The notes below the pieces were generated by a model that ran no database searches, was not told the origin of the DNA, and was given only the letters and a program-made list of their open reading frames with translations. Shown here piece by piece: positions 1 to 31,889 of a stretch of DNA of 31,889 nt; the stretch's first letter is position 1; each line of letters begins with the position of its first letter. Location: IMG/VR virus record IMGVR_UViG_3300042479_000390, positions 1 to 31,889 of that record; one strand, written 5' to 3'. Origin of the DNA: a virus. The position numbers were made by a program, and so were the translations under genes.

Positions 1-1
1 A

Positions 2-268
2 GACCAGCACAACAGGCGGAGGAGCGACAATAAATTCTCAGTTAGTGCCGCATTTAATATCACACATATTATAGCTACTATAGGTCTGATAGTTTCTATG
101 TTCAGTTGGGCAACAGAAGTTAAAACCATTATCGCCACCAACACCGCCGAGATTGCCAACTTGAAAGCTGAACGAGTGCGCGAAACCGCCGAGTTAAGAA
201 CAACCGTTCGTGAGATTGATGCGAAGGTGACGCGGCTCCTCGAGCGTGGGAATGGTGACAGGCAATGA
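2..268 (+). CDS. Membrane-anchored coiled-coil protein of the lysis cassette (5' partial)
   Basis: An open frame runs from the window edge to a TGA that overlaps the ATG of the endolysin gene (ATGA). No convincing start lies inside the window, so the gene probably begins upstream. The visible 88 residues have a basic head (NRRRSDNK), one hydrophobic segment at about residues 18-38 (ITHIIATIGLIVSMFSW) and a charged helical tail rich in Glu, Arg and Leu that looks like a short coiled coil. This is a bitopic inner-membrane protein by appearance. Position directly before endolysin and holin suggests a role in lysis (a second holin or a regulator), but that is inference from context only. I do not recognise the family. 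Confidence 0.6.
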   Translation, partial: DQHNRRRSDNKFSVSAAFNITHIIATIGLIVSMFSWATEVKTIIATNTAEIANLKAERVRETAELRTTVREIDAKVTRLLERGNGDRQ

Positions 269-681
269 TTAACAGTAGACAGATCGCTGACCTTCACCCC
301 AAGGTGCAGGAGTTGTGTAAGAAATTCATTGCTGAGTGCATGGTCGACGGTATTGATGTCATCATCACTTCCACCTACCGCGACAAGGAATCGCAAGACG
401 CGCTGTACGCACAGGGCAGGGCAACCGCTGGTGCTATTGTAACAAACGCTCATGGCGGATGGTCATACCATAACTACCGTTTGGCTTTCGACTTCGCGCC
501 TATCCAGAACGGAAAGATCGACTGGAACAATACCGCCTTGTGGAAGAAGTGCGGGCAGATTGCTGAGGACGTTGGATTGGAGTGGGCGGGACGATGGGAG
601 CATAATCGCGAAATGGCACACTGCCAATTTACTGATGGGCTGAAGATCGCGCAACTTTTTAATGGAGAAATGATCGCGTGA
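265..681 (+). CDS. M15-family L-alanyl-D-glutamate / D-Ala-D-Ala type peptidase, endolysin
   Basis: A 138-aa enzyme predicted to cut peptide cross-links or stems of peptidoglycan in the periplasm at lysis. It is a minimal single-domain peptidase M15 (VanY/T5-endolysin-like). Visible landmarks: STYRDKESQDALYAQGR at 36-52, the zinc motif SYHNYRLAFDF at 67-77 (His69 and Asp76 as ligands), and EMAH at 116-119, giving the catalytic Glu116 and third ligand His119. There is no signal peptide and no separate wall-binding domain, so export should depend on the holin. Length fits phage M15 endolysins. The start overlaps the previous stop (ATGA), and the stop overlaps a GTG-started small ORF. Confidence 0.9.
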   Translation: MINSRQIADLHPKVQELCKKFIAECMVDGIDVIITSTYRDKESQDALYAQGRATAGAIVTNAHGGWSYHNYRLAFDFAPIQNGKIDWNNTALWKKCGQIAEDVGLEWAGRWEHNREMAHCQFTDGLKIAQLFNGEMIA

Positions 682-758
682 ATAATTTTATAGAACGTGT
701 TAAAGGCTGGCTCATTGCACTCAAAGTTTGGTTTCGCACTTTTCCGAAAGAGAAATAA
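678..758 (+). CDS. Possible 26-aa amphipathic peptide between endolysin and holin
   Basis: A GTG at 678 overlaps the endolysin stop codon (GTGA). A GGAGA sequence lies about 9 nt upstream. The frame encodes 26 residues, MNNFIERVKGWLIALKVWFR followed by TFPKEK, and stops with TAA one base before the holin ATG. The peptide is cationic with a hydrophobic or aromatic core (GWLIALKVWF), so it could associate with membrane. It fills exactly the gap between two genes, and the holin has only a weak ribosome-binding site of its own, so translation through this ORF could feed holin expression. It is too short to prove by coding statistics; it could be chance. Confidence 0.45.
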   Translation: MNNFIERVKGWLIALKVWFRTFPKEK

Positions 759-759
759 A

Positions 760-984
760 ATGAAAGCTATTAAACGTCGGTGGTTGATGTTGATTAGATC
801 AAAGACAAATCTGTTTGCCACTTTAATCGCTGGTTTAAGCGCGGCGCAGCTTGCCATTCCAGCGTTCATCCATAAAATGACACCGGAGATGTTCGCTGGA
901 ATAGGTATCATAATTGCAATGTTGATAGCCTACTTTAGAAGCAAGACTACTGAATCAATACATGATAAGGTAAATCAAGAATGA
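760..984 (+). CDS. Holin-like protein with two membrane segments
   Basis: A 74-aa small membrane protein. The upstream Met codon at 697 in the same frame has no ribosome-binding site and would overlap the small ORF at 678-758, so the ATG at 760 is preferred. It has a very basic N-terminus (MKAIKRRWLMLIRSK), two hydrophobic helices at about 18-38 and 45-62, and a short charged tail. Size, topology and position between an endolysin and an Rz gene are those of class II-type phage holins, which open the inner membrane to release the endolysin. Its stop overlaps the Rz start (ATGA). Function is inferred from topology and context, not from a recognised signature. Confidence 0.75.
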   Translation: MKAIKRRWLMLIRSKTNLFATLIAGLSAAQLAIPAFIHKMTPEMFAGIGIIIAMLIAYFRSKTTESIHDKVNQE

Positions 985-1451
985 ATCCCTACGTGCTGCT
1001 TGCAGTGGTACTCTTCCTTGTCGGCTCGCATACCACTGCTTACTTTCAAGGTCGTGGAGCGCGTGACGATGAGGTGAAAGTAGAGAATGCTAAAGTAGCA
1101 GCTAAAGCCGCTGAGGAGTATAAAGTAGCAGTTGAATACGGCAACAAGAAAGCTGCCGAGGTGCAAGAACTAGAGCGCTCATCTGCTGAGGCATTAACGG
1201 AGGTACTAATCAATGTTTCCAAAATCACTACCAATAAGCCTTGCCTGTCTGCTGATGCTGTCAGGCTGCTCAACAAACCCACTAAGGTCTTTGGTTTGTC
1301 CCCACGTCCCCGCGACCCTACTGAAGAAAGTACCGGCGGAGTTGCCTCCGATACCGACATCGTTAACTGGATTGCCAGAGCCCAAGATCAGTATAAAAAA
1401 TGTGCTGCCAATAACAACGGAATAGTCAGCATACTCAAACCAGAGAAATAA
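981..1451 (+). CDS. Rz: Rz-like i-spanin (inner-membrane spanin subunit)
   Basis: A 156-aa protein with an uncleaved N-terminal membrane anchor at about residues 4-22 (YVLLAVVLFLVGSHTTAYFQG) followed by a long Ala/Glu/Lys-rich helical region (about 30-80), the usual design of an i-spanin that reaches across the periplasm and joins the outer-membrane o-spanin to fuse the two membranes in the last step of lysis. The proof of identity is context: it follows the holin and contains, in the +1 frame, a complete lipoprotein gene of Rz1 type. Two cysteines (in TNKPCLS and KKCAANN) could form intermolecular disulfides as known for lambda Rz. Confidence 0.85.
   Translation: MNPYVLLAVVLFLVGSHTTAYFQGRGARDDEVKVENAKVAAKAAEEYKVAVEYGNKKAAEVQELERSSAEALTEVLINVSKITTNKPCLSADAVRLLNKPTKVFGLSPRPRDPTEESTGGVASDTDIVNWIARAQDQYKKCAANNNGIVSILKPEK
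1213..1425 (+). CDS. Rz1: Rz1-like o-spanin lipoprotein nested inside Rz
   Basis: A 70-aa ORF lies wholly inside Rz in the +1 frame. It begins MFPKSLPISLACLLMLSGCS: a signal sequence with lipobox LSGC, so Cys19 should be lipidated and the mature protein carried to the inner leaflet of the outer membrane. The mature part is short and Pro-rich (PAELPPIPTSLTGLPEP), as is typical of Rz1. A strong GGAGG at 1199-1203 lies 9 nt before the ATG although this is inside the Rz reading frame. This fully embedded arrangement is the lambda-like class of spanin genes. It is a real second gene rather than a shadow frame. Confidence 0.9.
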   Translation: MFPKSLPISLACLLMLSGCSTNPLRSLVCPHVPATLLKKVPAELPPIPTSLTGLPEPKISIKNVLPITTE

Positions 1452-1482
1452 CTATGCTAAATAAATGTATTGAGGGGATTAT

Positions 1483-2121
1483 ATGGTAGCAGCGGCAGTA
1501 ATGACGTATGACAGTTTGGTGAGTGACGTCACCCTGTATTTAGAGAGGTCTGACGCTGATACTATAAATCAGATACCACGGTTGATTATGTTGGCAGAGC
1601 AGGTTATAGCCACTAACATAAAATTTCTTGGCAGCTTGGTTGTCGCTACTGGCAATTTCACTACCTCTGATCCTGTTCTAGTAAAACCTTCAAGATGGAA
1701 AAAAACTGTATCCATGAGTTGCACGGACTCGACAGGAAAGATCAATCCTGTTCTATTGCGTAAATATGAAGTCCTCCGCGCATACGCACCCGATCCAGCA
1801 GTAACAGGAACTCCAAAATACTATAGCGATTATAATTTCTACCGTTGGCTAGTCGCCCCAACTCCTGCTTCCGATTTGGAGTTTGAAGTAACTTATTATG
1901 AAAGGGTGGAGCCATTATCATCAGATGCACAGGCCAATTGGTTTACGATCAACGCACCACAAGCATTGCTTTATGGAACGCTACTTCAAGCCATCCCGTT
2001 TCTGAAGAATGATGACCGTATTCCAGTATGGCAAAGCATGTATAACGAGGTAATCGAAAGCCTGAAAACAGAAGATGTCCAGCGCATACTGGATCGACAA
2101 GCATTCGTGAAAGGTACATAA
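1483..2121 (+). CDS. Head-to-tail adaptor protein (SU10-adaptor type)
   Basis: A 212-aa protein that begins, after a short lead, MTYDSLVSDVTLYLERSDAD, then a helical segment LIMLAEQVIATNIK, and ends in a helix-rich region (YNEVIESLKTEDVQRILDRQ). This order matches the SU10-type adaptor family, whose members form a dodecameric ring under the portal and join it to the tail in short-tailed phages. The ATG at 1483 has GAGGGG 6 nt upstream; ATG at 1501 is an alternative start giving MTYDSL as N-terminus. It begins the virion part of the rightward block, directly after the spanins, and two bases separate it from the next gene. Confidence 0.75.
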   Translation: MVAAAVMTYDSLVSDVTLYLERSDADTINQIPRLIMLAEQVIATNIKFLGSLVVATGNFTTSDPVLVKPSRWKKTVSMSCTDSTGKINPVLLRKYEVLRAYAPDPAVTGTPKYYSDYNFYRWLVAPTPASDLEFEVTYYERVEPLSSDAQANWFTINAPQALLYGTLLQAIPFLKNDDRIPVWQSMYNEVIESLKTEDVQRILDRQAFVKGT

Positions 2122-2122
2122 A

Positions 2123-3154
2123 ATGACAAGTTACTCAAGCCCGTTTAGTGGCGATTCGATACTCCCGGCAGATGTGTCGTTGGTGGAGTTGACAATAGCT
2201 GTCAGCACGCAGTTACAGTGGCCTATCAACGGTGATCCAGATTTAACAGCGGTTGGCAGGATAACAGAAGTCACCGCCTCGGCTGGCAGCTTGTCTGTGT
2301 ACCTGCCTCCCGCTAATCAAGCCTCAAAGGGGCAGGATATATTATTTAGGAACGTGGGGGCTAATACTTTCACGGTCAAAGATTATGCGGGTACGAATAC
2401 AGTCATATCGATAGCGGCTGGCGAGTCTAAATATGTGTACATCAAGACTAATGCCACTGAACAAGGCACATGGTCGAATGTTGCCTTTGGCACTGGAACA
2501 TCAAGTGCCGATGCAGCTACTCTTGAGGGATATGGGCTTGAGGCCATCACGACAACATTAAACCTAACAACATTAGTTACAACATTCTCCGGGACATATA
2601 CGGCTGGTGCTGCTGATAGAACAAAGCTCTTTGTTTGGACTGGCGGTGCTGGAACGCTGAACTTAACGGCGGCGGCTACGCTTGGTGATGGGTGGTTCAT
2701 CAAAGTAAGAAATGAGGGAACTGGTCTTTTGACGATTGACTGTGCTGGTGCTGATACATTAAATGGGTCGGCAACGGTTGGGCTTCAAACAGGAGATTCA
2801 TTGCACCTACATTGCTCTGGCACAACATTCTATTCTGTTGGTCTTGGAAGAAATACACAGTTCAATTTTTCTCAATTGGTGAAGCAAGTCTCGACTGGTA
2901 CATATACCCTCACAGACTCTGAAGCATCAAACACATTATTAAAATTCACTAGTTCTGGCGACCTTGTGGGGAATGTGACGATTATAGTTCCACCAACGAT
3001 TCAAGTGATGTATGTGAATAACGCAACAACAAGTCCTGCTGCGTATACGGTTACGATTTCAGTAGGCACTGGTGGAACGACAGTGGCGTTGATACCAGCA
3101 CAGCAAGCTATTTTGGTAAATGATTCCTATAACATTGTTAATGCCGCACCATAA
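2123..3154 (+). CDS. Beta-rich virion structural protein (fibre or tail-associated)
   Basis: A 343-aa protein rich in Thr, Ser, Gly and Val with almost no charged helical regions, as expected of a beta-structured fibre or tail-surface protein. Two segments look like variants of one beta domain: about 30-125 (a span with SLSVYLPPANQASKGQDILF) and about 155-240 (GTLNLTAAATLGDGWFIKVR), each ending in a short motif about signal detection of the type SNVAFGTG or YSVGLGR. It lies between adaptor and nozzle-like protein, so it is probably exposed on the tail or head vertex. I do not see a peptidase or glycosidase motif. Specific role unknown. Confidence 0.6.
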   Translation: MTSYSSPFSGDSILPADVSLVELTIAVSTQLQWPINGDPDLTAVGRITEVTASAGSLSVYLPPANQASKGQDILFRNVGANTFTVKDYAGTNTVISIAAGESKYVYIKTNATEQGTWSNVAFGTGTSSADAATLEGYGLEAITTTLNLTTLVTTFSGTYTAGAADRTKLFVWTGGAGTLNLTAAATLGDGWFIKVRNEGTGLLTIDCAGADTLNGSATVGLQTGDSLHLHCSGTTFYSVGLGRNTQFNFSQLVKQVSTGTYTLTDSEASNTLLKFTSSGDLVGNVTIIVPPTIQVMYVNNATTSPAAYTVTISVGTGGTTVALIPAQQAILVNDSYNIVNAAP

Positions 3155-3156
3155 AA

Positions 3157-5253
3157 ATGACTAAAAAGGTTTTTGCATTAGACACCAAGGCCGGGATTCA
3201 GCGCGATGGCACTGTCTTGGATAGGCAATATTACACTGATGGCGAATGGGTGAGGTTTCAACGTGGACGGCCTCGTAAGATCGGTGGCTATAGGCAGATC
3301 GATGATAATTTGCACGGCATATCGAGGGGAATTTATGCCGACTCACTGGATGGCGAAAACAGGATATTCAACGGCTATCAATCAGGGCTAGAGCGTGTTT
3401 CATGTGATAGCAGCGGGGTAGGGTCGGGGACTGTTATTTACGCGGTAGAGAGTGGGCCGATACTCACTATATCAATATTTGCAGCGGGTACTTTATACAC
3501 AAACGGGGTCTATCCCGGTGTAACCATGACAGGCAACAGCGGCCAATCGGCTACGTTTTCAGTCACAGTTGCAGGTGGTGTTGTTACAGTAGTTACACTT
3601 ACAACAGCGGGTAACGGGTATCAAGTAAGCACGACAAACATGACTTTTGATGGGCTTCTGCAAGCGGCAGCGGCGGATATTGGTGGAACTGGGTCGGGAA
3701 TGTATGTATCGATTGATACCATACAGGATGTATTTGTTGATTCAGAAAAGAATCTTTGGCAGTTCGATGGGTTTTATGATTCAACAGGGAATGGTGATAA
3801 TTTGCTGCTGTCCCATGCAGGACAGAATTTATTGTCGATCGACAATACCACTACATCGAATGTAATGGCGTGCGACCCCGGAGGCGTTTCAAATGGTCCT
3901 TATGTGTTCCCCCCTCTCTACCCGCTCAAAGACACATCAGGCTCTGCGCCGACAGGTGCTCTGATTGCAGTTTCAGGCGGGGTTGTGTGCCTTCATCCAT
4001 ATGTATTCGTATATGGAGACAACGGGTTAATTAAGAACTGTTCTGCTGGCAATGCTTTCGATTGGAATTCCCCAGACTCTAACGAGGCGAATTTATCTGC
4101 ACAGAAGATAGTTAAAGGAATAGCTATCAGGGGCGGGTCTAATTCACCTAGCGGATTGTTCTGGGCTTTGGATAGCCTTATCAAAGTAAGCTACAGCCCG
4201 ATGACAGTCAATTCCGCACAGCTCTATTGGCGGTATGACATTATTGGTAGCCTGACAATATTATCGAGTCAGTCGGTCATTGAATATGACGGCATATATT
4301 TTTGGTGCGGGATAGATAGATTCATGCTGTACAACGGCGTTATAAAAGAATTGCCGAACAACATGAACACAAATTGGTTTTATGACAATCTGAACTTCTC
4401 ACAAAGACAGAAAGTATGGGCAACCAAAGTTCCAAAGTATGGCGAGATATGGTGGTTCTACCCAAGAGGGAGTGCAACAGAATGCACCGATGCAATAATC
4501 TACAATACGAGAGAGCAGACTTGGTATGACGCAGGATCGTCGCCGGGGGCGCAACGGTCTGCTGGTTACTATGCTCAGGGATTTAGATACCCAGTAAATG
4601 CAGGGACAGAATTATCCGAAGAGACAGTCCTTTTAACAGCTAATGTTGGGACGACTAACAGCAGCAGCATAATAACGGCTTCCCCAGATATGAATATTGC
4701 GATAGGGTTGCTTGTTGCTGGAACTGGGATACAGGTTGGTTCGTTGGTTACAGCTATCGGATCTACCATATCAGGGTACGAAGTATTCCTTGACAAGATA
4801 TGTACAGCGACAGCGACAGTAAGCGCAACATTCTCAACAATATCTGGCCTCATTAGTTTGTGGCAGCATGAATTCGGGTCGAACGAAATAAAAGGTCAGA
4901 ACATATCCGCCATCAAGAGCATGTTCGAAACAAATGACCTCGGAATAGTTACTGGAGGACCTTCTGAATCGTCGATGGTTGGTGATAATCATTGGATAAG
5001 AATAGACAGAGTCGAGCCAGACTTTGTGCAGGTTGGGGAGATGGAGCTGTACATAACTGGACGGCCATACGCACAACAGGACGATGTAACGTCTGGGCCG
5101 TACACGTTTGATGCTACAACTGGTAAAATTGATTTAAAACAACAACGCAGAGAACTTAGATTAAGATTTGTTAGTAATGTGCAAAGCGGAGATTATCAAA
5201 CTGGTAATATAATCTTGAACGCAGAATTTGGAGACGTGAGAGGTCATAGCTAA
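3157..5253 (+). CDS. Tail nozzle / head-completion-like structural protein with two inserted beta domains
   Basis: A 698-aa protein beginning with a conserved-looking segment (QYYTDGEWVRFQRGRPRKIG at about 25-42), which I associate with P22 gp10-like stabilization or nozzle proteins of short-tailed phages; this placement is from memory of the motif. The core (about 190-480 and 570-690) has many aromatic residues and repeated WF/YF strands fitting a beta-propeller-like tail tube. Two segments of different texture interrupt it: about 92-185 (Gly/Thr/Val-rich with AGNGYQVSTT) and about 485-565 (GTTNSSSIITASPDMNIAIG). Both look like Ig-like or GxGY beta insertions. The stop TAA overlaps the next ATG (TAATG). 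Confidence 0.65.
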   Translation: MTKKVFALDTKAGIQRDGTVLDRQYYTDGEWVRFQRGRPRKIGGYRQIDDNLHGISRGIYADSLDGENRIFNGYQSGLERVSCDSSGVGSGTVIYAVESGPILTISIFAAGTLYTNGVYPGVTMTGNSGQSATFSVTVAGGVVTVVTLTTAGNGYQVSTTNMTFDGLLQAAAADIGGTGSGMYVSIDTIQDVFVDSEKNLWQFDGFYDSTGNGDNLLLSHAGQNLLSIDNTTTSNVMACDPGGVSNGPYVFPPLYPLKDTSGSAPTGALIAVSGGVVCLHPYVFVYGDNGLIKNCSAGNAFDWNSPDSNEANLSAQKIVKGIAIRGGSNSPSGLFWALDSLIKVSYSPMTVNSAQLYWRYDIIGSLTILSSQSVIEYDGIYFWCGIDRFMLYNGVIKELPNNMNTNWFYDNLNFSQRQKVWATKVPKYGEIWWFYPRGSATECTDAIIYNTREQTWYDAGSSPGAQRSAGYYAQGFRYPVNAGTELSEETVLLTANVGTTNSSSIITASPDMNIAIGLLVAGTGIQVGSLVTAIGSTISGYEVFLDKICTATATVSATFSTISGLISLWQHEFGSNEIKGQNISAIKSMFETNDLGIVTGGPSESSMVGDNHWIRIDRVEPDFVQVGEMELYITGRPYAQQDDVTSGPYTFDATTGKIDLKQQRRELRLRFVSNVQSGDYQTGNIILNAEFGDVRGHS

Positions 5254-5480
5254 TGCAAGTTTATGACCCTAGACATCACACCTTTGAATCATGGGCATCA
5301 TTGATGTGCGAAGCAAACGCGAATCATGGCTTAATATCTGATGCGGTTGAAGATAATTGGTTAGACTGGGCAGAGCAATTCATAAATGTTACTGATATAG
5401 CAAAAGATGGTGCGATTTCCCCATCTATATTCATAACATGGGATGGATGGGCAACTGCATTGCTTAACGTGGCACAATAA
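5253..5480 (+). CDS. Small uncharacterised protein, translationally coupled to the nozzle-like gene
   Basis: A 75-aa acidic protein (MQVYDPRHHTFESWASLMCE...) starting in a TAATG overlap with the preceding gene and ending 11 bp before the next ATG. It is rich in Trp and Asp with helices such as SDAVEDNWLDWAEQFIN, has no signal peptide or membrane segment, and shows no motif I recognise. Its position in the virion block and tight coupling support it being expressed with the tail genes; it may be a minor virion part or an assembly factor. Confidence 0.7.
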   Translation: MQVYDPRHHTFESWASLMCEANANHGLISDAVEDNWLDWAEQFINVTDIAKDGAISPSIFITWDGWATALLNVAQ

Positions 5481-5491
5481 GGAAATAGAAT

Positions 5492-6946
5492 ATGCCAGCA
5501 GCTTATGATCCGAACACCAGCTACGTGCTCGACCCAGAGTATGCCGCAGGTCGGAAGCCTTTCGATGAGGTGCAGCAGTATTTAGCTGAAAACCCCGGAG
5601 CTACCATTAACTCTTCCGCAGATTACTGGGCGGCTTTTGGGAGAGACAGGGAACACCCTACGTTAGGAATGACACCGGATGAGCTATACGCCAACCAGTA
5701 CCCCGAGGCTGCCAAATATATTGATCGCACTGGTGACTCCAGATATTATCAGCCGGGAGAAGCTGAGTTTAGAATGCCGGATTATGATTGGGTTAAGACG
5801 CAAACTCCAGAACAATTGATGGCGGGAGGGTATTCTGTCTCCCCCTCGCAGTGGGGGAATCATGCCGAACTCAGCCCTATTCAGCAAGTTGAGTACCTAC
5901 AAACACTGCAAGGCACTGATGGGTTCGACCCTAGATACCCCGGTCAATTTGTTCCAATAGGCAGCGAAGCGAATAGAAAGCACCCCCCTCCTCATTGGCT
6001 TGTTCAGCTAGGTAAAGCGGCGTTGCAATCAGCGGTCATAAGTGGGTTTACTGGGGTTGGTTTGGATTTACTGGGAGGGGTTGGAGCTCCTGTCCCTGAT
6101 ATATCTGGCGTCCCTAATATTCCCGGACTTGGCGGAACTGGAGGGTTAGAATCTGGATTATTCCCATCGACAACGATTCCACCCACTGGATTAGAATCGG
6201 GGCTGTTCCCCTATACCACTCCCGGCGCAGGGCTAGGAACTGTGCCAGCATGGGGAGTTGGTGGTTCAACTATACCCGGATTAGGCGGTTCTAATTTGGG
6301 CAGCAATCTAGGCAGTTCATTGCTGCCCAATGTAAACGATGCATATAGCCTATATAAAAAAGGGAAAACAGGGCTAGGCATTGTCAATCAGTTGACTGGC
6401 GGCAGTTTGCTAGGCGGCGGAAATCAAAATACGGGCGGCAATCTTGGTGGTGGCACGCAGAAACAGCAATCGTCACAGCCCGACTGGGCAAAGCTGTTCA
6501 GCGCGGCAGCATTTGCTACGCCACTACCCAAACAGGAGTTCATCACAGATGAAGTGTCTACGGTTAAGGCTCCTGAGCAAGTATCCGAAATGTGGCAAGG
6601 GCTGACCCCCGAGCAAACGAATATCATCGGCATGAAGGCGGGTGGATCAGTTAAAATGGTGCCGGGTCCAGAAAACAGGGACTATGCGCGACATGCAAAA
6701 CGCGGGTTTCACGTAAAAGGCATTGGCACTGGTCAATCGGATGAAATACCGACAATGCTCGCCAAAGATGAATACGTCATCGACTCGGACACGGTATCAG
6801 CTTTGGGCGATGGGTCGAGCGAGGCTGGTGCGGCAGTGCTGGACAAAATGAGGGAAGAAATTAGGAAGCACAAACGATCTGCGCCGATTGATAAAATACC
6901 GCCGCAAGCCAAGTCACCGTTGGAATATATGAGGAGAAAAGCATGA
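5492..6946 (+). CDS. Internal virion / ejection-type protein with Gly-rich centre
   Basis: A 484-aa protein in three parts. Residues 1-160 are aromatic and charged with repeated tyrosine-rich turns. Residues 170-330 are Gly/Leu/Pro/Asn-rich low complexity, including a hydrophobic stretch near 175-200 that could insert in membrane, and two near-copies of LESGLFPxTTxP. The C-terminal 100 residues form a compact module with GTGQSDEIPTMLAKDEYVID and a helix ending KMREEIRKHKRSAPIDKIPP; I know this C-terminal signature from internal or tail-associated proteins of many podophages. It precedes three other Ala/Gln-rich proteins and a transglycosylase, the usual content of an ejection-protein set. ATG has a GGAAA site; the stop overlaps the next ATG. 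Confidence 0.6.
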   Translation: MPAAYDPNTSYVLDPEYAAGRKPFDEVQQYLAENPGATINSSADYWAAFGRDREHPTLGMTPDELYANQYPEAAKYIDRTGDSRYYQPGEAEFRMPDYDWVKTQTPEQLMAGGYSVSPSQWGNHAELSPIQQVEYLQTLQGTDGFDPRYPGQFVPIGSEANRKHPPPHWLVQLGKAALQSAVISGFTGVGLDLLGGVGAPVPDISGVPNIPGLGGTGGLESGLFPSTTIPPTGLESGLFPYTTPGAGLGTVPAWGVGGSTIPGLGGSNLGSNLGSSLLPNVNDAYSLYKKGKTGLGIVNQLTGGSLLGGGNQNTGGNLGGGTQKQQSSQPDWAKLFSAAAFATPLPKQEFITDEVSTVKAPEQVSEMWQGLTPEQTNIIGMKAGGSVKMVPGPENRDYARHAKRGFHVKGIGTGQSDEIPTMLAKDEYVIDSDTVSALGDGSSEAGAAVLDKMREEIRKHKRSAPIDKIPPQAKSPLEYMRRKA

Positions 6947-8013
6947 GCTTTACACAGGGTGGAGCATTACCGGACATCACGAGCACACTTAGCAAGACGA
7001 CTACCACACCAAGTTGGTACACGGATTATTTGAGTGGCCTAGCGAACAAGGGCGCGGCGGCACTGAACGCATCAGGCGCGGCGGGTGCTTCCCCATTGCA
7101 GCAAGCGGCCTACGGTAGCGCACAGAGCACAATTAACGCGGGTGTGCCTGCACTACAACGTGCTGGACAAGAGCTGTCCGATGTGTCGGGGGCGTACACC
7201 CCAGAAATGGCGCAAGGCTACATGAACCCGTATATCAGTGATGTGGTCGATGAAGTTGGAAGGCTTGGCGTTAAGAATTTCAACGATGTGCTTGCACCCG
7301 GTGCAACCGCTGCTGCTGCTGGCTCAGGTCAGTTCGGCTCAAGACGCGGAATGGAAGTTTATGGGAAGACCGCTAACGATGCAGCGAGCAATATACTCGG
7401 TCAGCAAAGCGGCGCACTTCAGGCGGGGTACAAGAACGCTATGGACGCGGCACAGGCCGATAAACGGATTGGACTGGACACAGCGACGGGGTTCACTAAT
7501 CTAGGGCAGCAAGCCTACGCGCAAGGCGTTGGAGGACTTGACGTGCTATCTAAACTGGGCAGCCAGCAGCAAGCCACTGAACAAGCACGACTCAATCAGC
7601 CGATGGCTTCGTTGAAGGATTACGCGGCGCTGTTCGCTGGAAACATCATTCCATCAAGCACAGTACAAACAACCGTTGGACCGGGACAGCAAGGGCAATA
7701 TCAGAAGTCAGCGGCTGAACTTGCCTCGCTCTACGGCACGACATTAGGCGGCTTGTTTGTTCCGGGCAGGGACAAAGACGGAAACCCAACCGACTCGATA
7801 GCGGTGTCATTATATAAGACGTATGGCAAGGATGCTTACGAGAAATACTTTGGAAAGGGTGCTGACCCGTTTACTGAACAGGGTGGGGTTGGCATACCGG
7901 GACTAGAAGACCCCGGAACATTAATCCCATCTTTGCCGGGTGATTTTGTAATAGACCCTGAAATAACAATCCCTGATGGATTCACAAATCCTGATTTTTG
8001 GTTGGGAGCATAA
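6943..8013 (+). CDS. Internal virion protein, Ala/Gly/Gln-rich
   Basis: A 356-aa protein with an N-terminal half rich in Ala, Gly and Gln helices (residues about 35-220), including MNPYISDVVDEVGRLGVKNF and a segment GQFGSRRGMEVYGKTANDA, and a C-terminal part with Pro/Gly-rich acidic turns. The helix pattern and the MNPY...GSRR combination are familiar from podovirus internal virion proteins that are ejected with the DNA. No catalytic motif is seen. The start overlaps the previous stop (ATGA). A GGGAG near its 3' end serves as ribosome-binding site for the next gene. Confidence 0.6.
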   Translation: MSFTQGGALPDITSTLSKTTTTPSWYTDYLSGLANKGAAALNASGAAGASPLQQAAYGSAQSTINAGVPALQRAGQELSDVSGAYTPEMAQGYMNPYISDVVDEVGRLGVKNFNDVLAPGATAAAAGSGQFGSRRGMEVYGKTANDAASNILGQQSGALQAGYKNAMDAAQADKRIGLDTATGFTNLGQQAYAQGVGGLDVLSKLGSQQQATEQARLNQPMASLKDYAALFAGNIIPSSTVQTTVGPGQQGQYQKSAAELASLYGTTLGGLFVPGRDKDGNPTDSIAVSLYKTYGKDAYEKYFGKGADPFTEQGGVGIPGLEDPGTLIPSLPGDFVIDPEITIPDGFTNPDFWLGA

Positions 8014-8014
8014 T

Positions 8015-10495
8015 ATGAACATGCCAATCGAAGTAATGCGTAATCAAGTTAGAAAATATGCCGATGGGGGCGTTGTAACAGAGACTCCAGAAGAGCGGTC
8101 TATGCGGATAAACTCTAGCTTTGATGACCTGTCTAATAGGCTAACAAGAGAGATGGGGCAGGAAAATGAAACGCCAGAAGAACGGACAAGGCGCGTAAAT
8201 GAAGGGTTCCCAAAGTTAGTGCAGAGACTTAATGGTAGCTCATTGCCCAGTGATAACGAGACACCTGTAGAAAAACCAGATTGGGAAGCAAGTGTGCAAA
8301 AGGTTCTGACTGACGCTATTGTCGGTGCTGAAAAAGAGTCAGAGGTAGCGCAACGAGTTGTCAGTGCGTCTATGTTAGAGGCGGCACATCTCAAGACAGA
8401 AGCAGCAAATAGAGCAGTTGTTGAGGCGCAATTATTGGCCGACCAAGCGAATGAAAAACTTGCCCAACTAAAACAAGCAAAAGCGGAAAGGTTTAACGCG
8501 GCACATCTCAAGACAGAATCTGCTAATAAAGCTGTTACCGACGCGCAGTTATTGGCTGATCAAGCTAATGAAAAATTCGCCCAATTAAAGCAAGCAAAAG
8601 CAGATAAAACTGTCAACAGTAACAAAACAGACGTTGAAATGTACAACAGCAACGGATCAGACATCAATGAGTTTGAGGGCGATCCAGCGGCTGAAGCGGT
8701 GCATAATAAATTCTTGGCTGGTCAAGCAGAAGATGAAAGACTATCCGCCATCCGGCAAGCTGAAGACGCAAAAATGATAGAAGGGCTAAATGCCAAGTCG
8801 GAAGCATCAATGCAGAAGGCGGCAGAATACGCGGAAAGCCTACGGGGTGGCAATCCTGCACAACCCCAGCGAGAGGCTATTCCAGCATTGGGTCAACAAG
8901 CAGCGCCAGTGCAACCAACAATGCCACCCAACTCGGAAATGACCCCACCGCAACCCATGCCAGCAGCGCAACCGCAGGAGGTTGTTGCTCCAGCGTTAGG
9001 ACAGCAGGCGGCGGCACAGTCCGCTGCACAACCTTCGTCTGGCGCACCAGCCCGCGCACCGACTCCGCAACCCGCGCCGATGACCGGGATGCAGAGCATA
9101 ATGAAGAACTACACTGATAAACGGAACGCGCTAAACGCACAACAGCAAAAGATACTCGATGACCTTCAATTAAGGATAGATCAACCCTCAAACAGTTGGT
9201 TTGCTTTAGCGAAGGGGTTCGGTGCACCAACCCAGACAGGGAGCTTCCATGAGGCTTTCGGCAAAGCAATTGGGTCATATTCAGATAACCAAACCAAGAC
9301 AACCGAACAGCTCCAAGCACTCGCTAAGATGCGAATGGAGTTAGCTCAGGCTCAAATGAAGCAAACCGGGACAGATGCTTCAATGAGTTTGATGGATGAA
9401 TATTCAAGACCGCAAGGTGGTCAGGCTGGTGAAGTTGGTGGTGGCTTGGGTGGCGGGAACAGGTTGCCATTTACCAGCAATCAACTTGTTAGATTCATGC
9501 AACTTGACCCTAAGCTCGGTGAAGATATGGTGAAGGTTGTGAATGCGGAAACAGGGCAACGAACTGCCGATGCACCTTACCACAACCAGAAGCCTGAATA
9601 CTATCCAACGTCGAGAGGGATGACGCTGATGTTGCCGATACATTATGAAAAGTATGTCGGGATGACTGGCAGCGGTGATGTCGCTGGCGCGGAAAAGTAT
9701 TTGGAAAGCGTAACGCCGAAGCTGGCGACTGGCGCAAGTATGCCTACCGTGTCTGGGCAAGATGCGGCGATGCTTTCTGGACTGACACCGCAGCAAAGAA
9801 TAGCCTATCTTGAGCAACATGCCACTAATCAAGCGCGTGACCAAGCCAGCCAAATCCAGCTTGGTATAGCCCAACAGAATGCAGAGACAGCGAAATTGGC
9901 CAGAGAAGAGAGTGTGCGGCGTAGTCAAGAAATGATGTCTCCACAGGAAAAATTGGATTATCAACATGTCGTGCTTCCTGCTATTGAACAAGCGACCAAT
10001 GCTTCAAAGTTCATAGGGCAATTGAATCAACTACGCTCGATTTCAAGCAGAGCACCAAGTGGAATCATTGAATCAGGCGTTGCATCTACAGCGGGAAAAT
10101 TAACGGGTAGTGATGCAAACACGGCTCAACGAGAATTATCAGCATTGTCTGCTGGCATGATATCTATGGCTCCACGTGCACCCGGCGCAGTTTCTGACTT
10201 CGAAACGAGGAAAATATTAGACAGTCTTGGGAAACTTACCGATTCAACGTTGACGGCAAAAGCGCGAGCAACCATTATTGATGAAATTGAAAAAACATCT
10301 ATCCGTCAGTTGGAAAGGTCGAGGCATGTGGTAGATTACTTTGAAGCGCACAAAAAGGTTCCGCCTATTGAAACAGTTGGCAAGTCACCCGACAGTGGTT
10401 CAAAAACAGTCGTTAAGAGATTCAACGTCATCGAAGGACAGAACAAAGGGAAAGTGCTATATCAATACAGCGATGGCTCAAAGGAGTATAAATAA
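8015..10495 (+). CDS. Large internal virion (ejection) protein with tandem helical repeats
   Basis: An 826-aa protein. The reading frame is open further upstream to an ATG at 7976, but ATG 8015 follows GGGAG and starts just after the previous stop, so it is preferred. The N-terminus holds three spaced copies of an ETPEER-like motif (about residues 23-90), then two 39-residue tandem helical repeats (AAHLKTEAANRAVVEAQLLA and its copy, about 123-200), then a Pro/Gln/Ala linker (about 290-365). The C-terminal 250 residues are a charged helical domain (PQEKLDYQHVVLPAIEQATN) with no enzymatic motif, resembling the C-terminal part of podophage ejection proteins. It probably forms part of the channel delivered into the host envelope. 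Confidence 0.65.
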   Translation: MNMPIEVMRNQVRKYADGGVVTETPEERSMRINSSFDDLSNRLTREMGQENETPEERTRRVNEGFPKLVQRLNGSSLPSDNETPVEKPDWEASVQKVLTDAIVGAEKESEVAQRVVSASMLEAAHLKTEAANRAVVEAQLLADQANEKLAQLKQAKAERFNAAHLKTESANKAVTDAQLLADQANEKFAQLKQAKADKTVNSNKTDVEMYNSNGSDINEFEGDPAAEAVHNKFLAGQAEDERLSAIRQAEDAKMIEGLNAKSEASMQKAAEYAESLRGGNPAQPQREAIPALGQQAAPVQPTMPPNSEMTPPQPMPAAQPQEVVAPALGQQAAAQSAAQPSSGAPARAPTPQPAPMTGMQSIMKNYTDKRNALNAQQQKILDDLQLRIDQPSNSWFALAKGFGAPTQTGSFHEAFGKAIGSYSDNQTKTTEQLQALAKMRMELAQAQMKQTGTDASMSLMDEYSRPQGGQAGEVGGGLGGGNRLPFTSNQLVRFMQLDPKLGEDMVKVVNAETGQRTADAPYHNQKPEYYPTSRGMTLMLPIHYEKYVGMTGSGDVAGAEKYLESVTPKLATGASMPTVSGQDAAMLSGLTPQQRIAYLEQHATNQARDQASQIQLGIAQQNAETAKLAREESVRRSQEMMSPQEKLDYQHVVLPAIEQATNASKFIGQLNQLRSISSRAPSGIIESGVASTAGKLTGSDANTAQRELSALSAGMISMAPRAPGAVSDFETRKILDSLGKLTDSTLTAKARATIIDEIEKTSIRQLERSRHVVDYFEAHKKVPPIETVGKSPDSGSKTVVKRFNVIEGQNKGKVLYQYSDGSKEYK
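8081..8275 (+). repeat. Three-copy ETPEER peptide repeat
   Basis: Inside the ejection protein, codons for ETPEERSMRINSSFDDL begin at 8081, ETPEERTRRVNEGFPKL at 8168 and a degenerate ETPVEKPDWEASVQKVL at 8258. Spacing is 29 and 30 codons. Copies differ at many silent and non-silent positions, so the duplication is old. Confidence 0.75.
8381..8614 (+). repeat. 117-bp tandem duplication encoding a 39-residue helix
   Basis: Two adjacent 117-bp units (8381-8497 and 8498-8614), both beginning GCGGCACATCTCAAGACAGA, encode 39 residues each starting AAHLKTE and ending LKQAKA plus four or five residues. Protein copies are about 75 percent identical. The unit is a long amphipathic helix with a Gln/Ala/Lys face and would extend a coiled-coil stalk. 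Confidence 0.9.
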
Positions 10496-12126
10496 TGGAA
10501 ACTGAAGTCTTGCAAGAGATACCGCTTGGTGCTGACGACGTTCTACAAGAAATTGTTGTAAACGCTGAAAAGCCAAAAGAGACTGCCGCGCCTGAACCAA
10601 GTACGGGCGATGTGATCTCTGCTTCTGCTTTGGCTGCACTCACTGGCCTTGCGTCACCGTTCGCTGGTGCTGCACAATACTTTGGCTATAACGCGCCAGC
10701 GGATAAGTTAAAAGACATCACGAAGTATGCTGAAGAGGTTGGTGGTGGCTGGGCGACGGGTGCAAATGTCATCGGACAGGTCGCAAGCCCCCTACCTTGG
10801 AAGGTTGGTAATTTGGCAGCGAAAGGGATAGAGGCCATACCTAAAGTAGGCAGTTCGGTGGCGGCTAGAATGGCTGGTCAGGGCGCGGCGGGTGCGGCAT
10901 TTTCACCGACAGATACTAATAATACCGAAGGCTATACGCAATTTCTAAAGGACAAGGTAATACAAACTGGAGAAGGTGCTGGTCTGGGCGCGGTGCTTGG
11001 AAAGGCTGGACAAGCAGTAATTAATCCAAAAGTTTCAGAACAAGTGAAAATGCTTAAAGATGCTGGCATGAAATACTTTACACCAGGACAGCTTGCAAGC
11101 CAACTCCCCTTTGTAGGCAAAGGGATACAAAATGCCGAGAAAGCAATAACCAGCCTACCAATAGCTGGATCGATTGTGTCTCATGGATTGGACGTGGCTA
11201 ATCAGGATTTTAATAGAGCAATTGGTAATAAAGTTTTAGGGAATATAGGACAGAAAGTGCCCGAGGATATTAACGCGGGAAATGATTTGCTCGACTACGT
11301 TCATGGGCAAATCGGTAAAGCATACGACGATGTTGTTCCATATATCAACTTGTCTAATACTGCTAATCCGGCAACAGGTCAAACAGCGAGGCAGTCAATT
11401 CTGCGGGAAGTTGGGCGTGTCACGGCTGACCCAATAGAAGCAAACAAAAAATTAATCGCTAACGAAGTTAAAGGTACATTCTTAAATTCATTAACAAAGA
11501 ATGGATTCATGACAGGAGAAGAATATAGAAGCGCAGAAAAAAGTCTTGGCGCTAAAGCTCGTACCTATATGATGAATCCACAGACAAAAGAAGTTGGTTA
11601 TGCATTACAAGACATACTTTCCCATGTTAGAGGGCTAATGATAGATCAAAACCCAGTGGTGGGCAAAGAATTAATGGCTGCTCATAAAGCATTCAAGGCA
11701 TATATCCCAATGGAGAAAGCTGCGGCCATGAGGGGTGCGAATGAAGGTGTATTTAGCCCCGGCCAGTTCGCGAATCAAACAGAAAAAGCATCAGGGATAA
11801 GAGGAACGGCAACTGGTAGAGGGAAATATATACCAACATCACAAGCAGCAGAATCAGTGCTTGGCAAGGCTGTTCCAGATAGCGGAACGGCTGGCAGGAT
11901 GATGACTTCCAAAATGCTAGTTGGAGGGGCTGCTGAAGGGGCTGGACATTTGGCAACAGGTTTAATGCCACTCACGGCAATTGGTGCTTTATACAATAAA
12001 CCAATGATGGGTCTAACTACTAAATTAGCCACAGAGAGGCCATCTTGGATGCAGGAAGTTGAGCCATATGTGTCTAGCGGAATAGCACGGGCAGCGGGAC
12101 AAGCCTTGGGGCAGGAAGATCAATGA
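10495..12126 (+). CDS. Internal virion protein with hydrophobic Ala/Gly-rich segments
   Basis: A 543-aa protein starting in a TAATG overlap with the previous gene. Its first 25 residues contain two copies of VLQEI (LQEIPLGADDVLQEIVVNAE). Residues 45-170 and 440-500 are Ala/Gly-rich and hydrophobic (ISASALAALTGLASPFAGAA; GGAAEGAGHLATGLMPLTAI), able to associate with membrane; the middle (180-400) is charged helical. This texture, and place between a large helical protein and a transglycosylase, fits an ejection protein that helps form the trans-envelope DNA channel. No enzyme motif is seen. The stop overlaps the transglycosylase start (ATGA). Confidence 0.6.
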   Translation: METEVLQEIPLGADDVLQEIVVNAEKPKETAAPEPSTGDVISASALAALTGLASPFAGAAQYFGYNAPADKLKDITKYAEEVGGGWATGANVIGQVASPLPWKVGNLAAKGIEAIPKVGSSVAARMAGQGAAGAAFSPTDTNNTEGYTQFLKDKVIQTGEGAGLGAVLGKAGQAVINPKVSEQVKMLKDAGMKYFTPGQLASQLPFVGKGIQNAEKAITSLPIAGSIVSHGLDVANQDFNRAIGNKVLGNIGQKVPEDINAGNDLLDYVHGQIGKAYDDVVPYINLSNTANPATGQTARQSILREVGRVTADPIEANKKLIANEVKGTFLNSLTKNGFMTGEEYRSAEKSLGAKARTYMMNPQTKEVGYALQDILSHVRGLMIDQNPVVGKELMAAHKAFKAYIPMEKAAAMRGANEGVFSPGQFANQTEKASGIRGTATGRGKYIPTSQAAESVLGKAVPDSGTAGRMMTSKMLVGGAAEGAGHLATGLMPLTAIGALYNKPMMGLTTKLATERPSWMQEVEPYVSSGIARAAGQALGQEDQ

Positions 12127-12665
12127 GCATCGACTATTCTAAACTCACCCCCACGCAACTCGAAATAGCATGGCGAATTCATGGTGCTGCCGTAAAACAC
12201 GGCGTTTCGCCTGATTTGGCGCTGGCGCAAGGGATGGCAGAAAGCCGTCTTTTTGATGCTGGGGTTAACGCGAAAAAGGCGACAGGGGTGATGCAGGTCA
12301 AGCAGGATGCTGCCGATGCAGTATTCAAGAAGCTAGGAATTCGACTCGACCCCAAAAATCCGGAAGAGAATATCGAACTTGGAGTGCTGTATATGAAAGT
12401 GCTTGGTGATAGGTTTGGGGACGATCCTGAAGGTATCGCACGTGCGTATAATGCGGGACCAACCGCGTATGCCAATGATCGGGCGTACTCTAAAGAAACT
12501 AACGATTACGTGAACAGGGTCAGAAATTATGGCGGTTTTGCTACCACCGCCACGCCACCACCAACAGCACTTAATGCCCTTGTTCCAAACGGTACGCATC
12601 TTGGATACGGCGATCAATCTGCGTATGTGTCTCCATTGGAAGAAATGTCGCAGAGTCTCAAATAA
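12123..12665 (+). CDS. SLT-type lytic transglycosylase (virion-associated)
   Basis: A 180-aa soluble lytic transglycosylase domain expected to cut the glycan strands of peptidoglycan, opening a local hole in the cell wall during DNA entry. The catalytic Glu is Glu40 in AQGMAESRLF; other family marks are GVMQV at 55-59 (usually GLMQ), AYNAGP at 108-113 and the helix ETNDYVNRV with Tyr129. Residues after 140 are a Pro-rich tail. There is no signal peptide, and the gene ends the internal-protein cluster rather than lying with the lysis genes, so it is probably carried in the virion. It starts in an ATGA overlap and its last 8 bases overlap the end of the converging gene on the other strand. Confidence 0.88.
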   Translation: MSIDYSKLTPTQLEIAWRIHGAAVKHGVSPDLALAQGMAESRLFDAGVNAKKATGVMQVKQDAADAVFKKLGIRLDPKNPEENIELGVLYMKVLGDRFGDDPEGIARAYNAGPTAYANDRAYSKETNDYVNRVRNYGGFATTATPPPTALNALVPNGTHLGYGDQSAYVSPLEEMSQSLK

Positions 12666-13086
12666 GCGGAATGGGGTAACCTTCCCTGTGAGCGTTTTCA
12701 GGCAATAGCACATCGCCATGCCCACCTATCCTGAGGCGTAGTCGCACTACTGACTCTCCGTTGATATTATTGTCCACTCTGAACTCTGGTCGCTTCCGCC
12801 AGACGACGAATGCTTTTTCCTTCCAAAAGGAGAGTATTTCGTCACACATTTTGCTTGTCAATCTTTCGTGACACCCCTCATTGTTAGGCGTTTCGAGAAC
12901 AAAAGACACCGCGACGATCTCTACAATCGCCCCATCGCTTGTTAAAAAGCGATCCATGCACTGGTATGATTGAACGGGGTACACATCGTAAAATTCGCCA
13001 ATGCGCCGCTCTATTAGCTGCACAAATTCATTGTCTCGTGTGTCGTCTTCATTTACGGTATCAATCGTTTCGATGATGAGTCTCAT
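12658..13086 (-). CDS. Uncharacterised phage protein, last gene of the leftward block
   Basis: A 142-aa acidic-to-neutral protein (MRLIIETIDTVNEDDTRDNE...) with alternating beta strands and no membrane segment or motif I recognise. The ribosome-binding site is weak (AGGCG). It lies 15 bp after the preceding gene's stop. Its 3' end overlaps the transglycosylase gene on the other strand by 8 bp, so the leftward and rightward transcription units meet with no spacer and no visible intrinsic terminator. Confidence 0.65.
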   Translation of the reverse strand: MRLIIETIDTVNEDDTRDNEFVQLIERRIGEFYDVYPVQSYQCMDRFLTSDGAIVEIVAVSFVLETPNNEGCHERLTSKMCDEILSFWKEKAFVVWRKRPEFRVDNNINGESVVRLRLRIGGHGDVLLPENAHREGYPIPLI

Positions 13087-13101
13087 AATTTCGCCTATCT
13101 C

Positions 13102-13422
13102 TCAAGATTTTAAACAATAACACGCCACGCCCGCTGCAAACTCTTCTTCGCTGAACGTGTCATCGCATATGCAGCCCGGTGAGCACGCTTTATAGACAGT
13201 CGATTTGATCAGTAGTCCGTGCTTAGCCCCTATGATAGCAATTTCTTCGGACGACACATCCGCCTGCTTGGATAGCGGCAAAATTTTATCAACAAAAGAG
13301 CGTAGCACCGCCAGCTCCGCTTCTACCGCGTCCAAATATTCAACGACCAATCTATACCCCTCTTTTCGCCTGACCACGTCAGCGGCTGCTTTCCTGTCTC
13401 CTAATAACGTTCCGTCACTCAT
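13102..13422 (-). CDS. Uncharacterised phage protein with Cys-rich C-terminus
   Basis: A 106-aa protein. The first 60 residues form a charged helix (YLDAVEAELAVLRSFVDKIL), and the last 30 carry ACSPGCICDDTFSEEEFAAG then ACYC, giving five cysteines that may bind metal. Short phage proteins ending with a CSxGCxC-type tail are common in proteobacterial phages but have no assigned role as far as I know. The start overlaps the stop of the 274-aa gene upstream (ATGA). Confidence 0.65.
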   Translation of the reverse strand: MSDGTLLGDRKAAADVVRRKEGYRLVVEYLDAVEAELAVLRSFVDKILPLSKQADVSSEEIAIIGAKHGLLIKSTVYKACSPGCICDDTFSEEEFAAGVACYCLKS

Positions 13423-14243
13423 AGCTCCGTCTCCCTCTCAACGATGTCACCAAGTAAAGTCCAGCGGCTATATATCACCCGTTCCCTAAACTGTTCTTTT
13501 GTTTCCTCATCACGGGATGAAACGGCTATTACTCGGCGAGCCTCTGCCGTTTTAACCATAGCCATATACCGCTTTTCGGTCTTGGGCTTTACGCGGTATT
13601 CATGTTGAGGACACCAGTGAGGCTCCGTGCCATCGGCTATATCTACCCAATTCCCTGCTGGTGGATACTTTATCTGCCACACCTCATTCGTACCCGCCTC
13701 TCTCTGTGCCAGCCAGAGTTTGCGTTCTGCTATGTGTGGGATTGTTGGCTTGGGCGTTTCTTCTATGCCTTTGCACTTGTATAGCCAGCGTGCAGGAGCA
13801 TCCTTATATTGAGGCTCTCTATCTTCTGCAATGGATAAGGCAAATTCCATCCCGTTGTACATACCATGCATGTACGGGTCGAAGTTCCAGTTACCATGTT
13901 TCCCCTCTATGTTTAGTGCTTCGCGGATTCTGTTCTGAATTCCTCCGAGATCAGGGAACGGTGGCTTGGGTGTTTCAACAACTTCTCGGTAGTTTTCTTT
14001 ATCAAAACAAAAAACCAATTGCTCCTCCATTCTCCAGTTTCCGAGTTTGTCTCGCCACGCGTACTTCACCCCCGCCGCTTGCTTCTCGCGGCATTTCTCA
14101 CGCCATGCTTCTGGATCGGAGCAGGCTTTTTCTTGCAGGTCGTTGTAGGATTTCAAGAAGTCAACAAGAATATATTCTTTTCCCAGTAAACCAAAATAAT
14201 CAATTTTACGCGCTGCTTTTATCACATTTTCTAAATTTATCAT
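13419..14243 (-). CDS. Uncharacterised 274-aa phage protein with repeated Trp-rich modules
   Basis: The ATG follows a good GGGGAG site. Three recognisable segments can be seen: a Trp/Cys-containing region at about 60-85 (KYAWRDKLGNWRMEEQLVFC), a segment MYNGMEFALSIAEDREPQYK at about 128-148, known to me from small phage proteins of unknown role, and a segment near 175-220 (EVWQIKYPPAGNWVDIADGT...HEYRVKP) of the W...W...P.W...YRVKP kind common in phage accessory proteins. It may therefore be a fusion of modules that are elsewhere separate genes. Function not known; early-region accessory proteins of this sort are usually dispensable. Confidence 0.65.
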   Translation of the reverse strand: MINLENVIKAARKIDYFGLLGKEYILVDFLKSYNDLQEKACSDPEAWREKCREKQAAGVKYAWRDKLGNWRMEEQLVFCFDKENYREVVETPKPPFPDLGGIQNRIREALNIEGKHGNWNFDPYMHGMYNGMEFALSIAEDREPQYKDAPARWLYKCKGIEETPKPTIPHIAERKLWLAQREAGTNEVWQIKYPPAGNWVDIADGTEPHWCPQHEYRVKPKTEKRYMAMVKTAEARRVIAVSSRDEETKEQFRERVIYSRWTLLGDIVERETEL

Positions 14244-14260
14244 TTTCGTTCTCCCCTCTG

Positions 14261-14338
14261 CTATTTAAAAGCTCGTGTGCAAGTAGCCTCATTCTTTCTC
14301 TTTCGTACATTATTGCGCAGCTCTTCTGTATAGATCAT
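14261..14338 (-). CDS. Possible 25-aa coupled ORF
   Basis: The ATG overlaps the stop of the upstream membrane-protein gene (ATGA) and AGGGG lies 7 nt before it. The frame encodes MIYTEELRNNVRKRKNEATC followed by TRAFK and stops at a TAG. It is basic and soluble-looking. An alternative start about 31 bases downstream in another frame (MYERERMRLLAHELLNSRG...) reads past 14,243 and also looks protein-like, so I am not sure which, if either, is used. Confidence 0.35.
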   Translation of the reverse strand: MIYTEELRNNVRKRKNEATCTRAFK

Positions 14339-14565
14339 ACCGTTCCCCTTTGTTTGATGTAATTATCCACACATACGTATCTATACTCACGTTCTACTGC
14401 GAGTTGACGATCTTTAATCACCATATCTATCTCATATTTGTCACGCACACTCGCAGCAACGGCCAAGCAAATACCGGAGATGAAGAAACCTATGCTAGCG
14501 ATGTATTCACTATTAAACAGCAGTGCGCCAGCAGCCACGAGTAGTGCTGTGTATAATAATTTCAT
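14335..14565 (-). CDS. Small membrane protein with two hydrophobic helices
   Basis: A 76-aa protein: hydrophobic helix at 3-17 (LLYTALLVAAGALLF), a second at 22-40 (IASIGFFISGICLAVAASV), then a charged tail (RDKYEIDMVIKDRQLAVERE). AAAGGAG lies 6 nt upstream of the ATG. It sits directly downstream of the terminase gene in the leftward transcript. The shape is holin-like, but the phage's probable holin is in the rightward lysis block, so this is more safely called an inner-membrane protein of unknown role. Confidence 0.65.
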   Translation of the reverse strand: MKLLYTALLVAAGALLFNSEYIASIGFFISGICLAVAASVRDKYEIDMVIKDRQLAVEREYRYVCVDNYIKQRGTV

Positions 14566-14580
14566 TTCATTCTCCTTTAG

Positions 14581-15978
14581 TTAAACTGCGTATGGGTTGC
14601 CTTGCATATCGTTGCTTTCGTCTGAATCTGAATCTGGGTCATATGGTTGTGAGTTTATTTCAATCCATCCGGTGTCTGACAGGAACCGTATAGCCTGTGT
14701 GGTCGAGTCCACGTAGTCATCACGAGTGCTATCTGGAAAGCTGCAAAGCTGGCTCAACATACCTTCTGCCCAACCTCTCACATACCCGCGCTTGGTTTTG
14801 TTCTCAGGAAGCCATACCCGGCCAGACGTGAATACAGACGCTGTTATTTGAAGCCTTTGCATTTTATCTGCCCTGCCCGGATTCCATGCCCTGACTGGCA
14901 GGTAGGCTTTCTGGAGTTCTTGAATCAAGCTAATTCCAGCAGCTTTGTCTTCCACCAGTATCATATCAGGCCGTCTTGCATCAACGCCTTCGCCGTACAC
15001 TACTCCAAATTCTTCAATCACTTTCGGCTTGAGGCTTGGGAAGGTTAGGTGCTCTTCCCAACAATCGATAAGCAGAATCGACATCGGACCATCAAGCGGC
15101 TTGAAAACCCCCCATGTGGTCATGGCCGTAGGGTCATTCCACAGTTTGTCAGTAAATGCGCAGTCATAACTCTGCACAATGTATTCAAACTTCGGAAACG
15201 CTTTCGAATGCGGCCACAGCTTGAACATCGACCTGCTAACTACTTTGCCGACCTCAAGATCAATAACCTGCCCCAATACCTCTTGGTCGTACAGCTTGCT
15301 GCCCTTGTACCTCTCTAGCTGCTTGGAAAATGTGCTGGAGAGATTCTTGATGTTTGCGTATGTGGTGGCACGGTCTATGATTACATCATCACCCTCACGA
15401 TCTATGAGTTCGAGAATCAACTCCTTGTTACGCGGCGTGGTTGTCACAATGACACGCGGACTGTCACCCAAGCGCAAGCCCATGTTCATCATGTCCCATG
15501 CCTGACCTTCTCCGAGATAGTTGAATGCTGCTAATTCGTCGCACCACGCGGCGTGAAACTGTGGACCGCGCAAGCGTTCATAAGAGTCAGCGGATATGCC
15601 GCGAATTGAACCACCGTTGGTTAGGATGATCTGATGCTCGGATTTATTGTAGGACTGGATCAATTTGCTGGGAATCACGCTTAGCAAGCCCGACTGACCC
15701 TCAAAACAAGTGTGCTTCAAGTCGTTACTGGTGGGTGCCAGAACCAAGCTCCTGAATCGATACGTCCACGCCCACCACCAAAGACCCTCGGCAGCGGCAG
15801 CGGTCTTCCCGGCTCCACGGCCAGCAAGCAAGAGCCATACGTACCAATCCATCTCCATAGGCGGCGGCACTTGATACGGGTGTGCTTTGCTAAGCCATTC
15901 AGCATGCGCCACATACGCTATTCTGTCAGCACTCGGAAGTGCCTTCCAGTTAACGCTTGATAGTATGTCAACATCCAT
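14581..15978 (-). CDS. terL: Large terminase subunit (DNA-packaging ATPase and nuclease)
   Basis: A 465-aa motor protein that pumps DNA into the prohead at the portal and cuts the concatemer. The N-terminal ATPase shows Walker A GRGAGKT at 53-59, Walker B with Asp147-Glu148 in FHAAWCDELAA, and coupling motif TTTPR at 179-183. The C-terminal RNase-H-like nuclease shows Asp272 in YDCAFTD, Glu343-Asp344 in LVEDKAAG and Asp420/421/424 in DDYVDS. Length fits Terminase_6-type subunits. Unusually, it is on the opposite strand to the virion genes and no small-subunit gene is recognisable next to it; the gene just upstream is a 31-codon membrane peptide. The ribosome-binding site is poor, so coupling to that peptide is likely. 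Confidence 0.92.
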   Translation of the reverse strand: MDVDILSSVNWKALPSADRIAYVAHAEWLSKAHPYQVPPPMEMDWYVWLLLAGRGAGKTAAAAEGLWWWAWTYRFRSLVLAPTSNDLKHTCFEGQSGLLSVIPSKLIQSYNKSEHQIILTNGGSIRGISADSYERLRGPQFHAAWCDELAAFNYLGEGQAWDMMNMGLRLGDSPRVIVTTTPRNKELILELIDREGDDVIIDRATTYANIKNLSSTFSKQLERYKGSKLYDQEVLGQVIDLEVGKVVSRSMFKLWPHSKAFPKFEYIVQSYDCAFTDKLWNDPTAMTTWGVFKPLDGPMSILLIDCWEEHLTFPSLKPKVIEEFGVVYGEGVDARRPDMILVEDKAAGISLIQELQKAYLPVRAWNPGRADKMQRLQITASVFTSGRVWLPENKTKRGYVRGWAEGMLSQLCSFPDSTRDDYVDSTTQAIRFLSDTGWIEINSQPYDPDSDSDESNDMQGNPYAV

Positions 15979-15987
15979 TGTGCGGTC

Positions 15988-16083
15988 TCATGGCAGGGTG
16001 TGGAAGAATAAATACCACGCTCCCACTGTTACCGACACCGCTAACAAGCCGACTTTTATATATTTCCAGCCACTTATGAACAT
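15988..16083 (-). CDS. 31-aa single-span membrane peptide upstream of terL
   Basis: The ATG has AGAAAGGAA about 5 nt upstream, one of the best ribosome-binding sites in the window, and the frame ends in TGA 9 nt before the terL ATG. The product begins MFISGWKYIKVGLLAVSVTV and continues GAWYLFFHTLP: a short polar head with two Lys and one clear membrane helix. Too short for ordinary gene callers but well supported by signal and spacing. Role unknown; since terL itself has a weak site, this ORF may serve to bring ribosomes to terL. Confidence 0.65.
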   Translation of the reverse strand: MFISGWKYIKVGLLAVSVTVGAWYLFFHTLP

Positions 16084-16088
16084 GGTTC

Positions 16089-16099
16089 TTCCTTTCTAA
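16089..16099 (-). promoter_or_regulatory. Shared leader motif TTAGAAAGGAA (copy 1)
   Basis: Read on the minus strand this 11-mer is the ribosome-binding site of the 31-aa peptide. The identical 11-mer precedes the SSB-like gene (19046-19056) and the 173-aa gene (19628-19638), always 4-6 nt from the start codon; flanking GGCAA-AC bases are also shared between copies 1 and 2. Confidence 0.7.
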
Positions 16100-16117
16100 A
16101 AGTGTTGCCGCTACGTT

Positions 16118-16215
16118 CACCAACACAGCTGCACCCTGAACCTGTCCGCGCCCACAGGGAAAGCGATTTACCCTTTAATCGCAGATCGCAGGAACAGGGT
16201 GCAGCTGTGTTGGTG
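16118..16215. repeat. Perfect 21-bp inverted repeat with two inner hairpins (possible structured RNA or DNA site)
   Basis: Arms at 16118-16138 and 16195-16215 are perfect reverse complements over 21 bp (arm begins CACCAACACAGCTGC). Between them are two further hairpins: 16141-16145 with 16154-16158 (CCTGT/ACAGG, 8-nt loop) and 16163-16168 with 16177-16182 (GCGATT/AATCGC, 8-nt loop). Read as RNA from either strand this can fold as a three-way junction closed by a 21-bp stem. It lies between the terL operon and the next gene upstream. There is no T-run on either side, so it is not a standard intrinsic terminator. It could be a packaging-initiation site, a structured leader RNA, an RNase III processing site or a replication signal. 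Confidence 0.85.
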
Positions 16216-16379
16216 CTTGTCTTTCCAAGCTGTCATCGCTTTCCAGTTTTCGTTCCCTCATTGCGATTGTTGAGGGCAGAGGTTGGGCGGCTTGGCAGTT
16301 TATTTACGCCGTGAACCATACCGCCGCGTGCTACGCTGATAAGACTGGGTTCAACATCAGCGCACCCCGTTATGAAAAA
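16216..16379. other. Gene-poor spacer
   Basis: No ORF on the minus strand here is longer than about 28 codons and none has a good ribosome-binding site. With the inverted repeat next to it this makes the longest stretch without a supported gene in the window (about 300 bp from 16084 to 16379). A plus-strand ORF (16102-16314) crosses it but runs through the inverted repeat, against local transcription, and is not credible. Confidence 0.6.
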
Positions 16380-16652
16380 TCACGACAACCCTTGCGGGAT
16401 AGTTTGGTACATCGTCCGAAACTTTTCATCGCTGTAAAACCTGATTTCGTGATCCTCGCCTTCTATCACCCAACTGCCAGGCCACATCGTATGCACGACG
16501 AATCCGTCTTTTCGTACCGATAGGAACTTGTCTCGATATAGACTGCCGACCATGCCGTGCTTACCTAAAAAATCTACGATTTCCTGAGTATTATCACCCG
16601 TCCACTGGTAACACTCGGCGTCCCTTACAATTCGTCTATGTGTTGGTTTCAT
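16380..16652 (-). CDS. Small conserved phage protein (QWTG ... PGSWVI type)
   Basis: A 90-aa protein with the pattern AECYQWTGDNTQEIVDFLG near the N-terminus and VHTMWPGSWVIEGEDHEIRF near the middle, ending with a helix around EKFRTMYQ. Phage proteins that start with a vi.A.qWTG motif and carry PGdWii.G are very common in phages of many hosts, but their role is unknown to me. A strong GGAGG lies 6 nt before the ATG. The gene overlaps the end of the Cys-rich gene upstream by 17 bp. Confidence 0.8.
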   Translation of the reverse strand: MKPTHRRIVRDAECYQWTGDNTQEIVDFLGKHGMVGSLYRDKFLSVRKDGFVVHTMWPGSWVIEGEDHEIRFYSDEKFRTMYQTIPQGLS

Positions 16653-17067
16653 CTGCCGCCTCCTTCTTAAGTTTCTGCTTCTCCCGCCACCGCTTATTGC
16701 CAGCCGCGTTAATCGCCCTTACCTTCTCCGCATTGTTGGCGCGCCATGTTGCGTTGAGCAATTGCTGTTTCACGACGGACTGCGCCTTCACCTCCTCCCA
16801 ACAGGCCAAGCAGCGGAACGAATGCAGCCCGTTGAACTGGTCGGTTGCCTTCGCCACACCGCACATCTTGCAGGTGCGGTCAACAGCAACCTTCGGCGGA
16901 CGGCCTATCTTCGCGTGAGTCGGAACGTAGCGGCTTGGTTGCACCTGTTTGCACTGCCTGCCGCTGGGCGTTGGCTGTCCTTCCGCGTGGGTTTCACCAC
17001 ACACTACGCACACACGGGGGCATTGCTCCCATGTCCTGCGGTGCGGTTTAACGACTAACGGTTGCAT
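16636..17067 (-). CDS. Zinc-ribbon-type protein
   Basis: A 143-aa basic protein with two probable metal sites: Cys20-x2-Cys23 with His27 or Cys39, and Cys66-x2-Cys69 with Cys86-x2-Cys89 (RTCKMCGVAKATDQF ... FRCLACWEE). The second pair is the pattern seen at the front of endonuclease VII-like and other recombination nucleases, but the catalytic His/Asn part is not evident. The C-terminus is a basic helix (NKRWREKQKLKKEA) that could bind nucleic acid. There is no clear ribosome-binding site; the start lies 13 bp inside the preceding gene, so re-initiation is likely. Confidence 0.6.
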   Translation of the reverse strand: MQPLVVKPHRRTWEQCPRVCVVCGETHAEGQPTPSGRQCKQVQPSRYVPTHAKIGRPPKVAVDRTCKMCGVAKATDQFNGLHSFRCLACWEEVKAQSVVKQQLLNATWRANNAEKVRAINAAGNKRWREKQKLKKEAADETNT

Positions 17068-17336
17068 AATTGCGAAGCGGCGACAATTTTGCGTTCTATT
17101 TCGCTCAGTTGCTGATTCACTTTTGATTGCAACTGCGCAGCCTCTTCCCGCAATTCTGCAATCTGTAATATTGTCCGCGTGGCATCAGGCATAAGCTCTA
17201 CCCCAGGAAGATCAATTTCGTGTGAATCAAGCCAGAGCCGTTCTGGTGAATTGTCGTGCTTGAACGAGTAGACTTCGATGCGTCCTGATTTTTCCCATGT
17301 GTACTGCTCTTGGTATATGTGAATTGTGATTTTCAT
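17055..17336 (-). CDS. Uncharacterised protein with C-terminal coiled coil
   Basis: A 93-aa protein. The first half looks beta-rich (MKITIHIYQEQYTWEKSGRI), the second is a heptad-like helix (ILQIAELREEAAQLQSKVNQ...). GAGGAAAA lies just before the ATG, inside the end of the nuclease gene upstream, which stops immediately before this start. No family recognised. Confidence 0.65.
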   Translation of the reverse strand: MKITIHIYQEQYTWEKSGRIEVYSFKHDNSPERLWLDSHEIDLPGVELMPDATRTILQIAELREEAAQLQSKVNQQLSEIERKIVAASQLCNR

Positions 17337-17789
17337 TTATTTTTCCTCTTTGTCTAAAATATTTCTAAAAACCGCTTCCAGCATAGCTTTCCAATCCGTC
17401 TTACGAGCTGCGCCGTACCAACCCGCTACCTGAATTAGACCATCCGCCGTCATACTTTCCAATTCCCGTGCATGCTTGCCGTGGACCAAAACGAGCCAAT
17501 CACCCCCCTGCCCTAAGATCCAAACATTCGCGCCAGCCATCGCACGCCCGTATATCCATGCCACCTGCTCAGGGCGCAGGCCGTAATCGCCCTTAAAAAT
17601 AGTGGTACTCTCCCTAACTGGCATTAAAAGCCTGCATTTCAGCTCAACGAACGCGCAATGTCCGCTAACTCGCGAATGCAACACGACATCGGGCACACCT
17701 TCGCCGACCAGATTCTCAATTCTCTGCGCAAAACAAAATGGCGCAATGCCCGGTTGCATCCTTTTCCACAATCTCGTTTCAGGCTTCAT
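17337..17789 (-). CDS. VRR-NUC-type (PD-(D/E)xK) nuclease
   Basis: A 150-aa single-domain nuclease of the virus-type replication-repair family. Visible catalytic frame: Glu25 in QRIENLVG, Asp34 in GEGVPDVV, Glu49-x-Lys51 in FVELKC, followed by LRPEQVAWIYGRAMAGANVW, the typical Q motif and strand of this fold. Such enzymes act on branched or structured DNA in replication and recombination, and phage copies usually travel with an SNF2-like helicase, as they do here at 20127-21629. It starts in an ATGA overlap with the gene upstream. Biochemical specificity cannot be read from sequence. Confidence 0.82.
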   Translation of the reverse strand: MKPETRLWKRMQPGIAPFCFAQRIENLVGEGVPDVVLHSRVSGHCAFVELKCRLLMPVRESTTIFKGDYGLRPEQVAWIYGRAMAGANVWILGQGGDWLVLVHGKHARELESMTADGLIQVAGWYGAARKTDWKAMLEAVFRNILDKEEK

Positions 17790-17974
17790 AGCGCGTCTAT
17801 CAATCGTTGTAATTGAGCATCGTCAACGGCGGTCGCTGCTTTGCGTAGGCATATTGCCAGACTTTCCTCACGATTATGCACAAAGCGCGTTATCACAAGG
17901 CTGTTTATGCGTAGCTCGTACACGTGCGGTCCGGAATGCTTAGCATTTGGCGCGACATTCACTATCGAAATCAT
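17786..17974 (-). CDS. Small conserved phage protein (HVYELRINSLVITRF type)
   Basis: A 62-aa protein with a beta hairpin HVYELRINSLVITRFVHNRE then a helix LAICLRKAATAVDDAQLQRL. I know this pattern from small ORFs beside VRR-NUC and helicase genes in other phages, without an assigned role. Overlaps both neighbours by 4 bp (ATGA at each end), so it is locked in the replication transcript. Confidence 0.75.
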   Translation of the reverse strand: MISIVNVAPNAKHSGPHVYELRINSLVITRFVHNREESLAICLRKAATAVDDAQLQRLIDAL

Positions 17975-18198
17975 AGGCCGTCCACCAAATCATCAAACCG
18001 CTCACCCTTCATGTTGCGATCCCACAAGGCTTTGAACTGGCGAGGGTTCAATATGCGCACTTTTTCATAGCGTTCCGTTGCGCGTATCGCGCGATCAAGC
18101 TCTACCCCTATCGCTGCGGGGTGCGGGCGTGGGACTGTTTCATCCCCGCGCCGCCACGCGTTGAACTGTTTTAAGAATGCAATTGTTGCTTTCATCAC
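17971..18198 (-). CDS. Small conserved phage protein (NAWRRGDE ... FDDLVDGL type)
   Basis: A 75-aa protein with FNAWRRGDETVPRPHPAAIG and a C-terminal helix pair ending NPRQFKALWDRNMKGERFDD. Similar short phage proteins beginning with a N.WRRGDe motif and a predicted helical core are frequent; their function is not known to me. The start is either GTG at 18198 or the directly following ATG at 18195. It ends in an ATGA overlap with the next gene. Confidence 0.72.
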   Translation of the reverse strand: MMKATIAFLKQFNAWRRGDETVPRPHPAAIGVELDRAIRATERYEKVRILNPRQFKALWDRNMKGERFDDLVDGL

Positions 18199-18235
18199 TG
18201 CCCCGTCATTATTGTCGTTGCTGTTGGTTGTTTGG

Positions 18236-18254
18236 TGACCGCTTACGGCGGTCA
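18236..18254 (-). terminator. Hairpin after the SSB-like gene, possible weak or Rho-type terminator
   Basis: Perfect 7-bp stem TGACCGC/GCGGTCA with 5-nt loop, 9 bases past the SSB-like stop in the leftward direction. No U-tract follows, so it may instead stabilise the upstream message or reduce read-through. Confidence 0.35.
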
Positions 18255-18263
18255 GTCGGGCGA

Positions 18264-19040
18264 TTAAAACGGTATATCTTTTTCCATTCCATCGGTGGTG
18301 CGCACTTGCTCCTTGACCTCACCGCTAGACACCGCATCGCGGAAGGCTTTCGCCGCTTGATATAGCTCTGCGCTTTCAACCGCGCCGAGTGTCTCGACTT
18401 TAAGGCCGAACCAGCTGCCCTTGTCGTTGCTCTCCGATACTGTTGTGATGCGGTACTGGTGACTGAACATCGCCGGGGTGAAGTGTGTACCGTCAGCGCG
18501 TTGCATCTTGATGCCGTTCATCTTGCTCATCCACTGGCGCGACTTCTTGATCTGTGAACTGGCGAGACTGATTACAGCAGGTTGATATCCGCCTTTGCCG
18601 TCCAGCACCAGCACATAATGGGTGCGGGTGTCGGATAGCAGGTTGCCTTCGCTATCTATCAACCGCCCATCGTTATCCACCACACCCGCCGCCACTTGCG
18701 GGTCGGATGGAGTCAATTCCCCCTTGAACCCGCCGCCGCTGTCACGCGGTGCCCATTTGATAAAACTGCGCTTGAAGTAGCAGGGGATGACGATCGCACC
18801 TGTCGTGCCGTCAATTATTTCCTGTGAAACGGAGTTGTATAACATGCCCTCCTCCGCGCCCTTGATATACGCTCCGTCTGACTTCTTGCATTGCGGTGAC
18901 ATGCTTTGCAAGACGGACAGAAAGGGAATGGCATACGCGCTTGAATCTGCTTGCTCGAATCCCGCGCCTGCGTCGTCCTCGAACTGAGGTGCCATTACTG
19001 CGACTTTTGTTTCCTGTGCTTCTACGATGCCTTTACTCAT
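18264..19040 (-). CDS. SSB-like single-stranded DNA-binding protein (acidic DIPF tip)
   Basis: A 258-aa protein. After a disordered 30-residue lead it has a compact beta-rich body (PFLSVLQSMSPQCKK; GAIVIPCYFKRSFIKWAPRD; KKSRQWMSKMNGIKMQRADG) and an acidic linker that ends exactly in MEKDIPF. A C-terminal DIPF tip is the protein-interaction end of bacterial SSB, used to dock replication and repair enzymes. The gene lies between replication genes and the nuclease, and has the shared strong leader TTAGAAAGGAA, suggesting high expression. The body does not look like a canonical OB-fold SSB, so the assignment rests on tip, size and context. An alternative is a recombination mediator. Confidence 0.6.
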   Translation of the reverse strand: MSKGIVEAQETKVAVMAPQFEDDAGAGFEQADSSAYAIPFLSVLQSMSPQCKKSDGAYIKGAEEGMLYNSVSQEIIDGTTGAIVIPCYFKRSFIKWAPRDSGGGFKGELTPSDPQVAAGVVDNDGRLIDSEGNLLSDTRTHYVLVLDGKGGYQPAVISLASSQIKKSRQWMSKMNGIKMQRADGTHFTPAMFSHQYRITTVSESNDKGSWFGLKVETLGAVESAELYQAAKAFRDAVSSGEVKEQVRTTDGMEKDIPF

Positions 19041-19045
19041 TTTGA

Positions 19046-19056
19046 TTCCTTTCTAA
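19046..19056 (-). promoter_or_regulatory. Shared leader motif TTAGAAAGGAA (copy 2)
   Basis: Ribosome-binding region of the SSB-like gene, 5 nt from its ATG; identical to the copies at 16089-16099 and 19628-19638. Confidence 0.7.
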
Positions 19057-19100
19057 GGTTTGCCGGACTTGTTTAAACCGCCGTCCGACTCAAGCGGGTG

Positions 19101-19622
19101 TTATTTGATTACCGCCTTCGTTACAACTCCTGCGCCGAACAACTCCATCGGGAATTCAGCACCCTTCGCGAGGCGTTCACGGATGAGTGCTTTAAGCGTT
19201 TGGTTGTGCACGGTAGCGGCGAATGCTGCATTGTTCCAGCCGTTAACATGACACTCAGCGAGCAGGGCGGTGGCTTGCTCCTCTTCGTCTCTGCCGAATG
19301 AGACCGTGACCTCGCTTTTGATAACGTCACCCAACCCATGATTTCGAAGCCATAGCAGCGCAGCGTCGCAGGCAGTGCCCTTCGGCATGGTCGCGTAAAC
19401 ATCATCTTTGATGCTGATCTTCTCGCCGGAGGGTAGTTTGATTTCGGCCACTCCTGCCTGCTGCATAGCAAGCGGCAAGTCTACCTCTTGCGTTTGCCTG
19501 AGCGCGGCCTTAGCTAATTTCAGCAAGTCCTCTAACACGGTGAGCTCAAGCTCCTGTGCTCGTTGTCGGCGGGCGAGTGCGCTTATTTCAGCGATGTCAG
19601 CGTTGCTTGGTATATGTTCCAC
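19101..19622 (-). CDS. Uncharacterised protein of the SSB/helicase neighbourhood
   Basis: A 173-aa acidic protein started by GTG at 19622 with AGAAAGGAA upstream. Residues 10-60 form a long helix (LARRQRAQELELTVLEDLLK) that may be a coiled coil; the middle has a short beta unit (EIKLPSGEKISIKDDVYATM) and the C-terminal part a helical repeat region ending AEFPMELFGAGVVTKAVIK. Proteins of this shape sit next to SSB-like genes in other phages; the partnership suggests a DNA-metabolism accessory role but no catalytic motif is visible. Confidence 0.7.
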   Translation of the reverse strand: MEHIPSNADIAEISALARRQRAQELELTVLEDLLKLAKAALRQTQEVDLPLAMQQAGVAEIKLPSGEKISIKDDVYATMPKGTACDAALLWLRNHGLGDVIKSEVTVSFGRDEEEQATALLAECHVNGWNNAAFAATVHNQTLKALIRERLAKGAEFPMELFGAGVVTKAVIK

Positions 19623-19627
19623 GGTAT

Positions 19628-19638
19628 TTCCTTTCTAA
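19628..19638 (-). promoter_or_regulatory. Shared leader motif TTAGAAAGGAA (copy 3)
   Basis: Ribosome-binding region of the 173-aa gene; the exact 11-mer is shared with the leaders at 16089-16099 and 19046-19056. It makes the GTG start at 19622 credible. Confidence 0.7.
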
Positions 19639-19716
19639 AGTTAAGTTCTTCCCGGTTATGGTTCCGGGTTGCCCAAGACTACCAGCACGCAGGCGGCATT
19701 CGGCAACAATTCCAAT

Positions 19717-20067
19717 TCAAACTGCTCGGCCTGATACGTCGATTTGGAGAGGGATATACGCCCGGCTCTGCCTGTCCCAGCGCAGGACTTTCACCCGCCC
19801 GTGGTTCAAACTGCTTGCGATCATGCCTGCTGCCATCATGCTGGCGGGATCTCCAGCGGGCAGGATATAGTCGTCATCACTGAATCCCGCAAGTCGGTCG
19901 CGCATCATCCGCACCATAGGGACTGTGCTGATTAACGATGCACCTGCTGGCAGGAGTATTTCAAGGTCGCCGTACACAGCAGCGGGCGTTAAATTGAAGA
20001 TCGGCACCAGACGCTGTGCAGTTTCATCCCATTTCGTGGGTTCGTGAGTTACAAAAACTTTTGACAT
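19717..20067 (-). CDS. Conserved phage protein of unknown function (VTHEP ... SDDDYILPAGDP type)
   Basis: A 116-aa protein with VTHEPTKWDETAQRLVPIFN, then VYGDLEILLPAG, FSDDDYILPAGDPASMMAAG, and a basic C-terminal strand VKVLRWDRQSRAYIPLQIDV. This pattern is shared by many phage and prophage proteins found with replication and recombination genes. No activity is known to me. An AGGAG site lies 6 nt before the ATG, and a sigma70-like promoter lies in the 59-bp gap upstream. Confidence 0.78.
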   Translation of the reverse strand: MSKVFVTHEPTKWDETAQRLVPIFNLTPAAVYGDLEILLPAGASLISTVPMVRMMRDRLAGFSDDDYILPAGDPASMMAAGMIASSLNHGRVKVLRWDRQSRAYIPLQIDVSGRAV

Positions 20068-20091
20068 TTATTCTCCTATTTCTGAATGCAA

Positions 20092-20120
20092 ATTGTAACT
20101 TACTTTGTGGAGTTGCGCAA
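20092..20120 (-). promoter_or_regulatory. Candidate sigma70-type promoter for the SSB/nuclease/terminase segment
   Basis: On the minus strand: TTGCGC, 17-bp spacer, TACAAT, in the only sizeable gap after the helicase gene. The -10 matches 5 of 6 consensus bases, the -35 only 3 of 6. It would start transcription just upstream of the 116-aa gene and allow it, the 173-aa gene and the SSB-like gene to be made independently of the polymerase/helicase transcript. Confidence 0.5.
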
Positions 20121-20126
20121 GCGTTA

Positions 20127-21629
20127 TCATTCTAACCACTTTCCGCTTTCATCCCCGGTTATTAAATCAGCAACGTCTTTCTTGTTGCGCAGTGCATCGA
20201 TGATCTTGCTGTCAACCGTGCCCGCCGCTTCGATGTCAATTATCAACGTCCCCGTTTTCTTGAGCATATTTTCCGCACGATCTTCACTTTGCAGCCGATG
20301 GTATAAGGAGAAGTCGTTGGAGTGATACACCATAACATCGGCTGCGTGAAGCGGTAGACCCACACCGCCCGCACCTTGTTGCCCAACAAAGTATTGTAGA
20401 CGCTTTGCCTGAAAACCTTCCTTCGCTGCTTCGCGTTCATCGTTTGAAATGTCCCCCCAATATCGTGCAATCGGTTTGTTCGTGGCGGTCGTTATCGCTG
20501 CGCAAATGTCATTCAAGTCAGTTTTGAATCGCGCCCAGAATATGATGCTTGCGTCAGGGTATGCTTCGATGATTTCCAACACTGCCTGAATGCGCGGGTT
20601 ATCGAGCGGCCTGTCAAATACCTTTGTGTGCTGTTCGCCGCCCGTCAGCTGCTTCGGGATGATGCCGCATATCATGCGCTGGTACAGCATGACGGCGACC
20701 ATTTTGTTGATCGGCTCCGGCGTTTCGCCTTTCTTCATCGCTTGGAGGTAGTGCTTGATGAGCTTGTCCTGATGCGGTGCGAGTTCGACTTCCCAGCGTT
20801 TGTATAGCTTCTCAGGCAGGTCAGCGCACTCCTTGCGGGTCACGCGGTAGCAGCACTTGTCAACCCACTGCTTCAGCTCTTCCAAGTTCTTGTATGCAGG
20901 GGTGCCGTCGTCGTTCGTTGCCATGATCGGCGGCACAAAACGCGTGCCGGACTTGCGCATGATGCCTTGTATCATAGGATGACTTGCTGGCAAGTAGTCA
21001 GCGTATCGCGCCTTAAATGCCACGTGCGATTGCACTGGCAGAGCGTCCTCGGACAGGAACAGCAGCTGTGCGTACACATCCAAAGGCGACTGAGTCACAG
21101 GCGTGCCATTCAGTATGCGACGATACTTCGCGTGCGGTGCGAGCTTTAAAGCTGCTCTAGTTACGCCTGTTCCCATCGACTTGATGCGAGTACTTTCATC
21201 AACGACCATCATGCAAGCGGTCGCATTCAGGAATCGCCTTGCGAAATCATACCCGCGCTTCGTTCCAAGAGCTTCAACGTTCATTGAGAGGATACGCAGC
21301 TCATGACCAGCGTTGAACAGGTCTTCAAGCTCCACGCCTTTCTTTTTGGTTTGTGCCGCACTCCACGTTGCGGTTATGCGCGAGCACCAGTCTGGCAGGT
21401 GGATTTTAATCTCGTCCGCAATCCAATTTCGATGAACGCCATTCGGTGCAATTATTAGCAGTCCGTTGATGCGCCCCATTCGATGCAATTGGGCAGCGTT
21501 ATCTAGCACTATCTTGCTTTTTCCAGTGCGTTGCTCAAGAAATAGCCCAACGTATTCATCCTCCCATGATTCTTTTAAAATTGAATCTTGATGCGCGAAC
21601 GGGGTCGTTTTGTATTGATAATTTAGCAT
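20127..21629 (-). CDS. SNF2-family (superfamily 2) helicase / ATPase
   Basis: A 500-aa two-domain DNA translocase. N-terminus has the Q-like motif NYQYKTTPFAHQ at 3-14, Walker A QRTGKS at 33-38 (motif I), Asp144-Glu145-Ser146 (motif II, VVDESTRIK) and NGTP at 174-177 (motif III). Domain 2 has the helicase C-terminal pattern with IFWARFKTDL, YFVGQQGAGGVGL and the arginine-finger region HRLQSEDRAEN. Phage proteins of this type are thought to remodel branched DNA or stripped nucleoprotein during replication and recombination, often with a VRR-NUC nuclease. Its first codons overlap the end of the HNH gene, whose stop lies 4 nt inside this start region. Confidence 0.9.
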   Translation of the reverse strand: MLNYQYKTTPFAHQDSILKESWEDEYVGLFLEQRTGKSKIVLDNAAQLHRMGRINGLLIIAPNGVHRNWIADEIKIHLPDWCSRITATWSAAQTKKKGVELEDLFNAGHELRILSMNVEALGTKRGYDFARRFLNATACMMVVDESTRIKSMGTGVTRAALKLAPHAKYRRILNGTPVTQSPLDVYAQLLFLSEDALPVQSHVAFKARYADYLPASHPMIQGIMRKSGTRFVPPIMATNDDGTPAYKNLEELKQWVDKCCYRVTRKECADLPEKLYKRWEVELAPHQDKLIKHYLQAMKKGETPEPINKMVAVMLYQRMICGIIPKQLTGGEQHTKVFDRPLDNPRIQAVLEIIEAYPDASIIFWARFKTDLNDICAAITTATNKPIARYWGDISNDEREAAKEGFQAKRLQYFVGQQGAGGVGLPLHAADVMVYHSNDFSLYHRLQSEDRAENMLKKTGTLIIDIEAAGTVDSKIIDALRNKKDVADLITGDESGKWLE

Positions 21630-22321
21630 GATGCCGCCTTATTTTTCGTGCGCGTTGCAGCATACCTAGAATGGAATTGCTCACGTTGCTCAGTCGTGCG
21701 ATTTCGAAATGTCGCGCGTTTCTTTTCACGGATAGCTGCTTTTTCTTCAGCGGTTTTATTGAGTGATGTGGCGCGCATCTTTTCGATAACTTCCGGGCGC
21801 TGCATAGCATCGTTGCGCTTCCCGAACATATGATGCATCTCGCCAGCGCGACCGAACATATGATTTTTCGCCCCGCGTTGATCAAGCTTTACGGGTTTGC
21901 CAAAGTTTGGGTGCGCTTTTCCTTTAACTCCATACATCGGGTTGTTCGCGCCTTTTAATTTTGCTGCAACCTCTGGACGTTTCATTGGGTGATTATCTCC
22001 CGAATTTTGTAGGGATGATTGTATCGCGAATGCTCGGCGTATCCATCCGTAGCTTTTATTCGCTGCGCGATCTTTATGCCTTCGCGAACTACGTAGCATA
22101 GCGTTGACTGCAAATACTAGCTTACCGTTTCCGGGGTACATTTTCACAAGCAATTGGTGCGCGACATAATGTTCTTCAGCCGTAAGATGCACCAAGTTGT
22201 GCCGATCATTGGAGCCGCCTAAACAGCGCGGTAGTGCGTGATGCCGTTCGGTGTACTCGCCCGGCTTTGCGCGGTCTCGTGCCCGCTGAATTAACCGCTC
22301 GTAGTGCAATGAGTAGTTCAT
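21623..22321 (-). CDS. Free-standing HNH homing endonuclease with NUMOD3-like repeats
   Basis: A 232-aa protein (an in-frame upstream Met at 22348 is less likely; ATG 22321 overlaps the stop of the remnant upstream). Residues about 25-60 hold the HNH core ERHHALPRCLGGSNDRHNLV followed by HLTAEEHYVAHQ. The C-terminal half has several NPMYG...HPNFGK and NHMFGR...HHMFGK units, the NUMOD3-type DNA-binding pattern of homing nucleases, and ends in a very basic helix. It is inserted seamlessly: its ATG overlaps a TGA and its TAA overlaps the helicase start. Base use is ordinary for the window. Confidence 0.9.
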   Translation of the reverse strand: MNYSLHYERLIQRARDRAKPGEYTERHHALPRCLGGSNDRHNLVHLTAEEHYVAHQLLVKMYPGNGKLVFAVNAMLRSSRRHKDRAANKSYGWIRRAFAIQSSLQNSGDNHPMKRPEVAAKLKGANNPMYGVKGKAHPNFGKPVKLDQRGAKNHMFGRAGEMHHMFGKRNDAMQRPEVIEKMRATSLNKTAEEKAAIREKKRATFRNRTTEQREQFHSRYAATRTKNKAASC

Positions 22322-22407
22322 GCTGTTACGCCCTCCGCGTCCTTGCAAAGCGCAAGCGCCGTCAGCTGATGGGCGAACGGTTCGGTTTTAAATTGGTAGG
22401 AGTTCAT
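22318..22407 (-). pseudogene. Remnant of a second helicase N-terminus upstream of the HNH gene
   Basis: A 29-codon ORF begins 2 bases after the stop of the upstream gene and reads MNSYQFKTEPFAHQ then LTALALCKDAEGVTA before a TGA that overlaps the HNH start. The first 14 residues match the intact helicase start MLNYQYKTTPFAHQ at 10 positions, but the codons differ at most silent sites. This looks like the front of another, diverged SNF2 helicase allele cut off by the HNH gene. It may still be translated as a leader peptide. Confidence 0.75.
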
Positions 22408-22408
22408 A

Positions 22409-22654
22409 TTAAAATGCAAACTTTACGCCATGCAACTTCATCACATCAACATAGAGCGGGTGCTGGTCGGAAAATTCGCAGACATCAATCTTGCCAATGT
22501 TCTCAATAGGTGACAATTTAACGTCAATAATCAACGGGCGCGTGACGTAGCCTCGATAGCATACGTGCGCGGACAAAGTGCCAACATATAGAATCTGAAA
22601 TCCAGCAACTTCGAACAGTCTCTTGACGTGACGCATGGCGGGATGGATTTTCAT
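22409..22654 (-). CDS. Uncharacterised small protein
   Basis: An 81-aa mixed alpha/beta protein (MKIHPAMRHVKRLFEVAGFQ...). A strong AGAGGAG site precedes the ATG, and the same leader (CCAGAAAGAGGAG) occurs before the gene at 30513. A promoter-like pair and a GC-rich hairpin lie just upstream. The gene is followed 2 nt later by the helicase remnant, so in a relative without the HNH gene it probably abutted the helicase. Function unknown. Confidence 0.65.
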   Translation of the reverse strand: MKIHPAMRHVKRLFEVAGFQILYVGTLSAHVCYRGYVTRPLIIDVKLSPIENIGKIDVCEFSDQHPLYVDVMKLHGVKFAF

Positions 22655-22674
22655 TTTATTTCTCCTCTTTCTGG

Positions 22675-22692
22675 TCGCGCACTATTGCGCGA
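22675..22692 (-). promoter_or_regulatory. GC-rich hairpin in the leader of the 81-aa gene
   Basis: Perfect 6-bp stem TCGCGC/GCGCGA with 6-nt loop, between the promoter-like sequence at 22699-22727 and the ribosome-binding site. It could protect the 5' end of a new transcript or act as a weak attenuator. Confidence 0.45.
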
Positions 22693-22698
22693 TGAAGC

Positions 22699-22727
22699 AT
22701 TATCTTCCAATTGCAAAATAAAAGCAA
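22699..22727 (-). promoter_or_regulatory. Candidate sigma70-type promoter upstream of the helicase segment
   Basis: On the minus strand: TTGCTT, 17-bp spacer, GATAAT (5 of 6 at the -10), placed in the 81-bp gap after the polymerase stop at 22736. AT-rich spacer. It would drive the 81-aa gene, the HNH gene and the helicase. Confidence 0.5.
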
Positions 22728-22735
22728 CAATTATT

Positions 22736-25480
22736 TTACACATCAATTCTTTTCCATTTTTCGATGATGCCAAACTTGATGCCGCGACAAATCTTGAGAC
22801 GCACCAACAGGTGTGCTCCTTCCGGAATCGTGTTGAATAGCTCTTCGCCTATCCGTTTGTAATCGAAACGATGGATACGGGCTAACATTTCGCCAGTGTC
22901 GTCGCGCAACCTTAGATCGATGAATGTTGGCTGTCCTTTTTCGACCTTCCCTCCGCGCTTCTTGACGTTTACATCCTCATTGATGTCCCGCAAGTTCTTG
23001 TAGATGATCTCTCCGAGCAACAAGTGGCTTCCAAATTGCGAACCATCAAAGTCTTCGATGTGACTCAATTCTCCCCCCAACCCGTTGCCGCTCGGATCAT
23101 CATACATTTGGCCGTACTTCGTCCTGAACGGAAACAAGTCTGAGAATATATTTTGCGCACTTGCCACATCTTCGCGCATCTTCTGCGTCAACTTTCCTGC
23201 ATTGCGTGCCTCCAAAAACTTCTTCGCCTTCGCTTCTCCGAAGCCGTGAAGATTCATAAAGCCTCCGTACAACACATCACCTTTCGCCGCCCAATGCTCT
23301 TCAGACCTTTCTATGTCGAATGGAATATATTTCAACCCTTCTTTAACCATCTCGCGAAGCAATCCGACAGCACTTTCCTCGTCCTTAGCATTGCGCAAGT
23401 TGGCAGCAGCAAATTCCATCGGGTGGTGCGCCTTCAAGTAAGCCGTCCAGTAGCTGATGATGGCGTAACTATAGGTGTGAGCCTTGTTCATACACCACGT
23501 GCCCATCACCTTTATCAATTCCCAAATGTCTGCCGCTTGTGCCTTCGTAAGACCATTGCTGATAGCACCTTCTTCAAATTTCGCATAAAATGTATTGAAA
23601 AATTCCGATCCAAGCCGTTTGGCCATTGACTTGCGGATGAATGATGCGTCCTCCCAATTGAAGTTGCCGATGTAACGAACAATTGCCATCACCTGCTCTT
23701 GGTAAATCGGAAGACCATATGTCTCCGACATATATTGCGCAACAGCCGGGTGCAATTGATCATATTTCTCGCCATTGCTGCGGTTAATATACTTCTCTGT
23801 TACACCACCACCAAATGGACCGGGACGAGCCAGTGCCGTCACAGCATCGATCTGCACCATTGATGTGAAGTCTATCTGCCCTCCAACAGAACGCAATGCG
23901 CTCCCCTCAAATTGAAATATTCCGCTGTACCTTCCGCTGTTGAACACGGCATAGGCGGCAGGATCGTCGAACTTCAGATTGTACCAGTCAATCGGCACCC
24001 CGGAGTCTTCCAGCACCCCAAGAGTGCGCAGACCAAGAACGTCAATCTTTAGTAATCCAAGCTCTTCTGCCGCGCCTTTCTCGACGTGCGCGATACCGTT
24101 ATCATCAACGGTGCAATAGTTGGTTATATTATCATTACACACCAACAGGCCTGCCGCATGGACACCCGTGTGTGATGCGTGCCCCTCCAGCTCGGTGGCA
24201 ATCACCACTTGCGGATACATTTCGACCAGCTTACGCCCTGGATCTGTCGTCTTGAGCGTGTCTTCCAGACAACTGGTCGAGCGTGAGTCGGCAGACCCAC
24301 GTTCAATCATCGCGACCTTTACAGCTGCCGTGGCAGACGGCGAAATGTTCAACTTCTTGCAAACTTGCACCAATGCGCTCTTCGGTCTGTATACACTTAC
24401 CGTTCCGATGTGCGCTGTATTCTCGACGCCGTACTTTTCGGCCATATACTCAAACACAACGTGGCGCTTCTTATCGGGGAAGTCCAGGTCTATGTCCGGA
24501 AGGTCAGAGCGGTTAATGTCTATGAATCGCTCAAACATCAATTTTGGAGGAATTGGATTCACCTCTGTGATGCGCATTAGATAGCAAACCAAAGATCCGG
24601 CACTTGATCCTCTTGATGGACCGACCAGCATGCGTTGCTTGGCATAGCACACCATGTCTGCGACGATGATGAAATAAGCATCATAATCCTTGCTTCTGAT
24701 CAATCCCAATTCATATAGCAATCTCTGCTCGTATTCTTCTGTCCACATTTCCTCCATCCTGCGGAACTTTATGCCCTCACGGCACAATGCCTCTACATCT
24801 CCTTCTGCGCGTATCATCGGTGCTTTTGGCAGCGCGTCGAGCGTGATGCTGTCGACGATCTGCTGCGCAACGTCCTGTCCTTCCAATTCAAGCAATATGT
24901 GTTGCGGCGAAGGCTTCCTGCCACCTCCCATGAAGTCGAATGTCTTTGAGTCCTCCGGCTTAATGTACGAGTTGTCCGACACACCGACAATTGGCAATCC
25001 AATCGACCGCTTCTTCATAGCCAGCACTCGACTGGCCGGACTGATGTCGGCGAATGCCCCGACTTCCTTCAAGAACTCTTCGTCGATGATGTCCCCTGCG
25101 AACTTGATGATGTTGTCTGACATATTCATCACATCTGCTCGGCGCAGACCAGCGATAGCTCCGCGTTTGCCGGGAAGCTGCTGCTGGTATGTCTTGCTTG
25201 ACCAACGATATAGTTCCTGCAACCCTTCCATATTTTTGGCAATAAACCACATACGCGGAGACTCGTCGGAATCGTCCGTCACGACAAGTTCAACCCCCAA
25301 TAGCGGCTTGATTCCTGCCTCCTTGCACTTATTAAAGAACTTGACGTGCCCCCATGTGCTCCCTTGGTCAACAATTCCTGCTGCCGTGCACCCCGTTTCC
25401 TTGAGGTGGGCAATCACCTTGTCGATGGGAGCATAAGTCTGCCCAAATGTGAATTCCGTCCTGATGCGTAGCTGGATCAT
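22736..25480 (-). CDS. dnaE-like: DNA polymerase III alpha (DnaE)-like family C polymerase
   Basis: A 914-aa replicative polymerase, shorter than host DnaE (about 1160). ATG 25480 has GAGAGG upstream and overlaps the exonuclease stop (ATGA), so it is chosen over an in-frame Met at 25501. The N-terminal PHP-type domain keeps the fold signature GIKPLLGVELVV, but its LRIRTEFT replaces the LRVHSDYS of E. coli, so metal binding is likely lost. The palm shows GPSRGSSAGSLV at about 287-298 and catalytic Asp pair in PDIDLDF at about 328-334; the third Asp is in LLKIDVLGLRTL. A beta-rich OB-like part lies at the C-terminus. It probably copies the phage genome together with the coupled DnaQ-like exonuclease. 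Confidence 0.93.
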   Translation of the reverse strand: MIQLRIRTEFTFGQTYAPIDKVIAHLKETGCTAAGIVDQGSTWGHVKFFNKCKEAGIKPLLGVELVVTDDSDESPRMWFIAKNMEGLQELYRWSSKTYQQQLPGKRGAIAGLRRADVMNMSDNIIKFAGDIIDEEFLKEVGAFADISPASRVLAMKKRSIGLPIVGVSDNSYIKPEDSKTFDFMGGGRKPSPQHILLELEGQDVAQQIVDSITLDALPKAPMIRAEGDVEALCREGIKFRRMEEMWTEEYEQRLLYELGLIRSKDYDAYFIIVADMVCYAKQRMLVGPSRGSSAGSLVCYLMRITEVNPIPPKLMFERFIDINRSDLPDIDLDFPDKKRHVVFEYMAEKYGVENTAHIGTVSVYRPKSALVQVCKKLNISPSATAAVKVAMIERGSADSRSTSCLEDTLKTTDPGRKLVEMYPQVVIATELEGHASHTGVHAAGLLVCNDNITNYCTVDDNGIAHVEKGAAEELGLLKIDVLGLRTLGVLEDSGVPIDWYNLKFDDPAAYAVFNSGRYSGIFQFEGSALRSVGGQIDFTSMVQIDAVTALARPGPFGGGVTEKYINRSNGEKYDQLHPAVAQYMSETYGLPIYQEQVMAIVRYIGNFNWEDASFIRKSMAKRLGSEFFNTFYAKFEEGAISNGLTKAQAADIWELIKVMGTWCMNKAHTYSYAIISYWTAYLKAHHPMEFAAANLRNAKDEESAVGLLREMVKEGLKYIPFDIERSEEHWAAKGDVLYGGFMNLHGFGEAKAKKFLEARNAGKLTQKMREDVASAQNIFSDLFPFRTKYGQMYDDPSGNGLGGELSHIEDFDGSQFGSHLLLGEIIYKNLRDINEDVNVKKRGGKVEKGQPTFIDLRLRDDTGEMLARIHRFDYKRIGEELFNTIPEGAHLLVRLKICRGIKFGIIEKWKRIDV

Positions 25481-26004
25481 ACAATCCTCTCGTGAATGCA
25501 AATTTCAGCAAGTGCTCTGACATCATCCATTGCCCTGTGTGTCTGCGCTAAAGGCCGTCCGAGCTTCAATTCATACAGCTGGGCAAGTGTCAATCTCCTG
25601 CCCTTCTCGTGGAAGAACTCCTGTACGGTGCATATCGTCGTTTTAGGCCATGGGAAACCAGTCCTGCAGGCTCTGGACAACTCAAACCCTAGCAACCCTA
25701 CATCAAACGGTGCATTGTGGGCTATAAGTTGATCTGCACCGCCGAATGCTTCTTCGATTTCGCCTAGCAATTCTCGGAACTTTGGCTTGTCGACCAGGTC
25801 TTCGTCTTTCAACCCTGTTATCTTGGTAATAATCGCTTCCAACGGACGCTCAGGATTCATCAACCATGAGTGTTCGGCGACGATCTTACCACCCTCGATT
25901 CTGGCAACGGCAAGCTCGATGATGCATGGCTGTTTGTCCAGATCTGCGCAGTCCGGGAGCGGCAAGCCCGTTGTTTCACAATCCAGTATAATGGAAATGG
26001 TCAT
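25477..26004 (-). CDS. DnaQ-like 3'-5' exonuclease (proofreading, epsilon-like)
   Basis: A 175-aa DEDDh exonuclease. Exo I DCETTG (Asp8, Glu10), Exo II IAHNAPFD (Asp101), Exo III HRAMDD with His156 and Asp161. It is upstream of and overlaps the DnaE-like gene by 4 bp, so the two are translated in coupled fashion; an epsilon-like proofreading subunit for that polymerase is the natural reading. No clamp-binding motif was searched for. An AAGGAG site lies 6 nt before the ATG, inside the end of the HNH gene. Confidence 0.92.
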   Translation of the reverse strand: MTISIILDCETTGLPLPDCADLDKQPCIIELAVARIEGGKIVAEHSWLMNPERPLEAIITKITGLKDEDLVDKPKFRELLGEIEEAFGGADQLIAHNAPFDVGLLGFELSRACRTGFPWPKTTICTVQEFFHEKGRRLTLAQLYELKLGRPLAQTHRAMDDVRALAEICIHERIV

Positions 26005-26498
26005 GTCGTTCTCCTTTTGTATTTCTTGACTCTGTTGTGAACATTCTTGGCTTGAGCTTCTGCTCTTCTTTTACAGAAATCTTTTCTTTGCTCAACAGTC
26101 ATCGAGTCCCACTTTTTCTTTGATCCTTTCGTTGCCGCTTTCTGTCCAATGTCGACAAGCTCTTTTGCCCTAGGGTGGCGCTCCATGAAATCTTTTCGGT
26201 TTTGTTTTCTGTCACCGACATAAAGGTGGTCAGGATTCACACATCGGCGATTATCACACCTGTGTAAGACACAATCAGTTTCTTTCTCCAACCCCTTGTG
26301 AAATATCCATGATGCTCTGTGAGCACTGAGTTGCTTCCCTCCAAAGACAATTCCTCCATAACCATTTGTCGGGTGCACCTTGTCCCATTCCCAGCAACCA
26401 GTGTCTTTGTTGATTGTGAAACTTGCACTGAATCTTTCCTCAAAAGACAATTGCTGCCACGCTTTCCCTTTGACGGGAGGAGGTCTGTGGGAACTCAT
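26001..26498 (-). CDS. Free-standing HNH endonuclease (HNH_3-type)
   Basis: A 165-aa basic protein with AHRASWIFHKG, VLHRCDNRRCVNPDHLYVGD at about 85-105 (the HNH_3 core with Cys pairs) and a basic helical tail. N-terminus has SFEERFSASFTINKDTGCWE, a common lead-in for this class. It sits exactly between a 52-aa gene and the exonuclease gene with ATGA overlaps at both ends, so an insertion left both neighbours intact. It is a different HNH subfamily from the one at 21623-22321. Probably a homing endonuclease acting on related phages' replication genes. Confidence 0.9.
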   Translation of the reverse strand: MSSHRPPPVKGKAWQQLSFEERFSASFTINKDTGCWEWDKVHPTNGYGGIVFGGKQLSAHRASWIFHKGLEKETDCVLHRCDNRRCVNPDHLYVGDRKQNRKDFMERHPRAKELVDIGQKAATKGSKKKWDSMTVEQRKDFCKRRAEAQAKNVHNRVKKYKRRTT

Positions 26499-26653
26499 TT
26501 ATTTTTACCTTGTAATTTTGTTAGCATTTGCATAACGGACAATTGATCTTCCTCAGACAACGAATGGTACAGCGACAAGAATTGGAATGCGTGCGCAATC
26601 TCTTGGAAGAATTTCACCTTCTGTTGATTAACTCCCGACTGAGGAATATTCAA
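26495..26653 (-). CDS. 52-aa protein with TTG start
   Basis: A TTG codon at 26653 has GAGGAG 7 nt upstream, placed inside the 3' end of the neighbouring gene. The frame reads MNIPQSGVNQQKVKFFQEIA then HAFQFLSLYHSLSEEDQLSV and ends in TGA overlapping the HNH start. It looks like a compact two-helix soluble protein. Downstream in-frame GTG at 26617 is a weaker start choice. The family is not recognised; helix pattern, ribosome-binding site and exact overlap support coding. Confidence 0.6.
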   Translation of the reverse strand: MNIPQSGVNQQKVKFFQEIAHAFQFLSLYHSLSEEDQLSVMQMLTKLQGKNK

Positions 26654-26933
26654 CGGTCAACTCCTCAAGCATCGCCGCGTACACACAGGCGTCGTGTGCG
26701 CTGTCCAGGTGTCCGCCATTTTCGAACTGGGCTGCATAGCGCGTGACCTTGCCCATTATTTGAACCAGCAAACCTATTCGATTCCAGTCGTCCGCAGTTT
26801 TAACGACCAACCCGTTTGGGAAAGCAGCTGCCATCGCTCCACCAAAGTTTTTATAAGTGTCTCCATAAATCTTGTTGCGCTCTTCGTATGTCTTTGCAGC
26901 CTCTGTGAGTATTGTAGGCACTGATTTTTTCAT
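26628..26933 (-). CDS. Small conserved phage protein (DUF6378-like)
   Basis: A 101-aa helical protein, MKKSVPTILTEAAKTYEERN then KIYGDTYKNFGGAMAAAFP, with DDWNRIGLLVQIMGKVTRYA and a C-terminal HDACVYAAMLEEL. The pattern (TYEERN.IYGD.Y..FG, then R.G...QI..K..RY) is that of a common phage family, DUF6378 as I recall. The ATG at 26933 follows AGAGGAC and the upstream stop by 8 nt; the longer frame from 26975 would overlap the HPRT gene end. Function unknown; the charged helices suggest an oligomer. Confidence 0.75.
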   Translation of the reverse strand: MKKSVPTILTEAAKTYEERNKIYGDTYKNFGGAMAAAFPNGLVVKTADDWNRIGLLVQIMGKVTRYAAQFENGGHLDSAHDACVYAAMLEELTVEYSSVGS

Positions 26934-26941
26934 GATGTCCT

Positions 26942-27451
26942 CTATAATGCATAAATTGTAGGCAAATTGCGCCACGCACCCTCAATGTCCATCCCGTAGC
27001 CAAATACAAAACGGTCTGGCAAGGTAAGTCCGACAAAATCGGCGCGTATCGGCTTGGTCTTGCCATTGTCCTTGTCGGCGAAAACGGCACTATAAAACTT
27101 TGTCACCCCAAGCTCTTCCATGCGCTGCTTGATAGCGTATAATGTTTCCCCTTCGTCCAAAATGTCGTCCAGCACCAGCACCACGCGACCTGCTGGATTT
27201 TTTGACTCGGTTCTCCAACGAACCTCTCCCCCGTGCTTGTCGTTGCCGTAGCGCGAAACGTGCAAACACCCAAATTCAAGAGGGAAATTTAGAAGTGGCA
27301 ACAACTGCCCTGCAAATACCACGGCTCCGTCCATCACGGACAGCACCAATGGGTTCGTATTAGCCAGTCTGGCATTAATTTCAGCGGCCACATGCATCAA
27401 TGCCGTGCGCACATCACCTTGTGAGCGAATCAATTCTGCTCCCGGAATCAT
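26942..27451 (-). CDS. hpt-like: Hypoxanthine(-guanine) phosphoribosyltransferase
   Basis: A 169-aa type I phosphoribosyltransferase that joins hypoxanthine or guanine to PRPP to form IMP or GMP. The PRPP loop VLVLDDILDEGETL is at 91-104 with Asp95-Asp96; the flexible-loop strand (HVSRYGNDKHGGEVRW) and the C-terminal base-binding part PIRADFVGLTLPDRFVFGYG, then the final MDIEGAWRNLPTIYAL, match bacterial Hpt. Fully housed in the phage operon, ATGA-coupled to the gene upstream. A phage-borne purine salvage enzyme next to a deoxyribosyltransferase and a nucleotidase implies reuse of host bases during DNA synthesis. Confidence 0.9.
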   Translation of the reverse strand: MIPGAELIRSQGDVRTALMHVAAEINARLANTNPLVLSVMDGAVVFAGQLLPLLNFPLEFGCLHVSRYGNDKHGGEVRWRTESKNPAGRVVLVLDDILDEGETLYAIKQRMEELGVTKFYSAVFADKDNGKTKPIRADFVGLTLPDRFVFGYGMDIEGAWRNLPTIYAL

Positions 27452-27798
27452 AATAATTTCCCTTGTTCAATTAGCCCAAAGTGGTATTGCTTCCCGTTGT
27501 GCTCAAAAATTTCTTTGCCAGAAGCTTTCAGCCTCAACCTTAACTTGCCATGCTTGTTGAGCGGCAGACCGAGTTTATCAAAAGCCTCCTTTATGCTTCG
27601 ATAAGGACATCCATCAACCGTAATTCCTGCCATTTTCCATTTTGGAATAGGCTTGGTTTTTAGGACAGGAACAGGCTTGCTCCCCTTCGCAAGCGCGAGT
27701 CGCTTCTCTCCGATTTCAGCTGTCGCAAATCTCTTTACGTTTTGCCCTGTAAGTGAATTATATTCAGCAACAATTTCTTGCATAGCTCTTTTGATCAT
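27448..27798 (-). CDS. Uncharacterised basic protein
   Basis: A 116-aa basic protein. ATG 27798 has AGGGG upstream and follows the preceding stop; the longer frame from 27870 lies over the deoxyribosyltransferase gene. N-terminal helix has MQEIVAEYNSLTGQNVKRFA, a lead seen in several small phage proteins; C-terminal part (DGCPYRSIKEAFDKLGLPLN then HGKLRLRLKASG) looks like a helix-turn-helix plus hairpin and may bind nucleic acid. No confident assignment. Confidence 0.6.
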   Translation of the reverse strand: MIKRAMQEIVAEYNSLTGQNVKRFATAEIGEKRLALAKGSKPVPVLKTKPIPKWKMAGITVDGCPYRSIKEAFDKLGLPLNKHGKLRLRLKASGKEIFEHNGKQYHFGLIEQGKLL

Positions 27799-27808
27799 TT
27801 TGAGTCCC

Positions 27809-28297
27809 CTAATAAACATTTTGATTGAAGTCTTTAAAAAATGACAGCTGCTCTTCACCAATACCGCCATTGTATTTTACCATCTCAAGAAGCATAGTTA
27901 AATCACCAACACCTTTCAAGTGTCCGTCGACGCTTTGCTGTATCATCACATTCAACCCGAAGGACTTATCAGTAAATGTGATTGATAAATTATCTTTGTT
28001 TGTGAGTTTTTTTGACGCAAAGAATCCAATCTCGAACATGGTGCCGATGTCTCTTCCATCAACAACCGCCAGCATCACATTGCAATCCATCATATGCTCT
28101 ACGTTACTTTGGTATACCCTTTCAAGATGAGCTGCGCGATCCTGTGGCGCGATCTCTATTAACACCCCTTCACTTCTTGGTGAAAAGAATTTCACATCTG
28201 CTGTGCGGAGCGTGTCTTCGATGTCTTGCACGATCTTGATCTGTTCCGCGTTAAAAAACGGTGCAGCAATATACACATAAACTTGATCAAATTTCAT
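27809..28297 (-). CDS. Nucleoside 2-deoxyribosyltransferase
   Basis: A 162-aa enzyme of the NDT fold, moving deoxyribose between bases or hydrolysing (deoxy)nucleosides or their monophosphates. Family marks: YIAAPFFNAEQ at 9-19, MMDCNVMLAVVDGRDIGTMFEIGFF at about 69-93, with Asp71/Asp80 and catalytic Glu89. An upstream GGAGGAAAA site lies in the end of the ThyX-like gene, which overlaps by 11 bp. Whether it is a transferase or an N-hydrolase (RCL-like) cannot be told from sequence. Placement beside HPRT indicates nucleotide turnover for phage DNA. Confidence 0.85.
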   Translation of the reverse strand: MKFDQVYVYIAAPFFNAEQIKIVQDIEDTLRTADVKFFSPRSEGVLIEIAPQDRAAHLERVYQSNVEHMMDCNVMLAVVDGRDIGTMFEIGFFASKKLTNKDNLSITFTDKSFGLNVMIQQSVDGHLKGVGDLTMLLEMVKYNGGIGEEQLSFFKDFNQNVY

Positions 28298-29303
28298 TTA
28301 TTATTTTCCTCCAAAATTGTGGACGTTTCTCCAACTCATACTGTTTATTGATGTCAACAAGCTGTTGCTCTGTAATCACACGCTTGTTGATTATGATGTG
28401 CTTCGGGCACGGACTGCCAGGATCTTTGTCCGTGTACCGAAGCTCCGCATCTTTCCCAAATACGCAATACTCCTTGCACGGCAACATATTCTCAGAGAGC
28501 GGAATATATTGCTGCACAAGAATGATTACGTCCGACCAAAAGCCGTACTGCGCCATCCAACAACTTCTTTTTTCCAGAATTGACTTCCAAAAATCAATGG
28601 AGGCGCAAAGCTGCATATCAATTTCTGTTTTGATCGACACCCCTTCGAATGCGCCACCAAGCAACATTTCCTCCAGACCGTCCTTGATGATGAATTGCTT
28701 GTGACGAACAGCTTGTGCCCGAAGAGCGAGCGACGCCTTGATTGTCACAATTAGAAAATCACCAACAATACCATTGCCAGAGCTATTTATTCTTGACATG
28801 AATTTTGTCAGTTTATAATTTGGCCGAGGAGCTTCCATAATCCAGTCTGATAAAACTTTTTCAAGAGCAGAATTATCAATGCTCAGGTATTTAAAATAAT
28901 CCGATAATTTCACCAGACTTCTAATGCTAATCTTGATCGTGTATTCTGTTATCGCCCCAAGCGGCATGTGCATCCTGTAGATATCTTGCGACACTCCGGA
29001 AGCCTTCATTGCAAGCTGCTCTTCGTGAAGAGCCTTCAGGTTGCCAACAAGCGGAATTCCCCATTCAGTTGGGTCTGATACCCTGGATGTCTTTGCCCAC
29101 ATAACATGGTCTCTGGAGGAGGCGAACACCTCCCTCTCTGCAATTGAGCTGGTGATGTGCAGAACAGCGCACGGAATATCATTAATTGGAGCATCAATTG
29201 ATAGTATTTTTGAAACTTCTTCTGAACTCTCACCGGGTCTGGAAATTTTCCAAGCCTCATTTAGAATGTCTAAAGAATCAATTTTAAGAACTGTTATTTC
29301 CAT
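28287..29303 (-). CDS. ThyX-like protein (divergent; possible nucleotide methylase-related)
   Basis: A 338-aa protein. A segment near 50-75 (ITSSIAEREVFASSRDHVMW then AKTSRV) lies where ThyX has its RHRxxSxNExSxRY motif, but the key residues are changed, and ALRAQAVRHKQ at about 190 resembles the helical region of ThyX. The C-terminal 90 residues carry cysteines (MLPCKEYCVFG and GSPCPKHI) that could bind a metal. Because it sits between HD-nucleotidase and deoxyribosyltransferase genes, a role in pyrimidine nucleotide metabolism is likely, but the ThyX link is only tentative and activity uncertain. Confidence 0.4.
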   Translation of the reverse strand: MEITVLKIDSLDILNEAWKISRPGESSEEVSKILSIDAPINDIPCAVLHITSSIAEREVFASSRDHVMWAKTSRVSDPTEWGIPLVGNLKALHEEQLAMKASGVSQDIYRMHMPLGAITEYTIKISIRSLVKLSDYFKYLSIDNSALEKVLSDWIMEAPRPNYKLTKFMSRINSSGNGIVGDFLIVTIKASLALRAQAVRHKQFIIKDGLEEMLLGGAFEGVSIKTEIDMQLCASIDFWKSILEKRSCWMAQYGFWSDVIILVQQYIPLSENMLPCKEYCVFGKDAELRYTDKDPGSPCPKHIIINKRVITEQQLVDINKQYELEKRPQFWRKIINEI

Positions 29304-29881
29304 TGTGCTTTCCTTGTTAATTTAAGAAGATCAACAACAATTCCCTTTAAGAACTCATCATCCACAGACAATAAAATCTTATTAAGGTGGCTCTCCAAAT
29401 TATTGGCATTGTGGGAAAACATTTTATTGCCCAATAATTCTGTCTCTTCCCAAGACTTAAATGCGACCGCAGCAACATCAGCAATTGCGACAATCGTGCC
29501 TTCGTAACCGTCCTTACTTCCCTTCCAAATAAGAAAAGTTGATTGACACAAGTCCATGCTCTTAATCAAATTGACCATCCCAGAAACTTCGATTTTTTCA
29601 AAGTTCTTCCGGGTCTCTTCATCAAAGTATTTCGTTGGCCTTGGAATATCACCTGTTATTATCTCATCAATATCATGCAACGCGGCCTTGCTCAAAAGCA
29701 ATCCTAAATCAACTTTCCTTCCTATTGCTATTAATTCTTGAGCCACAAGGCAACAAAACAAGACAACGAACCCTGTGTGCTCAAGCACCGACTCTTTTTT
29801 GTTGAGGAAAGTCTGAGAATACCTCTGCATCGACGAGAGTGATGATGCCATAGAGAAGATATTAAGAACGTTCATAGACAT
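29294..29881 (-). CDS. HD-domain phosphohydrolase, YfbR-like 5'-deoxynucleotidase
   Basis: A 195-aa HD-superfamily protein. Metal and substrate motifs: His35 in SVLEHTGF, His69-Asp70 with Glu73 and Asp78 in LHDIDEIITGDIP, and Asp135 in IVAIADVAA. These residues match the YfbR type, which removes phosphate from deoxyribonucleoside 5'-monophosphates; some phage HD enzymes of this fold instead destroy dATP (DatZ) when a modified base is used, but no PurZ partner is seen here. GGGAGG lies 10 nt before the ATG. Ends inside the ThyX-like start. Confidence 0.85.
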   Translation of the reverse strand: MSMNVLNIFSMASSLSSMQRYSQTFLNKKESVLEHTGFVVLFCCLVAQELIAIGRKVDLGLLLSKAALHDIDEIITGDIPRPTKYFDEETRKNFEKIEVSGMVNLIKSMDLCQSTFLIWKGSKDGYEGTIVAIADVAAVAFKSWEETELLGNKMFSHNANNLESHLNKILLSVDDEFLKGIVVDLLKLTRKAQWK

Positions 29882-30066
29882 TTGCCAATCCTCCCTGTAT
29901 TAATAACTTGCGAGTTGGTTAATTTGACGGCATCTGTCAATTGCTCATTTGCGAGTTGCCTCATCAACATGCTGCGTGCGACAGACGGATTTGCCATTTT
30001 GTCTGACATCTGCACGGAATAGATCTCTTCAACAGTTAAGTTTCTTTTGAATACGAATGTTCGCAT
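29872..30066 (-). CDS. Small uncharacterised helical protein
   Basis: A 64-aa protein, chosen from the ATG at 30066 with an AAGGAGG site; the longer frame from 30141 lacks one and would overlap the winged-helix gene more. Sequence MRTFVFKRNLTVEEIYSVQM then SDKMANPSVARSMLMRQLAN forms two helices. It overlaps the HD gene start by 10 bp and the preceding gene end by 38 bp. No family recognised. Confidence 0.6.
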   Translation of the reverse strand: MRTFVFKRNLTVEEIYSVQMSDKMANPSVARSMLMRQLANEQLTDAVKLTNSQVINTGRIGKCL

Positions 30067-30325
30067 TTTTCCTCCTTGGTTCGTTTTCGATCTTTCTTGT
30101 TGCCATTTGGCAAATTCTTTTGTCTGTTGACGGGGTCGCAAACCACCATGTGCCGGAGCAGTCTGAGACCAGGTCGGCAGCCTTGCATTTCTTCAAGTAA
30201 TACAGGGTGTGCATCACGTGAAATTTATCAAGTCTTGTGTATTCCATCAGCTGCGCGACGCTTCTAAAATCTTTCGCGACCTTCAGCTCATCAAAAAGCA
30301 ATGCCGTGCAAGTTGGGTCTTTCAT
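30029..30325 (-). CDS. Winged-helix-like DNA-binding protein (putative)
   Basis: A 98-aa protein with a helix-turn-helix look: RSVAQLMEYTRLDKFHVMHT then LYYLKKCKAADLV and a short beta wing GTWWFATPS, followed by a basic tail. The order helix, turn, recognition helix, wing is that of small MarR/ArsR-like regulators, although this is judged by pattern only. It starts in an ATGA overlap with the upstream gene. Located early in the leftward block, so an early regulator is possible. Confidence 0.5.
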   Translation of the reverse strand: MKDPTCTALLFDELKVAKDFRSVAQLMEYTRLDKFHVMHTLYYLKKCKAADLVSDCSGTWWFATPSTDKRICQMATRKIENEPRRKNANIRIQKKLNC

Positions 30326-30513
30326 CGAACCACCTCGTACATTCCATCGATCAAATCGAACACATAATCCGGCTCAATGCCGAACTCATCAAACAACACC
30401 TCTTCCGGGTCTTCTCCTCCAAGAACACGATTCTGTGCAAGCCGCAGTCGTTGTTTGGCCTCTTGTTCCGTCAACCCGTCTCGTTCCATTAATATTTTTA
30501 CAATTGGATTCAT
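30322..30513 (-). CDS. Small conserved acidic phage protein (EPDYVFDLI type)
   Basis: A 63-aa acidic helical protein: MNPIVKILMERDGLTEQEAK and GEDPEEVLFDEFGIEPDYVF then DLIDG. This EDPEE.LfdefGLEPDYvfDL pattern is frequent in phages and also in plasmid-borne small genes; no role known to me. A strong AGAGGAGG site (shared leader CCAGAAAGAGGAG at 30520-30532) lies before the ATG. Confidence 0.75.
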   Translation of the reverse strand: MNPIVKILMERDGLTEQEAKQRLRLAQNRVLGGEDPEEVLFDEFGIEPDYVFDLIDGMYEVVR

Positions 30514-30514
30514 T

Positions 30515-30706
30515 TTATCCTCCTCTTTCTGGTTGGTCTTGCCACATCGCGGTGGCGAGTAGCGCGTTAATCAATGCTGAGTAACTTTGTTCCTGTGCGC
30601 GCAGCCATTGCGCGACGGCAGGGGTTACGCGCACTGTGATGTTGCTCTTGCGGAGGTGGGGTGGCAGACGCTTGCGCCCTGCTCCGGGTCGCGCGCCGCC
30701 TTTCAT
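30515..30706 (-). CDS. Ribbon-helix-helix-like small DNA-binding protein
   Basis: A 63-aa protein starting with a basic GGARPGAGRKRL head (an AT-hook-like lead typical of phage proteins) followed by SNITVRVTPAVAQWLRAQEQ and SYSALINALLATAMW: a strand then two helices, the ribbon-helix-helix layout. Possible transcription factor or relaxase-like accessory. Starts in an ATGA overlap with the 29-aa membrane peptide; ends with GGAGGA that serves the next gene. Confidence 0.6.
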   Translation of the reverse strand: MKGGARPGAGRKRLPPHLRKSNITVRVTPAVAQWLRAQEQSYSALINALLATAMWQDQPERGG

Positions 30707-30792
30707 GCGCTGAGTACCGCGTAGACGAACAGGAACGCGACAATCGCGCCGAATAATATCGGCAGTACGCAGTCAAGGATGAAATGTTTCAT
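30703..30792 (-). CDS. 29-aa single-span membrane peptide
   Basis: ATG 30792 follows AAAGGAAG and overlaps the stop of the gene upstream (ATGA); its TGA in turn overlaps the next ATG. The product begins MKHFILDCVLPILFGAIVAF and continues LFVYAVLSA, nearly all one membrane helix. Second such peptide in the window (other at 15988-16083). Unrecognised; chained overlaps and ribosome-binding site support it. Confidence 0.6.
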   Translation of the reverse strand: MKHFILDCVLPILFGAIVAFLFVYAVLSA

Positions 30793-30953
30793 TTTGCTTC
30801 CTTTCGTAGTTGTGCAAAAGTGGCCGCGACATCGGTGTTCATCGCGCTGGTTGGCTTGAATGTGCAGGCTTGATCGGGCAGGTATTTGCCTCGTGTGCGC
30901 AGGTACTCGATTGCTGCGGCGAGCTTTTCGGCGGGTGTGAGTGGTGGGTTCAT
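30789..30953 (-). CDS. Small uncharacterised phage protein
   Basis: A 54-aa soluble protein, MNPPLTPAEKLAAAIEYLRT then RGKYLPDQACTFKPTSAMNT. ATG 30953 has GGGAG 8 nt upstream and overlaps the stop of the Ala-repeat gene. A longer frame from 31067 would read antisense-phase through the Ala repeats giving a Cys-only lead (MGCCECC), which is an artefact. The AEKLAAAIEYLR...G...L pattern occurs in short phage ORFs of unknown role. Confidence 0.7.
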   Translation of the reverse strand: MNPPLTPAEKLAAAIEYLRTRGKYLPDQACTFKPTSAMNTDVAATFAQLRKEAK

Positions 30954-31642
30954 TTTAGTGCTCCCGACACGACACGTAAGAACTCGGTTTTTTGAGCAGC
31001 AGTCGCAGCACTCGCAGCAGCCCACGCAGCACTCGCAGCAGCAGTCGCAGCACTCGCAGCAGCCCACGCAGCATCACTCGCAACCCACGCAGCAACACTC
31101 GCAGCAGCAGTCGCAACAGCAGTCGCATCACTCGCAGCATCCCACGCAGCAGCATCACTCGCAGCAACACTCGCAGCACTCGCAGCACACGCAGCATCAC
31201 TCGCAGCATCCCACGCAGCATCCCACGCAGCAACACTCGCAGCAGCACACGCAGCCCTCGCAACACTCGCAGCATCCCTCGCAACAGCCCACGCAGCATC
31301 ACTCGCAGCATCCCTCGCAGCTGCTCGCTCTTCATCTGTAGCTCTTCCATGCGCGAATCGTTCCGCAACATCTATTGCAGCTATACTCCTCACATCTACC
31401 ATTATGTGCTGCACCTGCCGGGCGCACCATACCGCAAACAACCTCCACTCCTTGTCATATTCAGGCGCAGCGCGTGTACACCACAAAGCATAAGTGAGAC
31501 CGTTTGACTCAACGATAACACTAAAGAGCAGTGGTTCATCGTCCGCCTCAGTTTTGTCGAGGTGCTTGAGCAGAATTTTCCATCCCGACTCGCATGGGCT
31601 GCATTTGCGTATGTCGTTTAGTGTTGTTGTAAGTTGGGTCAT
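30950..31642 (-). CDS. Phage protein with Ala-rich helical repeat tail
   Basis: A 230-aa protein from ATG 31642 (AGAGGAG upstream; the longer frame to 31732 has no site). Residues 1-105 form a folded domain: LTTTLNDIRKCSPCESGWKI, then ALWCTRAAPEYDKEWRLFAV and WCARQVQHIMVDVRSIAAID, VAERFAHGRATDEE. This front is shared by a family in other phages. Residues about 110-220 are almost only Ala with regularly spaced Asp, Ser and Trp (DAASDAAWAVARDAASVARA), a long Ala helix. Function unknown; the tail may be length-variable. Confidence 0.8.
   Translation of the reverse strand: MTQLTTTLNDIRKCSPCESGWKILLKHLDKTEADDEPLLFSVIVESNGLTYALWCTRAAPEYDKEWRLFAVWCARQVQHIMVDVRSIAAIDVAERFAHGRATDEERAAARDAASDAAWAVARDAASVARAACAAASVAAWDAAWDAASDAACAASAASVAASDAAAWDAASDATAVATAAASVAAWVASDAAWAAASAATAAASAAWAAASAATAAQKTEFLRVVSGALK
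31001..31325 (-). repeat. Ala-codon repeat tract with 42-bp tandem units
   Basis: GCA/GCG/CGC-rich tract coding for Ala-Ser-Asp-Trp repeats. The two units at 31001-31042 and 31043-31082 are near-identical 42-bp copies (14 codons, AASAAWAAASAATA). The rest is built from 12-15 bp steps such as CTCGCAGCA and CCCACGCAG, with point changes. No unique spacers, so not a CRISPR; a slippage-prone coding repeat. Confidence 0.9.
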
Positions 31643-31655
31643 TTTGATTCTCCTC

Positions 31656-31868
31656 TTATCTATGAATGGCAATCCACTGCACCAGGCCGCGCAGTTTGCT
31701 ATACCGGACAATATGCCATGCATGATCATCACCAGCTAACGCGCCTTGCAACCAGTGAGTGCGGCACCCTTCCGCCGTGAGTGGGCGCAGGATTGTGCGG
31801 GCGATCCGTGAGTAGGCTATTTTTGCTCTGAGTCTGCGGATTCTTGCTAGGGTTGTTGTAAGTTTCAT
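31656..31868 (-). CDS. Small basic protein sharing its N-terminus with the Ala-repeat protein
   Basis: A 70-aa basic protein, MKLTTTLARIRRLRAKIAYS and ending LQGALAGDDHAWHIVRYSKL RGLVQWIAIHR. ATG 31868 has AGGG about 9 nt upstream; a GTG at 31877 is an alternative. Its first codons resemble those of the next gene (MTQLTTTLNDIR): a 13-bp string GTTGTTGTAAGTT (plus-strand sense) occurs at 31852-31864 and 31623-31635. The rest has no known match. It may derive from a duplicated gene front. Confidence 0.55.
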   Translation of the reverse strand: MKLTTTLARIRRLRAKIAYSRIARTILRPLTAEGCRTHWLQGALAGDDHAWHIVRYSKLRGLVQWIAIHR

Positions 31869-31889
31869 GAATAGCACCCTGCATCTTCC

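Follow-up and report, generated by a model that had tools for sequence, protein, structure and literature searches.

A conserved two-hairpin RNA in the leader of a phage terminase operon and its possible put-like action

The window analysed here, a stretch of viral DNA of 31,889 nt, carries a long inverted repeat at 16118-16215, upstream of the gene for the terminase large subunit, and the question raised by this locus is whether the repeat serves DNA packaging, as its proximity to terL had suggested, or is a structured RNA with another task. The repeat is real and far beyond chance. The two arms, at 16118-16138 and 16195-16215, are perfectly complementary along 21 bp, as the original prediction had it, and extend to 27 nt at 93% when the inner CCTG/CAGG is included; no other inverted repeat in the window is as strong, its perfect arm of 21 bp compares with a maximum of 14 bp in 100 dinucleotide shuffles of the window, and RNA folding gives z = -7.7 for the plus strand and -8.0 for the minus strand relative to shuffles. 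The arm pattern is single copy in the virus, at 16118-16215 only. The gene-poor surroundings are genuine as well, a noncoding gap running from 16084 to 16379 between a 90-aa ORF and a small ORF before terL, and an intrinsic terminator is as unlikely as was first thought, since no terminator-like site, with a G+C-rich stem followed by a U-tract, was found at the repeat. Using cmscan with Rfam 15 at the gathering score, no family was found for the element, and a relaxed search returned chance matches of the miRNA type only.

The window is part of a 51,766-base viral contig, G1, to which it is identical across all 31,889 bases; some 244 bases recur at both ends of G1, two of them differing, which probably makes the virus a circle of 51.5 kb in the assembly. 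Self-comparison also reveals internal repeats of about 80% identity at window positions 8381-8604 and 31117-31324. Between about 31.9 and 12.66 kb every gene runs on the minus strand; the relevant RNA is thus that of the minus strand, and the element falls within the terL operon's 5' leader, where the transcript runs from the 90-aa ORF through the noncoding 16379-16084 with the repeat to a 31-aa peptide ORF, whose start codon has AGAAAGGAAGA just before it, and then to terL. The features are as follows, L007 being a relative of the virus.

14581-15978, minus strand: terL, terminase large subunit (Terminase_6N)
15988-16083, minus strand: ORF of a 31-aa predicted membrane peptide (MFISGWKYIK...), the first ORF downstream of the element, with a homologue in L007
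16118-16215, minus strand: H5, the inverted repeat, a predicted long rod-shaped RNA hairpin, from folding, the same fold in L007 and covariation
16215-16235, minus strand: H4, UGACAGCUUGGAAAGACAAGC, a 21-nt, 5-bp hairpin with a GAAAGA loop, flush 5' of H5, from L007 and motif statistics
16235-16244, minus strand: GGAAAGCGAU linker, perfectly complementary in sequence to the H5 apical strand 16158-16167
16236-16379, minus strand: H1-H3, predicted hairpins in a conserved noncoding tract upstream of H4, from folding and L007 identity
16380-16652, minus strand: the upstream 90-aa ORF, phrog_6363 (a family that assigns no function), 89% identical in L007
7821-8348 of G1, opposite strand to the terL operon: small terminase gene terS (phrog_1482, E 1.5e-9), heading the structural operon

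The genes terL (14581-15978) and terS (G1 7821-8348) thus lie in separate, oppositely oriented operons of the same virus.

The fold of H5 differs from the one first proposed. The two inner hairpins, of 5 and 6 bp with 8-nt loops, are present as sequence, but they are lost in L007 (3/6 and 3/5 pairs) while an extended rod is kept, and the three-way junction imagined from them is disfavoured, at -54.6 kcal/mol on the minus strand versus -65.7 for the rod (11 kcal/mol better) and at -54.9 versus -59.0 kcal/mol on the plus strand. The predicted rod consists, in order, of 20-21 bp, a UU/UU 2x2 loop, 4 bp, an nGA bulge, 6 bp, an AUUnA/GUGRG 5x5 loop, 4 bp and an apical loop with UCGCUUU. In L007 the GGAAAGCGAU linker remains complementary to the H5 apical strand apart from one bulge and one G-U, and the two may form a putative alternative or pseudoknot pairing.

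The terL-linked element is available in only two distinct versions, from the window virus and from L007, as the identical region in the contigs L005 and L006 comes from the window virus itself and brings no further information. The relative L007 is independent, with 89% identity over the terL region and 72-87% elsewhere; its element is only 62% identical, yet RNAfold gives the same helix architecture and internal loops, the differences being one basal pair fewer and one extra loop base. In a model-based alignment of H5, 98.7% of cells are paired, with one pair broken (G-G) and one missing in L007, against just 34-43% when the structures are slid by 1-3 columns. Ten pairs are changed on both sides, so that the compensatory arm changes proposed as a sign of a functional stem do occur, in a covariation of two distinct sequences that is strong in kind and thin in sampling. 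The retention of the rod at 62% identity with these ten changes marks H5 as a selected RNA, and several G-U pairs in the minus-strand reading, which would be A-C on the other strand, identify the minus strand as the functional one; together with the position in the terL operon leader, these data bear out the idea of a structured leader RNA. Conservation extends to the neighbourhood, H4 being 100% conserved in L007 and 16216-16379 being 94-100% identical versus 72% at terL 4-fold degenerate sites, which indicates constraint on the whole noncoding tract. Among the more distant relatives L008-L020 (49-75%), no homologous element was found upstream of terL. A protein-coding reading, considered because of an 81-aa ORF across the element in L007 (523-768, plus strand), was rejected: the ORF is frameshifted in the window and is probably due to chance, and the tract is conserved well beyond the 4-fold sites.

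H4 is one case of the motif UGACA-[GCYNG]-GAAAGA-[CNRGC], for which the H4 core was scanned in the viral collection and a model, R1, was then applied, giving many loci with the motif followed by a long stem. The degenerate pattern TGACAGCNNGGAAAGACNNGC was also scanned in viral and bacterial contigs; since such patterns preset most motif letters, variability and abundance are seen only within that frame, and the counts, more than 100 viral and more than 100 bacterial contigs from many bacterial phyla, are lower bounds. Bacterial genomes and virus records usually contain a single copy, as does the window's virus. The free arm letters (NN/NN) are complementary in 68/68 viral loci whose arms are not TT/AA, among the matches listed, with about 14% expected by chance; a figure of 125/126 includes loci pre-selected as TT/AA, the 68 loci being the unbiased set. 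In bacterial contigs the corresponding figure is 73/82, again among the matches listed, versus the same chance level. The U-G pairs of the motif occur in one orientation only, the sense direction, position 7 is always a pyrimidine, and a purine stands almost without exception at position 18. When 18 bacterial genomes were scanned with a looser pattern, extra paired matches appeared beside unpaired chance matches, and reversed control patterns gave zero matches in the scans of bacterial genomes and virus records. No Rfam 15 family covers the motif, and a text search of the literature for its letters returned unrelated sequences only, in a corpus with few subscription journals, so that an earlier description is possible.

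The layout of H4 and H5, with the long stem beginning directly behind the short hairpin, recurs elsewhere. A long stem starts exactly at +0 after the motif in 16 of 177 non-redundant instances versus 1 of 1770 random positions, and the same two-hairpin layout, with bulges allowed, is found in mEp390, P7641, ESP2949-1 and a Pantoea phage-plasmid. The interval immediately leftward of the repressor in E. coli prophages contains a related long hairpin (CACAAC..GRAAGCGCAYUCC / GGAGUGCGCUUCC..GUUGUG), in some cases fused to tRNA-Arg; the 5' strand of this hairpin occurs in at least 120 viral contigs, with the complementary arm in 64 of the 81 instances examined. Phages swap the hairpins that flank it on either side, which makes these leaders mosaics of hairpin modules. 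Enterobacterial prophage leaders in which the long hairpin runs straight into the tRNA-Arg gene were noted at L436:2501-2664 and in L461, L472, L477 and L518. Separately, a phage RNA family in L103, L098, L087, L106, L136 and L140 has ACTATCAAG...CTTGATAGT stems that vary in their interior and can exchange their flanks, with as many as three in succession.

In annotated phages, the motif is located in long noncoding leaders at operon starts: in coliphage mEp390 it lies in the pL leader of the leftward early operon, beside the repressor, which is the putL/nutL position; it stands about 780 nt before terS-terL in ESP2949-1 and about 0.9 kb before these genes in DIBBI; Medea1, P7641, Pag-Yong1 and Rb1 likewise carry it in operon-start leaders, and in Pokken it precedes a tRNA cluster. 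Intrinsic terminators follow within 150 nt in 21/171 cases versus 26/528 random ones. Odd tRNA-like RNAs that have an acceptor stem and T-arm and lack a clear anticodon arm were seen after the motif (L330:2310, L347, L305, L306, L200, L211, L229), several of them missed by ARAGORN or Rfam, and two contigs unrelated to each other carry a HEARO RNA (L218:586-896, L350:2351-2639) at 30-50 nt on the 5' side of the motif. The GOLLD/ROOL RNAs and the HDV-like theta ribozymes are also structured phage RNAs often found beside tRNAs; GOLLD/ROOL, suspected from the tRNA neighbourhood, was discarded because the element has no Rfam match. For theta ribozymes, action on the 3' side of the tRNA has been proposed (PMC10879173), whereas the GAAAGA motif stands at the 5' side. 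A self-cleaving ribozyme was also set aside, no conserved upstream partner being seen, and a Y RNA (YrlA) was considered as a tRNA mimic, for which the literature search was uninformative.

What best unites the position at operon starts, the paired hairpins, the sites before untranslated tRNA arrays and terminators, the single copy and the presence in many phyla is an action on the transcribing RNA polymerase, a universal target that would suit so wide a spread. The closest known system is put of HK022, two adjacent stem-loops, of which putL lies just downstream of PL, that work without a phage protein and contact the zinc-binding domain of the RNA polymerase beta' subunit (PMC9378689). Like put, the element is a pair of neighbouring stem-loops within a phage operon leader with no dedicated phage protein evident, and in mEp390, which annotation places in the subfamily of HK022, Hendrixvirinae, the pL leader contains it; put differs in its length of about 70 nt and its two comparable stems, against a 5-bp GAAAGA hairpin and a 20-30 bp rod in the present case. 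The reading that we favour, tentatively and at somewhat less than an even chance, is that the terL operon has in this element a cis-acting leader RNA whose action resembles that of the put antiterminators, without homology to them. Minus-strand transcription would yield a two-hairpin leader, H4 first and H5 stacked flush on it; the nascent RNA would act on the transcribing RNA polymerase by contact, and the enzyme, its termination suppressed, would then pass pauses and terminators into the terL operon in the manner of put RNA. Against this analogy, there is no sequence match to HK022 putL/putR: the HK022 early region contains no GAAAGA motif, and a putL/putR-like pair obtained there by self-comparison is unrelated by eye. 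Likewise, a scan of the window's terL operon found no clear terminator inside, and the H5 covariation comes from two sequences. A lambda-type nut site is no better match, as no enrichment of boxA was detected in the 80 nt upstream of the motif over 185 instances. With a sequence unlike put and without boxA as in nut sites, the claim is one of working alike, not of identity.

Several observations fit a different role better, and a reading rated nearly as likely as put-like action, and also tentative, is that an RNA unit, its start marked by H4 and formed by H5 or a tRNA, is excised from phage transcripts or protected within them, the agent being a host RNase (RNase III on the long stem, RNase P beside tRNAs) or a protective 5' hairpin. 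In metagenomic phages the motif is often only 3-7 nt before the tRNA 5' end, with some copies inside tRNA arrays; helices starting at +4/+5 after it are enriched, hairpins upstream of it end flush (-1) in 35% versus a background of about 18%, and a Shine-Dalgarno sequence with a start codon follows within 100 nt in 24% versus about 12%. Tandem motif-plus-unit repeats also occur: at L081:4089-4512 (minus strand), in a 322-kb phage contig, there are five GAAAGA hairpin copies; three of these belong to tandem units of 78 nt that also contain a small hairpin, and an intrinsic terminator closes the series. The predicted 20-bp stem of H5 would be of suitable length for RNase III, and phage lambda offers a parallel, where the boxB hairpin of nutL is followed by an RNase III hairpin ahead of N, the first gene; both leaders combine a small hairpin with a GA-rich loop and a long imperfect stem, the loop being the hexaloop GAAAGA here and a pentaloop, GAAAA/GAAGA, in lambda. 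Such punctuation agrees less well with the usual single copy per genome and with a motif often hundreds of nt ahead of the first gene, and it provides no obvious reason for a GAAAGA loop kept across phyla.

It is improbable that H4 and H5 accumulate as a stable trans-acting phage RNA, as a regulator, a decoy or the RNA partner of a protein. The very stable fold, the helix architecture that is so similar despite near-neutral sequence divergence, and the modular units elsewhere, some of them tRNA-like, are consistent with such an RNA; nevertheless, consensus scans found neither a promoter nor a terminator of its own, it lies directly ahead of a Shine-Dalgarno sequence and ORF, and copies elsewhere are in operon leaders.

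The packaging role initially envisaged, as a pac/cos site or a phi29-like packaging RNA, now appears very unlikely. The repeat is indeed 140 nt upstream of terL, the motif also precedes terS-terL in ESP2949-1 and DIBBI, and the phi29 packaging RNA, also of phage origin, is similar in having strong helices and a packaging gene nearby; however, the three-way junction that would resemble that RNA is neither stable nor conserved, the same motif stands before tRNAs, early operons and terminators, and, in contrast to phi29-type packaging without a small terminase, this virus has terS in a different operon, which also rules out an RNA replacing terS. A DNA-level palindrome without an RNA role (cruciform, protein site or mobile-element end) would explain the perfect 21-bp arms and is just as remote, given the G-U pairs in the transcribed sense only, the conserved internal loops, the RNA-type covariation of the partner hairpin H4 and the single copy of the arms in the virus.

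In summary, the element is probably a signal controlling the transcription of a phage operon rather than a part of DNA packaging. That the motif UGACA-[GCYNG]-GAAAGA-[CNRGC] plus a long stem represents an undescribed class of RNA antiterminators in phages of many bacterial phyla, whose direct target would be the conserved RNA polymerase, with no phage protein involved, is a wider and more doubtful proposal; RNA-only antitermination is known from very few phages. If the motif is a processing signal instead, it would serve as general punctuation in phage transcripts. A short, searchable hairpin, present in phages of many phyla and always read toward the downstream RNA, would offer a handle on how long untranslated leaders, tRNA arrays and late operons are driven, and on phage leader RNAs built from exchangeable hairpin modules.
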